In this document: positions 1 through 64,000 of the stretch, in pieces | Layout: each line of letters begins with the position of its first letter | Position numbering within the stretch: the first letter of the stretch is position 1 | Assembly: GCA_026419785.1 (NCBI GenBank) | Contig: JAODTK010000145.1 | Coordinates: 372,001 to 436,000 of the forward strand | Reading direction: 5' to 3' | Origin: Sclerodactyla briareus | Lineage: Eukaryota > Echinodermata > Holothuroidea > Dendrochirotida > Sclerodactylidae | Length of the DNA: 64,000 nucleotides | The notes under the pieces: generated by a model | The model's database searches: none | What the model saw: only the letters and a program-made list of their open reading frames with translations | What the model was told of the DNA's origin: nothing | Position numbers and translations under genes: made by a program

Positions 1-2600
1 GTACGATGTCCATGGCAGCTGGGATATTCCGCAAATTATGAAAGTACACAGCTCGCAAACACAAGTGGGGCAGTTTTCTCATTTCAAAGGTTGCGGATTG
101 AGCTGCGATTGTACGCTCGGCGGGGGGCTTGGATCGGCGAAAAAAAAACACATAATCATATGCTTGTTGGGCCTGTTGGCTAATAAATTATGGGCCTACG
201 TAAGATGTACTTTGAACTTATACAGACTAAAGATTGCGGTAGCCCGACGGGAATTCGCAACTGAATCCAGTAGCCCGACGGCAGGAGGAGGAAAGGGAGG
301 AAGGAGGGAGGAAGCCCGGGCTACCGGCGCATAGGATTTTTCGACACCCTGGATCAGGCCTGAGCTTACCCACAGGGGTTGGAATAGCGGGAATGGATAG
401 GGGAACAGAGTCAGGGTTACTGGAAAAAAGAGCCCCTTGGTTCAATGGCATCAGGCATGGGACCAGGATATTTGGTAGGACCGGGGCTCAAGCTATGAAA
501 CTAGCTCACTTGCATTACTACATAACTGGAGTGTCAGTCTTGCGACAAAACATTGAAATAGTCTGCGGCATTTATTAGTTAGGCCTTCCTAAATGGGGAC
601 TAAGTGAAGGACCACAGGGGCCTATCGCCCTCCAAAAATATAGCCCTAGTTCAGACAATTTTCATTAGGACGGAATTAGTGATGTATTTTGAGAGGCTAA
701 TAGCCCCTGGGTACCCGGCTTATCGTGAACCCTGCTTACCCAACCTTAAATCACAGAGGTATGTACCTACCAGAGCTGACCAACTAGGACCTACACGGCT
801 GTCTTGGAGGGCGGGCTTCAACCTATGGGGTTCCGTGCTGTGAGGAACACCATGAACAGAATTATTTGTATGAGCAGTCGATATGGCCCAAAAAAGAACA
901 GTTGATGATCACAAATCAGACAGCTTAATCCTCGCCCATCCGTTGCCTCCCCAAAGCCCTTGACATGTCGACACCGGTCTTGCAGTGGTAGGGCCAAGAT
1001 ACGGTGAAATGAGGGTGTCAAAAAGAAGAGCCCCCCGCCTTCACTCGGAATTATGATACTACGAGGATTGGGCACAAAGGAGCTAAAAACACAGTTAGTT
1101 CTTATCATCTGATGTGTTATCATAATCATCCAGATGCCACCATCCTGTTATCTCATCACCCTATTCTATAGGTAACTTCATAAGCTAAAATTTGATGCTT
1201 GCAGAGAGTCTAACAGAAAATCATCAACTCTGCAATCACCTGGGCAATGCGATAGCAGTGATATATTGATTGGCAAGTTTATGGATGAAGCCAATCATCA
1301 TTGCCAAGTTAACTGTTTCTATTATTTCGCTCAGATTACATTTGGATTGGTTTGTAGCGGCCACGTCTCCTGCACATTACCTTTGAATCACCTTTGTCCC
1401 TGCATTACAAAACTGTGATGCTTGAGGAACAGAAAGGCTGGCCCAAGGAGGAAGGTCCTCATGTAGCGGGACCATCAGTAAACCGTCCAGCAGGGTTACC
1501 ATGCAGGGTAATGGGGAAGTTCAAAGGAGGCTGCAGGTTTGGTGTCCCACCATATACACTTGGGTGGCGAGCTGCCTCGTGTCTAACACAGGACACTCTA
1601 ATGGAAGGGGGCCCCTCCATCCTCGTACCACATGGTCAACGAGAGCCTCTCCAAGCAGGCATGGTTCTAGTAGGAGAAGTGGGCCTCCAGTTCCGCCACT
1701 CGATGAAATACATATAGATGTCTGAAAATGGAAAATCCTTCTCATAAGACAATGTCTCAGTAATCTGAAAGTTCTCATCAAACACAAAAACTAACCAATT
1801 TTTTTGGATATCTCTCTTCTTGATACACATTTATATAGGTCACAGAGGGCAATGGCGTCTCGATTCGTAACCTCTCAGCGAGATCCTCCAGGAGTGGTAA
1901 GCTCATTATTGGTTGCTCCACAATGGGTAGTGTGGAACATGTGTTCCTCTATCAACACTTCTAGGCCACCTGCCCCCCACCTATCCCCAGTTCGTGGTGG
2001 GACCTGAGCGAGATGTTCCAGGGGGTCTATGCGATACCAAGTACCTGGCTGATGGTTGTGGTTAGGATTCCTGCATCTTTATCTGGATAGTATTTCTTCA
2101 GGTGGTGGTAAGTTCAGATGTAATCCATGAATCGATCCCTAATTTCCTCAGTAACTGTATGAACCACCCTCCATACCCAGGACAGGGCGAGTCATTGTGG
2201 TGGGTGGGTCATACAATCTTGTACATGACGCACCCGCGTCACATAGATGACTGCCATTCCCAGAAAATGACCCACAAGTTGGTGAGTTTTTCTATTATTT
2301 CTGCACAGTCCAAGTGAAATCACGCACCCCAGCTTTGTGAATGACCGGCAAGGGAGAATGAAAGCACATTGACAGTCACCCAAGGAGCACATGCTGGCAG
2401 ACACCTAGCCGCATCTGCCCGCCGCTTGTCAATCACCCGGCTCTTCGGTCTGTCACAGGTGCACACAACAGATCAGAGGCCAGCATTGACTTCATCAGCC
2501 CGACCCAGCCGCCACATGCTACCACCAGGCCTCTTCGCGTCTACAAGACACATCCCTAGCACCGTAAAAACACCTGTAATTTGGAATTTGATTCCTTGCC
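1..2600. other. No assignable gene
   Basis: I see no recognisable domain, RNA gene or convincing splice-bounded exon here. Several 60-107 codon open frames exist. The longest, on the plus strand at 1394-1717, overlaps a second open frame ending at 1725, and I could not choose between them or relate either to a family. The 5' exons of TOE1, encoding its nuclease domain, should lie upstream of 6.17 kb, but I could not find them in this stretch. Confidence 0.5.
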
Positions 2601-2639
2601 TAAGTCAGAGAAGAATCTTTGCGTCATGACAGTTGGTGT

Positions 2640-3060
2640 GTGATAAAGCAGGCTTGTAAACAGAAATTCGACACACTGGATGGATGAATGAAAGTTACTT
2701 GGATATGGTTCCCATGATGAGTACATGAACCCTATCATGTTTGGGGTCAGGTCAGAGATCAAAGAGGTCAAAGTCTGAAAACCTTGTACACACGATAAGT
2801 CCAGAATGGTTAGTCCGATCAAGTTGAAATTGTGGTAGCTTTCTTCGGGGGTACAGGAACCCTATTGTTTTTGGTGACGCGTTGTGGGTTGGAAATGGAA
2901 ATTTGTGTAACGTTAATATTTCGGCCAATTTTGGCTTGTAAGGTCAAAGGTCTGGGGAACCTCAGTGTGTAGCTTCCTTATAGTGAGTACATGACGCTAT
3001 GGTTGGTGGGCGAAAAAATGGGAAATTTGAACTTTGTTTCCCTTAATGAGCTGGTACCAT
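2640..3060 (-). repeat. Family A repeat fragment
   Basis: This is a decayed copy of the ~285-bp repeat that recurs at 11.3, 28.9, 32.6, 36.8 and 57.3-60.4 kb. Shared landmarks are 'gatgagtacatgaaccctat', 'aaagtctgaaaaccttgt', 'ggttagtccgatcaagttga' and 'cggccaattttggcttgta'. The strand is given relative to the 57-60 kb array, which reads the other way. Confidence 0.7.
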
Positions 3061-3619
3061 CTCCAATTTGTCTTCGTGTCCTGGCTATAGGTTGTCAGAA
3101 AGAGTCAAGGAATCACTAAACCTTTAGACTTTCTGGTTTTAAAGGACTGCAGAACCATTGGACAGTATCCCACATACATAATTCTCTTAGTTACCTACCA
3201 TGCGTCATCTGATTGCTAGACTTGGTGATGAATACTAGCCATCTGCAGCTGCGCTGTACATCGCAATTTATTTTAATAAAATCGATAGCAAAAATATTTT
3301 ATATGAAATTAAATTTGGTTTTATGAAGCCAAGAGAAGGGAAACTAACACCCATGCTCAATCAGGAGACAAGTCTTACAGTCTGACCGTACAGGAGTACA
3401 AGGACAACCATTCGTGGAGACCATCGTTACCCCTCCCCTGGATGGAGTCACCAGAACGCCTCTAAACAAAAGATTTGCAGATGTACCGGTATGTCATGGA
3501 GGGGACCGTACTGCTGTTGTATGTTGTGTTTGTCTAGTGAGTTGATGCTACACTTCAGAGGTATCAATATTTAACTGTTCACTTTGGAGAGATTTTTAAA
3601 CAATCTTACAGTTAAAGCA

Positions 3620-4350
3620 ACAGCAAACATTCCGTTGTTCCCTTTGTGCTCCATGCAAGTGATGTTCAAGCAAAAAAATTAGGACATGCCTGCAGGCGGT
3701 AAAACGGCCGACAGTTATCCCCGCAGAAGAAAACAAGCCGTTTGTGGACCTGCGTTTAGCTAGCATGATATTAAAATTATGCCATTTGACCTCCAGTGAC
3801 TCTGAAATGACCTTACCCGTTGTTCAGGTCCAACTGTAGGGCCAACATTCCCAAGTTTTGTTAAAACAAAAACAGCATCGCATGATTTAGGCAAAAATTT
3901 GACCTCTGTTGACCCTGGAAATGGAAATGACCTTCATGTGTTTATGACGAACGACATTCACCATCCACTGTGACCGAGTTGTGTTTCAAAAATCCGACGA
4001 AGTTAGAAAAAAATGCGACCTATGACACACAAAATTTTAACCTCTGTGACCCTTTGAAACTCGACCGTTCCTTGTTATTCGGGACCAACTTCGTCCCCAC
4101 CCACCAAGTTTCGGTGAATCGGAACTAACACTGTATTTTCGTCAGAAAAATACAACAAATTTGACCTACGGTGACTTTGAAATCACCCTTATTTTTTTCA
4201 GCGGACCACTTTTGTCCCCTCCCACAATGTTGTGTAAATTGGATAAACGCAGTATTTCATGTAGAATAGAATCTGCCAAAAATAGACTAGATTTCCTAGG
4301 ACGGGCGTGTGTACCAAGTTTCAGATTATTCGATAAAGCGTAATGGCATA
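3620..4350. repeat. Family B decayed tandem repeat
   Basis: About five diverged units each carry 'aaatttgacctctgtgaccct', then 'accaagtttcgg' and 'cagtatttc'-type segments, at roughly 120-140 bp spacing. A related fragment with the same 'acttcgtgggtgggg' and 'tcgtcccgaaat' words lies in opposite orientation at 53.62-53.81 kb. I see no coding potential. Confidence 0.55.
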
Positions 4351-5380
4351 AGGCACGAGTTTTGATCGCCAGCTACATCCCCAAAACCGTAATATCTCCG
4401 GACACTTCAGTGTGAGGGGATATATAAGAGGAGTTTGGAAAATTCGGATTGGGCAGGGAAAATTTTAACTATCAAGTTTGAACCTGATATGATATTAGAA
4501 GTTTTAATTTTAAGCTGCATGTACCCAGCCAGGATAGATTTATGTCTGCAAAACAATTCTCGTTTGGAGGAAAACTGATAATATTACAGCAGATTTACAG
4601 ATTAGTGTGACCAAAGATTTTTTGGGGGGGGAGAAGGGGGTGGGTACAAGCCACATGAAACTGTCTCAATTCACTGTAATTATGGACATGTTTAGTTTAC
4701 TGCAAAAGTATGGACGCTTCGGTTGAATGGGTAGGTAGGTATTGCGTTATAAGGACCACATCGGCTAAGTACTGGAGGCAAACTGCAAGCATGGCTATAA
4801 CAGAGGTTAATTGCAGGGAATTGAAAACTCTACCTATAAGGCCAGACCTCATTCCAAAAGGATTTTTCCTAATGTGGGAGTTATTGCTTCCAAAGTTAGG
4901 TACATAGGCAAGAAATCAGGGAAGCCCTATTTGCGCATGACGTATCTATCTATACTCTGTTAAACAATTGATTTCAATTGCTACCCCTTGTACCTAACAG
5001 TGTCCGAATTGGATCAGGGTGGAAGTTGGCCACAATGATCATCAAGTGAAAAAGCATCTAGGGTGTTCAGAAATTTGAGGTCCAAGGCCCGGTGTGGGCT
5101 CCAGGGCCCATTCATGTGAAATGATGCCAAATGCTTTTCCTTCTAAAAGTTTTAATACCATTACTGATGTTTGATCGATATGAGGCTCTAGTAGCTTACT
5201 TTTTGGGTGTCAGGATGTTTTGGCTTCACGGTCCAACTGGGCCCCCAGGGCCCATTTGATAAAATTAACACAATGGTACTTGTAATAGCATCTCCTCCAC
5301 AAGCTTCATTGACTTTTTTTTCAATGGTACGGGGGGAGGGGGCGGGGGTACGAGGTACGATCAGCTCCTATGATCACTCA
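4351..5380. other. No assignable gene
   Basis: This is non-coding sequence with no recognised feature. Two diverged copies of a short segment containing 'ccagggcccatt' lie near 5101 and 5236, about 135 bp apart. A short G8 tract lies near 4622. The open frames here are short and show no family resemblance. Confidence 0.45.
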
Positions 5381-5384
5381 GAGG

Positions 5385-5485
5385 ACCAGACAGCCGGTTT
5401 TGAATACTTTCTGCTCAGAGAAGAAACCAAGACGTCCCTCCCAGGATCTGCACCACACAACCACTAGACTACACAAAGCATGTAG
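5385..5485 (-). repeat. tRNA-derived SINE or tRNA pseudogene candidate
   Basis: Read on the minus strand, the segment begins near 5485 with 'tagtctagtggttg', which fits the RNA polymerase III A box TRGYNNAGTGG. About 60 bases later comes 'tattcaaaaccgg', a one- or two-mismatch version of the B box GGTTCRANNCC. The spacing suits a tRNA-like promoter, but no complete cloverleaf can be drawn. A SINE head or a decayed tRNA are both possible. Confidence 0.35.
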
Positions 5486-5499
5486 CCCATTAATGAATA

Positions 5500-6170
5500 T
5501 GGTATAGTCACATGAACCATATTGATTGTTATGTGCCATATGGGACTGTTCTTCTGTATGATTGCATATTATTCACAATTCTTGACAGATTACATGATTC
5601 CTTATCAGGCATTTGGTCTTGTATATTCGACATGGGAGACCATGCATGCGTGACATTTATAAATGTGGTAGGGTATCATGAACGATATTTAATTTGCCAT
5701 ATACAGTTATATTGGAGCGTTATGGGCCGAGTGGCCAAAGCTTTGAGCTTGAAAGTCAGTCATTCACAATAATTTACCAGGGGCGGCAAAAAATGAGAGG
5801 GGACGCGGGGAGTGAGAAAACAAATAGAGGGCGTTGCTAGAAAATGAAAGAGAAAATAGGGAAAAAGAAGAATGAAAATGAAAACATGAAAACTGACGGT
5901 TTTGGTGTATAGAGTAGGGTGAGGCGAACGATACTGCTTTCAATTGGGGGAACTGGACCACCCATCGGGGAGCTCCTGGCCCCCCGTCGCCGGGGAAGCT
6001 GGCCCTCTCCCCTGTAATTGTACAGTGATTAACGTAAACATTTCGTCTTATCAGGCCTCTGGTTTATTTATAAATGGTATGTTACTGAAACTATTCCTTA
6101 TATGTCCCATATGTCTTAGAGTTTGTAGTTATTCACATCATTGACAAGATCAACATACTTTCTCTTCTAT
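5500..6170. repeat. Diverged internal repeat in TOE1 intron
   Basis: Three diverged segments end in 'ttatcaggc' or 'ctatcaggc' (near 5605, 6050 and 6168). Each is followed by a similar 'nttggtc', 'tctggtt' or 'gtcggtc' run. Two are preceded by 'ttcacaattcttgaca' or 'ttcacatcattgaca'. The third copy is the working 3' splice site of the TOE1 zinc-finger exon, so the intron end appears to have been duplicated upstream and then decayed. Confidence 0.35.
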
Positions 6171-6173
6171 CAG

Positions 6174-6412
6174 GCCGTCGGTCACTGTAACAAGAAGTCT
6201 TGTGCTGAGTCGCATGACCTTGATGCCATTCTGGATGCAGACTTCACTCAGGCCCAGCAGAGTAAGAAACGCAAGCAGAGGAAACGGAAGCTGAAAGTAA
6301 CAGCGCCCCCGCCTGGGCAGTCAGAAGAGGATGGCAACAATGAGAACTCTGAACCACCAACAAAGCTTGGGATTATGGAGGCATCTGCAAGGGATCTACT
6401 GAGAAAGGTTTC
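6174..6412 (+). CDS. TOE1: TOE1, zinc-finger exon (internal)
   Basis: This is an internal exon of target of EGR1 protein 1, a nuclear DEDD-family 3' exonuclease (CAF1/PARN-like) that trims 3' ends of snRNAs and other small RNAs in Cajal bodies. It opens after the acceptor 'ttctctt ctatcag' with the second half of the C3H finger, GHCNKKSCAESHDLDAILDAD read as C, C and H of the finger followed by SHDLDAILDAD. Human TOE1 has SHDIDLIIDTD there. A lysine/arginine run KKRKQRKRKLK follows, matching the nuclear-localisation stretch of the family, then an acidic linker. The donor is either gtaagt after 6412 or gtttcg after 6407; the second keeps phase with the next exon without an indel. The nuclease domain and the first zinc-finger cysteine would lie in upstream exons that I could not identify. 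Confidence 0.85.
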
Positions 6413-6470
6413 GTAAGTTGCAATTTGGCTGAAAATGTTTTGATGCCAATGGAAGGAGAGAACAATCCAG

Positions 6471-6932
6471 GTTATCCAAGTTCCTTGGTGTAAGTCGGCA
6501 GAATCAGTTGAAGTGTCTGACCCTGTGGATGGTTGTAGCCAATCAGAGGACAGACAGAAAAATCCATCGGTGTCGAATTGTGATTCCCGTGGTCTCAGTG
6601 AAAAAGGTCAGGGCTTGGCGAGGACAGTCGCTGAGCTCACTTGCGAAACCAGCGACGGAATTACAAGGTAATGTCAACGGGCGGAGGGGTGATAATGAGC
6701 CGAAGGCGGAACAGTTTCGAGTCGCTACGGCAGACAGGCAGTCATTAGGGCCGGGGTTGGATGCGTTCATGACTGGTTATGCCATGGCCTTTGTCATTTG
6801 TAAACAGGGGAAGTTCCCCACCAAGGTGACGAGGGAGAGCTTCTTGGGGAGACTTGGAATGAGCAAGCAGGCAAAAAGCTCTTCCTGTTGGGGAAGGACG
6901 TCCCGATGTTGGTGAGTAAGAGTACTTGCTAG
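6471..6932 (+). CDS. TOE1: TOE1, C-terminal exon with two frame breaks
   Basis: The exon starts after the acceptor 'gagaacaatccag' and ends at the stop tag at 6930-6932. It first encodes a hydrophilic linker (VEVSDPVDGCSQSED and on), then the diagnostic TOE1 tail. GLDAFMTGYAMAFV at about 6756-6797 matches the family's GFDAFMTGYVMAYV. KLFLLGKDVPMLVSK at about 6870-6914 matches KVYLSGKAVPLTVAK. The three parts lie in different frames: one shift falls near 6668 and the second in the gggg run near 6845, where one extra G would restore the frame. These are more likely base-calling gaps than gene death, because both ends stay conserved. The last codons V-S-K also spell a perfect donor (gtgagtaag), so an extra downstream exon is possible, but the protein match favours reading through to the stop. 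Confidence 0.8.
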
Positions 6933-7299
6933 GACGTCACAGGCACACAGGGATAAGATGACAAAATGGAAAGGGGTGAATAAGTAAATGGGAATTCAGT
7001 GCTGTTTTGAATATCCTGCTGCTGCTACTAGGGATGCTTGCAGGTTTTAAAGAGGCTGAGTTTGGGAAACACTGAGGAAGAGCACATGTTGCCTTGTTAC
7101 TGCTGAAAGAGTAACCCTTAAATGCCTCATGTTGATGGAGTGCTGGAGAAAGGATGAATAGGTGACAGGGTTGGTTGATCCTATGAATTAGGTGAATTTT
7201 TTTTATATACAACCATAAAAAGAAATGCATATATCTATTTGTCATAAACCAAAGAGGAAGCAAATTGCAAGCTGAAAAAATAGTTAATGTTCCTAAAAA

Positions 7300-8345
7300 G
7301 TATGAGGCTTATTTCTCGTTGTAATTAGGCGAACTGCGACCTGAAAACATCCTGAACTCAGTTTGGCACATATGCTTTCCACATTTGTTACAGATTGTAG
7401 AAATAGCAGTGATGGTCTGTACAAGCATGAATAGGCCCCTAACCAAAAAAAAACTTGAATACAGAAATAGGATGGTCCCTAATTTGTTTTCATACTATTA
7501 CAAAAGATAGTTAGGGTGGAGCCATGCGGCCTGGATATTGGACTTATTTGTATTGCAATAGGCATGACAGTTTCCAATCAGAACCTCTACAGGCCAGATG
7601 TATTTGGGAAGGTGGTGAGTGTAGGGACCAGGGGTGCCGGGGGGGGGGGGGGGACAGAGGGTCATGGTGGGTGAACGATTCGGTTGTGTCAAAAAAAATT
7701 CGCTTCATGTTTTCATAAAGCAGAAAGTGGCACTTTCCACATGTATAGACATATAGGCGAACTTTACAGAAAGCAATCACAGAGCAACTTTTGAAAAAAG
7801 CAGGAAATGTTTTTCTCCATACAGAACCAATGGACAATCCCTGAGGCTTATTTCTTGCTATAATCATGCGACCTGAAAACATCCTGAACTCATGGTTGGC
7901 ACATCGATATGCTTTTCCCATCTGTTACAGATTGTAGGACTAGGCCTATGATAAAAAAGTTTGAATACAGAAATAGGATGGTCCCTAATTTGTTTTCATA
8001 CTATTACAAAATAAATTTAGGCACCATGCTGCCTGGTATGTCAGGAATGATTGATATTACATCAAGCATGACAGTTACCAATCAGAACTTCACAGGCCAG
8101 ATGTATTTGGGAAGGTGGTGAGTGTAGGGACCAGGGGTGCCGGGGGGGGGGGGGGGACAGAGGGTCATGGTGGGTGAACGATTCGGTTGTGTCAAAAAAA
8201 ATTCGCTTCATGTTTTCATAAAGCAGAAAGTGGCACTTTCCACATGTATGTATAGGCAATAGGAAAAAACTGTACAGAGAAGAGCAAACTTGACATTTAA
8301 CAAGCAGAAACTGTTTGTCTCCATACAAAACCTAATGGACAAACC
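7300..8345. repeat. Tandem duplication (~0.5 kb unit) with G15 tract
   Basis: Two nearly identical copies run head to tail, about 7300-7840 and 7841-8345. Shared blocks include 'gacctgaaaacatcctgaactca', the run 'aatacagaaataggatggtccc', and a segment ending in fifteen consecutive G at 7639-7653 and again at 8142-8156. Offsets differ along the copies (about 540 at the start, 503 at the G tract), so an internal deletion has occurred. It lies just downstream of TOE1 and has no coding potential. Confidence 0.8.
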
Positions 8346-8349
8346 CTGA

Positions 8350-9990
8350 AATAATAGAATCTAACATTTTGAAAGCAGACAGTTTTACCATTGAGAGGTT
8401 AAATAAACAATTTGAAATCGGGGAAGTTGTAGGTACTGTTGTTGATTAGGATTGTCTGTGGCAGATTTATTGGTCGACAAGAATAGACATAGTGGTCACT
8501 TGTTTGTGCCTCTGTCTGTACATCACATTATTTTGGAACCCTCATGCTACTTGCCCATCAATATAAAAAATTGGAAGCTTGTGTACAAGATACCTTATGA
8601 TTGGGTAATTGCATTCGTGGGCAGTTCAGTGTATACAACAACTATGAAGTGTACAAAAACTGATTAGACTTCGGACCTCTATATGCCAAGTAAGTAGTCT
8701 AATTTGCATTAATTCATGCAATCTTTTGAAGTTAGTTGGATTTTCGTAATATGTGGATATGCTCCGTTTTCATCACAGTACATCCAAGGGAAGTAGGCAG
8801 AGATGGGAACAAGTCGAGGCGGAACACTTGGTTTTTCTTTGCCTGGAAGTGAAAATGTTGGTGACTTGCCCATAGTTGACGACTTGCTCCTATCAAATTT
8901 GTACAGTGACTTGCTTGGAAATTGACTTGAACCATATTTGCATCACTTGAATATCTTATGATGACTTGTTCTCCCTTTCAAAGTCACTACTCTGATTCCC
9001 TGTCCAGTTTGATTAGAATATTATTCTTAACATACTAATAACTACATGATAGCATTCGTGTTCATTTTGGACTCTGAACGTGCACTCAATGTGACCAATT
9101 CGCCCCATTCATGCAAAAATCTTGATTTTCTCACATGGAACTCTGTAGATGTGGTCTATCTTTGGTCTATCTCAGGTGTTGCTTGTTTAAGGTCCAGCAG
9201 CTTGTCAAGCATTTTTCACGATGAAGTAAAATGATAAATATTATGTATGCCTGCCAACAAAATCTTTGATCATACTTCAGTCATTTGAGCTGACGTACAG
9301 CTTCAAATTTGTGTGATCTACATGAAAGTTTGTAGAAGTTGTCTTTTTCCGATCAGGTGGAGGTTGTTATCGTGTCTATTGCAATTGCATTTAGTGTCCT
9401 CGACGTAGGGAGACTAAGCAACGGCCAGGTTCTAGCACTCTGCCCGCCCTGCATGCAATGGCTAGTGGGTGCATATATGGGGCCATCAAGTGGGAAGCTG
9501 AGAGCTAACAGCAATGATCATAGTTGAACAGCAGGAGTAGCGATCAAAAATGTAGCAGTCTGAATTGAATCATCAATCATTCACAGAGGATACAAGCCTT
9601 TTACAAGGGAATAGATATAAATGGCTAAACCTATCAAATTCGTCCCACCACAATACTATAATCTTGCTTTGGCCCATATATTATGCGAAATTCCCCACTG
9701 AAACATACACCCATCGAATGAAACCAAACTATCCGTCATTAAAAACAAATGAGCAGTAGAGGTTGAGAGGCAAATCAACTCTCACGGTTAGCGGGCAGTT
9801 TGCCGAGTAACAGGAATAGGGTTAGTTCCGTGCAGTCGCCATGTTTGATTTCCAGTCGCCACAGTCCTTCTGCACTGGAAGCCGCAGAACCAACGCACAC
9901 GTGTTGGCGGTGGGTAGTTTCCACTGTCATGGAGGAATTCCACTGCATGCAAATAGTGGAATCCAAGGGGCGGCACTTCGCCAAGGACAG
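8350..9990. other. No assignable gene
   Basis: I see no recognisable gene, RNA or well-formed repeat. The segment separates the convergent 3' ends of TOE1 (plus strand) and the minus-strand multi-exon locus that ends near 10.0 kb. Two overlapping minus-strand open frames at 9775-10003 continue past the proposed stop and are probably untranslated. Confidence 0.4.
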
Positions 9991-9999
9991 TGGCAAAGA

Positions 10000-10263
10000 T
10001 CAAGATCTGGGAGTAGTAGGAGACCAGACATCGGCTGTTTCTTTATCGGTTCTGCCCTTCTTTTTGGGCGGCTCGACGTTCTTCGTGAATCGTCACTTTG
10101 TTTTCTGTTTTTTGCTTTCTCAATTTTAAATCATGCTGCACAGCCAACGAAAACACGGAACTACAACTTGCAAAACTCCCACCACAGTAACTTTTTCACT
10201 GGGATCTGTCCAACTCAGATGTTTAAGTTTACTTAGGTTGGTTCCTGGACTTAACTCCAGCTG
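10000..10263 (-). CDS. Unknown minus-strand gene, 3' exon(s)
   Basis: After the strong acceptor 'ggatttttttttacag' the phase-0 reading is QLELSPGTNLSKLKHLSWTD and then PSEKVTVVGVLQ, a convincing protein stretch. It then meets a stop near 10125. About 110 bp on, in another frame, comes VEPPKKKGRTDKETADVWS, ending PTTPRS and a stop at 10000-10002. The basic KKKGR run looks like a nuclear-localisation signal at a C-terminus. Either a short intron (possible donor CAA/gttgta near 10170) or one or two missing bases separates the two parts. I do not recognise the family. It is the 3' end of the locus whose exons lie at 10325-13714. Confidence 0.45.
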
Positions 10264-10324
10264 CTGTAAAAAAAAATCCAGGGTACTAGCTCCCACAGTG
10301 GAATGCGGGACCGGTGGGTGCCAC

Positions 10325-10581
10325 GGTCATGGATGAAGATATGCCTCCTGCATTAGAGGCATTTAAGGAGTCTTCCGTCCAAATCCTAATATGGTTCAGT
10401 TCGTCTTTGACGTATAGGAGGACACTGCAGTCAGCCATTGTCACAAGTTCCTTCGCCTTCTTCTTCAATGTTTTGATCCTCATGTTTTTGGTTGTTAATC
10501 TCAGTTCCTATCCTCGACGAACCATGTGTAATCTTGTCTTGATGATGGGCATTTTTCGATGAATATACTCAAGGCATAATT
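10325..10581 (-). CDS. Unknown minus-strand gene, exon with MADS/GAF-like stretch
   Basis: The exon begins after the acceptor 'cttgtacgcag' in phase 0: NYALSIFIEKCPSSRQDYTW, then FVED. A single missing base near 10498 (one G in 'gataggaac' would do) links this to TTKNMRIKTLKKKAKELVTM and ADCSVLLYVKDELNHIRIW. With that base the exon is 258 nt, phase 0 at both ends, and its weak donor (ACC/gtggca) leads into the phase-0 exon at 10263. The KT-x3-KKA-x-EL-x6-DC-x-VLL run superficially resembles both a MADS box and the start of a GAF domain. I cannot confirm either, and the fit is too short to name a family. Confidence 0.6.
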
Positions 10582-11036
10582 CTGCGTACAAGACTAGAGA
10601 TATGACACTTGTGTGCTGAATTTTACAGAACTAGGTGACTAAGTACGTAATTTGTGTGGGAATCGCTGAATGCTGCCCCAATGTACTGAACTGGCAGTAG
10701 TCTAGTAATAGTAGTATACTATCGGAATAGTACATTAGTGCCGTCTAACTGAGTGTAGTGGGCCAAAAGCCTTGGCAGTACATTATCAACCTGTTACAAT
10801 CAAAACAGGCTCCTAGGCCTATTCTTAACGTTGGGGTCTAATATATTCAACCTGCCGTCATTAAACACTCACACTTTTTTCCATTGTCATGTCTTGCTAT
10901 CACAGCCCCTAAACTGGGGTCTGAATGATGATCCAACAGTGTACATATCAGTGTGTCATGTCGCTAGTTATAGTAGTACAAGCCACAGGCACTATATATG
11001 CTACTAAATCGAAAGTAAAATGAAAAGTAGTCCTAC

Positions 11037-11316
11037 CGTGAACAAAATCTGGACAGCCCCGAAGGAGGATTTTCCTCTGACTGCCCAATATGTGGCATCT
11101 TCTTCTCCGCCGAGATTCCCCCTGAAGTTTGCAGACCCATCGCCGTGCAGCATTCCATGATACTGTTCCACCTCGTCGGCCAATAGTACACTAATTCCCT
11201 TTAATATTTTGATTGCAACTAGGAGGTCGAGAAGGTCCAAAACAATTTTCCTATACGCTGCGTCAGCAACCAATGGTGCACACATAACATTTTGAGGAGT
11301 GCAATTTATAGCACAC
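11037..11316 (-). CDS. Unknown minus-strand gene, 93-codon exon
   Basis: This is one of the clearest exons in the window. The acceptor is 'gcctttttagatttctgcag' and the donor ACG/gtaggac. Its 280 nt form one carried base plus 93 uninterrupted codons. It reads CAINCTPQNVMCAPLVADAA, then YRKIVLDLLDLLVAIKILKG, a helix-like hydrophobic stretch, then ISVLLADEVEQYHGMLHGDG and a glycine-rich acidic segment ending SSFGAVQILFT. The phase agrees with the exon at 12509-12606 upstream and the one at 10581 downstream. No catalytic motif or named domain is visible. Confidence 0.65.
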
Positions 11317-11344
11317 CTGCAGAAATCTAAAAAGGCAAGCGGAT

Positions 11345-11870
11345 TTCAAGTCAAAGTCTGAAAATCTTGTGGAGAGGCCAAGTCCAGAACGCTGGTCCAA
11401 TCACTCAGATCGAAATTTGGGCGTGTAGCTTTCTATGGGGAGTACAATCACCCCGATTGTTTTTTTGTGTGTGGGTGCAGTAAAGGGGTTTTGGGGGAAA
11501 AATGGGAAATTGTGAAAAATTAACATTTTGGGCAATTTCACTGTGACGAGCACAATCGCCATCTACCTCGATGGCATACGCTCATTCTTGGTATAAGGGT
11601 TCCTCATAATGAATACTAATCCTTTTGGGTTTTGGGGGTCAAGTCAAGGTCATCAGAGGTCAAGTCTGCAAAATCTTGTTAAGAGGAATATGTAATCCTG
11701 GTGGCTTGGCCATCGAGGTGACTTTGGGTGTGTAGCTTTCTTATGGCATGGCCATTCTGGAGTGAGGTTCAAAATGTTTGGTAATAATGACCTGTCCTTC
11801 TCTAATTCTGGGGTCACAAATTTCAAACCCCTCTTCCTAGACCCACCGCAAGCCCGGCACATTATTTAAT
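11345..11870 (-). repeat. Family A repeat copies, with a perfect DR4
   Basis: This holds about one and a half decayed family A units, lying in the intron upstream of the 11316 exon. They carry 'aagtctgaaaatcttgt', 'gtagctttctatggggagtac' and 'attttgggcaattt'. At 11647-11662 the sequence is AGGTCA-TCAG-AGGTCA, a perfect direct repeat with 4-bp spacing. Confidence 0.7.
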
Positions 11871-12508
11871 GGACGAAAATGGGCAAACCGACATTTGCTG
11901 GGGTGGGGGCCACAAACATTTGGGTGGGGCACGAATGGGTGATGTCTAAAAAATGTTGGAAGTGGCCTTGTTCTTTTCATCTCTGTATTTTGGTAAAATG
12001 TTGACCCCTCTAATCATATACCCCCAGCACCACATTCATACGTACGAGAAAGTATGCTAGCTTATCACGTAATAATGTGATGTTACGATAGCTCATGACC
12101 TGCGTTAAACCTTCCTTTCCTTTGTTTTATATCCCCACAATGGCGGCCACCGAGATAGTCATTGTCACTATGGTGCGTAGTCAGCAAAAAAGGTTTGCAA
12201 CAGAGGAATTTAGGGCTAACTACCACTGTACTGTGTAATTGGTGCTGGTCGAGTGTTCAGTATTGGATTTTCAAATATAACAGCTAACGATCGATAAAGA
12301 AAGGTGGTGTGTGACACTACTTTCGGGATGCGTCTTAGTGACCATATCAAGATCCAAGAGCCTCCCATGGAGGAGCGCTGATGCTGAGTTTTGTAATTCA
12401 TTGCCTCATGCTAGTGCCTGTTGCAATTTTATCTTCTACTGTGTGTACAAGATAGCGACAGAAATTTGGCCGAATACCAAGCCCTTCAAGTTAGTGGACA
12501 AAAATCAC
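11871..12508. other. Intronic sequence, YY1-like ATG site
   Basis: I find no exon that I can place in the minus-strand gene. On the plus strand, 'cacaatggcggccaccgag' near 12137 looks like a YY1-bound start region (MAATEIVIVTM, then gtgcgt as a possible donor). I see no following plus-strand exon, so I treat it as unassigned. Confidence 0.3.
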
Positions 12509-12606
12509 TTCAGATGCCGGAACATGGGTTCCTTGGTTGCAATCCTCTCAAACTGCTGCTGATCCGCAAATACATTGCTGACATTTTCATCTCCAGTTTA
12601 GTAGTT
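12509..12606 (-). CDS. Unknown minus-strand gene, small exon with in-frame stop
   Basis: The acceptor 'ccggtggttgtag' and donor GAA/gtgatt enclose 98 nt. That is exactly what is needed to start in phase 0 after the 12848 exon and end with two bases before the 11316 exon. The reading is NY, a TAA stop, then TGDENVSNVFADQQQFERIA and TKEPMFRHLK. The length and both phases fit, so the TAA third codon is odd: a base error, a real nonsense change, or a wrongly chosen acceptor. Confidence 0.45.
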
Positions 12607-12847
12607 CTACAACCACCGGATGTCATGACAAGCTGTCCTAACAGGATTTCCCTTTTGTGTTTACCCACATGTTCATGACAGTTTGTCCACAGTGAAAAGA
12701 TGGTAACATACCATTAATTGAACTAAAAAATTCCCGATAGTTGTCTTTTTCTGTACTTGGAGTGCCGGTGGCCTTGCTATTGGGGTTCTGTGCAAGAGAT
12801 GGAGGCAGCAGAGATTGTCATAAGTCGGTGTTTCATTTGCTTCAAAC

Positions 12848-12995
12848 CTGCATTGTCATTGAAATACTGAGGTTAGTCATCAGAACCATCAAGAAGTGGT
12901 TGTGCATAGGCATGGGATATGAGGAGGCACTGGTCCAAGTTGTTGGAGTGGGACATTGTAGAGCAGCAAAAGTGAATTGCCGTGGGTCTGAATCG
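12848..12995 (-). CDS. Unknown minus-strand gene, 49-codon exon
   Basis: The acceptor is 'acgatttcaccag' and the donor CAATGCAG/gtttga. Its 148 nt form one carried base plus 49 open codons: DSDPRQFTFAALQCPTPTTW, then TSASSYPMPMHNHFLMVLMT, ending NLSISMTMQ. It is rich in Ser, Thr and Pro at first and Met-rich later. The carried base joins the two bases left by the exon at 13071-13443, so the phase is consistent. No domain recognised. Confidence 0.5.
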
Positions 12996-13070
12996 CTGGT
13001 GAAATCGTAGAGGGTACTATTTTTTTGTTGTGTCCACTTTGGTTGTTTCGGGGGTTAGTGGCTGGGTCAC

Positions 13071-13443
13071 CTCTGTGCCGTTTGTCTGGAACATGTTGCG
13101 AGCACCATGAACATAGCCATTACTTCTCTCGCCTGCCTCCTCTCCAGGGCTTTTATAACAAATGCCGCATGATTCAAGACTGTCCACTGCTTGGTCTGGG
13201 CGGCTTTTCTGAGGGCGTCTCTGTCCGTTGGGGCCAGTTGTAACTGCTCCTTGGCAATCCATTCTGCCGAAGCCTGTTGTGTCCAAGCTGGTGGCCCCCC
13301 TCTTCCTCTCTGGTGAGGTTGATGAATACCTCCTCCAGGCTCCTCATCCTCAGTTATGTATGGTATGTATTCATTATCTTGGTTATGTCTGACCATTTTG
13401 GGGGCTTGTTTCCTAAGAAAATCCCCGGGGTGAGCAGCCCTCT
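13071..13443 (-). CDS. Unknown minus-strand gene, 373-nt exon
   Basis: This is the longest clean exon of the locus: acceptor 'cattttgagaactg...gattcag', donor CAGAG/gtgacc, with 123 open codons between two-base overhangs. It starts RAAHPGDFLRKQAPKMVRHN, passes through an acidic, glycine- and histidine-rich linker (ITEDEEPGGGIHQPHQRGRG), and ends in a predicted helical part, DRDALRKAAQTKQWTVLNHA and AFVIKALERRQAREVMAMF. The flanking phases agree on both sides. I do not recognise it. Confidence 0.65.
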
Positions 13444-13515
13444 CTGAATCGGACACAAATGACAGTTCTCAAAATGAACAATTCACTCTGACCAGAGGCG
13501 GCAGACGGCACTGAC

Positions 13516-13714
13516 CTGTTGCCCGTGTTCCAAGGTCATCGTGCCCTTCCTGAGGGCTATGCACGTGAAATTCACAGAGAATATAGCCAATCGGTTTCTC
13601 TTTTGGGGATCAGCATTGACGAGTCCGTGCGGGCAGGGAAGGATGTGGGGGGTGTTGGAAAAGTCCTGAAGTTGCCGCCCGTCTTCCGCCTCTCATTGTG
13701 TGAGTGATATCTGA
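13516..13714 (-). CDS. Unknown minus-strand gene, exon next to the module array
   Basis: The acceptor is 'tagtaatatctgaacag' and the donor CAACAG/gtcagt. It reads RYHSHNERRKTGGNFRTFPT, PPTSFPARTDSSMLIPKRET and DW. After a one-base break near 13585 it reads YILCEFHVHSPQEGHDDLGT and RAT. The final frame leaves one base, which with the next exon's AG makes a codon, so the join is in phase. It is the first unique exon after the repeated cassettes. Confidence 0.5.
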
Positions 13715-14020
13715 CTGTTCAGATATTACTAGCAAATAACGAGATAGCAGGTTGTTTTTACGATCGATTCAATTACTTTCTATAACAGTTGATTAGTTTT
13801 ATTGTAAGAAATCAATGAACAAAGAGAAAGACAGGAAAGGTCCCCTCTTCAACTTCAACACTTCTCACTCTTCCGCCGTCTCGTGGAGGAGAAAAGGAAA
13901 GGAAACGACAGTCACCCTATTGTACAACCTACTCAATGTAAACTTGCAATGACAACATCCACAGAAGACAACAGCTCAGCAGCAGAACCCAATAGATAAA
14001 AAAAATTAACGATTTTGTAC

Positions 14021-14087
14021 TTAGCCAACATTCTTTGCTACCAAACGCGTCAACCCAACGCCTTTCCTCGTACGCCCTCCTGCTTCC
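14021..14087 (-). CDS. Cassette exon B1
   Basis: This is the copy of the 67-nt exon B. The acceptor is a C-rich tract ending 'ccag' and the donor gtacaa. It is the most diverged copy (RRWVDAFGSKECWLS against KRRRVDACEQECWLR in module 3). Confidence 0.45.
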
Positions 14088-14183
14088 CTGGGGGTGGGGG
14101 GGAAATTGAGAAGTAAAATACACTTCGTATCCTGGCTCACCCAAAGCTCAAGTCTAACCTAGAACAAAGAACAATAAACGTAC

Positions 14184-14269
14184 CTTTCCTCGCCACCTTC
14201 CCCGAGCTCCCCCTGCTCGCCAATATCGATCATGCTTCACCCTCCTTGCCTCTCTAAGCCTGGCTTTGG
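14184..14269 (-). CDS. Cassette exon C1
   Basis: This exon lies between the acceptor 'tttggtcacag' and donor gtacgt. The constant 3' half encodes LASRGSSGKVARK and is nearly identical in all four modules. The 5' half varies. The exon carries one base over to exon B. Confidence 0.55.
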
Positions 14270-14410
14270 CTGTGACCAAAAAGCACACCCTTCAGTGCGG
14301 CACATACTCTGAGGAATATCATTGACTGAAGATCGGGTTATTGAAAGGGGGTCCGAAGTATAAGAAACTGTTACAGAGCTGACAATGGCAGTGTTTTTTA
14401 GTCTACTTAC

Positions 14411-14680
14411 CCACTGCTGCAATGAACCCCTCTTCCGCTCGGGTAGAGGAAGGGCCATTGTGGACCCTCCGTAAATGCCGCCCGAGGTCCGCCAGGGCCT
14501 TGCTTCCTGTAGCACTCTGGCAGGACCGGCGGCAGTACCCCCGGTGGGGGGCATCCGATGGCCGCTCAGAGGAGGCGCTTCACCTCCACCCAGCACGCCA
14601 TCTGAGAACCGATGGAAGGTTCGCAAATGACGCCCCAGATCGGTGACGAACTTTCCACGATGGGGGCAGTATCCCCTTAT
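14411..14680 (-). CDS. Cassette exon D1, paired C2H2-type zinc fingers
   Basis: The exon runs from the acceptor 'cttctcattacag' to the donor gtaagt. It opens with YCPHRGKFVTDLGRHLRTFH, a compact C2H2-like finger (C-x2-C-x9-H-x4-H in the better copies; here the second Cys is Arg). A Gly/Pro-rich spacer and a degenerate second unit follow, of the form CxxxC...DLGRHLRRVHN. Fingers of this short type are usually nucleic-acid or protein binding. The frame is broken inside the second finger by missing bases. It matches D2-D4 at most positions. Confidence 0.6.
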
Positions 14681-14689
14681 CTGTAATGA

Positions 14690-15000
14690 GAAGAACTTGT
14701 TTTGTTTGGAAACAAAATTAATTTCTATTAATCTGTATTATTATTTTTTATTATTTTAGTTTTAGGATATTCTCCGTGGCCCATGTAACTGGAATACTGC
14801 AACGTCATGTATGGACACATGGAATGTGGCCCTAGACGATTCGCCATTAAATGTCCCCCACGTGGCTTTTTGTTTGTCAAATTTCCTCCCTCCTTTGTAC
14901 AAGTTCCCAAACACCCAAGTCATATCCTCGATGATCACCACTGGCAGGGCCTGAATTACCGTCATTAAAAAGTCATTGTGATCCAGAGAACACATTTTAT
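14690..15000 (-). other. Segment E1, possible exon
   Basis: Conserved in every module between D and A/F. In this copy it is open for 77 codons (HNDFLMTVIQALPVVIIEDM, then TWVFGNLYKGGRKFDKQ), but in the other copies all frames meet stops. It may be an exon, or conserved intron between exons. Confidence 0.35.
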
Positions 15001-15064
15001 TCTCTCTGACCAGAATAATGCTCGATAGTCTAGAGCCTCTTCAACCTCCTGGCTCTCTGCATCA
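15000..15064 (-). CDS. Cassette exon A2 (truncated A/F)
   Basis: After the acceptor 'tttttctctccacag' it reads DAESQEVEEALDYRALFWSE, in phase with exon B2. It runs straight into segment E1 because the F half is deleted here. Confidence 0.45.
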
Positions 15065-15202
15065 CTGTGGAGAGAAAAAGAAAAAAAACGTCAGTCACCT
15101 ACTGTACCAATGTATTCAATGTAAAACTCGCAATGACAGACGTTCACAGAAGACCAGCTCACATCAGAACCTCCCCATGGATAAAAAATAATAATGACGT
15201 AC

Positions 15203-15277
15203 CTAGCCAACATCTTTGCTCACAGCGTCGACCACGCCTTTTCTCCTTCTCTCCTCCGCACGCCTTTTCAGTTTCAA
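15203..15277 (-). CDS. Cassette exon B2
   Basis: Acceptor 'tttcacacaag', donor gtacgt. A diverged copy of exon B with an extra 8 nt relative to B3 and B4. Confidence 0.45.
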   Translation of the reverse strand: MKLKRRAEERRRKGVVDAVSKDVG

Positions 15278-15361
15278 CTTGTGTGAAATTGAGAATAAAA
15301 ACAATGCTGTACCTTGATCACACAAAACTCAGCTAACCTAGGAAAAGAAAAATAACATAAC

Positions 15362-15444
15362 CTTTCCTCGCCACCTTCCCCGAGCTCCCCCTGCTCGCCA
15401 ATTCGATCTGCTTCACCCTCCTTGCCTCTCTAAGCCCTGCTTTG
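15362..15444 (-). CDS. Cassette exon C2
   Basis: Acceptor 'tttctgtccacag', donor gttatg. In the phase that chains to exon B it reads KAGLREARRVKQIELASRGS, then SGKVARK: one carried base, 27 codons, one base. A basic, probably disordered linker. Confidence 0.6.
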
Positions 15445-15593
15445 CTGTGGACAGAAAAGAACCCATGTCAGTGGCGCCGTTACTCTGAGGAATATCCAGT
15501 GACTGGAAGATCGGGTTATTGAAATGGGGCCCGAAGTAGGAGAAACGGTTCCAGAGCTGAAAATGGCATTGATTTATTATGACGCTTACTTAC

Positions 15594-15864
15594 CCATTGC
15601 TCCAATGACACCCCCCTCTTCCCTCTTGTAGAGGAGGCATTGTGCACCCTCCGTAAATGCCGCCCGAGGTCCGCCAGGGCCTTGCTACACTGGGGGCTTC
15701 CTGGCAGTACCGGCGGCAGTACCCAACCCCCCCTGTGGGGGGCATCCGACGGACCTCTGAGGCGCTTGTTACAAACCACCACCCTGGCCGCGCCATCTGA
15801 GAAAGTTCGCAATGCCGCCCCAGGTCGGAGACGAACATTCCACAATGTGGCAGTATCCCCTCAG
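15594..15864 (-). CDS. Cassette exon D2, paired C2H2-type zinc fingers
   Basis: The acceptor is 'cttcttattacag' and the donor TGG/gtaagt. The first finger is best seen here: allowing one missing C, it reads YCPHCGMFVSDLGRHLRTF, with the Cys pair and the first His in place. The second finger is also clear, CSKALADLGRHLRRVHN after a CRR-type Cys pair, and a tail GVSLEQW ends at the donor. Zinc ligands C-x2-C and H-x4-H with only nine residues between mark a short C2H2 subtype. Several one-base gaps break the frame between the fingers. Confidence 0.65.
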
Positions 15865-16208
15865 CTGTAATAAGAAGAAATTGTGTTGTTTGGAAACAAC
15901 ATTATTTCTATTAATACTTTTTTTTTTTTTTATTTTGGTTTTAGTATATTCCCCGTTGGCCCATGTAAACTGGAGAATGGCAATGGCAGGTATGGACCAA
16001 ATGGAAGTTGGGCGTAGAACGATTCGCCATTAAATGTCATCAGTGCTGTTTGTTTGTCAAATTGCCGCCTTCGACAAGTTCCACCAAAAATACCCAGGTC
16101 ATATCTTGCTGATCACCACTGCAGGGGCTTGAATACACAGTCATTAAAAAGTCATTGTGATACTAGAACGCATTTATTGAGGTTTTTAAGGGAGTGTCGT
16201 GTAATCAC

Positions 16209-16453
16209 GTTTGAATTTGATTTTCCGAACATGAGGGGAAGGCTGCCAGTTTGTTTTGTTTTTCATTAAGCCAGTGCAAAAAGGCACCAGACCCACATCT
16301 TAGTAATTTGGTTATATATTCTGGTTAGGAGACCATTTCACTTGACCAACAGTGGACCCAGTTACTTTCAACGAAACGGCCAATTCTTCTCTAGACCAAA
16401 ATGAGGCTAGAAGTCTAGAAGCCTCTTCAACACTCCTCACTCTTCTCCCATCT
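16209..16453 (-). CDS. Cassette exon A/F3
   Basis: The acceptor is 'tttttcctctccacag' and the donor CAAAC/gtgatt. The 5' half reads DGRRVRSVEEASRLLASFWS, continuing in phase from exon B3. The 3' half contains, with breaks, an RWVLRAFSHWLKEKQNKLAD-type stretch that is best kept in module 4. That helix-rich part faintly recalls the N-terminal core-binding domain of tyrosine recombinases, but no catalytic Arg-His-Arg-Tyr set is visible. Confidence 0.5.
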
Positions 16454-16597
16454 CTGTGGAGAGGAAAAAGAAAAAAAAACCAGTCACCCTATGGACACGG
16501 ATGCAATGTAAAACTGCAATGAAAAGTTCACAGAAGACAAAGCTCAGCAGCAGAACCCACACAAGCCCATAAAAAACAAAATAATAATGGACATTAC

Positions 16598-16664
16598 CTT
16601 AGCCAACATTCTTGCTCACAAGCGTCGACCCTACGCCTTTTCTCCGCACTCCCTTTCAGTTTCA
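16598..16664 (-). CDS. Cassette exon B3
   Basis: The best copy of exon B: acceptor 'tcattttcccacag', donor CTAAG/gtaatg. It is 67 nt, two bases carried in and two out, reading KLKGSAEKRRRVDACEQECW, then LR. KRRR is a candidate nuclear-localisation signal. Phases agree with C3 and A3. Confidence 0.65.
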
Positions 16665-16750
16665 CTGTGGGAAAATGAGAAGTAAAAAATACGATGCGTA
16701 GCTGGATAATAACAAAAAGCCAAGTTAACTTGAAAAAGAAAAATACAAAC

Positions 16751-16829
16751 CTTTCTCGCCACTTCCCCGAGCTCCCCCTGCTCGCAGTTTGACTGCCCCC
16801 CTCCTTGCCTCTTGGCCCAGGCCTAACAG
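16751..16829 (-). CDS. Cassette exon C3
   Basis: Acceptor 'tttctgtccacag', donor gtttgt. The constant half ASRGSSGKW-type sequence is kept, with a few bases missing relative to C2 and C4. Confidence 0.5.
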
Positions 16830-16981
16830 CTGTGGACAGAAAAAGCACACCAGTCAGGGGCGCACATACTCGGGACATCCTGCGACTGGAAGATTCGGGT
16901 ATGAAAAGGGGACCGAAAAAGGAGAACAACGGCAACGTGTTACAGAGCTGAAAAGCGCCATTGTTTATTGACTCTACTTAC

Positions 16982-17256
16982 CAATGCTCCAATGACACCC
17001 CTCTTCCACGTCAGGGGTAGAGGAAGGCCATTGGGGCACCTCGTAAATGCCGCCGAGGTCCGCCGGCCTTGCTGCACTGGGGCATTCTGGCAGGACCGGC
17101 GCAGTCCAGGTCCCGTTCCAGTTACAGTACCCCCGGTGGGGGGCGGCCCAGACGAACCTCTGAGGGCGTACCACCACCATGGCCGCGCCATCTGAGAAGG
17201 TCGAAATGACGCCCCAGGCGGTGACGAACATTCCACAATGGGGGCAGTATCCCTAG
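16982..17256 (-). CDS. Cassette exon D3, paired C2H2-type zinc fingers
   Basis: Acceptor 'cttctcattacag', donor ATTG/gtaagt. It carries both finger remnants as in D2 ('tgcccccattgtggaatgtt' encodes CPHCGMF), with an inserted Gly/Pro/Val-rich stretch between them and several frame breaks. Confidence 0.55.
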
Positions 17257-17603
17257 CTGTAATGAGAAGAAATTGTGTTGTTTGGAAACAACAAATTTTT
17301 CTATAATATTTGTTTTATACTTTTGTTTTTTTAGGGTTATTCCCCGTGGCCCATGTAAAACTGGATCCTGGCAATGTCAGGTATGGACCACATGAAGTTG
17401 GGGCTTAGACGATTGGCCATTAAATGTCCTCACATGGCTGTTTGTCGTTTGTCAAAATCTCCTCATCGACAAGTTCCCAAAACACCCAAGGTCATATCCT
17501 GATGATCACACTGGGCAGGGTTGAATTACACAGTCATTAAAAAGTCATTGTGATCCGGAGAAACACATTTATTGGGTTTTTTTCAGGAGTGTCCTGTACT
17601 CAC

Positions 17604-17859
17604 GTTTGGATGTTGATCTTCCTAGCATGAGGGGAAGGTCTGCCAGTTTGTTTTGTTTTTCCTTAAGCCAGTGCGAAAAGGCCCGCAGGACCCACCTCTT
17701 AGTAATTTTGTTATATATCTGGTTTAGGAGACCATTTCACTCTGACTAAAACGAAAGGGACCCGTTACTTTCAACGAATGGCCAATTCCCTCTGACCAAA
17801 ATAAGTCTAAAAGTCTAGAATCCTCTTCAAACACTCCTCACTCCTTCTGCATCTCTCTC
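17604..17859 (-). CDS. Cassette exon A/F4
   Basis: The acceptor is 'tctctccaaag' and the donor CAAAC/gtgagt, the strongest donor of this exon type. The 3' part is nearly intact: IYNKITKRWVLRAFSHWLKE, then KQNKLADLPLMLGRSTSK. The 5' part has a frame break. It is probably an alpha-helical domain; the family is not recognised. Confidence 0.55.
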
Positions 17860-17992
17860 CTTTGGAGAGAAAAAAAAAAAAACCCCAGTCCCCAAATTTA
17901 CACATCTTCATGTAACCCGCATGCCAAATGTGCACAGAAGACAACATCTCAGCAGCAGAACCCCATAGTCTAAACAAATAATAATGACGTAC

Positions 17993-18059
17993 CTTAGCCA
18001 CAGCTTTGCTCACAAAGTGTCGACCCTACGCCTTCTCTCCGCACTCCCTTTCAGTTTCA
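17993..18059 (-). CDS. Cassette exon B4
   Basis: 67 nt, the same length and near-identical sequence as B3. Acceptor 'ctcaattttcccacag', donor CTAAG/gtacgt. Confidence 0.6.
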
Positions 18060-18149
18060 CTGTGGGAAAATTGAGAAGTAAAAATAAATGCGTACGTAGC
18101 TGGATCCACAACAAACTCAGTCTAACCTAGAAAAAAGAAAAACACATAC

Positions 18150-18235
18150 TTTCCTCGCCACCTTCCCCGAGCTCCCCCTGCTCGCCAGTTTGAACCTGCT
18201 CCCCCCCTTCCTGCCATCCTTGGCCCCGGCTTTAG
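18150..18235 (-). CDS. Cassette exon C4
   Basis: Acceptor 'tttctgtccacag', donor GGAAA/gtatgt. Open in more than one frame. The constant 3' half matches the other copies. Confidence 0.55.
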
Positions 18236-18387
18236 CTGTGGACAGAAAAAGACACCATTACATGGCGCACCTACTCTGAGGAGTATCCTTGACTGGAAGA
18301 TCTGGTTATTGAAAGGGAACCTACGTGAGAGAAGAAATGGTTACGAAAGGAAGGGCCTAAAATGGCAGTGTTTTTTAGTCTACTTAC

Positions 18388-18681
18388 CCACTGCTGCAAT
18401 GACAACCAAACCCTCTTCCTCCGCTCGGATAGAGTGAAGGGCCCATTGTGGACCCCTCCTTAAATCCGCCTGAGGTCCGCCAGGCCTTGCTGCACTTGAG
18501 GCACGGTGCTGTGGCATGAAGGACATCGGCCAGTACACCCCGTTGTGGGGGGCGCCCGATGGACCTCTAAGGGCGCTTTCACCTCCAACCTGGCAGCGCC
18601 ATCTGAGAACCGATGGAGGTTTTCGCAATGACGCCCCAGATTGGTGACGAACTTTCCACGATGGGGGCAGTTTCTCCTCAG
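18388..18681 (-). CDS. Cassette exon D4, paired C2H2-type zinc fingers
   Basis: Acceptor 'cttctccttacag', donor GTGG/gtaagt. It has the same two-finger layout as D1-D3, with extra bases near the 3' end. The reading 'aactgcccccatcgtgg' keeps CPHRG as in D1, so modules 1 and 4 share the Cys-to-Arg change while 2 and 3 have Cys. Confidence 0.55.
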
Positions 18682-18993
18682 CTGTAAGGAGAAGAAATGT
18701 GTTTGTTTGAAACAAAATTTTTCTATTAATATTATTACTTTTTTTATTATTTTGGTTTTAGGTATTCCCCGTTGGCCAGGTAACTGGATACTGGCAATGT
18801 GTCAGGTATGGACCACAATGGAAGTTGGGCCAGACGATTCGCCATTAAATGTCCTCACGTGGCTGTTTTGTTTGTCATTTCCTCCTTCAACAAGTTCCTA
18901 AAACACCCAAGGTCATATCCTCGATGATCACCACTGAGAGGGCTTGAATTGTGCAATTTTATTGGGGGTTTTCAGGATTTGTTGTGACGCAAC

Positions 18994-19180
18994 GTTTGGA
19001 TTTTCGATCTTCCGGCATGAAGGAAGGGCCTGTGCCGTTTTTGTGTTTCATTAGGCAGTGGCGTAAAAAGGCCCCAGGACCACACCTTTCCGTAATTTTG
19101 TTATATATCCATCGGAGACCAAAGTAAAAGTCTAGAAAGTCTAGAGGCCTCTTCAACACTCCTCAACTCTTCTGCCCTTT
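18994..19180 (-). CDS. Cassette exon A/F5 (partial fifth copy)
   Basis: Acceptor 'ctttttctctccacag', donor CAAAC/gttgcg. It is about 60 nt shorter than A/F3 and A/F4 because a middle block is deleted. It reads LRWIYNKITERCGPGAFLRH with breaks. It is the first copy met in transcript order. Confidence 0.45.
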
Positions 19181-19239
19181 CTGTGGAGAGAAAAAGAAAG
19201 CAAAATCAGTCCCCCTATTGTACAACTGAGGTACGGGTG

Positions 19240-20900
19240 AGCATTGATGAGGGTACTGGCCTACCATAAATGTTCATCCATAAACATATTAAATAAAATA
19301 AAATATGGCAGCTCTGATCATCACATCAGTAATACGAGATGACTGCCGCCTCCTTTGATGATTGGCGGTACATGATGAGCATTGAATGATACTCTGGCCC
19401 ACTATATGCTCAATCATCAATATTGAAATAAAATACATAAAACATGGCAGCTCTTGATCAGCATCAAACATAGAGAAATGACTGCTTCCTTTGCTGATAG
19501 ACGTATATGGATGTCCAGTTTCACCATCGTCATTCCTCTTCATCAGCGATGAGAGAAATGACCTTAGTACATGATGAGCATTGATGAGAGTACTTTGCCC
19601 ACTATAATGTTCAATCTATATTAAATGATAAAACATGGCAGGCTCTGATCATCATCAGCAATAGAGAAATGACTGCCTCCTTTGATGATTGGGATGGTAC
19701 ATGTATGACATTGAAGAGAGTGCTGGCCCACTATAATATGTTCAATCGCATCAATCTTACATAAAATAAAACCTGGCAGCTCTGATCAATCATCAGCAAT
19801 AGAAAATGACTTCCTCCTTTGATGATTGACGGTACATGATGAGCAATTGAGTGAGTGCTGGCCCACTATAATGTTCAATCCTCAATAATTACAATAAAAA
19901 TAAAACATGGCCGCCTCTAATCATCTCAACGCTAGAGAAGATGACCTGCCCTTCCTTTGATGATCGACGGTACATGATGAGCCTTGATGTAGAGTACTGG
20001 CCTAACAAATGTTCATCCATCAATATTCAAAAAATAAAATAAAATTTGCGGCTTCATGACCTCATCAACGATAGAGAAATACTGCCTCCTTTGATGATTG
20101 ACGTACATGAAGATGATTAGTCATGAGAGTAACTGGCCCACTATAATGCTCAATCAGTCACTATTACAAATAAAATAAAATAGGTGGCTCTGATCATCTC
20201 GAACAATAAGAAATTAACTGGGTCCTCCGTTGATGATCGACGGTACATGACTGAGCCTTGATGAGAGTTAGGGCACTGCCCACCATAATGTTCAATATCC
20301 TCAATTTTAAAATTAAATAAAATAAATATTCGGCTCTGATCACATCAGCCGATAGAGAATGACTGCCTCTTTTTGGATGATAGACGTATTTGATGACCAG
20401 TGATTGCAGTACCATACCACTGGCCCTTCCTCTGCCATAGTGATAGAGAAATGACTGCCTCCTTCAAGGATAGCGGTACATGCATGAGCCACCATTGATG
20501 AGAGTCTTGGCTCCACCTAAACGCTCTCAGCTTGCTAGTGCTATCAAAGGGCTTGTTCTGGGAGCACTCAGTGGCCCACTGATTAATGCTCAATCCATCA
20601 ATATTAAATACAATAAAGAATATGGCAGCTCTGATCATCATCAGTGATAGAGGAATGACTGCTTTCCTTTGATCAAATAGACCGTAATGATGTCCAGTGA
20701 TTGAGTACCATACCACCGCCATTTCTCTGTCTCTGTCATCAGTGATAGAGAATGAACTGCCTCCTTAAGAATAAGACGGTACAATGATGAGGCCTTGATG
20801 AAGATATTGCTGTGCTATCAAGGGCTTGTTCTGTGAGGCAGCTAGTGGGCCCACTATAATGCTCAATCCATCAATATTAAAATAAATAGAATATGGCAGC
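19240..20900 (-). repeat. ~130-bp tandem repeat field, lower block
   Basis: About twelve diverged copies have the plus-strand core 'atggcagctctgatcatcat', 'agagaaatgactgcctcctt', 'tgatgattgacggtacatga', 'gagagtactggcccactata'. Unit length is about 125-150 bp with many one-base indels. Minus-strand readings such as ISLSLMMIRAAIF recur but stops are frequent, so I treat it as non-coding satellite-like DNA. Confidence 0.8.
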
Positions 20901-21225
20901 TCTGATCATCATCATGATCGAGGAATACTGCTTTTCTTTTGATAATAGACCGTAATATGTCCAGATCGCCCCATTGGTCCATTCCTCTATCATCAGTGAT
21001 ATAGAATGGGGGGGACTGGGTACATGATGAGGCATTGATGAGAGTACTGGCACTCAGCTCTCAGCTGCTATGCGAGCGTTTGGTCTTTGTTCTTCACTGT
21101 GAGCGCCTCAGTGAGCTAGTTAACCCCAGACAGATTAGGTTTGGATACCATCATTACTCTATCAATGTTATCAAAATTATTACTGGCACCATAACGGGTC
21201 CCTTCAGGGATTGAACTGCTCATAC

Positions 21226-21366
21226 CTTCTCACACAGACATCTAGAATTGGATATGGTCATGTAGAACCGAGAGTTGCTGCTGCTCAAGCCAGACAGCCT
21301 GTTGTTGGCATCCATTATACGCCGGATATAGTAGTCCCTCCACCTGGACAAAATGAAATCCCAAAA
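21226..21366 (-). CDS. Repeated exon G, copy 1
   Basis: Acceptor 'acaaaaaattcag', donor GAGAAG/gtatga. It is homologous to the cleaner copy at 27058-27196, with several frame breaks. In transcript order it follows the SPPEGIHK-type segment. Confidence 0.45.
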
Positions 21367-22464
21367 CTGAATTTTTTGTGAATGCCCTCAGGCGGTGAAA
21401 TATCCTGTCCTTTAGAACCCTCTGTCCCATCTTCGCAGAGGGCTGTAGTGTGTTGGCCCGCCCGCCCCCGTGTGCTCAGGTCTTTTCCACGATGCAATGG
21501 AAAAGTCCCTTCCTCCCTACGCACCCCCAAATGTTGCTGTTGGATATTTGTGTACTTTCTCTGTGACAGGATCCTCTGATCTAGTCCAGGACTATTAAGC
21601 TGGCAAGTTCCCTAAAGTACTGCAATGATCACCCAAAACACCCTTCCTGATACCCATAAGATACGGTCTGTCTTCTTGAGGAGCCCAATTCCTTCTTCTT
21701 CCAGGACGTCCCACAACCACCTCCACCACCTCCCCGTTGGCTTGTAAAAGGTGGAACACACAGACAGAAGGGTTGCTCCTTATTTATAAACTGTGTGCAG
21801 GCCATCGCTCCGAGTAGGGCCCTTTGCCTTCATCATATTAAAATAAATAAATAAAATATGGCAGCTCTGATCATCACACGTAGAGGCATGATGCCTTCTT
21901 TGTGGGATGACTGTATATGATGACGCATGATTGAAGGTAACCATACCACCGCCATTTCTCTGTCATCAGTGATAGAAAAATTAACTTCCCTCTTTTAAGG
22001 ATAGCCGGTACAATGATGCGCCTTGATGAGAGTATTGCTAATGCTATCATGGGGGCTTGTTCTGTGAGGCAGCTCAGTGGCCCACTCTAATGCTCAATCC
22101 ATCAATATAAAATAAATAGAATATGCAGCCTCTGAATCCATCATCAGTGATGGAGGAATGACTGCTTTCTTTCTTTCTTTGGATAAAGACCGTATATGAT
22201 GTCCAGTATCGCCCCATTGTCATTCCTCTATCAATCAGCGATAGGAGAAATGACTGAGGTTACCTGATGATCATTGATGAGAGTACTGGCCCACTATAAC
22301 GCTCTCATCAGCTGCTAGTACTACGGTAGGGCTTGTTCTTCACTGTGAGATCTCATGAGGCGTAGTCACCAGCCCAGATTAGGTTGATACCATCACATAC
22401 TCGATCATTTTATCATAAACTTACTGGGCACCTACGGGTCAGTCAGGGATTTGACTGCTCATAC

Positions 22465-22608
22465 CTTCTCAACAGAATCTAGATTGATATGGTCAGGGTA
22501 GAACCAAGAGTTGCTGCTAAAGAGCCAGACGCCTGTTGTGGGCGACATCCATTATAACGCCTGATATATTAGTCCTCAGCCCGATCCCGGACAAAATGAA
22601 TCACAAAA
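22465..22608 (-). CDS. Repeated exon G, copy 2
   Basis: Acceptor 'caaaaaatttcag', donor GAGAAG/gtatga. The same exon as copies 1 and 3 with separate one-base indels. Confidence 0.45.
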
Positions 22609-22619
22609 CTGAAATTTTT

Positions 22620-23014
22620 TGAATGCTCTCAGGCGGTGAAATCTTGTCCTTAGGAACCCTCATGCCAGGTTGGCGAGGGCTGAGGTTGTTGCCGCCCCCG
22701 TGTGGATCAGGTCTTTCCAACGATGCACTGGACAAGTCCCCTTCCTCCCATACTGCACCCCAAGGTGCTGTTGGATATTTGGGACTTCTCTGTGACAGGA
22801 TCAGCAATCTAAGCCAGGAATTGGACTGCAATTCCCCAAGTAAATCGGGTGCATAGACTACACTCTCCCGATACCCAAGATACGTCTGTCTTCTTTTTGA
22901 GGATCCCCTTCTTCCGGTCCCACAACCAACCTTCCTGGAACACACAGACTCTTGGTTATACACTGTGTGCAGAGCATTCCTCAGAGTTGGCCCATTTGTT
23001 CCCTTTGTCATCAA
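22620..23014 (-). CDS. Open segment H upstream of exon G, copy 2
   Basis: An uninterrupted minus-strand frame of more than 130 codons, TLRNALHTVYNQESVCSRKV and on to GMRVPKDKISPPESIQKIS. The homologous segment at 21.38-21.83 kb keeps similar peptides in the same place (GGGWWRWLW-like, REEGTFPLHRGKDLSTRG) but with breaks. Conservation of both copies supports coding, but the frame in the middle part differs between them. No domain is recognised. Confidence 0.4.
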
Positions 23015-23349
23015 TATTAAAATAAATCAAATATGGCGGCTCTGAATCTATCATCAGCGATAGAGGAATGAACTGCTTCTTTGATGATTGACGGTACATG
23101 ATGAGCAGTGATGAGAGTACTGGCCCAAAAATTTTTCACAATATGGAAATAAAATAGAATATGGCGGCTCTGATCACTTCAGTTCATACCTTTTTTTTGA
23201 CTGCCTCTTTTGATATAGACAGTATTGATGACCATAACCACGCGCCAATTCCTCTATCATCAGCTGATAGAGGAAATGGACTGCCTCTTTAAGGATAGAC
23301 GATCATGATGAGATTCATTGAGAGTACTGGCCCACCAGGCTTGTTCTCC

Positions 23350-24075
23350 CTCAGGTTCGTAGAGTGTCCCAGAAGCATACTGCAGACCTTCTACAATCTT
23401 CTGAAATGTCTTCCTGGTGAGCCTCACTCATTTTCAGTCCCTTTCCTCTCCTGTTGGCTTTATCTGTGATCGCCGTTCACGTCAAAGGCGTTCTCTGTCC
23501 CGATCTCGTCATTACTAGGGTTTCCTTTCCTGACCAGGGGATCGAGATTTAGTTTTTTGACATGCCTTGATGCATGCCCTTGGCGAACCCTCATTGAATT
23601 CCTGCACTCCTAACTTCACCTTCTCCTATTATTGGCCTAGACACGAACAGTTTTTGGGGGATCGCTTCCCCAGATTACTGCATTGACGCTTTTCGTTGGA
23701 CAATTCTTGTTTCTTTGCGCATTAAATTCTTTCAGTACATTCTTCTTTGCGCAACCTGTGGAAGATGGGCAACAATCGTGTGGAGATGTCTGCCGGAAGC
23801 GACTGGTGGGACTTTTGAAGCTGAAGTACTCTGGTTTATTTTCCTTGTCTTCATTGTAGAAGCACGATGAATCTGGACCCTCGGACACGAGCATTGCTTC
23901 AGGTTTTCATCAGTGCTCATGCTATGTGTGAGAATTGCCCAATAGTCTTCCGCCTATCCGCAACGTTGTCCATTATTCACCAGGCATTCATATAGTCGCT
24001 GACCATTTTTTCATGCTAACTTGGGTGAGCTGCCTCTGCCAGAGCTGGACGCTTCTGAGCCCGGTGGCATCGCAA
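23350..24075 (-). CDS. Unknown minus-strand exon with KEN-like motif, frame-broken
   Basis: After the acceptor 'attgaatattcatcacag' it reads VAMPPGSEASSSGRGSSPKL, in phase with the 24159-24362 exon. A break follows, then KMVSDYMNAW and VADRRKTIGQFSH, then an 85-codon open stretch at 23637-23894: EGPDSSCFYNEDKENKPEYF, SFKSPTSRFRQTSPHDCCPS and on. Further protein-like pieces (LDPLVRKGNPSNDEIGTENA, KMSEAHQEDISEDCRRSAV) continue to about 23350 in shifted frames. KEN followed by SP/TP sites is typical of APC/C-regulated mitotic proteins, but that is only a motif-level hint. At least three frame shifts are needed to read it through. Confidence 0.5.
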
Positions 24076-24158
24076 CTGTGATGAATATTCAATCAGTGAA
24101 TATCCTTTTAAACTGATGTGATCGACACTTCTTCCATGGTGATTTCATCTGCACATAC

Positions 24159-24362
24159 CTTTCTTCTCATTCAATCGTGCCACAGTCTCGGTATCTCCAT
24201 CCCTCACACTGTCGTGTATCTCGAGACCATTCCTCTGGATCTCCTGTTCCACAAAATAACTGCACCTGCAGCTTCCATGGAACCTGCCAGAACCGCTATG
24301 GTTGGCATGGCAGTGACTCGCATTTCCCTCAAACTCAGATTCAAATTCTGCGGATTCACCCC
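24159..24362 (-). CDS. Unknown minus-strand exon, weak ankyrin-like end
   Basis: Acceptor 'aaacagtctctag', donor GAAAG/gtatgt. Its 204 nt form two carried bases, 67 open codons and one base. It begins GESAEFESEFEGNASHCHAN, then a Cys/His/Ser/Gly-rich stretch (HSGSGRFHGSCRCSYFVEQE), and ends NGLEIHDSVRDGDTETVARL, NEKK. The last part resembles the first helices of an ankyrin repeat (LHDAVRNGDLETV-type). The opposite strand is also open, so the call rests on splice sites and phase. Confidence 0.5.
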
Positions 24363-24506
24363 CTAGAGACTGTTTGGCCTGGGCACACTCATTGCATAAT
24401 TACGCCATACAAACATAATCTAAAAAATCATACCTGTCCAATAAGTTCAACAACTAAATAGGCACCATGATGTGATAAGTGTGCCCTCATTTCTGCCATG
24501 TACCCG

Positions 24507-24680
24507 TCATATGTCACATGCGCCTGTCATCACTTCCTGGTCTTTCAGTTCCGTATTTATAGCCTCATACGCTGCTCTCACTTTTACCTTTGCATCACCT
24601 GGTATGTTCCTCAATTTTATCATCAGAGAGGTTTGCAAATGTGCGCATGTTTCGCATATGTATTGTTGCTCATACCATGA
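24507..24680 (-). CDS. Unknown minus-strand exon with CETC motif
   Basis: After a good acceptor ('tctgtcttctttcaatag') the phase-0 frame is open for 57 codons: SWYEQQYICETCAHLQTSLM, IKLRNIPGDAKVKVRAAYEA, then INTELKDQEVMTGACDI and TGA. CxxC could be a zinc-ligand pair. An alternative donor, CAAAG/gtaaaa, would end the exon earlier, after PGDAK. Its place in a gene with the 24159 exon is likely from position and strand, but the phases do not match without an indel. Confidence 0.5.
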   Translation of the reverse strand, partial: SWYEQQYICETCAHLQTSLMIKLRNIPGDAKVKVRAAYEAINTELKDQEVMTGACDI

Positions 24681-24689
24681 CTATTGAAA

Positions 24690-25660
24690 GAAGACAGAAA
24701 TTCTTTCAGTCCCGAATAGCCATACCTATAGAAGTCACCAGAAGTATTCAGGTCATCTTAGTTGATCTTTCGCTTGGAGGCTGAATGTATCCAATTCCCT
24801 GTATATGTTGCTGCTGTGGCTCCACTCTGCAGACTCGAGCGTGGGTGGCAGTCCACTGTTCGTCTATTGGGGTACACCTGCTGAATCCAACAACACAAAC
24901 ACTATACACTGTGACGAGGGCACTGTTTTGCAGTCACGTGGTACTGCTACCGTGCCTCCACCAGGGACACCGCCAATTCCCTTCAAGCTAAAATAGTGAA
25001 AATAATCCAGGTCTATTCTCACACCACACGTCACGGTCCACATGTCTCCCCTTCACTGTGGCCACCACGACCGTGCCTTTGTCCAGGACATTGTTTTCCC
25101 CCTTCACCAAATTGATCAAAGTATCGCATCTTTCAAATAGGAACATCCTAACTCAATCAAACAAATTGTAACGTGCCAGTGGCTGGAGTACAATTACTGT
25201 CGACTGCGACCGTGCCTTCGCTATTTCTATTTTTCGAATGGTGTTCTTTCCTAAATTGCCGCTGCAATCCTGCAATTAGTTTACTTCCTAGGCTTATGTG
25301 GGCCGGCCCATTTCTTCCGACTAGACCTCACATTTTCTGGATCCCATGTGTCCCACATTCACATTAGCCTAATCAGCATGTCCCAGACAAGAACAATCAG
25401 CCCATCTTCTTTCCCTACTCCTTACTTGTTCCTTCCCCCTGCCCCAGCCCCCCTCACTACCCATGATACACTAGTATTGACAGGAAAGGTAAGTGTATTC
25501 TGTACGTATTCTGTAGCCTAGCCTGGGTTTATCTCACTACTAAGCCTAATTTAGCTTAGTTGCATTGGCCCGTATGCTGGTAGTTTATTCCTCTCTCAGG
25601 ATATTTTCTTGGATTTTTTCGCTCCAAATATCTTGTGGACTCTCTTCGGATTCCTCTCAT
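24690..25660. other. No assignable gene, faint ~135-bp repeat
   Basis: Three diverged segments around 'gaccgtgcct' (near 24950, 25069 and 25209) suggest an old tandem repeat. The open frames on both strands are short and show no family. I see nothing else. Confidence 0.35.
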
Positions 25661-25664
25661 CATG

Positions 25665-26950
25665 ACAGATGAAGCTGCACCTCCTCCAAGGATTGACGGT
25701 ACATGATGAGCATTGATGAGATACGGCCCACCATAACGCTCTCAGCTGCTAGTACTACGGTAGGGCTTGTTCTTCACTGCGAGCAGCTCCGTGAGCTGAT
25801 CACCACACATATAGGGTTCTGATTACCATCATCCTCCATTCTCTATCAATGTTATCAGGAACTACTGGCGTCTACGTGGTAATCATGATTTCAGGTCAGA
25901 GGACAATAAGTAGCATAATAATTAGTCTGCCCCTCTAATGATAGAACACTAGATATGATGACCATGAAGAGCAGACCTTCCCCGTCATATGCAACACTAA
26001 ATTAAGTCCCCGATACAGATTAGGTTGGATCCTATAATCAGTCAGTTTTCATGGACTACGGTAACCCATGGGGTGTTCAGGTATTCAGGTCAGAGGATAT
26101 CAAAGGAACATAATGAGTGAAATGTTCAAACAAAATCTGTGGCCGATATATTGCTAGCAATCATCAATATTAATCAAATATTTGGCGGATCTGTCATCAT
26201 CAGCGTAGATGAGGACGCCTCCGTCAGGATTGACGGTACAGATGAGCATTGATGAGACGTACTGCCCACCATAACGCTGTCAGCTACTCAGTGCTAGCCC
26301 CCCAGCGTAGGTCTTGTTCATCACTGTGAGCAACTCGTGAGCTGGTTCACCAGCACATATTAGGTTCTGATTACCACATAACTCATTACTCAATCATGGT
26401 TATCATGAACTACTGGCTCTACGGGGTATTCATGGATTCCAGGTCAGAGGACATAAGGTTGCATAATAATAGCTCCTCCTTATGAAGATAATGTTGTACC
26501 AGTGAAGAGGGGCGTACTTCCCCGTCATATGACACTACACTTAGCTCTGAGCCGCTCATGTGAGCTGGTCCCGTATCAGAATTAGGTTGATTACCTTCAT
26601 ATCAGTCATGTTATCTGACTACTGGTACCCATGGGTGTTTCGGGTATTCAGGTCAGAGGAAGCAAAGGAACAAAATGAGTGATAGTGTAAAAAAAAAAAT
26701 CTGTGCATAATAGTGATTATTAAAAAAACAAATCTGTGCCTATACATTATACAGAATTCATCAAGATTAAAATAAAATATAACTATTGGCGTCTCTTCTC
26801 ATCATCAGGGATAGAGGAATGCTGCCTCTTTTGTTGATAGACTGTATATGATGACCAGTGATTGGAGCACCATCCCACCGCCATTTCTCTATCATCAGCG
26901 ATAGAAAAATGAATGCCTCTTTTAAGGATAGATGGTACGTGATAAAGCCT
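25665..26950 (-). repeat. ~130-bp tandem repeat field, upper block
   Basis: The same repeat family as 19.2-23.3 kb, separated from it by the unique coding exons at 23.35-24.68 kb. It includes longer units with 'ctactaggttctgattacca', 'gggtattcaggtcagaggac' words, each present two or three times. Confidence 0.75.
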
Positions 26951-27057
26951 TGATGATCTGGTCACCAGCACAGATTAGGTTGATACCATCATACTCGCTA
27001 ATGTTATCATCACTACTGTACCTACTGTCCTCAGCATTGACTGCCATACTCAGCTTC

Positions 27058-27196
27058 TCACAGAATCTAGATCGACATTCTTGTTGGTCGGGTACAACCG
27101 CAAGTTTGCTGCTAAAGCCAGACAGGCTGTTGTTGGTGACATCCCTTATCGCCTGAATATAGGAGTTCTCCCGCTCGACAAAATGAAACCACAAAA
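27058..27196 (-). CDS. Repeated exon G, copy 3 (best preserved)
   Basis: After the acceptor 'attcaatatttttcag' the frame is LWFHFVERENSYIQAIRDVT, NNSLSGFSSKLAVVPDQQEC and RSRFCEK. Copies 1 and 2 splice at this point (GAGAAG/gtatga). Here the donor is changed (gagaagctgagt) and the frame stays open to 26922, reading SMAVNAEDSRYSSDDNISEY and DGINLICAGDQIIKAL. This is either a read-through form or an exon extension. It is clearly protein-like; I do not recognise the family. Confidence 0.6.
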
Positions 27197-27479
27197 CTGA
27201 AAAATATTGAATGCCCTCAGGCGGTGAAATATTTTGTTTCTTTAGGCTTACCCGGTCGGTATCATTCTTCGCCTGTTACCCTCCCTTTGTTGGCACTCGT
27301 ATGTTTTTGTGCACACGCCCAGTTGTTTTTTAATGCGCTTGTCGTGCCCTGAACCAATTGTCTACTTCTTTGCTTTCAGACAGAGACATTCGAACAACAG
27401 CTTCCAATTGGTGTGGATTTTTAGGGTTGACATTGTATTTGCAAATGCCGGTACTGTAACCCATCAACATCTTGTAATA

Positions 27480-27960
27480 TTCCTGTGTGTGTAACGTTGT
27501 GTCACTTCACTCACTCTACATGTCGAGCGCCGTTTGGAGGGTTCGCTCGGCTCACGAGAAGTCACGTTTTTTTCACCAGTCACGTGATTTGGATAAGTTG
27601 GTTGCCCGCCAGCCGTGTGGAATTTCCAGTTGACTATTGGGTCCTTCAATCGCAATCATATTTGAGTCTATGTCATAAAATCGATAATTTTGTTGGGACG
27701 TGGCGAGTCGGTGGTCCGACGAATACAGTACAATTTATAATACTTGAAAGATTTTTCCCGTGTTATATAAGGTCAGTGTGTGTAGATGGGGTATTTTCAG
27801 GGTATTGTGGGTGCGTTATTCGCCTAGTTAGTGTGATAATGGCGTAGCGATATTGTCAGTCAGGTTACTGTGTGTTTCCTGGAGCTGGTCACTCTGTATT
27901 TCCAGCGACCGTCAGGGGCTACTTTTGTTTCCCGCTGAGCAAAACTGGGATTTAAACTGT
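27480..27960. promoter_or_regulatory. CpG-richer region with E-box and TATA-like sequence
   Basis: CpG dinucleotides are denser than in the surrounding DNA. It contains 'tcacgtga' (E-box) near 27583 and 'gttatataaggt' near 27762 on the plus strand. It lies just upstream of the first recognisable minus-strand exon (27196), so it could be a promoter for that strand, or a decayed LTR. Neither is proven. Confidence 0.25.
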
Positions 27961-28850
27961 GTGTGCTCCCGGGCTACTTCGTGTTCCCAGCAACGTTTAC
28001 TTTTTGTTTTCCCGAGAATTAAGGCTACTGCGTGTTCCCTGTGTGCCAGCGTGCACTCAACATCTTCGACTTTGGTTCTCGATGGACACCGGGGTGTTCT
28101 GTACAGGTTACTCCGTTTTTTATCTGATGAGAAGAATCATCTCAAATCTACACACACCCGGTTTTTTGAGTCTTGGCGTCTTGCGTTTGTTTTCACCCAT
28201 GAACAGCTTACATGGTCGTCCCTGATTCCACAAACAATACCTCTGTCACAAATTAAGTCCTCAGTCAAAGATCAAATTCACAGTTCTTGGCTTCAACTTT
28301 AGATCCGTTGCGAATTGGTCGATTGACTCGACGGCTTTGTGAAATCGTTTGTTGAAAATGTGTCTCTCCCAATGACATTCTCACCCGATTGAAATATTCC
28401 TCAAATTTATTGATTACTTTCTCAGTTCTGTCTGTCCGCTTTGTCCCCTTAAAAGATTTGTAGATCTACTGCCTCCTCACCGGCTAGGTTTAACGACTGC
28501 ATTTTTACACTACTGTCTAATCTTGTTTTGTCTGCTGACTTCCCTGTACAGATTGTGAATCTGTTTCCTTTTCTCCAATTTTTTCAGATAGATTCCTGTG
28601 AATATTTAAAACTCCAGAGGTTTCATTTGATCCATTTGAAATTTGAATAAATGCCAAATGAGAAAGTTGTCCCTTCTGGACACCAGTAACGTTGTCTGGT
28701 GCATGGTAGCCGAGTTATATAATAAGACGGACACGTGGGTAGTATAGGCGCAACAGATATATGTAATTACAGGATGATAGTTCAAACAAGACTGAGCTGT
28801 AGGTATGAACATAACGGTGTGGCAATTGGGCCAATTTTGGTCGAAAATAG
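27961..28850. other. No assignable gene
   Basis: A plus-strand open frame of 149 codons (27853-28302) overlaps another in a different frame. Its composition is not convincing and it lacks splice or domain support. I see nothing else. Confidence 0.35.
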
Positions 28851-28854
28851 AAAA

Positions 28855-29420
28855 TTTGTGATTTGAAAAGTCAATAATTTGGCAAATTTTGGCTTGTGAA
28901 CACGATAACTCGACCCCACCTGAATGGATGAAGCTCATACTTGGTTTTGGGTTCCCCATGATGAGTACATGAACCCTATTTTTTGCGGTAGGTTCAGAGT
29001 GACATTTGAGGTCAACCAGAGGACAAAGTCTGAAAATTTGTGAACACGGATAAGTCCAGAGTGGTTGGTCTGTCGGGTTCAAATTGGTGTAGCTTTCTTA
29101 TGAGGAGTACAGGATCCCTATTGTTTTTGGTATAGGTCGGGGGTTAATTTTAGTCAAAAGTAGAACATTTGTGAAAAGTCAATATTTTGGCCAATTTTTG
29201 GCTGTGAACATGATAACTCGACCCCACCTGAATGGATGAAGCTCATACTTGGTATGTGTGTTCCCGATAAAGAAAGTTCATGACCATATTGTTTGGTTTT
29301 GTAGAGTCAGGTGTTGCTGTTCGGTCATAATGACACTCTAAATTGCTGTAACCGTCAAGTTTCTCATGTATTTTGGACTTGAGACCCAGTGTGTGCCCAA
29401 GGTCAAGGTCATTAAAGGGA
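28855..29420 (-). repeat. Family A repeat, about two units
   Basis: Two success units share 'tggcttgtgaacacgataactcgaccccacctgaatggatgaagctcatacttgg'-type landmarks (at about 28890 and 29200). They run in the same sense as the 2.6 and 11.3 kb copies and opposite to the 57-60 kb array. Confidence 0.8.
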
Positions 29421-29429
29421 CACAATAGG

Positions 29430-32400
29430 TCACTGTGTGAAATTGCTTTTTCCCTCTCAATTGGTCATTCTTTGAATAGCAATGTTTATTGCTGCTATTG
29501 ACATCCGTGGCTTATGAAGATCAATGTCAAAAGTTGTTACAGGGGCACAATAGGCCATTGTTTGAAACGGACTTCTTGGTCTCATGATCTTGAACATTTA
29601 ACACATTCGTCTTGGTACATTTTGCGGTTTGAGCTCCAGCACCTTGGTGCTCTAGTTACTACTACTTGAATTAGCCCCTGTTATATCATCTGCAGTTGTC
29701 CTTCAAGTTTTGTGTACCGATGCCAGGTGGCCATCTACACTTTTGAGGCCTTCCCCCTCAACTCTGGGAGGGACAACCTCTGAGCATTCTCTCTGATCTC
29801 TGGTCCTGTTTATTTGTTGACTGTACGAATAGATGTGGAATAGTTCAGTAGTGGGTTGGTTGGTGTCGTTCGTGACTTTTGTGAGAACGTATTTGCTATG
29901 TTGTTCAAGAATTTATGGCGAACATTCTAAAGAAATTATTATATTGCGCCTTACAGAAAGTCTAGGTATGCTAGGTACAGCTGGAGAGGTGAGTTTTTAA
30001 CAATAACGGGATACCGTTGTGAGAGGTGCCGATTTCCCTGACAGAGGAAGCGCTTATTCCCCAATTGGGGCCACATGTGGAGAGCGCACGCTTGTGGATC
30101 GGTAGTTGGGAACGATTAGATTGAGGGTAGATTCGGACCATAAGGTGTATCTGGTGGTCTTGTACTGGAACATGTCAGCAAGATAGATAGGGAGTCAAAA
30201 TCTACAGGGCTTTGTATACCAGTAGGGAAATTTTTTGTACCTAATCTGAGATAACATTAATCCTTAGCAGTCCCAATGGGGGGGGGGGGGGGGGGGGGGG
30301 GGTTGTTATGTCCATTCTTTCACATTATTGCCAAATTTCTGCACAATAACCAAGGTACCTCAATTGAAGTAGTTAGTTCTCCCTTACCTCTAGAGGTATC
30401 TGTTATATCGCAGTTTTTTTTGAACATGAAACATCAGTTCCTGAGTTCAAATGGTATGCTAATATCCACCGCACACGTCATGCGCCCCTGGCAGTATGGT
30501 CCAATGAAGCTTCTGCTCATGTGAATTTCCATTCTGCTCATATTTAACCGACTATTAATATATTGATATCATATCATAGATTTCTTGTCTATAAGTCTAA
30601 CAATTGTTCAATTATTATTAGCAAATATTTGACCAATGACGTAATGTTGTAGAATTAAGTAATGTTCTATGATCTTTTCATTAATTATATACAGGTCCTG
30701 AAGTAATTTTTAGCTCAAACCATCATGTCATTCTAATTTGATCTATCTATCCAGTCTAATGGACCCTCGTTCTTTTGAATGAATCGTCTCGACGTCTCTA
30801 CCTCGACTTGGTTCACAATGTTGAAGGACAACTGCAGGCTTGGACAACAAGGTTCTTTGTGGGAATAAGGAAACTGGGTATCTGTAAGTTCCAAACCCCA
30901 TTTCAATAGTAGAAACTTGATGGGAATCCCCATTGCACAATACTGCATGACGCCACCCATGGACAAAAAAGGAAATTATGTTACGTATTTGATTGTTTTC
31001 ATTTTTGTTGTCCTTTCTCTCACCAAATGAATCATCAACACCTAACACCCACTACATCAATCCTCTCCTCTCCCCAGGATAGACCTAAATGCTTTTTGAA
31101 GGAAATAATGTTTGGATTTCAATAGAAAAGAACGAATGTTTGCAGATTGTGCGAGTATGACAAGATTTTTTATGCATGATTGGATGCCTTTCTTGCACAA
31201 TAACCATGCTTCAACAATCAACCAACTGTCAATGACTATAACTCCGTAACGGAAAGTCCTAGACTTCTGGTTTGGACTGACGTCATCAGTTTTTAATCCA
31301 GCTATAAAATTGGCCCCTGTATAAATCAGCCTGGCAGTTGTCCTTTGATTAACTCATTGACCACCTGAAGGTCCGAGGTCAAAGGGGCCACAATGGTCCA
31401 TGCGATTGAAAACTGCAAAATGCTACTTAGTCTCCTTGGCCCATTTTCTTACATTTCTTCACACAATGGTACTTGAAATGCTCTCTACATCTCTACAAGC
31501 TCCGATTGATTTTCTATAGAGTTAAATGCAATGTTCCTTGTTTATAGTATTATAGAGTCTTTGAAATGAAAGCGTAAATGTTTAAAAGAAATCTACATTG
31601 CATACGGTCACCTTACATATTTTTGAGCACTGATATCATGTTATGTAGTCACCCACATGTCTTGCTCAGCATGCTCGATCTCGGTCACCGAAAGCATATC
31701 TACCAGTGCCGACACTTTTGTATACAACATGCATGCCTATTAGTATAAACGCACTGGGTTTAACGTGAGCACTTCATTGAAATCAGAACAATTGCCTTTG
31801 CATGACTTTGCAATTTCGTACATGTTGGTGTTTCACTACTATTCTTGCCATGAAAATTCAACTATTCTCTCACTTCAATGTATTGCCGTCTAGCCTTGAC
31901 TAATTACACTGTTGAAATGTTTTATTAATCTATTAACATATATATATCTGTTTTATATATTAGGTCTTATGTTTTTAACGAGCCGATGTTCTGCATTTAT
32001 TAGTAGAATACAACGCTAAGTGTACCCCAAAGATATTTTCATTCAGTGTAATTACCTGTGTTTAAAACCTATATCAACTAGAGGGTCTCTACATATATCT
32101 AGCTTGCAAACATATTACTATTTTTAGCATGGAATTGAATTAATGAAATGACATGTTATTTACAACCAGTTTCGACGGAGGTTGCAAAAGATATGAATGT
32201 TGTTACACCAATGAATAAAGTGCAATACAAAAAAAGAACGGAATAAACCACCAGATTCTTTTCATCCGTGTGATCATTGTACAACTACTCCTGGGCTGTT
32301 CTAATATGTGTTGTATGGCAATTCAACATTGAGTTTGCTATCATACCAGTTACAAGACGAGCTGATAGGATTTGGCTGTCTATCCATCCCCCCCCCCCCC

Positions 32401-32560
32401 CCCAATCCTAGCTGTCCCACCGCACTTTCGCAATAGGGGGGTACAGTCCGGTTTGACACTTTTGGGCTATCCCACCCACACAATATATGTAGGTGGGGAA
32501 ATCTCAGGTCCTTTGTAAAAGTCAGGGGTAATCTTTCAATCATGTCTGCGTACTTGACGC
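29430..32560. other. No assignable gene
   Basis: AT-rich non-coding sequence. Notable contents are the G25 tract at 30278-30302 and a C16 tract at 32388-32403. Minus-strand frames at 30733-31048 are open for 77-101 codons without splice or domain support. Confidence 0.4.
30278..30302 (+). repeat. Poly-G tract, 25 bases
   Basis: An uninterrupted run of 25 G, the longest of at least eight G or C runs of 13 or more in the window. The true length is uncertain because of homopolymer error. Confidence 0.9.
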
Positions 32561-32569
32561 CCAGCTTGT

Positions 32570-34100
32570 ACAATGTTAACTCGACTCAACTTGGTATGTG
32601 TGTCCCCCATGAATGAGTCATGAACCCCATTGCTTTATGGTCAGGTCCTGAGGTCACCAGAGGAACAAAGGACTGGAAATCTTGTAATCACTAATCTAGA
32701 ATGGTTGGTCAGATCTAGTTGACATTTGGTGTATAGCGTTCTAATAGGGAGGTAAGGAACCCTTTTGTTTTAGTTTAGGGTCGGGGGCGACTTAATAAAA
32801 TTGTTGAAAGTCCTAATTTATTGCGGTCATGATACTTACCTTTTACCACAACGGTTTGCACGTACACCCCCTACAATTATGCCTTGTACCAAGATACTTA
32901 ACCCCACCTGAGGATGAAGCTAATACTTGGTATGTGCGCTCTCTATTATGCGTACCTAAACCCTATTGTTTGGGGGTCAGTTGCGGTCCCCAGAGGTCAA
33001 ATTCTGAAAACCTAAACCCTTATCCAGAATGGTTGGTCAGATCAAGTTGAAAATTTGGTGTATAGCTTTCTTTGAAAAGCCCGGTCTTGAAGTGGCACTC
33101 AGGTGGTTACTTAACTGTCAATATTCTGGAGAATCACTGTGGCGAGCGTATTTCAGTCCTGTGGTTTTCTAGGTACAAACAGTATTTGTAACAATCTTTG
33201 TTCGCAGGACCAAGAGTATACAATTTTCAGGGTGGTTGTCCGTGATTGACGCAAAACCGCTGTACGAATATTGGGCAGGGACAAGTGACTGCAAGAATTT
33301 CCTGCTTAATACCCATTACGCCCTGGCTTCTGTCCTCAATGTCACGTCCCTATTGTATTTGGTTATAGGTTTGGATGAATTTTGGTCACATATATAAAAT
33401 TTGTGAAAATCGATATTTTGGCCAATTATTGGTTACAGGATAACTCTAACCCTCACCTGGAAATATGATGCGCATCTTGGCATGAAGTTCCTCCCATGAG
33501 AGTAATGAACCCTATGTTTGTGGGTTGGGTCACATCATCTGAGGTCAACAGAGGTCAAGTCGAAAATCCTTGTAACACAGTCCAGACTTTGTTGTCTGCT
33601 CAGGTTGAAATTTGGATATGTAAGCATTTTGTGGGTACTATAGACCTGTTGGGGTTGTTCTTGGTGTGCCTAGATGGATAGCTCTACTTGGTATGTTCAG
33701 CTCCCCCAGAAATGCAGGCACATGACCCTATTGGTTTGGGGTCAGGTCGAGGCCACCTGGGGTCAGCACAGGCCAAGGCAGAAATCCTTGTAAAACCATG
33801 AAGTATGCTTGGTCTATCGCTTTGGAATGTGGTGTGTGTGGCTTTCAAATTGATTAAAGTGATATTTTTTGGCCAATTTCAGCTTGTTGAAACGTGATAG
33901 TTGACCCCACTAGATGGATGAAGCGCATACTCGATATATGGATTCACTATGGACTACATTTGCTCCCATTGTTGGTCAGAAGTTAGAAATCATTTGGGGA
34001 AAAATTGAAAGTTGATCGAGTTTGAATTGTAGGGTGCTGTAAGCTTTTATCAAGAATACAGGAACCCTATTGGGGGGGGGGGGGTGTCAGATTGCCTTTT
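32570..34100 (-). repeat. Family A repeat, about five units, with a perfect DR4
   Basis: Repeated words are 'acttggtatgtg', 'gaaccctattg', 'ggtcagatcaagttga' and 'gtatagctttct'. At 33542-33557 one unit has AGGTCA-ACAG-AGGTCA. A G13 tract lies at 34072-34084. The orientation is as at 2.6, 11.3 and 28.9 kb. Confidence 0.8.
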
Positions 34101-34109
34101 TTCTGTGGA

Positions 34110-36155
34110 AAACTGGGAACTTTTGGCAGATGTGGACGATTTCCTAATTTGTCTGGCCTGAGTCAATGAATCCTAATCCTGTGGGCTTTCCGGTTATTAT
34201 CCATCTCATATCTACAGCGGATGCCGATGTAAACCTTCCTACTGGAGAACATCCAGCAGGAATTTTCTCTCAGATTTATCCTTAGTGCCAACACTAGCAC
34301 TAGCACCATTCTTCGTCCTACATACAGACAGTCACGGAAGCACTGAAGCAATCTCTTCTCTATCTCTCCGTCTGACTCTTGGCGGAGCATGCCATAGCGC
34401 AGCTAGCCTCTCTAAGGCAGTAATTCCCAAGGGTGGGCCACAAGGTGAAAACTGATGGGGTTTGCAAGTCTATGTCCTAAGTCACAACAAATAAATCTTT
34501 TTTTTATTCCTTGAAAAGGAGTCTATGCATGCCTGACAGTGTGTGTCTGTGTTGCCTAGCTTGTTAACACAATAGACTTAACCCAACCTGGATGGATGAA
34601 GCTCAATGGGTTGTATAGGTTCCCCCCCAGCATTTTAAAAGTTGTTGGATTTCTATGGAAAGTAGAAGTGCTTCGCACCATTGGTCTGAAATATTTCCCA
34701 GGGGTCACTGGAAGTTGAGTATTTTTCTAATTTTGGCATTATTTAGCCAATTGTAGAGACATTCCACGTAACTTGGTACTCCTTCGGTAGACATGGTTCA
34801 ACAGTTAGTCCTTATGAATTTGGAATTGGACACTGATTAATAAGCTGTTTCTGTAAATGCTAATAACTCAAATCTGATGGCAACACATGGAATGCATTTT
34901 GTTTGCAAAAGCACGATTGCTGATGACAAGGAACCATACCACTGATCGCCGCAAAAAAATCGCGCAACCAGCGAGACACTTGGACGATCGCATTGTTGGT
35001 GAAAAGTAAAAGGTGAAACATTGATATTTTGGCCAATTTTAGTTTGTTAGTCAAAGCTTTTGAAACACTTGGAACAATTATGTGGGGTGCGCTCATAACA
35101 AACAACTGTAGCAATTTCTTGTCATATTTAAAATGGTACTTTTACAACACCATAAGGGACCTCCGGACTGCCACTCATAGTATTTATATTGCCATTTATA
35201 GTTTACTTCCACAAATCTGTTAACAAGCTTTTTCAGAATTTGGCCTTTCTTTCTTGCTCCCAGTGATTTGGTAAACTAAAAGATATCCTGCCTATTTCAA
35301 ACGCATTCTATAAATCTTCACATTCGGGATTCTATCTACAGGAAACAGACCTAGTCTGTCTTTGAACTGGTCCCCCAAACAATTAAGTTCCAATCTCCCA
35401 ATCTGAAACCTCCTAATTTTGACCGTAATAACCTTTCCTGGCTATGAATGAAAATGAAGTGGCCGTCAAAATGACAAGGTTTGTCCCTTCATATTTGCAA
35501 CTAAAATGCCCATTTAAAGCTTTCTGTTCCTCAAATGTTGTTCTACCACATTTCATGTTTCAACAATGACCCTCGTATTGCGCTTCCACTTGGGCCGGTG
35601 ATCTTCTGGGCAACCAAAATATCATGTACTTTTCCTCCTCATATCTTGTGATGGTCTGAAGTTGACCGATGCTTGCCATCTCCGGATATTGTGCCAATAA
35701 TCATTCCCGTCTTTGGGCTCTCCTGGTAAAAACCAGAAAAAGCTAAAAGGCTGGACTGATCCTGACTTGATCAAGTTAATCATTTTCAAGATTTACAATA
35801 TAAATCATCGTAGTACTCAAAATAGGGAACTCACATCAAGTATTTACTACATTCATTCAGCAGAGGTCCTTGTTTTTAGCTTCGGGTAAGCAGCTCTACA
35901 AGTCATCATCTCTCCGTCGTTCGTCACTTTCATTCGTAACTTCTGAAACCGTCCATGGGAATCAGGTTGAAACTTGGTGAGTGGATGGAAGCATGCCACT
36001 GGCTAGGCTGAGTAACATTTTCCTTTGCAATATGTGAAATTTTAATTAAATCCAATAACACCCTAATACTTAAGTCTTCTTCGTACTTCTTCTTGACCTT
36101 ACTTGGTGGGTGGATGAAGCATGCCACTGGCTATAGGCCGAGTTACATTTGTATT
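34110..36155. other. No assignable gene, decayed family A words to 35.1 kb
   Basis: Further decayed family A fragments reach about 35.05 kb. At 35.95-36.2 kb a segment is repeated once ('ggtgagtggatgaagcatgccactggcta' type, about 130 bp apart). No exon or RNA is recognised. Confidence 0.4.
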
Positions 36156-36159
36156 TGCA

Positions 36160-36520
36160 TAATGTGCTTAACTTTAATTAAATCCCATTAATTACCGCCA
36201 ATAAGTCTTCCCCCACAGCCCGTTTGAGCGGGTTTGTTTACATTATATTACCTACTCCTTATCCTCTGGGAAGCACAACAACAGACAGACATTCCAGAAG
36301 TTGGTTAATCCTTTCAACACATCTTGGTCCATTTCTCATTGGTGACCTAGGATGTGTGTGGGCACAGTAAGCTTCCATCAGCCAATGGGTGGCCCTCCTC
36401 CCCTCCCCCCCCCCCCCCGTCACACACACCTAAATGCTGTTATTGTAACGTGTGTTGCCTTGTTTATATATTGCCTCTACGGTGGCCCAACTATCACTAT
36501 GAGTGTCAACATGTCAGTTA
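36160..36520 (+). repeat. Dispersed repeat R, copy 1
   Basis: This copy matches the reverse complement of 61865-62230. Shared blocks in order are 'ttaattaaatcc(c)a', the 'cagcccgtttgag' region, 'ttacctactccttat', 'aacacatcttggtccatttct', 'ccaatgggtgg' and 'gttgccttgttt'. A C14 tract (36405-36418) sits where the other copy has a short run. Confidence 0.75.
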
Positions 36521-36839
36521 TTTATTTCCTGTGGGAGTGTGTTTCTCCACGGATCTTCACTGCCACAGCTTAGGATGAGCTGTGTTGCATACTGTTGCTG
36601 GGCACCGATATAGCAAATATTAGGCCAATGTGTAAGACATGTTCCAAGTCCATGTTGTGACATGTCAGTAAGGGTCAGTTGTGAACAAACAATGAGATGG
36701 CAAAAAACAATGGCATGACTAGTTGCCACAGAGGAAATTTTGTTCTGACTTGCACTTGTTTTCCTCCCAAACTGGCTCCAGTCACACGATAGTGTTTTGT
36801 TCTTCCCATAACAGAGCTGAATACTAAATTCAAAACTGA

Positions 36840-37760
36840 TCGGGTCAGGCATTCCTGGACTTATCTGTTAACAAAGAAAATTTTTCAAATTTGAATCTCT
36901 TTGACTCAATTGACTTTAGACATGAAAGTCCAATGTTTTCCCCCGAAACCGACTACCGGCCTGCACCAAGAACCTCTACCACCTCTACTCCCATACAAAA
37001 AAGAAAAGTACATAATGAATTGCACTGGATCATCCCAGGCATTCTCAACTTATTGTTAACAAGATTTATGGACTTTCTCCTGACCCAAGACGATCTTTGC
37101 CCCGACCCCCAAAACAATAGGGATTGAGTCATTGTGTTAACAAAAGTTAAAATTGGCCAAAATATCAATTTTCACAATATTTCCCCAAAACATAGGGATT
37201 GAGTCTTGTGTTAACAAAAGTTAAAATTGGCCAAAATATCAATTTTCACAATATTTCCCCAAACTGCGGTCTGCACCAAAACAATATGGTTCCTGTACTC
37301 TTCCATAAAGAAAGCTGCTACATAATTTTTTCACCTGATTCGGATACCAGGCTTCTTGGGACTGATCATGTTAACAAATTTTCAAACTGCCCTGACCCCC
37401 AACCAGTAGGGATTTTATGTTCCATTAATGGAACCCATAACCTATCATTACTTGATCCATCCAAGTGGGGTAGAGTTTCGGGTTAACGAGCTAATTTTTC
37501 CAAATTATCAATTGTCGCAATCTTCCCAATGTTTTCTCATCTGACCCCCGGTCGCACAAAGACAATAGGGTTCCTGTATCCCCTAAGAAAGGTGCATATA
37601 GAATGTCCAACCTTATCAGATCAGGCATTCTGGACTAAGCATGTTAAAGATTTTCAGACTGTGACCTCTCTTCTCTTGACGTTTGGAACTGTATACGTAC
37701 TCATTATGAGGAACCACCCATATACCAAGTAGGAACTTGAATCCATCCATGTTGGGGTCA
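36840..37760 (+). repeat. Family A repeat, three to four units, switched orientation
   Basis: This is the first family A block in the same sense as the 57-60 kb array. It includes an exact repetition of about 55 bp ('aaaacataggg...attgagtc' with 'gttaacaaaagttaaaattg' twice, near 37136 and 37210). Confidence 0.8.
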
Positions 37761-37769
37761 ATCATAAAT

Positions 37770-40700
37770 GGGAATCCTTGCTGAACTTATTATTCACTGT
37801 GAGAGGCAAATGCAAACCCTGGATTTGAATTCTGCGGATTCAGGAAGCCAATTCCATTTCCTGATGCCATTCCTTTTAATGACGATCCCACTGGCGTGCC
37901 GGCAGTTGCACCAATCTGCTATTCGAGCTCATCAAGAACCCTGGCTGTATTGGTCGAGGATGAGCACTGGTGATAATTCACCTTCAACCAGTGTTCAAGG
38001 TCCCACCTGATCCAGGACGGCCATTTACTTACCCTCTCGACTCCCGGACTGCCACTTTCAGTCACCTAAGAAAAATTCCAGTGACTACTGGAATTTGACC
38101 CCAGAATGCCACCGATCGGTATCTGCCAACAGATGATATAAGCAAATTCCCAGCAATCCGTGGGTGTCTTCAAATTCTTTTATCTCCATGGCAGCTTGCT
38201 TGTGGTGCTCCACTCTGATGACCCAAATCTAAATTGCTCCCGCACGATGCCTGTTATTTGTTGACCAACTGCATCATTTGGATGTGATGGTCACATGTCA
38301 TACATTCCCTTTTGCAGGATAGGGCATGATACTCCGTGTACTCCCTCGTGACATTACACCAGTGGTCCTTGTAGCAATTGTTCTGGAGCACCTGGATCTA
38401 ATCTCGAGACCGATTTTTTTTTACTCCGGCTTCTATGACACAGACCACACAATAAAAATCAAGAGAATTTGGAAATTGTTCTTGAAATGCCATGAACAAA
38501 TACCGTCTGGAATAGGATAGCTCAGATGAGGTTTTGATTTACTATGCACTAAAATGACTAAAACTGGTACATGTGGAAGCTTTAAAAATTGTGCATTGGG
38601 ATGGTTATGCAATACTAAAACAATATCATTGTGGGGCAGCTGAAATGCCCAGTTTTGTAATAGGAACGACTCCAGTGGTGAGGAATGACTGGCTAGCACT
38701 GATGAATCTTCGTCCTCATGTCGAGCCGATTGATGATGAATGGAGCAATAAAGACATCAGTCTGGCCACACAGTCAATGTTGTTAAACCCTCGATTTGTA
38801 AGCCTCCATTTCTGCATATAGCGCGAGTGTCGTTGTACTAAGTAGTCTGTGCAGCCACTACACAGCAAACTCCAGGAGATTAGTTCACTATGTCTCCAAA
38901 CCAGATCTCACACTGATGCTATGGAATATAAATAGCAAGATCACCTACTCCAGTAATTGGCTAGGAATCCATGTCGCTAGTAATGCCTAAATCGTTCCTT
39001 CTCACGTAGACCCCCTGACCATCACTTGTTCCATAGCTCCTTTTCAGGTGTGTGAAGTAAAATTACCTAACACCGACCCCTATTAAGGGCATCAGTGGGC
39101 TGAAATATTTCGAGAAACGGTTTTAGCTCGAGTCTGCTGATAACAAAAGTCATGTCCATTCATGAACCGGATCGGTTTATCACAGACATGCCGTGATGAA
39201 ACCAGATAAAACCAGCTTTTTCCTGAGAATTGCCTGGAGTGGTTTCATATTATCCTGACAGTCGCAGGTGGTTGGTGGATACCACAAGCATAGATGTGCC
39301 ACTAACAGTGTTGGAGTTCCTAATATGTTGGCATTTAGCAGAGAATCGGAATTCAAAATATTGTGCAATCAGCCTAATGCAAATTAGGCTATGGACATCA
39401 CCCCGAGGTCTCAGAACAACATACCTACAGCCTGGTATGTGTTTTATTGCACCAGATTTCCTAACACCCATCAGTATGGCCAAATTTCAGACTGCGTCAG
39501 TGTGATTGTAGATTACTGCCATGTAGGAAGGCTTTGCAAGGTACATTCCAGGTTCCCATCCAGCTGTCAATGGACGCTCAGTCTAGCTTGCCACCAGAGT
39601 TCACACTGGACTGCTTAAAATCATGTAGGGTATTGACGATCATCTTTGCATAGGAATCAAGCAACATTGGCAAGTACAAATGTTCGACTTTGTCAGAACA
39701 CCAAGAAAAAAAATTACAAGAACTACTCACTTGCTCAATATATTGTTGGAAAAATATTGAAAATTATATACAAACCCCCCCCCCCCCCATGATATACTAC
39801 TGTGTGACAGTATCTATAGCCAATTCTTATGTTAGCAAATATTACAGGAAAACACATTCCTCATGAGGAATAATATCTGGTCCTTTCTCTGTCAAAGACA
39901 TGCTCAAGGGCTTTACAGAAAAATTTAATGGTGAGTACAATAGCAAAGAAAGTAGGGATTTACTCGAATTATGCATTCAAAAGCCAGCGTAGTATCCGTG
40001 TCTGAATACGTTTATGAACTCTACATGTAGATTTCTAATTTTTTTTGTGGGACATCTGAAAGCACATGATGATCACCCTGCCTGGCCTGTCATGAAACTA
40101 CATACATTGCATGACATCTCCAACCTGAGGGGGGTTATATTTACGGGGGAGTGGGGAAGCAGTGCAAATACAGATTACTGCACTGGCAGAATCAGTAATG
40201 TAACCATCAAAGTGTGTTGAGAGAGTGCCTATCAGAGAAAACGAGAGATTTCATTCTTCTGTCATCCCAAATTTAGATGAATAGGGAACTTGTGATGGGT
40301 TACCCGTTAATGTACTCACACCCATCTAAGGGTGGGGGGAATGAAGCTGTCTATTAGAGAAAACTGGATTCCATTACTTTTCTATCCTCCTGAATTTCCG
40401 TAGCCTACATTATGTAGGAATATCATGGCTTCTTGAAATTTCATGTTCGCAGTCGACCATTGTTCAGCAATATTACAAAAATAGACCGTGAAGGTAAAAT
40501 GATTTCAAACTGCCAAGAACTGAAAACTGTCCATTCCATAGAACATATCCAAAATCAACTGAAATGAAAACGGTGAGTTGGCATGCAAGTCTGGCAAGAA
40601 CCAATACTTTTGCGGTGGTGTTGTGTCCCTTCATTGTTGCGATTGCGGGTCGGTGCACCACGCCCAGGGACCCACTATGTACGACAAGATGCTGCTGTTA

Positions 40701-42110
40701 CGAGGTCTCCATTGCTGCACCCTCCTTCGTATCCCCCTGTTGGAGAAGAAATAACCATGAGACCAAGGGGTCATAATAAGGGACCAGGGGTTACTGTTCA
40801 AAAGAAAACTCCTGGTTTGTGTATTCTGGCTTGTGTATTCTGGCTTGAGACTAGGGCTTGAATGAGTAGTCCACTCTACAGAAATTCAAAACCTGGCTGA
40901 CATGCATTATAACAACAGGTACACTACAATATCAGTCTGCTCAAAAATGGTGGCGCAGTTACAGGAGTGTCCTTAATGCGACTTTATATGGGAACTAGGG
41001 ATTCTGTACATCCAGGGATATCTGCATTTCTACAGACAGAACATTGAGTAGTAATGTAAAAGTAAAGTACTGTTATAGTAATGTTCTAGACAAGGCGATC
41101 GCCCCAGTGCCTCGCCTGGTTGCGCGATCAGTGTTTCCGTCTAATATTCACCATGCAAACAATTATAGGGCATTTAATGTGTTACTGTTAGATTTTGGTA
41201 TTAGCATTTAACACCCTACTATTCAGTGATCAATTCCAAAATCAATTCCAAATTCGTAAGGACTGATTACTGACAATGACTAAAGAGTAAAGAAGTATAA
41301 GTTTTGTGGAAATGTGACTGAGATTACCTAAATTAGGCAAATTAGACACAATATTCAACTTCCTATTGACCAGTTTGCTCACTCCACATTCAGGACCACA
41401 CTTAACATTTTCATGGGAATTCAACATTTGCATGAATGGAGCAATTTATATACACATGCATAACCCCCAGTGACTCGAGTCAATGATAACATTTTGGGGG
41501 ACTGAACTAAAAAGTAGACCATACCAAGGCAATCAAGCTTCAGGAAAATCGAACCACTTTTTGAAATTTGGAAAAACCATGTGAAATAGACACACTGAAT
41601 GTAATGACCTCCAGTGTTCTCCAGCCCCATTTGAATAATACAATTTTGTATGGTGAATAATCACAGGCCTGGAGTGCTCTATTCACAGAAATGAGGGGTG
41701 ATGGAATGAGAAAAATTAATAAGCAAAGTGATCAAGTAATTGTGTACATGTTATGGTATCTCAATACCTCTTAAATATTTAAACATTCATTGTCATCATT
41801 GACTATCCCCTCAAAACCTAGCAACCATAACAACAACTGGTTCTCTATCAGATCCCTACCTACCCTGGACTATCTGGTTATAAACCAGTTACTGAGTTGA
41901 TAGTTCCCTCCAGATTACCATATTGTCCAAACAAACTAGTCATTACTTCCCTGCTGTCTCACACACTACCAGTGCAATATAAGCTGCTCTACTGAGGGTG
42001 ACCCTGCCCCCCTGTAGCATGGACTAGTCTACCTCCTTACCCTCCTCTTATGTAACCAAGACCTTGTCTTTGTCAGAGGGGGCCAGAAAAAAGGTTGTCA
42101 GGCTGGAGGC
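37770..42110. other. No assignable gene
   Basis: Single-copy-looking non-coding DNA with a C14 tract at 39775-39788. A short plus-strand region at 40.56-40.86 kb has three overlapping open frames, one Cys-rich (NQYFCGGVVSLHCCDCGSV) and one with PPSYPPVGEE. Without splice sites or a family match I do not call it. The frame at 38573-38821 is likewise unsupported. Confidence 0.4.
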
Positions 42111-42119
42111 TCATAGTAC

Positions 42120-43480
42120 AGGATGAGAGAATCTTTGGAATAACTATTAGGATTTGCCTGATTATTAGCCTTAACTACCTTTCAAGATATGTCAGTTTTC
42201 ATGAAAAATATTCCCCTTTCTGATGAGCACCATGCCTTCAACATTTCAGCCATATCGCATAGTTTTTGAAGGTTGTTGGAGAAAATGTATTATTGAGCAG
42301 TTTTTTGTCCATAAGTGACCCTGATGACCTTTTTATGAAAAATGTTACCCTTGATGATATGCACCATTTCCCAAAATGTCAGCCATATCCCATACAATCA
42401 CTAGAAGTTGTTGAGAAAAAAAAAGAACAAGGTTATTGTTTGGCAGCTTTCCGACCTTAAAATGACCTGATGAAATGAGGGTTTTTATGAAAAAAGCTTG
42501 CCTTGATGTGATGCACCAAGCCCCAAAAGCATTATGTAACAGATACACATTCCCCGCCCCATGCTATCGCCCAAAAGGTATCCAAATCGACCTTTGGCCC
42601 CTTATAACTTGAAGACCCGGTGTTAGATCGAAGCGGGAGGTGGTTTCGTCTATGTAGCACACAGAGCTCTATCCCATTTCCAAAAATGGACAGTTTTTAT
42701 TTCTTTGCCCTGTAACTCCTAAAATAAGCACATTTTCTTAAAACTTGACCTTTGACCTCGTCTTGGATGTTTTTGATCCACTGAACCCCCCATACCATGA
42801 CCAAATCTCTACGAGCACCCTAACTGAAATCATTCCAAGTGTTATTAGCCATTTAACAAAACTTCGAAAAATCACGTAAATTATGCAAATTATTCACATT
42901 AATGACCTTAATGACCTCTACACTGTTGTTAAATTTATCAGGATCAAAGGTGTAACCATCTCCACCAAGTTTCATGAGGATTCAACTAACTTTAAAATCT
43001 GCATAAATTTAGGTAATGCGAATTAGTAACATTAAATGACCTTTGGTGAACTCGTCCCTACTGAAAAATTATCGGGACTAGATAATCCATTTCCACCGAG
43101 TTTCGTCCAAATCCAACGAACTTAAAAAATAACGCAGAAATTAATGCAAATTAGACTACTTAATTAGCATATATCGTGCGGGAATCTAATCAGTTCGTGT
43201 ACACTTCATAGTTGTTATATACCCCGAACGGCATCACCAATGCATCTACCGATCAAGAGAATCTTGTACACAAGCTTCCGGCCCATTTTTCATTAAATAT
43301 GCAAATGATGCAAATGAGTTGGTCTTCTTTCGGGAACGAAAAAAAAAAGTGGATGACATCGACAACTCTTCACCACGCACCTCCACAACAAGGTGCCAGC
43401 ATGATGGCATTCACGGTTCAGGAGATATCGGACTGCACATATGGACAGATAGACGGACAGACAGACACACAACAAAGTGA
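42120..43480. repeat. Family C decayed tandem repeat
   Basis: About eight diverged units of 100-140 bp, typed by 'catttccaccaagtttcatg', 'aaattatgcaaatta' and 'aatgacctttgg'. They end in 'cggttcaggagatatcgga', then 'gacagatagacggacagacagacacac'-like sequence. Repeats with such endings are common in marine invertebrate genomes. Confidence 0.7.
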
Positions 43481-43489
43481 ACACTATGT

Positions 43490-44212
43490 CTCTCCTTGAA
43501 CAAAGTTCAGGCGAGCACAACCAGGGTTCCTACAGATTCTGGGCAATTGATTTCCATGACTTTTTCATGACCAAAATAAAGGATTTCCATGACCTTTCTA
43601 TAACATATCGCACAGGATTCTCAACTGAACATCCAGCAAAGAGTGAAAGCATCAACATTAAACAGCTGTGAGAAAGTGACAGCGGTCCTGAATGCAACGT
43701 TGCATTGGAGGACCGGAATCTGTATATCGGAGAATCTCTGGCCATTGTTTCTATCAATCATCGGTGACTAAATTTTGACCAGGATGTGTAGCCAGTCCTA
43801 ATGTGCACAAACTACTAAATCAAATGGTATATGACGGTACAGCAAAGCTAGTCCCATGGCAAGCAAGAAGTTACGAGAACAAAACCTACCTACCACCAAC
43901 TACCTGTTTTATAAGGTGAAATCTGGTAGATGTGGAAGCAGTAGTACAGTGCAACAGGCCAAAAGCTGTATACAAATCTTAGCATTGCAATACAAATTTT
44001 GCATGAGAAACTATGCAGCAGAACATGCAGCAGAGTTGAGAGAGCAAAGGAATTTAGTAATGGCAAAGAAATGTGAAGGGTCAAACCATCTCAGCACATC
44101 AACCCGAGGTGTGATTTGGACTTCCCGGATTTTTATGTTTGCACCGAGAGGGCCAACCAAGTGATCTCATCACCTGCCTTGGCGGTCCTGGTGCGAAAAT
44201 AACAACCAGAAA
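43490..44212. other. Unassigned, one 102-codon open frame
   Basis: A plus-strand frame at 43856-44164 starts MASKKLREQNLPTTNYLFYK and is hydrophilic and basic. It could be a real small protein, but I see no homology or splice signal. It directly precedes the small membrane-protein ORF at 44213. Confidence 0.3.
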
Positions 44213-44374
44213 ATGAACCAAGAGGACTTGGCGACTCTGGGTGTCTGTCTGTTTAACATGGAATCCGGGTTCGTAAACTTTTTGGCGATGACTGCAAGTC
44301 TTTTCGGACTGCTGTACTGGGTTTATGCAACTTGTTATCTCATCGGTCCCGAAGGGCCAGATGAGAAATTGTAG
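44213..44374 (+). CDS. Small ORF, predicted single-pass membrane protein (53 aa)
   Basis: ATG in a fair context (A at -3) opens MNQEDLATLGVCLFNMESGF, a strongly hydrophobic segment VNFLAMTASLFGLLYWVYAT (about residues 20-44, continuing CYLI), and a short polar tail GPEGPDEKL before TAG. The layout of short polar head, one long aromatic-rich helix and acidic tail is that of small integral membrane proteins. It could also be an exon of a larger protein, or chance. I do not recognise an orthologue. Two RFX-type motifs lie 43 bp downstream. Confidence 0.4.
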   Translation: MNQEDLATLGVCLFNMESGFVNFLAMTASLFGLLYWVYATCYLIGPEGPDEKL

Positions 44375-44416
44375 TCTGTAGTCACTTTGCCATTTCACCT
44401 ATATTTACTGTTGCTG

Positions 44417-44445
44417 GTTGCCATAGCAACTGTTGCTATGGTAAC
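44417..44445. promoter_or_regulatory. Paired RFX X-box-like palindromes
   Basis: GTTGCCATAGCAAC at 44417-44430 and GTTGCTATGGTAAC at 44432-44445 each fit the RFX X-box consensus GTNRCC(0-3N)RGYAAC. They are separated by one base and are near mirror images of each other. Confidence 0.6.
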
Positions 44446-44549
44446 CATAGTGGTGGTTAGGTACTATCCACTGAGGGGCACCCATTGGTGGGGTACCCCG
44501 TGCATGTCGGTTGATTCAGCAATGAGGTGCACTTGCGAGAGTGTCCGTT

Positions 44550-44582
44550 TGTGTGTGTGCATGTGTGTGTGTGTGTTTGCAT
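44550..44582. repeat. TG-rich microsatellite
   Basis: (TG)n-like run 'tgtgtgtgtgcatgtgtgtgtgtgtgttt' just after the X-box pair, in a segment that looks like a dispersed repeat tail. Confidence 0.8.
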
Positions 44583-44699
44583 GTCCGTCAGATTTGATGG
44601 TCTTCGCAAATATCTCCATTTTGGAATGGCTGAACAAAGTGAAATTTTGCACACACTTGAGTCACAAAACACATTTGTTCACAGAATAAGGTGGAGGAA

Positions 44700-45995
44700 A
44701 CTATCAAAATTGTGAATTTAGAGGGCAAAAAACTAATTTTGGGGCAATTTCTCAATTTTACGAATTTTTCAAGATATTCCCTGATATCGAGGGCTGAATG
44801 ATTTCAAACTTTGTAGCAATGTAAAAAGGCACAAATTACAACTTTTCCCATGCAATCAGCCGAAATTACCAAAAATGTGGATTTTAGGGGGGAAAATTGG
44901 ATTTTGGGAATTTTCGAAAATCTGTTCCGTTTCCAGTATATTCAGAAATTGGAGGACTGAACGATTCCAAATTTTAGAACAAGGTACAAGGTATCAAAAC
45001 AAAGGGTTCCCCAGAATTTATGCTGTAAATTTACTGAAATTCTATGAATATGAATATTTTTGGGGGAAAACAGCGGTTTCTAGACTTATTTTGATAAATT
45101 TCGTTTATTTTTAACTCGCGAAAAGGCAGCAGGGGTAGAAACAACCTATTAGTTCCACATTTGCCGATGAGATCCTGCAACTCTGGGGATTGCCCTCTTG
45201 TTCATATTTTCAGTTCTGCTTGCCAAAATTTTTAGGCATCGGTTGAAAACATTCCCAAATATTAAGAATTCTTCTGCTCAAAGGGCTATGGAATGATTTT
45301 AAAGCATGTTTCCAAGCACTGTATTGAAAATTTAGGGAAGCCGTGAGAAAAAAAAACAACAACTTGTGCACACCTGGATGAATGATCTTTGACCGGTTGC
45401 TGACCAAAACAATAAATAGGAGGGTGCTTCACAATTTCAGTTGTGAACTGTATCACTCCAAGCTAAACATTGTTGGACAACATGCAAATCTTCCGGACCA
45501 ACATTTTGCGAATGACATTTGTTGCTAAACGTCTGATATGTTTATGTCTATTCGGGAGTTTCCTACGTTTTGTTGCTAAGTCCTCCCCTCTGTACTGTTC
45601 AGTATTATCGAGTATTAGGAATTTCTCCCTCAATTTCAAATAAGTTCTGGTATCTAACCCCCGAGTCGACATACCAAGTATGACGACCAGCCTTTAAGGT
45701 GGAGGGGGGTCACATGCCAAATTATCAGTTTCCACATTTCACTCAATTTTGTTCTTCCCATCAAATATGTTATCGATAAACTCGTTCTGAACTAACACGT
45801 TTACTAGTCGACTTCAGATTATCGGAGCCAAAATGATTCATGAACTATCCATCCAGGTAGGGTCTTTCATGCTTCACAATTTAACTCGAGGACTATTCAT
45901 GGGCCACACTGAAACGAGTCCCCATTAGGGATTCCTACACAAATACCGACCGACATAACCAAGCAATCAGGACTTTTTGAGGTGGGGATGAGCTG
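44700..45995. other. No assignable gene, A/T-rich
   Basis: Two diverged units share 'aaattttgggg', 'tttcaagatattc', 'atttcaaactttgtag' words (44.70-45.05 kb). A 69-codon minus-strand frame at 45463-45672 has no support. This is the 3' flank of the coiled-coil gene. Confidence 0.4.
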
Positions 45996-46001
45996 CTATA
46001 C

Positions 46002-46114
46002 CTTGGTTTCAGCCTTGCCGTTCACCTGCTTAGCATCGCCAGCACCATCTTGCTTTATTTTCTTTGTGCCTGTGGTTTCCAGGCAGCATCCTTACCCTCG
46101 GGTTCCTGCGTCCT
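46002..46114 (-). CDS. Coiled-coil gene, exon 6 (Lys-rich tail)
   Basis: Acceptor 'tttattttgcgtttcag', donor ACCAAG/gtatag. It reads RTQEPEGKDAA in phase with the preceding exon. After one missing base it reads TTGTKKIKQDGAGDAKQVNG, then KAETK. Observed length is 113 nt; 114 would be in phase at both ends, so a one-base loss is the simplest view. A hydrophilic, Lys-rich, probably disordered nuclear-type tail. Confidence 0.6.
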
Positions 46115-46807
46115 CTGAAACGCAAAATAAATCTACCCGCTAAGGCATGCACTGTATATATCTCCACCAGCTACTAGAGGCGGGACATGCAGGTTACGAA
46201 TGCTATAATGAGTATAGAATCTGCTGCCCTCTATGGAGCAGGGAGAAGAGCGGCGAGCTAAGGATATGAATTACGAGCTATAGTGAATGGCTATATAGGC
46301 AGCATCGGCTCTCTAACAGCAAGTGGGCTGGGGTGAATTTTACACAATACTGGCAACTGTTATGAATATGCAAGGCGCAGTTATGAATACGTACAGTTAG
46401 TTCTCCTTTTATTTCTCCGCCCGATGGATGGTTATGACAGGATGAGGGATTTATGAACCGAGTACTTTCAGGAGATTCAGAAGTAGTGGGGTCAGGCAGA
46501 ATCTTTATGGGGAAAGCTCAAGTAGGAGTTGGCATGTTGTTGTAACCAGTGGGATGATGTCATCATGGCGACAATATCTTTGGCGTTCCTATCATCACGG
46601 ATCACTTTTTGTAGTACAAGTATACTTTTTTGGCATGTTGACTGGAAATTATACAAAGTAAAAGATTTTGTATGAACTCTGTTCCAAGCCTGTCATTCTA
46701 TGTTCTACCACCGGAACTCATTTCAGAATGCATTCGCAAGGTTTTATGATGTTTATAAATGATACATGTAATGATACAGTGGGGGTGATGTCTGTAATAT
46801 TACCCAC

Positions 46808-46873
46808 CTTCCTCTTGACCAGGTGGGAGATGTCTGAAGCAGGGCTGCCATCAGTCTTCCTCTTAACTTGAAG
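46808..46873 (-). CDS. Coiled-coil gene, exon 5
   Basis: Acceptor 'atatattttttcag', donor AGGAAG/gtgggt. 66 nt, phase 0 at both ends: LQVKRKTDGSPASDISHLVK, RK. Two basic KRK clusters frame a Ser-rich loop, like a bipartite nuclear signal. Confidence 0.65.
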
Positions 46874-48116
46874 CTGAAAAAATATATAATCCCAAAATAT
46901 ATTACGATCTTCCACTAAGAAAAATTAAAATCCAGAATATAATTGTGTTTAGGATATAAAATCCAGAATATAATTGTGTTTAGGACTTAATATAAAATCC
47001 GAAATATATACAAATCATTAGACCGTGCGCAACTTCTCAAACACACAGGCTCATATAACTCACCCAGCCGTATGGTTACAAGGTATATAATAGTGTCTAC
47101 AATGTGATGTCTATGCAGTGTAGCTACAACACAGCAGTTGCATTATCTACCCTTACTAGAGCACTAATGGTGCAGTAGTCAAACCATGTAAATGGAATAA
47201 AATAGTATGTTGGAGCTAAAATTAAATGACACCCAAGTGACCAATTGTTGAGCACCTCATAAGGTAACATCAAGTCACTGATGATGGCTAAATTTTATGA
47301 CTGTCCAATTCAATCTGCAATCTGTAATCTTCTTCATATATTCTGAATGGACAATTTAACATGTTTTTTCAAAGATACCTATTTAGGTAGGTACAAATGA
47401 GACATCTTCCTAAACAGACCCAAGTTTCTAAGTGTCATTAAAACATAATGGGCCGAAACCAAGCATGTGGCATACGGTAATGTTGCCGCAAGCTTCAGCA
47501 CAATCCCTACATTACACATGAGAGCAAACATGATTTATAGCATATAATTAATTGTATACAGCAGGCCTATGCATTTTATTTGATCCAATGTTATTGCTAA
47601 CGGGTTACACCAATGCCATATTGTGGGATTTTGTGAAGAAAAAAATTACAGATCTGAGTGATGTATATATATCAGGGTGTAAATATGGATTTAAGAAGTG
47701 AAAAATGAAACTGGCCGTTTCAAATTTATTCTGATAGTGTATCTATATGCTGTTACTGCAGAGCTGCAAAAAAAAAAAAAAAATTGATTCCTCCTGTTGG
47801 CCACTAGTTCCAAAAATCAAAACTTGTTAATTTAACAGATATGTATTGTTGTGCTATTTTCTTTGTGCCTTGCTCATGGACTAGTCATAACACTCATTAC
47901 ATGACACATTTGAGCCACTCATATAGCCCTTCCTAAAACTCTGATTAATGCATTGGGACAATCATGTCAATCTATTGTGTACTAACTTGTGCCCCAAAAT
48001 TGCAAAAAAGATATGGAAAACAAATGTCTTTGAACATACTTTTCAGTGAGATAATAGTGAACTGTCTGTTATCAGTCTTCATAGTCATAACCTGCATCTT
48101 TCACCACATATGTTAA

Positions 48117-48213
48117 TTTCTTCCAGTTTCTTCCAGAAGAAACTGGAAGAAACTATGTTTCTTCCAGTTTCTTCCATGTCCCCGGAAGGGATAGGTTTCT
48201 TCCGGAAGAAACC
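48117..48213. repeat. Nested perfect palindromes (GAA/TTC type)
   Basis: A 17-bp sequence (48117-48133) is the perfect reverse complement of 48136-48152. 48136-48153 is in turn the perfect reverse complement of 48157-48174 with a 3-base loop. A separate perfect 20-bp palindrome, 'ggtttcttccggaagaaacc', lies at 48194-48213. The cluster is in an intron of the coiled-coil gene. Confidence 0.85.
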
Positions 48214-48443
48214 AAACCCTGGCCCGACCCCATAATAGCTCAGTATGCCGTTCCATGACCTTTGCACATTTCTACATATTTTTGTTCCAAGGGTCAATAA
48301 ATATTGTGGCCGAGTTTGGTCAAGATCCAGTCAAGGAACAAGCATTTGAAGCCAAAAAGCAAAAGTGAGCTAAAAATGAATAATTATGAATTTAGGATTC
48401 ACAGCAAACTGAATGTGTATCAAGAATATTAAATTATTCTCAC

Positions 48444-48503
48444 AGGTGCTGGTGGTTCACCGAATCCTGTTGACGTCCCCTTACCCTCCTTGGCATCTTC
48501 AAT
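48444..48503 (-). CDS. Coiled-coil gene, exon 4
   Basis: Acceptor 'ttcgtctgttgcag', donor GCACCT/gtgaga. 60 nt, phase 0 to phase 0: IEDAKEGKGTSTGFGEPPAP. A flexible linker between the coiled coil and the basic tail. Confidence 0.65.
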
Positions 48504-48774
48504 CTGCAACAGACGAACAAAATCTGGAGTAAAATCTAACAGTGTATTCCGTTTATTAGAGTGACCTGGGTCATTTGCCACACAGTTCATATCCCAAAAT
48601 ATTGCTGGAGTGGTATCGCATACATTGTTATTATGCTAAGATGGAAATCTTGGGGGAAGCAGAGGCAGTGAAACCATAGTATCCTTGAAGTTGCAATAAA
48701 ATATTGTTTGTGTTTATCAAGTATTCTCACTGCGCTGAATGCTGTGATCGTTTACAAAATATTTATGTATTCTA

Positions 48775-49660
48775 TGATGATCCATGGTTTCCAGACTTGT
48801 TGGTAGAGGGTTGGTTATGAGGGTCTCCATGGTGGCTTTGGCAATAGAAGTCTGGAAGGGGAGCAAATACTTGATGCAACCCAAATTTTGGTGCAGCGAC
48901 TACTCTGTTGAAGATACAAGAGGTAGTGGACTAGTTAACTATCAGTCAGGAGTTTCTAGCAGCCAGATTGATTATATTCTGGTTAGATAGTGCATAGCAA
49001 ATTTATAAAGGATGTGAGAAAGTCACAGCAAGAATAGAGAGTACCTTGGTATAGGTTAGTGGTGTGTGACATGATAGTTAACCAGTCAATATGCAGAAGA
49101 CCAAAGTTAGGCCGTCAGATGTCCTGTTGCGAATCCCAGCTGTCAGCTATGGTGCCCGGCCCTGATTTTTTGTGTAAAATCTGTACAGGTGAAGTTATGT
49201 TCGTTTTATAGAGCCGGCGTCTATGGGAGTCGGTAATGATTCCTGGAGTTTTCTCCCAACACATGAAGGGGAAGATTTTCCAAGCTTGTGTGAGGAGTGC
49301 CATGCTCTATGGTAGGGAGACTTGGGCTGTGAAAGACCTGGCTAGACTAGAAAGAAACGTTGTAGAGTATGATTATATGACATTTGCCGAGTGAACTAAA
49401 AGATAGAAGTAATCTGAGGAGTTAAGGGATCGTCTAGGTCTAGCTAATATTCAAGATTGTGTCTAGAAGGGTGGAAGAGGTTGACAACAGTAACTGGGTC
49501 AAGAAGTTCAGGGAGATTAAGGTGGCTGGCTGGCGAGGTGAAGGTAAGCCTTGGAATGAAGTCATGCACAGCAACCATGCAGCCAAGGGTATTAACTGTG
49601 CCTTGGCCCAGAATGGGGTTGAGTGGAAGATGGTGTGCCGTTGAGTTTTCAAATTAACCA
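48775..49660 (+). mobile_element. Degenerate non-LTR retrotransposon (RTE-like), internally deleted
   Basis: On the plus strand, in three shifting frames, the sequence follows the endonuclease and then the end of the reverse transcriptase of RTE/BovB-like elements. It has HGGFGNRSLEGEQILDATQI near 48825, YQSGVSSSQIDYILVR near 48940-48985, and 'DVRKSQQE..VPWYRLVVCDM'-type text near 49015. It then jumps to GKIFQACVRSAMLYGRETWA near 49270 and RDRLGLANIQDCV, WVKKFREIKVAGWRGEG near 49430-49550. The central reverse-transcriptase palm is missing. It lies in the opposite sense to the host gene's intron, and is dead by frame breaks and deletion. Confidence 0.8.
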
Positions 49661-50220
49661 TGCACGCATGGACTCCTGACGTGAGACCATTCATGATGCC
49701 GAATGCGGTTAGTCCATACTAACAGCTACTTAAGCACTTAACTCACAAAGGGTGGACAAAAGAATGACACTAGGCCATAGTGAGCTGGAGGCTTGCTTGT
49801 AGATTGTGACTATTAAAACAGTCTGCCATTATTTTCTGCAATGACAGTGAATGCTGTGGCCAAATCTCACAAGATATTACTATTATCTGCAAAGTGTGAT
49901 TATTTTTGTTTGTATAGACCTCCCAACATGCCACATATGTTGATAATGAAGGCATAATTCCAGAACGCACTGCCTAACAGAAGAACCGACTGACCAGGGT
50001 TGTCCGTATAAAAATTAACAGGTTGGCACACATTTATGTGCTAGATTTCAGTATGGCATTAGCATAATTTCAAAGAGTTGTGTGGCAGGAATACAAATCC
50101 AGTGCTTGCAAAACCCTGGGTAACATTTAGATTAGAAATTGTTGATAGTTCTCTTGAATTTGCTGATTGCTGTCCTTCAGGAAAAACCAGATTGATAAAC
50201 TGGGATCTTGACTCGGCTGG
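49661..50220. other. Intron sequence, no feature
   Basis: This lies between the LINE relic and the transposase relic. No exon or repeat is recognised. Confidence 0.4.
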
Positions 50221-50224
50221 ACTT

Positions 50225-50425
50225 GTTAACAGCACCATAAACCACTCCCTGTACTTTTGAACAGTGCACACTCAGAGGGTCGAGAGCTACTGGCAGAGCA
50301 AAGCTGACCTGAAGAAGATGAAATGCTCCAGAGAGTATCTGGATTGTTACTTCGCTGAGCAAATATAGCGTCGGCTCTTCTCTGATGGTCCATTCAACCA
50401 GATTCTAGAGCACATGGCAGACCGT
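50225..50425 (+). mobile_element. ISXO2/Merlin-like DNA transposase relic
   Basis: One plus-strand frame, with a TGA and a TAG inside it, reads INHSLYF, then VHTQRVESYWQSKADLKKMK, CSREYLDCYFAEQI, stop, RR. The order NHS-x-x-F, HTQ-x-x-E-x-x-W and YxxEF(x)WR is that of the C-terminal part of ISXO2-like (IS1016/Merlin) transposases, including the catalytic-region HTQ..E. The N-terminal DDE residues are not seen. It is a fragment in an intron of the coiled-coil gene. Confidence 0.65.
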
Positions 50426-50429
50426 TTTT

Positions 50430-52105
50430 CACCAGAGAGTAGAGCAGTGGTGGCAGAGCTCCTGTCTCGTTTTTTCCTATTCTTTATTCAGAAGTTTAGC
50501 CACTTGGCTTACTTTTCGAAACAGGCAACCAAAGCACCGAACCTTAGTATACCACACAGGGGTAACGTCACAACCGAAGAGAAACGATGCCCCACAGTCA
50601 GTATCAAGTGGAAAAAGTCATGACTATCCATCCCAGACCAAAAGATACCAAGCTCTGCTGAGCACAGAAATATTAAACCTGACCTGCCAGAGTGCTAAAA
50701 CCAGGTGACAGGACTTGCTGACAGAGGTCACATTTGACCTATCTGGTACAATTCCTAACTCGGCCTACATTTTCCTGCTTTCAAAATATTTACCAAGCTG
50801 CAGGAACCCTACCTATCTGGCAATACCAACGTCTGGATCCATACAATTTCACTCCTTGGTATTTTTTTTTTTTTCAGATTTAATCCGGGCAGTTTTTTGT
50901 TCATTGTATCATTTCTGTTTCTAGTTGTGCTATCGGGCCATTGCTACATTTCTCTAGCTATGCCTAGAGTTCCCTATTAGGGAAACCTGAAGGAATTCCC
51001 ACCCATCTGGCAACACCTTCCTGCGTGTTTACAAATTTGTTACCTTGCTTTGTACATATTCATTTACATGAAGTCTTTCTTTTCCATTGTGTGGATATGT
51101 TTGTTTTTCTTTGGAGTCTACATCATTAGTTGCTTCTACCTAGGAGAGTATCAAACCACTACTACATTTCCCCAGCTAGGCCTAGACTTCACCCAGTCTA
51201 TAAGCATGCCTGCCTGTCTGGCAACACTGACACCAGAATTCTTACAATTTACTTCGATTTATACATCTTTTGTGTGTGGATGTGGTTTGTGTTCCTTGTT
51301 ATAATTTGTTCCGTTTGGAGTCTGCATTTTGAGTGGTTTTAGGCTAGGTTCTCCGCATGCAACTAAATCCAGTCCAACAACCCAGTGCCAAAACTGGGAG
51401 AGCAAACTCCGCTGGAACAAATCAGACGGCGTTGATTACGTTCAAAGCAGCGAAGAAGTTAAGTTCAAAGCAGCGACGAGGAGAACTAGTGGGACTCGTC
51501 TTCCATCGGTGAAGAGGCCATTTTCTGCTGCAACGACAGACCTCTCATAGCTGTCGCAAACCCTGCTATTACAGCTAGTCAGAAGCAGCTGTCCTCTCAG
51601 GGCCACGTGCGGTAGGAGAAGCGTTTGCGAACCCAGGCAGACTGGCTCGCCTGCTAGTGGGTCCTAGGAAATAAGGGCTGGCCTGAATCTTTTCAACTTG
51701 CTGCTGGGCCCACTAAATAGATGGGCCGAGCAGAGATGGTAGTATCGCTGGTTCAAGTGACACATTGGGAGACTCGATGAAGTGATGTGCACACTGCTGG
51801 TCGATCTCTGGGCCGAGGTTACTACGTCAAAATTTGGGATTTACGGCATCCTTTCTTGTTTGACACTTGTTCCACAGGACGATAGTTGGTTCGATCACTG
51901 GAAGGGTGTCCAGTTTATGGATGTGGAAAGTTACACTGCACCCTCTACTCGGAAGGGCAGTTGATGACATTCTCACATTGTGCGAGTCCGGGGCATTTTT
52001 CCCTGAGGAAACTGAATGCGGTTGTTTGCAAGGCAACCCTGGTCCAGTTGACCGAGGCCATGGCCTCATTGCTGAGATTCGGATATTCGCCCCAACACCA
52101 ACTCC
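50430..52105. other. Intron sequence, no feature
   Basis: No convincing exon. Two related segments carry 'ggaaccctacctatctggcaata' and 'attcccacccatctggcaacacc' (50.80 and 51.00 kb), with a third near 51.22 kb. This suggests an old repeat of about 200 bp. Confidence 0.4.
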
Positions 52106-52109
52106 TTAC

Positions 52110-52192
52110 CTTAGCTAAGATGTCTGGAATAAACTCCTTCAATTCATCAATTTCTTGCTTCAGCTTCTTCACGGTCTCCTCGTAGTTATCAC
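52110..52192 (-). CDS. Coiled-coil gene, exon 3
   Basis: Acceptor 'gttaattcctttcag', donor GCTAAG/gtaagg. Two carried bases plus 27 codons: DNYEETVKKLKQEIDELKEF, IPDILAK. Heptad spacing of Leu and Ile (KKLKQEIDELKEFI) marks a coiled coil. Confidence 0.75.
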
Positions 52193-52199
52193 CTGAAAG

Positions 52200-52940
52200 G
52201 AATTAACTAGCACATAGCTACAAGGTATTAACGCAGGGGGTAATTTTACAACCAACCTGATTAAAACTGGTTTGCCATTATTTTGATTTGACCACTTGAA
52301 CTACTCATCTGTCTAAGAGGGAAAAGCTCCCGATGAATATTGCATAGTAGGACCCTCCCTATAAGGGGCATCACCAGTGCCTCTTGGTGTTACCATGTCA
52401 GGGTAATCAAAAAATGCAGACCTCATTCCTCCTTTTCCTAATCCCTCAAACTGAGCACTCTGGCAAGTTGACCTTCACAAGGTCAAACATGTCTCTCAAG
52501 GGTCAAAAGAGTTTGATCAGAGAACGACTGTTTGTGGGTCACAAATGGGCAATTGTTGACACACTGGGTTGATAACAAATAACATGGACAATAGCTAACT
52601 GGATGCTGTTTACCAAGTTTGTATAGACCTAAACTTACCCATCCACCAAGTTGTGAAAATTCAAACTGGGAACACTAATAGACTTCCCAGGGATCCTGAA
52701 TGTTTCAATTTCTTAAGAAAAGTATCCAACTTACACTAAAGGTGAACAACATCCACCAAGTTTTATAAAATCCTAACTGGAAATTTGCATAAGACACTAA
52801 TGACCCCCAGGCATCCTGAATGTTTTCATTACTCAGGAACATAGATAATCCACGATTCATGGAAATCTGACGAAACAAGAATTCGCCAACATTTTACGAA
52901 ATTTGACAAACCTTATTGGCAAGTCTTGTGTGATATGTAG
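52200..52940. other. Intron sequence with family C-like words
   Basis: Two diverged units with 'ccaccaagttttataaaatcctaactgg' words near 52640 and 52755, and 'aatgacccccaggcatcctga' near 52690 and 52798. No exon seen. Confidence 0.45.
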
Positions 52941-52948
52941 AAACTAAC

Positions 52949-53030
52949 CTTTCTTTGTTTCTTCCTCTTTGACATCTTTTTCCAGTTTCTCAATGCGATT
53001 TTCTCTTGTCTTTTTGGCTTCTGTAAAGTG
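52949..53030 (-). CDS. Coiled-coil gene, exon 2
   Basis: Acceptor 'cctttccttgcag', donor GAAAG/gttagt. 82 nt, phase 0 in, one base out: HFTEAKKTRENRIEKLEKDV, KEEETKK. Highly charged helix with leucine and isoleucine heptads. It joins exon 3 in phase as GDNYEET. The short protein it suggests (coiled coil, linker, basic tail) matches no family I can name. Confidence 0.75.
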
Positions 53031-53619
53031 CTGCAAGGAAAGGACCAATGGCTTAAATCTTGAGGATTGTTGGCATCTCCGCTCCCCAGATTACCAGAGA
53101 GTAATGGGCCAATAATTACCACCGTTGCCAATCTTCTGTTTGAGCCTAATAAATTAAACTAAAATTGGCCATTAAGCAAATTTTTATGTCACAGAGTCAC
53201 AAGCAAGCCACTAATCATGATATAACGGAACTGGGGCCCTCCGGAAATCTCCAATCCCCAAGAATTCTTGTCCTCCCATTACGTTGCCATTGACGGAACT
53301 GTCGAGTTGGGGGTTGTGCTGGAGAATGCCTGAAGCATTATACAGTTGATAAATCCTGGCCCCAAAAGTTTAAACATGTCTGAACATCTTTGGACCCATG
53401 GTAATATTTGTATCCCGGGACACGGGGGATATGATGTAGCTGATATGGTGTAGCTGCCGTGATATGGTGTAGCTGCGCCATCTCGTTGCCGGAAACTCTA
53501 GCGTTCGCCGCAAGACTTAATGCTTTATACAATTGAACCTGAAACTTTGTGTAAGCATGTCTTGCCTTACGCAAATTATCGGAGAGGTTTGAAAGTGGGC
53601 ATCCACCGCATGTCTGCTT

Positions 53620-53820
53620 CCCTCTATTCTTATCTGATTTACACAAAACTTCGTGGGTGGGGAAAAAGTCGTCCCGAAATACATGACGATTGATTTCAAG
53701 GTCACCAGAGGTCAAATTAGTTTTTTTCGCACTGTTGGATTCGAAGGATGTGGACTGCTGTTAGTCCTAAACAACATGGTCATTTCAAGGTCAATTTGCA
53801 TAAATTATGCAGTTTTTTTC
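53620..53820 (-). repeat. Family B-like repeat fragment with perfect DR4
   Basis: This shares 'aaaacttcgtgggtggggaaaaagtcgtcccgaaat'-like text with 4.1-4.3 kb in the opposite sense. At 53699-53714 it contains AGGTCA-CCAG-AGGTCA. Confidence 0.6.
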
Positions 53821-54066
53821 TAACTTCGGCCGTTTGCCACATGTCCGTTTTTGATGATAGCCTATGAACCTCGGCCCCTCCCGAAGAGCAGTTCAATGCA
53901 CATGATTGTACAAGCTTTAATAACATCCGTCTAGGATAGACTATTGGCAGGATTCCACATAACTCCATGCTTTTCTCCAGCTTGTATCAAACATGAATGC
54001 AAGGCCAAGTTGTGGTGGCGATGGAAACACAGGGAAAAAAAAATAGGTTAGTAGTAATAGTTTGTA

Positions 54067-54292
54067 GTGACCATGGTATGTCGGTGAGTGGAACTTATCT
54101 CACCTCCCAACACCATTACTGGGCACTAATGGGATTTCATGGTGACCGTGGTATGTGGAACTGTGTTATCTCACCTCCCAATACGTACCCATGGGTTTTC
54201 ATGGTGACCGTGGTATGTGAGTGGAACTGATCTCACCTCGCAACACCATCTATTGGCACTAATGGGTTTCCATGGTGACCGTGGTATGTCGA
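54067..54292 (+). repeat. ~70-bp minisatellite, three copies plus a partial
   Basis: Unit: 'gtgaccgtggtatgt', '(gagtg)gaact', 'atctcacctcccaacacc', 'ggcactaatgggtttcatg'. Copies start near 54067, 54142 and 54204, with a final partial at 54276. Confidence 0.85.
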
Positions 54293-54701
54293 TGATATTT
54301 AAAATAAATTCCCTTGTTTGATACATTATCTTACAAGAATAAAAATCAAAAAATTAAGCACTTAACACCATTGATAGTAGGAGAGGAATGTCATACAATA
54401 GATTACTGCAGTATTGGGGAGCTTTGTTTTTATGGCTGGAGGACACAAATGAGGATGAAGGAAAAACTTTAAGTGACCGCCATTTGTTCAAACGCATGTA
54501 ACAGCAAAATTCCTGATGCAAACATGTGAATTTATGCAATATGTGAAAGGGCACTCATTGTAATCAGCACTAGATTTTCCAGTTGATTTTCAAACATGGA
54601 CAACAATTTTGTATTGCTGTGCCGAAGAAAAATTCTAATTTGGTGATTGAAAAATAAGCTTCAGTAAAAGGATCCTCGATAGGATCCCGATATGGCCTTA
54701 C

Positions 54702-54863
54702 CTCCAGCGATTAGCTGCTCGATGGTCCAAGTGCTCTTTTTGTATTTCCAGACATTTACCGAAGTCTTCGAGGCTCTGATGCATACTGATCTGTATCGAG
54801 GCCTAGCTCGCCGAGTTTGAAATGTACCGGGGCTACCTTTCAGAAGATTCTCTTTTCGGTGTC
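54702..54863 (-). CDS. Candidate upstream exon of coiled-coil gene
   Basis: Acceptor 'cacttttttagttcccccag' and donor CTGGAG/gtaagg are both good and enclose 162 nt. One frame is open throughout (HRKENLLKGSPGTFQTRRAR, then VNVWKYKKSTWTIEQLIAG). Pieces of the others also look coding (VAPVHFKLGELGLDTDQYAS; LEDFGKCLEIQKEHLDHRAA), so frame breaks are likely. The open frame does not chain in phase to exon 2 without an indel or a missing exon. Confidence 0.45.
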
Positions 54864-55506
54864 CTGGGGGAACTAAAAAAGTGAAGTTGAGCTCTGCAGT
54901 AGCGAGGAGAATTTCCTTAAGATTATCAAAGGTGGGAAATATTGTATAGGCCTACAACCAGGTAGCTATGGTAACCCCCAGTGTTCAGGCTAAGGTGCCG
55001 GATCCATGTACACAAACCAAAATACAAAATTTATTTTCATGCGGGAAACTCCTGAACAGATTCGACAATAAAAAAACAGCATTTCGATCAGTCCCAAGCT
55101 TGTATGTCAGGCACAATGAATGTATACTATTATTGTGTGTAAGAAATCGCTTAGGGACATGAGAGAACGAAAACGCCATGTACTACAAAGCCAGCACACG
55201 TACGCAGGTTGTTTCAGGCAAAGCTTGGTTGGTCCCTGATTAAAGATAGGAGTTGGGCTACTGCTGGCTACCTTGTTAGAGACCAGCAAGTCATAAAGAA
55301 TTCAAAGTCATCCGTTTTTCATTCATAACACAAAAACACGATTTTGCCTGGAAGAAGAACATTCACTTGAGTCGGACCAATGTTGTCGAAATCTGCCCTT
55401 GGGTGAGGAAGTCCTGTAGCTACGGTTAAATCAGGAAAGGAACAGACCATAGCATGAGGGTAAATGATGGTAGCTCTAAATCACAGCCTATGCAGGTACC
55501 CACTCA

Positions 55507-55620
55507 TGTAGAAATTGTTTGCAATGTATGGATAGATTTAGGCCAGCAGGGGGGTTGTGACATATGTAGAAATTGTTTGCAATGTATGGACAGATTTAGG
55601 CCAGCAGGGAGGTGTGACCC
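55507..55620 (+). repeat. Direct duplication of about 58 bp
   Basis: 'atgtagaaattgtttgcaat' to 'ggccagcagggggg' occurs twice back to back (55507 and 55564) with few differences. Confidence 0.85.
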
Positions 55621-55810
55621 TAGTAACAGAACCCCTGCACTAGTAATACAACAGATTACCTGTTAAATATTACTCTTGCCACTTCCAACATCTCCCATGC
55701 CAGTTGAAAATTTGGGATGTCGTCAGGGTCATCCTCTTCTGTAGTATTGAAGATTTTTTTTTTAATGAAACAACTTTTAGAGCATACACTATTAGTCTGA
55801 GTATAGAATA

Positions 55811-56026
55811 CTACATTTCCATTATGCGATTGTTAGCGTTAACCAGTAGCGAAAGATTAGCATGGATAGACACGGCCAGATTTTTGGGGCTTCTAGCATA
55901 GTGCCCATAATCTAGAACAAGCGAGGTGGGTAATCCGCCATTTAACTTCCTTTCCGACATGCCGCCACCTCGTGGCTTGCTAGGAAGTTGAAGCTTTGGA
56001 AAACCTGCTGGTGATTTTAGCACCAT
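55811..56026 (-). CDS. Candidate 5' ORF, 71 codons
   Basis: A minus-strand ATG frame, MVLKSPAGFPKLQLPSKPRG, contains a second ATG in 'ggtggcggcatgtcggaaagg', a good start context. Its place upstream of the 54863 exon would suit a first exon of the coiled-coil gene. I cannot show a donor in phase. Chance remains likely. Confidence 0.25.
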   Translation of the reverse strand: MVLKSPAGFPKLQLPSKPRGGGMSERKLNGGLPTSLVLDYGHYARSPKNLAVSIHANLSLLVNANNRIMEM

Positions 56027-56049
56027 TTTAAAACTTACTTAACTCCCTT

Positions 56050-57335
56050 AGTGGTCTTGCCAGCCGGCAGCCGGTCTATACTGACCAAACCAACTCTTTC
56101 GTTCATCACTAGGCAGTTCTGATCTTCTCATTGCAGAGAATGTTCTTCCATGTAGGGCTGTCATCGAATATTCGTTAACGATATTATTTTGCTCATTGGG
56201 GAATCCAAATTCCAAAAATCGCGTAATACAGGTCACAAAATTGGTTCTTGTGATCATCCAACGTGCCCAGATTTGATATGTAACCATAGAAAGGTCTATT
56301 GACCCTACTTAGGTACTTTTTACTATTGATATGTGTGCCCATTGTCGTGTTGTTATATATATATATAAATAATTGTTGGATTAGTTTCCTAGTTCCGTCT
56401 CCAGTTCGAAATATTACATTTTGGAATATGGGATGTAAGTGTAGTAGTCCCCTTTGTGGAAGATTTTGACGTGGAGGGTGAATGGTCCACAAGATTATGT
56501 GCAGAAATCCACAACGAGCTTGATGAACCATATTCATGCAAGCCCACTGAAACATAAATGGAGGACAGCAGAAGTTTAATCCGCTTTGTGCAACTAAGTG
56601 TGGCCAGAAACAGGAACACGCCAGCTATTTCATAGTAGGATGATCGCCACGGACTCGTTGCCTGCGAGTGTTGTGGATGGATAAGGATTCCGCAACCCTT
56701 TTCAACTACGTGGAAATTTTGGAGGCCAGGAATTGCAAAAATTTAGTAAGAGAGGCACACGGTACAGGATGAGGGAGCCAAGTTGAGGAAAACATTGCGG
56801 GACATCGAGGGAGCTGTGAAACCACAGATTCCGGTCCTCGCGTACCATGGACGCTTATTCGACGGTCACAGCACATTTCTGCTGACTGGAAGATGTTCAT
56901 TGTGTTGAAGCGCAACTCTTGGCACTCGGGGGGACGCTGACGTCACAACACCAGCAATGTGGAGCGATCGGGCAAGCCGTTTCAGCAGAGGAATTCATGT
57001 GCCCACAGGAGGTACACTGTCTGTTAATGCACTTGAGGAGCACTCAGAACCAATGAAAATTGTCAAAAACTGATGCCCCACACGCTGGGAACTCGGTTCT
57101 GCATCATGTAGTTTCGATGGGCGAGTCAATGCAGGCTCGAGATTCCACTTTACGCCTCCCGTCGGAGGGAGGAGGACCCTGGCACTCAGTGATGACTGAT
57201 GAGCAGTAGACTGAAGAAGCTCTCTTCCAGATCGCTGCCACATAAGTAATTACTCATATGGAACCATTGCTACACTATATTATGTCCCAAACAATATATT
57301 GATATAAGTCATATTCATATAGGGTCAGCGAAAAA
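56050..57335. other. No assignable gene, possible hAT-type relic
   Basis: Both strands have 60-80 codon frames at 56.7-57.24 kb. A plus-strand reading near 57.04-57.12 kb (EEHSEPMKIVKN, stop, CPTRWELGSAS) recalls the CPTRW motif of hAT transposases, but the neighbourhood does not support it. An (AT)n run lies near 56355. Confidence 0.3.
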
Positions 57336-57339
57336 AATA

Positions 57340-60300
57340 TTGCCGCGGTTCGCCTGTACACCACTTCCGAATGATCTCCGGTGACCTCAAATGAACTATG
57401 ACCTGACCCCAAAAAATCAGGTTTAGGTACGTATAGGGGAGAAACTACATACCAAGTATGAGCTTCATCATCGGGTGAGCGTCATCCATCATGGTGGTTG
57501 AGTTATAATGTTTACAACGCCCAGCATTGGCCGAAATATTGGAGGTCACAAATTTATTCTTGACAAAAAATCACCCCCGGAATGAGCAAAAAAATAGGGT
57601 CCTGTACTCCCCATAAGCTACACACGAACATCTCAAAAAAAAAAACTGATCAGGACCAACCATTATGGAATTACATACCAAGTATGAGCTCATTCATCCA
57701 GGATGGGTGAGTAGCGTGTTACAAGCCAAAATTAGCCAAAATACAATTTTCGACGATTTCCTAATTTCCTAATATTCTCCCAATGACCTCAATCAACACC
57801 CACCAATTAGGTTTCTTCTACTCCCCAGAAGAAAAGCTACACACCAAATTTCAGCTGATCGGACCAACTGTTTTTGGACTATTGTGTGACTTATTTCAGA
57901 CTGAACCTGGTGACCTCCAGATGACCCTTTAAACTGGACCCCAGACATAGGGATCATGTACGATCATGGGAACTCACATACCAAGTATGAGCTCAATCTA
58001 TCTAGGTGGGGTGAGTGACATCGAGTTAGTGTGTTACAAGCTAAAGTGGGCAAAATATCAATTTTTCTGACTGATTTCCTAATTTCTCTCAAAAATGACC
58101 CCCAATCAACACCAATGAAATAATAGGGTTATTATACTCACCCATGGAGAAAACTCCCCACCAAATTTCAGCTTGATCGGACCAACTGTTTTGGACTATT
58201 GTGTGACTTATTTCAGGACTGACCTCTGGTGCACCTCAGAGACTTTAAACGACCCCAGACATAGGGATCATGTACTCATCATGGGGGAACTCACAATTAC
58301 CAAGTATGAGGCCTCAATCTATATAGGTGGGGTCGAGTACAGCGAGTTAGTGTCGTTTAAAGCTAAATTGGGCAAAATATCAATTTTTGACTATGCCTAA
58401 TTCTATCAAAAATGACCCCCAATCAAACACAAAAATAATAGGGTTATGTTACTCCCCATTAGAAAGCTACACACAAATTTCAACTTGAGAGGACTAACTG
58501 CTTGGGAACTTATGGTTACAAGGATTTCAGATTTGACCGCGACATCAGATGACCTTGAACTGACCTCAACAATAGGGATTTCATGTAATCATCAGGGGCA
58601 CACAACATAGCAGTATGAGCTCAATCCATCCCAGGTGGGTATTCGTGTTTACAAGCCAAAATTCAATTTTTGATATTCTAATTCTCCCAAAAAAATGACC
58701 CCCAATCAACACCCAAAAAATAGGTTCTTGTAATCCCCATAGGAAAGCTTCACACCAAAGTCATTCTTGATCGGACCAACCGGTTGTGGAATCATGTAGA
58801 TACACGGATTTCAGACTTGGACCTCCGGTGACCTTGTCCTGGACCCAAAACAACAGGGGATTCATGTAATCATGGGGAATACAAAACCAGTGAGCTTCAA
58901 TCCATCCGGGTGGGTTGAGTTATCGTGTTAACAAGCCAAAATCGGACGCCGGCGCGAAAATAGATTGACTGTTCACAAATTTTATATTCTTGACCAAAAA
59001 TCACCCTCGACCTGAGCCAAAAAAACAAAATAGTGTGTTCTGTACTCCCCATAAGAAAAGCTACCACAAGAAATCTCAACCTGATCAGACCAACACTGGA
59101 CTTATCGTGTGACCATACCAAGTATGAGTCAATTAATCCAGGGGGGGTGAGGTTGTGTGTTTACAAGCCAAATATCCAAAATATCATTTCGGACATTCCT
59201 AAGTCAAACCAAAACAATAGGGTTCTTCTACTCCCCATAAGAAAGCCTAAAACACCAAATTTCAGAGCATGACTCGGACAACTGTTTTGGACTATTGTGT
59301 TTACAAGGATTTTAGACTGACCTCTGGTGACTCAGATGACCTGAACTCACCCCAGAACAATAGGGATCATGTACTCATCAGGGGAAACAATTTACCAAGT
59401 ATGAGTCAGTCTACCAGGTGGGGTCGGGTTTAGTGTGTTACAAGCCAAATTCAGGGAAATAGCCATTTGACTATTTCCTACTTTTCTCAAAAATGACCCA
59501 CAACAACACCAAAAAAATAGGGTTATTATACTACCCAGTGAGAAAGCTACACACAAATTTCAGATTGATCGCATGAGAAAGCTGCAACACCAAATTTCAG
59601 CTGATCGGACTAACTGCTTTGGACTTGGACCGTGTAAAGGACTTCGACCTCAACTCAGATGACCTTTGACCTGACCTCAAAACAGGGATCATGTACTCAC
59701 GTGAAACACACATACCAAGTATGAGCTCAATCCATCCAGGTGGGGTTGAGTTCGTGTTTACAAGCCGAAATTGGGCAAAATATCAATTTTTTACTATTTC
59801 CTAATTTCTCCCAAAAATGACACCCAATCAACACCCAAAATAATAGGGTTCTTGTACTCCTCATAAGAAAGCTACACACCAAATTTCATCTTGATCGACC
59901 ACTGTTTCGGATGTTGTATACAAGGATTTCAGGACTTTGGACCTCCGGTGACCTTTGTCCTGACCCCAAAACAATAGGGATCATGTACTCATGGGGAATA
60001 CACAACCAAGTATGAGCTCAATCCATCCAGGTGGGGTTGAGTTCGTGTTTACAAGCCAAAATTGGCTAAAATCAACTTTCACACCTTCCATTTTTGACCA
60101 AAATTCACCCCGACCAGAACCAAAAACAATAGGGTTCCTGCACTCCCATAAGGAAGCTATACTCCAAATTCAACTTAATCGGACCAACCGTTCCTGGACT
60201 TATTGTGTTTACAAGGTTTTCAGGCTCTGCCCTCTGTTGACCACAGATTACCTCTGACCTGACCCCAAAACAATAGGGATCATGTACTCATCATGGGGAA

Positions 60301-60370
60301 CACACATACCAAGTATGAGCTCAATCCATCCAGGTGGGGTTGAGTTGTGGGTGTTTAAAAGCAAAGCGTC
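57340..60370 (+). repeat. Family A main array, about eleven units of ~285 bp
   Basis: Anchors 'accaagtatgagctcaatcc' recur near 57455, 57681, 57982, 58298, 58607, 58885, 59115, 59392, 59712, 60004 and 60307. The approximate unit order is a 'tgacc..tgacctgacccc' block, 'aacaatagggatcatgtact', the anchor, 'gttgagt...gtttacaagcc', 'aaaattgg(c)caaaatatca', 'aacaatagggttcttgtact', 'aaagctacacaccaaatttc', then 'gatcggaccaactg'. Non-coding. Confidence 0.9.
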
Positions 60371-60550
60371 ACACACACACGACATGACTACATAGATTCC
60401 TCGACTTCTGTCAAGAATAAAAAAAACAGAAAAAATGCTCCACAAAAGCAGTGGAATATGGTAACTGGCAACAACGTTGTAATACCAAGTACATTTCTCA
60501 GTCGTTCTCGATTCAGCTAAAACACTTTCCCATTCATTACTTCATTTCAG

Positions 60551-60843
60551 CGCATGATTTGAATGGAGTTATAGCACGCCTATTCCGGCGCTGACAGCTA
60601 TGGGACTGGACCCAAGGTACAAGAGTCCTTTCTGCACACCAGTACGATGACAGGGAGTGACGACGGCTATTGAGGATGCTGTCGCCACTGATGCAGCGCC
60701 TGCACTCAAGAGACGAACCGGACGACAAAAGCTATGCTTTCGGGTACTACGGGCCAGAGCGACGAGAGGAGGATCGGCAGGAAAGTTTCCGAGTGTCCGA
60801 GTATGACCCAGTATTCCATGGTTCCACATCCTCTTTGACTTAA
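60551..60843 (+). CDS. Candidate terminal exon, unknown protein
   Basis: After the acceptor 'cattacttcatttcag' several frames are protein-like because the segment is GC-rich. The frame ending at TAA 60841-60843 reads RLLRMLSPLMQRLHSRDEPD, DKSYAFGYYGPERREEDRQE, SFRVSEYDPVFHGSTSSLT. It looks like a hydrophilic C-terminal tail. Upstream it needs one or two frame shifts. The minus strand is also open for 86 codons, so the strand is not certain. Confidence 0.35.
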
Positions 60844-60849
60844 ATATCC

Positions 60850-61860
60850 CATTCTTTTCTCAGAGACTCGAGACATAAAGTAAATTTTGTATGATCAATC
60901 GTGTCATCCTGTTATCAAGTTTTCTCTTTTCTCTCCTGCAGCTTCAATAATTTGATACTGAGAAGGCCAAGTAAATTAGTTGAAAAATGAAACCCGTTCT
61001 CAGAAGATGGGGCTTCCATTCGAAAAGGCCATGAAAAGTTGGCTTTAAAAAAAGCCAACCATCCCAAGAAAGGAAACATCACTAAACATGTCATTTATTT
61101 TGCTTTACAAATTACTTCGCTCGATATAACCAATTCTCAGAAAAGGTCTTTCAATCCAATTCCATTCAAATTCATGCTTTCAGTGATTTGGGTTACAAAT
61201 CGATCAGCAATTACAAGAAATCCCCCGAGTAGTAGCAAAGGCAAGGTCATCTCCTAGAGATCCGGTTTTCGAGTTTTCTAAACGAGTCCGTTGTTTATTA
61301 TAAAACTAGCTAAAAATAGAATTGTTGGAAGGCAGAACTAGATGTCAGTGTTAGAGTGTCAATAACTTCTTTGGACAATTATTCAGGGCAGGGATGAGGA
61401 TACTATTGATGATTATTAAGTTTATAGTTTCATCGTCGATGTCAGCCTATCGAGTATTGTCAGTAATATGATACTAATTATAGTGACATTTGTAGTTTTT
61501 GATTTCATTCGTTCAAACAAACCCGTCAAAAAATTTGTGGAACTGATACGTGCGCTTCTGAATATTATGTTGATTCGATACCACCTAGCAGTTCCAAATA
61601 TGATTACTCAAACTAGTGCAAGTCGGTCTTGGTAGCTGCGGACAGCAAATTCCCTGTGGGCGAATGCACTGCAATGTTTTTGCCATTTCACAGGTATTGT
61701 TTTGGTTCACATTTTGAACTGACCTCTACTGACTTCTGTCTAACCATGGTCTACCACATTGGCCTAATATTTACTATCAGTGCCCAGCAACAAGTACTCA
61801 GCAACAACTCATTCCTACGCCTGTGCAGTAACGTGGAAACACCCTTCCCACGAAATCAAT
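60850..61860. other. No assignable gene
   Basis: AT-rich, with no exon, RNA or repeat that I can support. Confidence 0.45.
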
Positions 61861-61864
61861 ATTG

Positions 61865-62230
61865 ACAATTGTTGACAAAACATAGTTATAGTTGGACCAC
61901 TCCATAGGTAATAATACAACAAGGCAACAGTCCATTGCGGCATTTGGAGGGGGGGCCCAAGCCCTCATTGGCCGATGAAAGCTTATACCTGTAGGCCCAC
62001 ACATTTCTACGTCACCATAGAAATGGACCAAGATGTGTTAAAAGATTAATGACTTCTTGGATGTTGACTTCGTTTGTTGTGTTCCCACTAGAATAAGGAG
62101 TAATGTAAAACACATCCTGCAATGCGGGACTAAAATGTGAACCAACCCTCTCACAGCTCAAAGGGCGCAGGGGGACTAATTGAGGTAATTATTGGATTTA
62201 ATTAAAACATAGTAATAATTGGGGTGATCA
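61865..62230 (-). repeat. Dispersed repeat R, copy 2 (inverted relative to 36.2 kb)
   Basis: The reverse complement aligns in order with 36160-36520, including 'aacacatcttggtccatttct' and 'ttacattactccttatt'. Divergence is moderate, with many indels. Confidence 0.75.
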
Positions 62231-62398
62231 TTGGCTTTCATTGAACTTCTCTCACAGTATCAACAACAAAAATGTCACTCACCCTAGGGCCCCACGCATT
62301 CTTTCAATCCACTCCCATTTCAATTCCCGAGGATGTGACACCAGAATAAATGGACAACAACGGCACTGAGAAGACATGACCTTCGGAGAGCTGCTTAC

Positions 62399-62482
62399 CG
62401 GCAGCTAAAAAGGACACCCTATTTTCAATTCTCATATTTTCTGTGTACCGGTGAGATTCCAACTCTTCTATTTCGCGTGAGC
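62399..62482 (-). CDS. Unknown minus-strand gene at 62-63 kb, exon 2
   Basis: Acceptor 'ccccctgcctatattatag', donor GCTGCCG/gtaagc. Two carried bases, 27 codons and one base: SREIEELESHRYTENMRIEN, RVSFLAA. A charged helix-like sequence. It chains in phase with exon 1 through a Gly codon. Later exons are not seen in the window. Confidence 0.65.
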
Positions 62483-62775
62483 CTATAATATAGGCAGGGG
62501 GTGATTTTGCGCAAAAAACTCGCCAAAAAAAAAAATACATGTCATTATCTAAATCTTCGTCATCGCAATTTTACAATCCATTGCGCATGCATCGGTTGTT
62601 TCGGAATACCCAATATTTTTCATTTAAAAAAACTCACCTAACATAATCCCCCCAGTTTTTTAAAAAAAAATCCCTAAGATACCAACACCCAGTCATAATC
62701 CAAATCACCAAGTATTGTCTGGTGCTACTACCTAAATTACACAGCGCAGGCCTGGGGTATCTATTCATTACTCAC

Positions 62776-62991
62776 CTTCCCCTGGGTAGATGCAGTTCAA
62801 ACAGGTTTCGATGTCAGTTTTACATGTTCATATCGATGGCATACGCCGCTTGACTCCCGCTCCGTACACACACCTGCATGGCCAATAAATCACGATCGTT
62901 GTCACCCTGTTGCGTATGCATGAGCTGCTTCGCTGTTTGGTAAAATTCTGTGCGTGTAGGCGGCGGAGTAAGTTCGTCATTTTTTCGGCAT
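62776..62991 (-). CDS. Unknown minus-strand gene at 62-63 kb, first exon
   Basis: ATG at 62991 begins MPK. Removing one A from the A6 run then gives NDELTPPPTRTEFYQTAKQL, MHTQQGDNDRDLLAMQ, VCVRSGSQAAYAIDMNM. After a second break it gives CKTDIETCLNCIYPGE and the donor gtgagt. That frame is far more protein-like than the 62-codon frame without the correction. The CxxxxxxCxxC spacing could be a small Cys motif. I do not recognise the protein. Confidence 0.55.
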
Positions 62992-63344
62992 ATTCCCAAT
63001 TTCTGATATTTTCCACTTATCGATCAGAAGTTACGTGACTTAGAGATGATCTTTGAAGAATCGATTGTGTTTTTTTACAAATGCACCTTCCCAGATTTGT
63101 AATTGTGGTTACTTCGTGCGATGGAATTACTTTTTTCCCGAGATTTTGGCAGAGCACTATTGCGACTTCTTCCTATTCTCCCGAACAGCATGCGTTTGTC
63201 TGTGTTTGAGTGTTAATATTTACTTTGAAGTCCGAAAATGCCGAATTGCAAACCAATCCGCAGCATTTTGCCTTTTTTTTTGGCAGATATCGCGTCATTT
63301 TTTGGGAAAGTGTAGCGCAGTTTTGCCGTTCAAAATCGGAAAAC

Positions 63345-63395
63345 CCGTAATATATATAATATATAATATATATATAATATATAGTTATATATACA
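63345..63395. repeat. AT microsatellite
   Basis: 'atatataatatataatatatatataatatatag' run. Confidence 0.9.
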
Positions 63396-63474
63396 TGTTT
63401 CGTCATGTGACACTTAACAGGTGCCTGCCAAATCTAACAAACCACCCATCCCCAGCCGAAGAGATGCCACTCAC

Positions 63475-63584
63475 GGTTTCGTCTCCCGTCCGTTTCCGGT
63501 GCCTTCTTCGTCCTCTCCACCGATTCTGCTGCGGCTTCCTCCTCCTCCGAGCTTCACTATATCTGTTTCCAGCAGTAGGCGGAT
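63475..63584 (-). CDS. Candidate minus-strand exon, Gly/Arg-rich
   Basis: Acceptor 'atttttcatctgacag', donor AAACC/gtgagt, 110 nt. Two frames are open: IRLLLETDIVKLGGGGSRSR with an acidic end, and PPTAGNRYSEARRRRKPQQN with an Arg-rich end. It lies upstream of the 62991 start and may be a 5' exon of that gene or of a gene extending beyond the window. The plus strand is also open for 180 codons (63053-63595), but that frame crosses the AT microsatellite and is not convincing. Confidence 0.4.
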
Positions 63585-63597
63585 CTGTCAGATGAAA

Positions 63598-64000
63598 AAT
63601 GTGCTATACTGTCAACTTAACACTCAGCAGTGTGCTATACTGTCAAATAATACCTCAGCATTGTGCTACTGTCTACTTACACCTCAAGCAGTGTCTATAC
63701 TGTCAACTTAACACCTCAAGCGTGTGCTTATCTGGCAAACTACACCTCAAACGCAGTGTGCTATACTGGTGCAAAGCTTCCACCTCAAGCATTTGCTATA
63801 CTGTCCAACTTACACCTCAAGCCTGTGCTTACTGTCAAACTACACCTCCAGCAGGTGCTATACTGTCAAACTTCACCTCAAGCAGTTGGCTAATCTGCAA
63901 CTTAACAACCTCAACAGTGTCTATACTGGTCAAACTACAACCTCAGCAGTGGCTAATACTGTCAACTACACCTCACCCGTGTGCTATCCTGTCACCTACC
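63598..64000 (+). repeat. 31-bp minisatellite, about 13 copies, runs off the window
   Basis: Unit 'tgtgctatactgtcaacttacacctcaagcag', with nearly every copy differing by one-base gains or losses. The array is cut by the window end. Confidence 0.9.

Follow-up and report, generated by a model that had tools for sequence, protein, structure and literature searches.

The window, that is, the whole 64,000-nucleotide stretch of Sclerodactyla briareus DNA analysed here, carries on its minus strand an array at about 13738-19240, which consists of four head-to-tail units and a truncated lead piece (Table 1). The units, M1 to M4, are numbered by rising coordinate, M4 being the first in transcription order, and the array reads as the end of a B-A intron with exon A, followed four times by a 5' flank and exons D, C, B, and A. 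A repeat search recovered the block family D2 four times in the window, at spacings of 1184, 1392, and 1425 bases, families D10 and D11 at similar spacings, and the exon A block (D6) five times. In a low-gap-penalty alignment of M1-M4, 783 of 1705 columns were the same in all four units. Ungapped identity lay at 0.903-0.925 across 1.1-1.5 kb in the six unit pairs, whereas a control with one shuffled unit matched over 65 bases by chance. The repeat search and this alignment confirm the earlier note, which had described four head-to-tail minus-strand modules repeating one exon series; its common splice sites are also present, with TTACAG preceding and GTAAGTA following exon D in all four units, as are the two short C2H2-like motifs that it placed in each exon D. 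At E 1e-5, the window yielded no further copy.

Table 1. Features of the array, in window coordinates
Feature	Position	Strand	Basis or remark
Truncated lead piece (remnant of a lost upstream copy: B-A intron end with exon A)	19151..19240	-	Alignment; A acceptor CTCTCCA 19184-19190; TTGAAG 19151-19156
Unit M4, first complete copy, from the 5' flank through the stop of exon A	17825..19150	-	Alignments; BLAST against L019 matches no more than 18934-17970, and homology of the 5' part to L019 rests on alignment outside that match
Unit M3	16425..17824	-	L019 4314-5624 = window 17812-16575
Unit M2	15039..16424	-	L019 4324-5621 = window 16404-15185
Unit M1, last copy	13738..15038	-	L019 5733-6022 = window 14009-13738
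TATATAA of M4	19101..19107	-	
TATATAA of M3	17711..17717	-	TATATTA at the equivalent place in L019, L020, and L021
TATATAA of M2	16312..16318	-	
Exon D of M4, two finger motifs	18388..18681	-	TTACAG 18682-18687; GTAAGTA 18381-18387
Exon D of M3	16982..17256	-	TTACAG 17257-17262; GTAAGTA 16975-16981
Exon D of M2	15594..15864	-	TTACAG 15865-15870; GTAAGTA 15587-15593
Exon D of M1	14411..14680	-	TTACAG 14681-14686; GTAAGTA 14404-14410
Exon C of M4 (approximate at the 3' end)	18151..18235	-	CACAGC acceptor; invariant 23-base block at 18163
Exon C equivalents	near 16750-16829, 15361-15444, 14184-14269	-	CACAGC acceptors; 23-base block at 16763, 15376, 14198
Exon B of M4	17993..18059	-	GGCTA before donor at 17995; alignment
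Exon B equivalents	near 16598-16664, 15203-15277, 14020-14087	-	GGCTA before donor at 16600, 15204, 14022
AATAAA after lead exon A, within candidate intron 1 of M4	18958..18963	-	Also in L019, L020, and L021
AATAAA equivalents in other units	17568-17573, 16173-16178, 14996-15001	-	
AATAAA in 3' UTR of last copy (M1)	13798..13803	-	Next on minus strand at 8466-8471

Sequence of this family occurs at no fewer than three other loci in the 319 Mb genome of the source. Exon D has seven matches genome-wide: four lie in the array, and contigs C2413, C2117, and C1581 have one apiece; the 5' part of the unit matches the array contig (C144) and the same three contigs, and exons C-B match C144, C2413, and C1581. 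The locus L019 on C2413 contains one complete single copy, comprising a 5' flank, a TATA-like box, a candidate first exon, and exons D, C, B, and A. From the 5' flank through exon B, L019 is colinear with M3 and M2. Its exon A and 3' UTR (5733-6022) match the last unit, M1, where exon A leads on into a 3' UTR with homology to the L019 one. In the internal units, the end of exon A directly adjoins the 5' flank of the next copy, and the homology of the sole internal exon A with an L019 match ends at L019 5893 (window 15038). The unit limits set by comparison with this single copy show that the array unit corresponds to a whole gene. A single transcript encoding a protein with repeated finger modules, as the earlier note proposed, is not borne out, since by the L019 comparison exon A of internal units is followed by the 5' flank, the TATA-like box (in three of four array units), and the candidate first exon of the following copy, and since no donor of at least 3 bits in exon A is common to two units.

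The TATA-like box is present in six of the seven aligned units, the exception being M1, which also lacks the candidate first exon, and M4 carries a deletion ahead of its box. An ATG follows 41-56 bases past the box start in five of the six boxed units (all except M3). The candidate exon 1, 56-60 bases in length, is open from ATG to donor over 58 bases in M2, M4, and L019, has a stop in L020 and L021, and has no ATG in M3; the box may mark a promoter and this segment the first exon of the unit. Against the weight of such motifs, TATATWA is common in the window, with 40 occurrences for 16.8 expected, and so is AATAAA, with 86 for 64 expected. The AATAAA after each exon A was considered as proof of a unit end and dropped, as it also lies inside candidate intron 1 in the single-copy loci. 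At the other end of the unit, a TGA stands at one position in every copy having exon A and may be its stop, the frame of that exon being tentative. As a shared donor, exon A offers only a weak GTGAGR site (0.8-1.6 bits), and the donor of at least 3 bits that would let the units be joined through exon A was not found in common between any two of them.

Several observations bear on whether the family encodes protein. At L021, the frame is open from finger 2 via exon C into exon B, linking D, C, and B across two introns, and it runs into a stop shortly before exon B ends; the acceptor of this exon is GCAA rather than the ACAG of L019. Among M1, L019, and L021, all six variable sites in the DLGRHLRRVH segment, the helix of the second finger, are silent (simulated chance 0.00029). 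The open D-C-B frame and these silent-only differences indicate that the family encodes protein or once did. The ungapped columns of the four units are variable in 93 of 370 cases in exons D, C, and B and in 123 of 334 in the D-C, C-B, and B-A introns (counts without a significance test), a contrast weakened by the candidate intron 1 region, where variability is as low as in the exons (64/255). Third codon positions show no excess of variation among the four units (13/65, against 33/146 at positions 1 and 2; P 0.72), and none of the four has an unbroken frame.

The finger pattern CX2CX9HX4H is read as CPNCGMFVTNLERHLRTFH in L020 and as CTQCGKALADLGRHLRRVH in L021, where two Cys and two His stand at finger spacing; the X12 spacing of the classical C2H2 finger is longer than the X9 here. 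No finger motif reaches any Pfam cut-off, the best score being 19.4 bits against 27 for a hand-read D-to-A composite, with lower scores in a second Pfam search; six open reading frames of L019 likewise had no Pfam match over cut-off. The composite had no NCBIfam match, and PDB sequences gave weak matches only, the best to CTCF (E 0.0048). As read, the array copies do not retain all zinc ligands of the C2H2 pattern. In finger 1, M1 and M4 have CGT (Arg) at the second Cys, and the last His is deleted in M2 and M3, so a zinc ligand of this finger appears to be missing in all four units; in the letters of M1 and M2, finger 2 is short of one Cys as well, perhaps through sequencing noise.

Taken together, the region is probably a head-to-tail array of about four small zinc-finger genes with a truncated lead piece, rather than a cassette multiplied within one gene. 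The unit would extend from some 40-110 bases before the TATA-like box (absent in M1) to just past the TGA of exon A, and would comprise, in order, the box, the candidate first exon, exon D with two CX2CX9HX4H fingers, exon C, the basic exon B, and exon A. An initial junction would have fused the end of exon A to a 5' flank, after which the array most likely grew by unequal crossing-over. The predicted product is small and basic, carries two zinc fingers, and presumably binds nucleic acid. Because whole genes would have been duplicated in line, the exon order stays in line as well; the phases given in the earlier note, one plus two bases and then two plus one, recur elsewhere in the genome, where in the present lettering they belong to the D-C and C-B joins.

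Several features are shared with other gene structures. A single gene with a multiplied exon cassette and one messenger, possibly with exon B spliced to the next D so that A and exon 1 are skipped, would account for the close packing of the units on one strand and for internal copies without an L019-like 3' UTR; exon B of L019 also has an open frame that arrives at its donor in phase 0, and the array consensus of exon D is in phase 0 from its first base into CPH and finger 2. However, the units carry the 5' flank of a single-copy gene, exon A contains a TGA, no strong donor is held in common, and the phase into exon D is ambiguous in L019, where the finger pieces of exon D are spread over three frames and the CPHC frame begins at a TGA; this structure is therefore very unlikely. 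A shared upstream 5' part with alternative 3' terminal finger cassettes, of the lola or mod(mdg4) kind, fits the terminal-type exon that closes every cassette and the lack of any 5' exon donor of at least 3 bits common to the four units. It is, if anything, less likely again, since the box and candidate exon 1 lie directly upstream in the single-copy locus and the box recurs in three of the four array units; searches upstream of the array that were not aimed at such a 5' exon found repeats and a Mutator-type transposase. Since the internal copies have lost their own 3' UTR and run into the next promoter region, the units might also be co-transcribed, with exon B spliced to the next D to give proteins of two, four, six, or eight fingers that vary in size with individual copy number, but this extension is more doubtful still.

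The present state of the whole-gene array is a separate matter, bound up with the quality of the assembly. Differences between units include more indels than substitutions; of 70 isolated 1-base gaps, 64 occur in one unit alone, and private changes have transition:transversion counts of 106:110 in ordinary context and 5:17 in clean context. The noise of the assembly in this region, and the split of shared substitutions into conflicting groupings of 15, 13, and 6 columns, would fit the repetition of one unit by misassembly, yet this is the least probable of the readings: M1 alone lacks the box and exon 1, M2 and M3 have a 9-base deletion in common, and five of the six shared substitutions in clean context pair M1 with M4. 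A cluster of tandem pseudogenes, already dead or in decay, is a real possibility, though somewhat short of an even chance; this reading is compatible with whole-gene duplication and concerns only the present state of the array. The loss of a finger 1 ligand through two different shared lesions, the missing box and exon 1 of M1, the deletion before the box of M4, and the missing codon-position signal point that way, whereas many frame breaks are attributable to sequencing noise and exons D, C, and B vary less than the three introns between D, C, B, and A. Because of the many indel errors, the frames of single copies are a poor guide to whether a unit works, and finger 1 looks damaged in all four. 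Residual indel errors are known from long-read assemblies, as described in PMC8812927 and PMC12007338. The indel-rich disagreement and broken frames here resemble them, although in this case the errors are deduced from the repeats and from a frame-broken gene rather than from reads. That gene, a Snail-like one with a broken frame in the assembly, was taken as an indicator of noise. Gene models built from reading frames are unreliable in this region of the assembly, and the array appears to be an ordinary tandem gene duplication seen through an error-prone assembly.

Tandem arrays of C2H2 zinc-finger genes occur in animals, the KRAB zinc-finger clusters being an example. The array resembles them in its whole-gene copies, head to tail on one strand and likely formed by unequal crossing-over, but its gene is tiny, with only two short CX2CX9HX4H motifs in one exon, and its units abut, exon A running straight into the next 5' flank. 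The lola and mod(mdg4) genes have alternative 3' finger exons, and their repeated 3' finger cassettes with a terminal-type exon are similar; the units described here differ in repeating the 5' flank of a single-copy gene and, in three of four cases, its TATA-like box. The main value of the analysis lies in a correction: an exon series that resembles one long gene can be a row of small genes, each duplicated whole, and a lone single-copy paralogue suffices to place the start and end of the unit. If the fusion of stop exon and promoter alters expression, the array would exemplify genes losing their 3' ends through tandem duplication.

In other searches, a 24-base invariant piece of exon C had no exact match in viral_contigs or genome_contigs, from which records near the source genome were possibly excluded. 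The few pieces searched among 272 six-frame pieces (at least 62 residues, outside the minus strand at 9.3-25.6 kb) gave no match over cut-off, and Rfam and tRNA scans of the whole window found nothing. Upstream of the array lie a Mutator-type transposase and repeats, and repeats of a 138-base family start at about 19238, at the edge of the lead piece.

A repeat search of the window finds minus-strand blocks recurring at about 1184, 1392 and 1425 bases, and exon D, which encodes two fingers, is flanked by TTACAG before and GTAAGTA after it in all four units (M1 to M4, from low to high coordinate, M4 being first in transcription order). The repeat described in the earlier note is therefore real; 783 of 1705 columns are identical across the four units in a low-gap-penalty alignment. 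The donor of exon B reaches at least 3 bits in three of four units, that of exon C is weak as read in most, and a similarity search found no further copies beyond the array within the window. Judged from sequence, a small gene with two fingers has probably been copied whole, in tandem, to form this repeat, an arrangement of a known kind.

The assembly (319 Mb, 3171 contigs; the window is C144 372001-436000) contains seven matches to exon D, counts being lower bounds: four in the array and one each on contigs C2413, C2117 and C1581. The 5' part of the unit matches the same four contigs, and exons C-B match three (C144, C2413 and C1581). The two-finger gene family thus occupies four or more loci here, the array included. 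One complete single copy is present at L019 (on C2413), and two BLAST matches to it are colinear, each starting just past an exon A and reaching the end of exon B, while one internal exon A matches L019 until L019 5893 (window 15038). BLAST matches of M4 and M1 to L019 are shorter, and the limits of these units rest on multiple alignment with other loci, not BLAST. An alignment of seven units (M1 to M4, L019, L020 and L021) shows the 5' flank, candidate exon 1 and exons D, C, B and A, with a TATA-like box in six; M1 has neither box nor candidate exon 1. A TGA stands at the same position of exon A in the copies that contain this exon. Among the seven, L021 lacks the stretch running from intron 1 to finger 2, and L020 comprises the 5' part and finger 1 only. 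Because the L019 comparison and the alignment run from the 5' flank through exon A, the unit is read as a whole gene. The array junction fuses the end of exon A to a 5' flank, and part of what the earlier note called exon A/F is the 5' region of the next copy.

Coordinates of the array and other features
Feature	Sequence	Coordinates	Strand	Counterpart or remark
Array	window	~13738-19240	minus	truncated lead piece, four head-to-tail units
Colinear match	L019	4314-5624		window 17812-16575
Colinear match	L019	4324-5621		window 16404-15185
Exon A + 3' UTR	L019	5733-6022		continued by last unit, window 14009-13738
Displaced stretch	window	13388-13652		downstream of array; upstream of gene in L019 (3791-4277)
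138-base tandem repeats	window	~19238-20404		adjoin array
1.3 kb direct duplication	window	20596-21923 / 21831-23104		near array; 74.5% identity, 101 gap openings
Mutator-like transposase	window	~23800-24650	minus	frame-broken, upstream of array
SRF/MADS-like piece	window	~10360-10552	minus
Finger region	L006	1338-1735		four pieces, frames 2, 1, 0, 1 within ~350 bases
Finger array	L009	1577-3222		C198 ~159076-160721; period 85 bases, 19.4 copies

In candidate exon 1 the frame stays open over 58 bases, ATG to donor, in M2, M4 and L019; the exon has no ATG in M3 and contains a stop in L020 and L021; its donor is GTGAGT in M3, L019 and L021 and altered in M2, M4 and L020. Ungapped columns are variable at 93 of 370 positions in exons D, C and B versus 123 of 334 in three introns, and at 64 of 255 in candidate intron 1. 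The conservation of intron 1, the mixed frames of exon 1 and a broken exon D in L019, with finger pieces spread over three frames, lower confidence in an array of whole genes. A common upstream 5' part serving alternative 3' terminal finger cassettes would be a rival arrangement; we consider it improbable.

Coding evidence for the family comes partly from the L021 frame TQCGKALADLGRHLRRVHPGLPLSKRKRVVFRAVAEAGAKEVRRGARSGWPMGSAGKGKKGGTPGRAERIRRVDALRKVDF, which stays open from finger 2 via exon C to exon B over two introns with phases 1+2, then 2+1, and meets a stop near the end of exon B; the exon B acceptor of L021 is GCAA. Exon B of L019 is open up to its donor. Within the DLGRHLRRVH segment, picked after the alignment was seen and with M1 as sole array unit, 6 of 30 nucleotides differ among M1, L019 and L021, all silently, and a fraction of 0.00029 of simulated sets did as well. 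Translated by hand, M2 also encodes DLGRHLRRVH, with one additional silent difference from M1; M3 and M4 are frame-broken there. Third codon positions are not enriched for change among units (13/65 vs 33/146), and Pfam scores of the finger motifs all fall under cut-offs. In finger 1, the second Cys codon is CGT in M1 and M4 and TGT in M2 and M3, and 9 bases with the last His are missing from M2 and M3; L020 retains CPNCGMFVTNLERHLRTFH. Each lesion is common to two units and hence not simple noise. Finger 2 of M1 and M2 lacks one Cys in each as read, which may be noise.

Six unit pairs show 1.03-1.85 indel events per substitution with one aligner; simulated substitutions alone (10-20%) gave 0.08-0.36, and about 8% substitutions plus 10% indels gave 1.13-1.44. 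Isolated 1-base gap columns are mostly private to one unit (64/70). Other window repeats are mixed (2.15 at 57.8 kb, 1.25 in the 138-base repeat, 0.66 at 59.7 kb; two substitutions and one indel at 55.5 kb, zero and two at 37.1 kb, none at 46.9 kb). Elsewhere in the assembly, the L006 finger region, presumably Snail-like, is split into pieces that occupy three frames, a sign of assembly indel errors; L004, with finger motifs that we take to resemble Scratch and hence to suggest an animal genome, is open over 200 residues. Noise is therefore uneven, so that single-unit frame breaks should not be taken at face value, and changes common to two units are more likely real. The 34 columns splitting units two versus two disagree on grouping (15, 13 and 6); five of six such changes in clean context pair M1 with M4. 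In addition, the L009 finger array often breaks frame because its period departs from the 84 bases expected of such arrays, through either systematic homopolymer error or decay.

Like the displaced stretch, a 97-base repeat lies in the window on the downstream side of the array, and in L019 on the upstream side of the gene; together they hint at a larger duplicated block. The Mutator-like transposase matches PF20700 when read through by hand (E 3.2e-18, 66.3 bits, cut-off 26.5); its separate pieces gave no match in a profile search. The SRF/MADS-like piece matches PF00319 at E 9e-4 as a plain piece and at E 4.4e-5 as a read-through (23.3 bits, under the cut-off of 26), and resembles serum response factor among PDB sequences (E 0.029).
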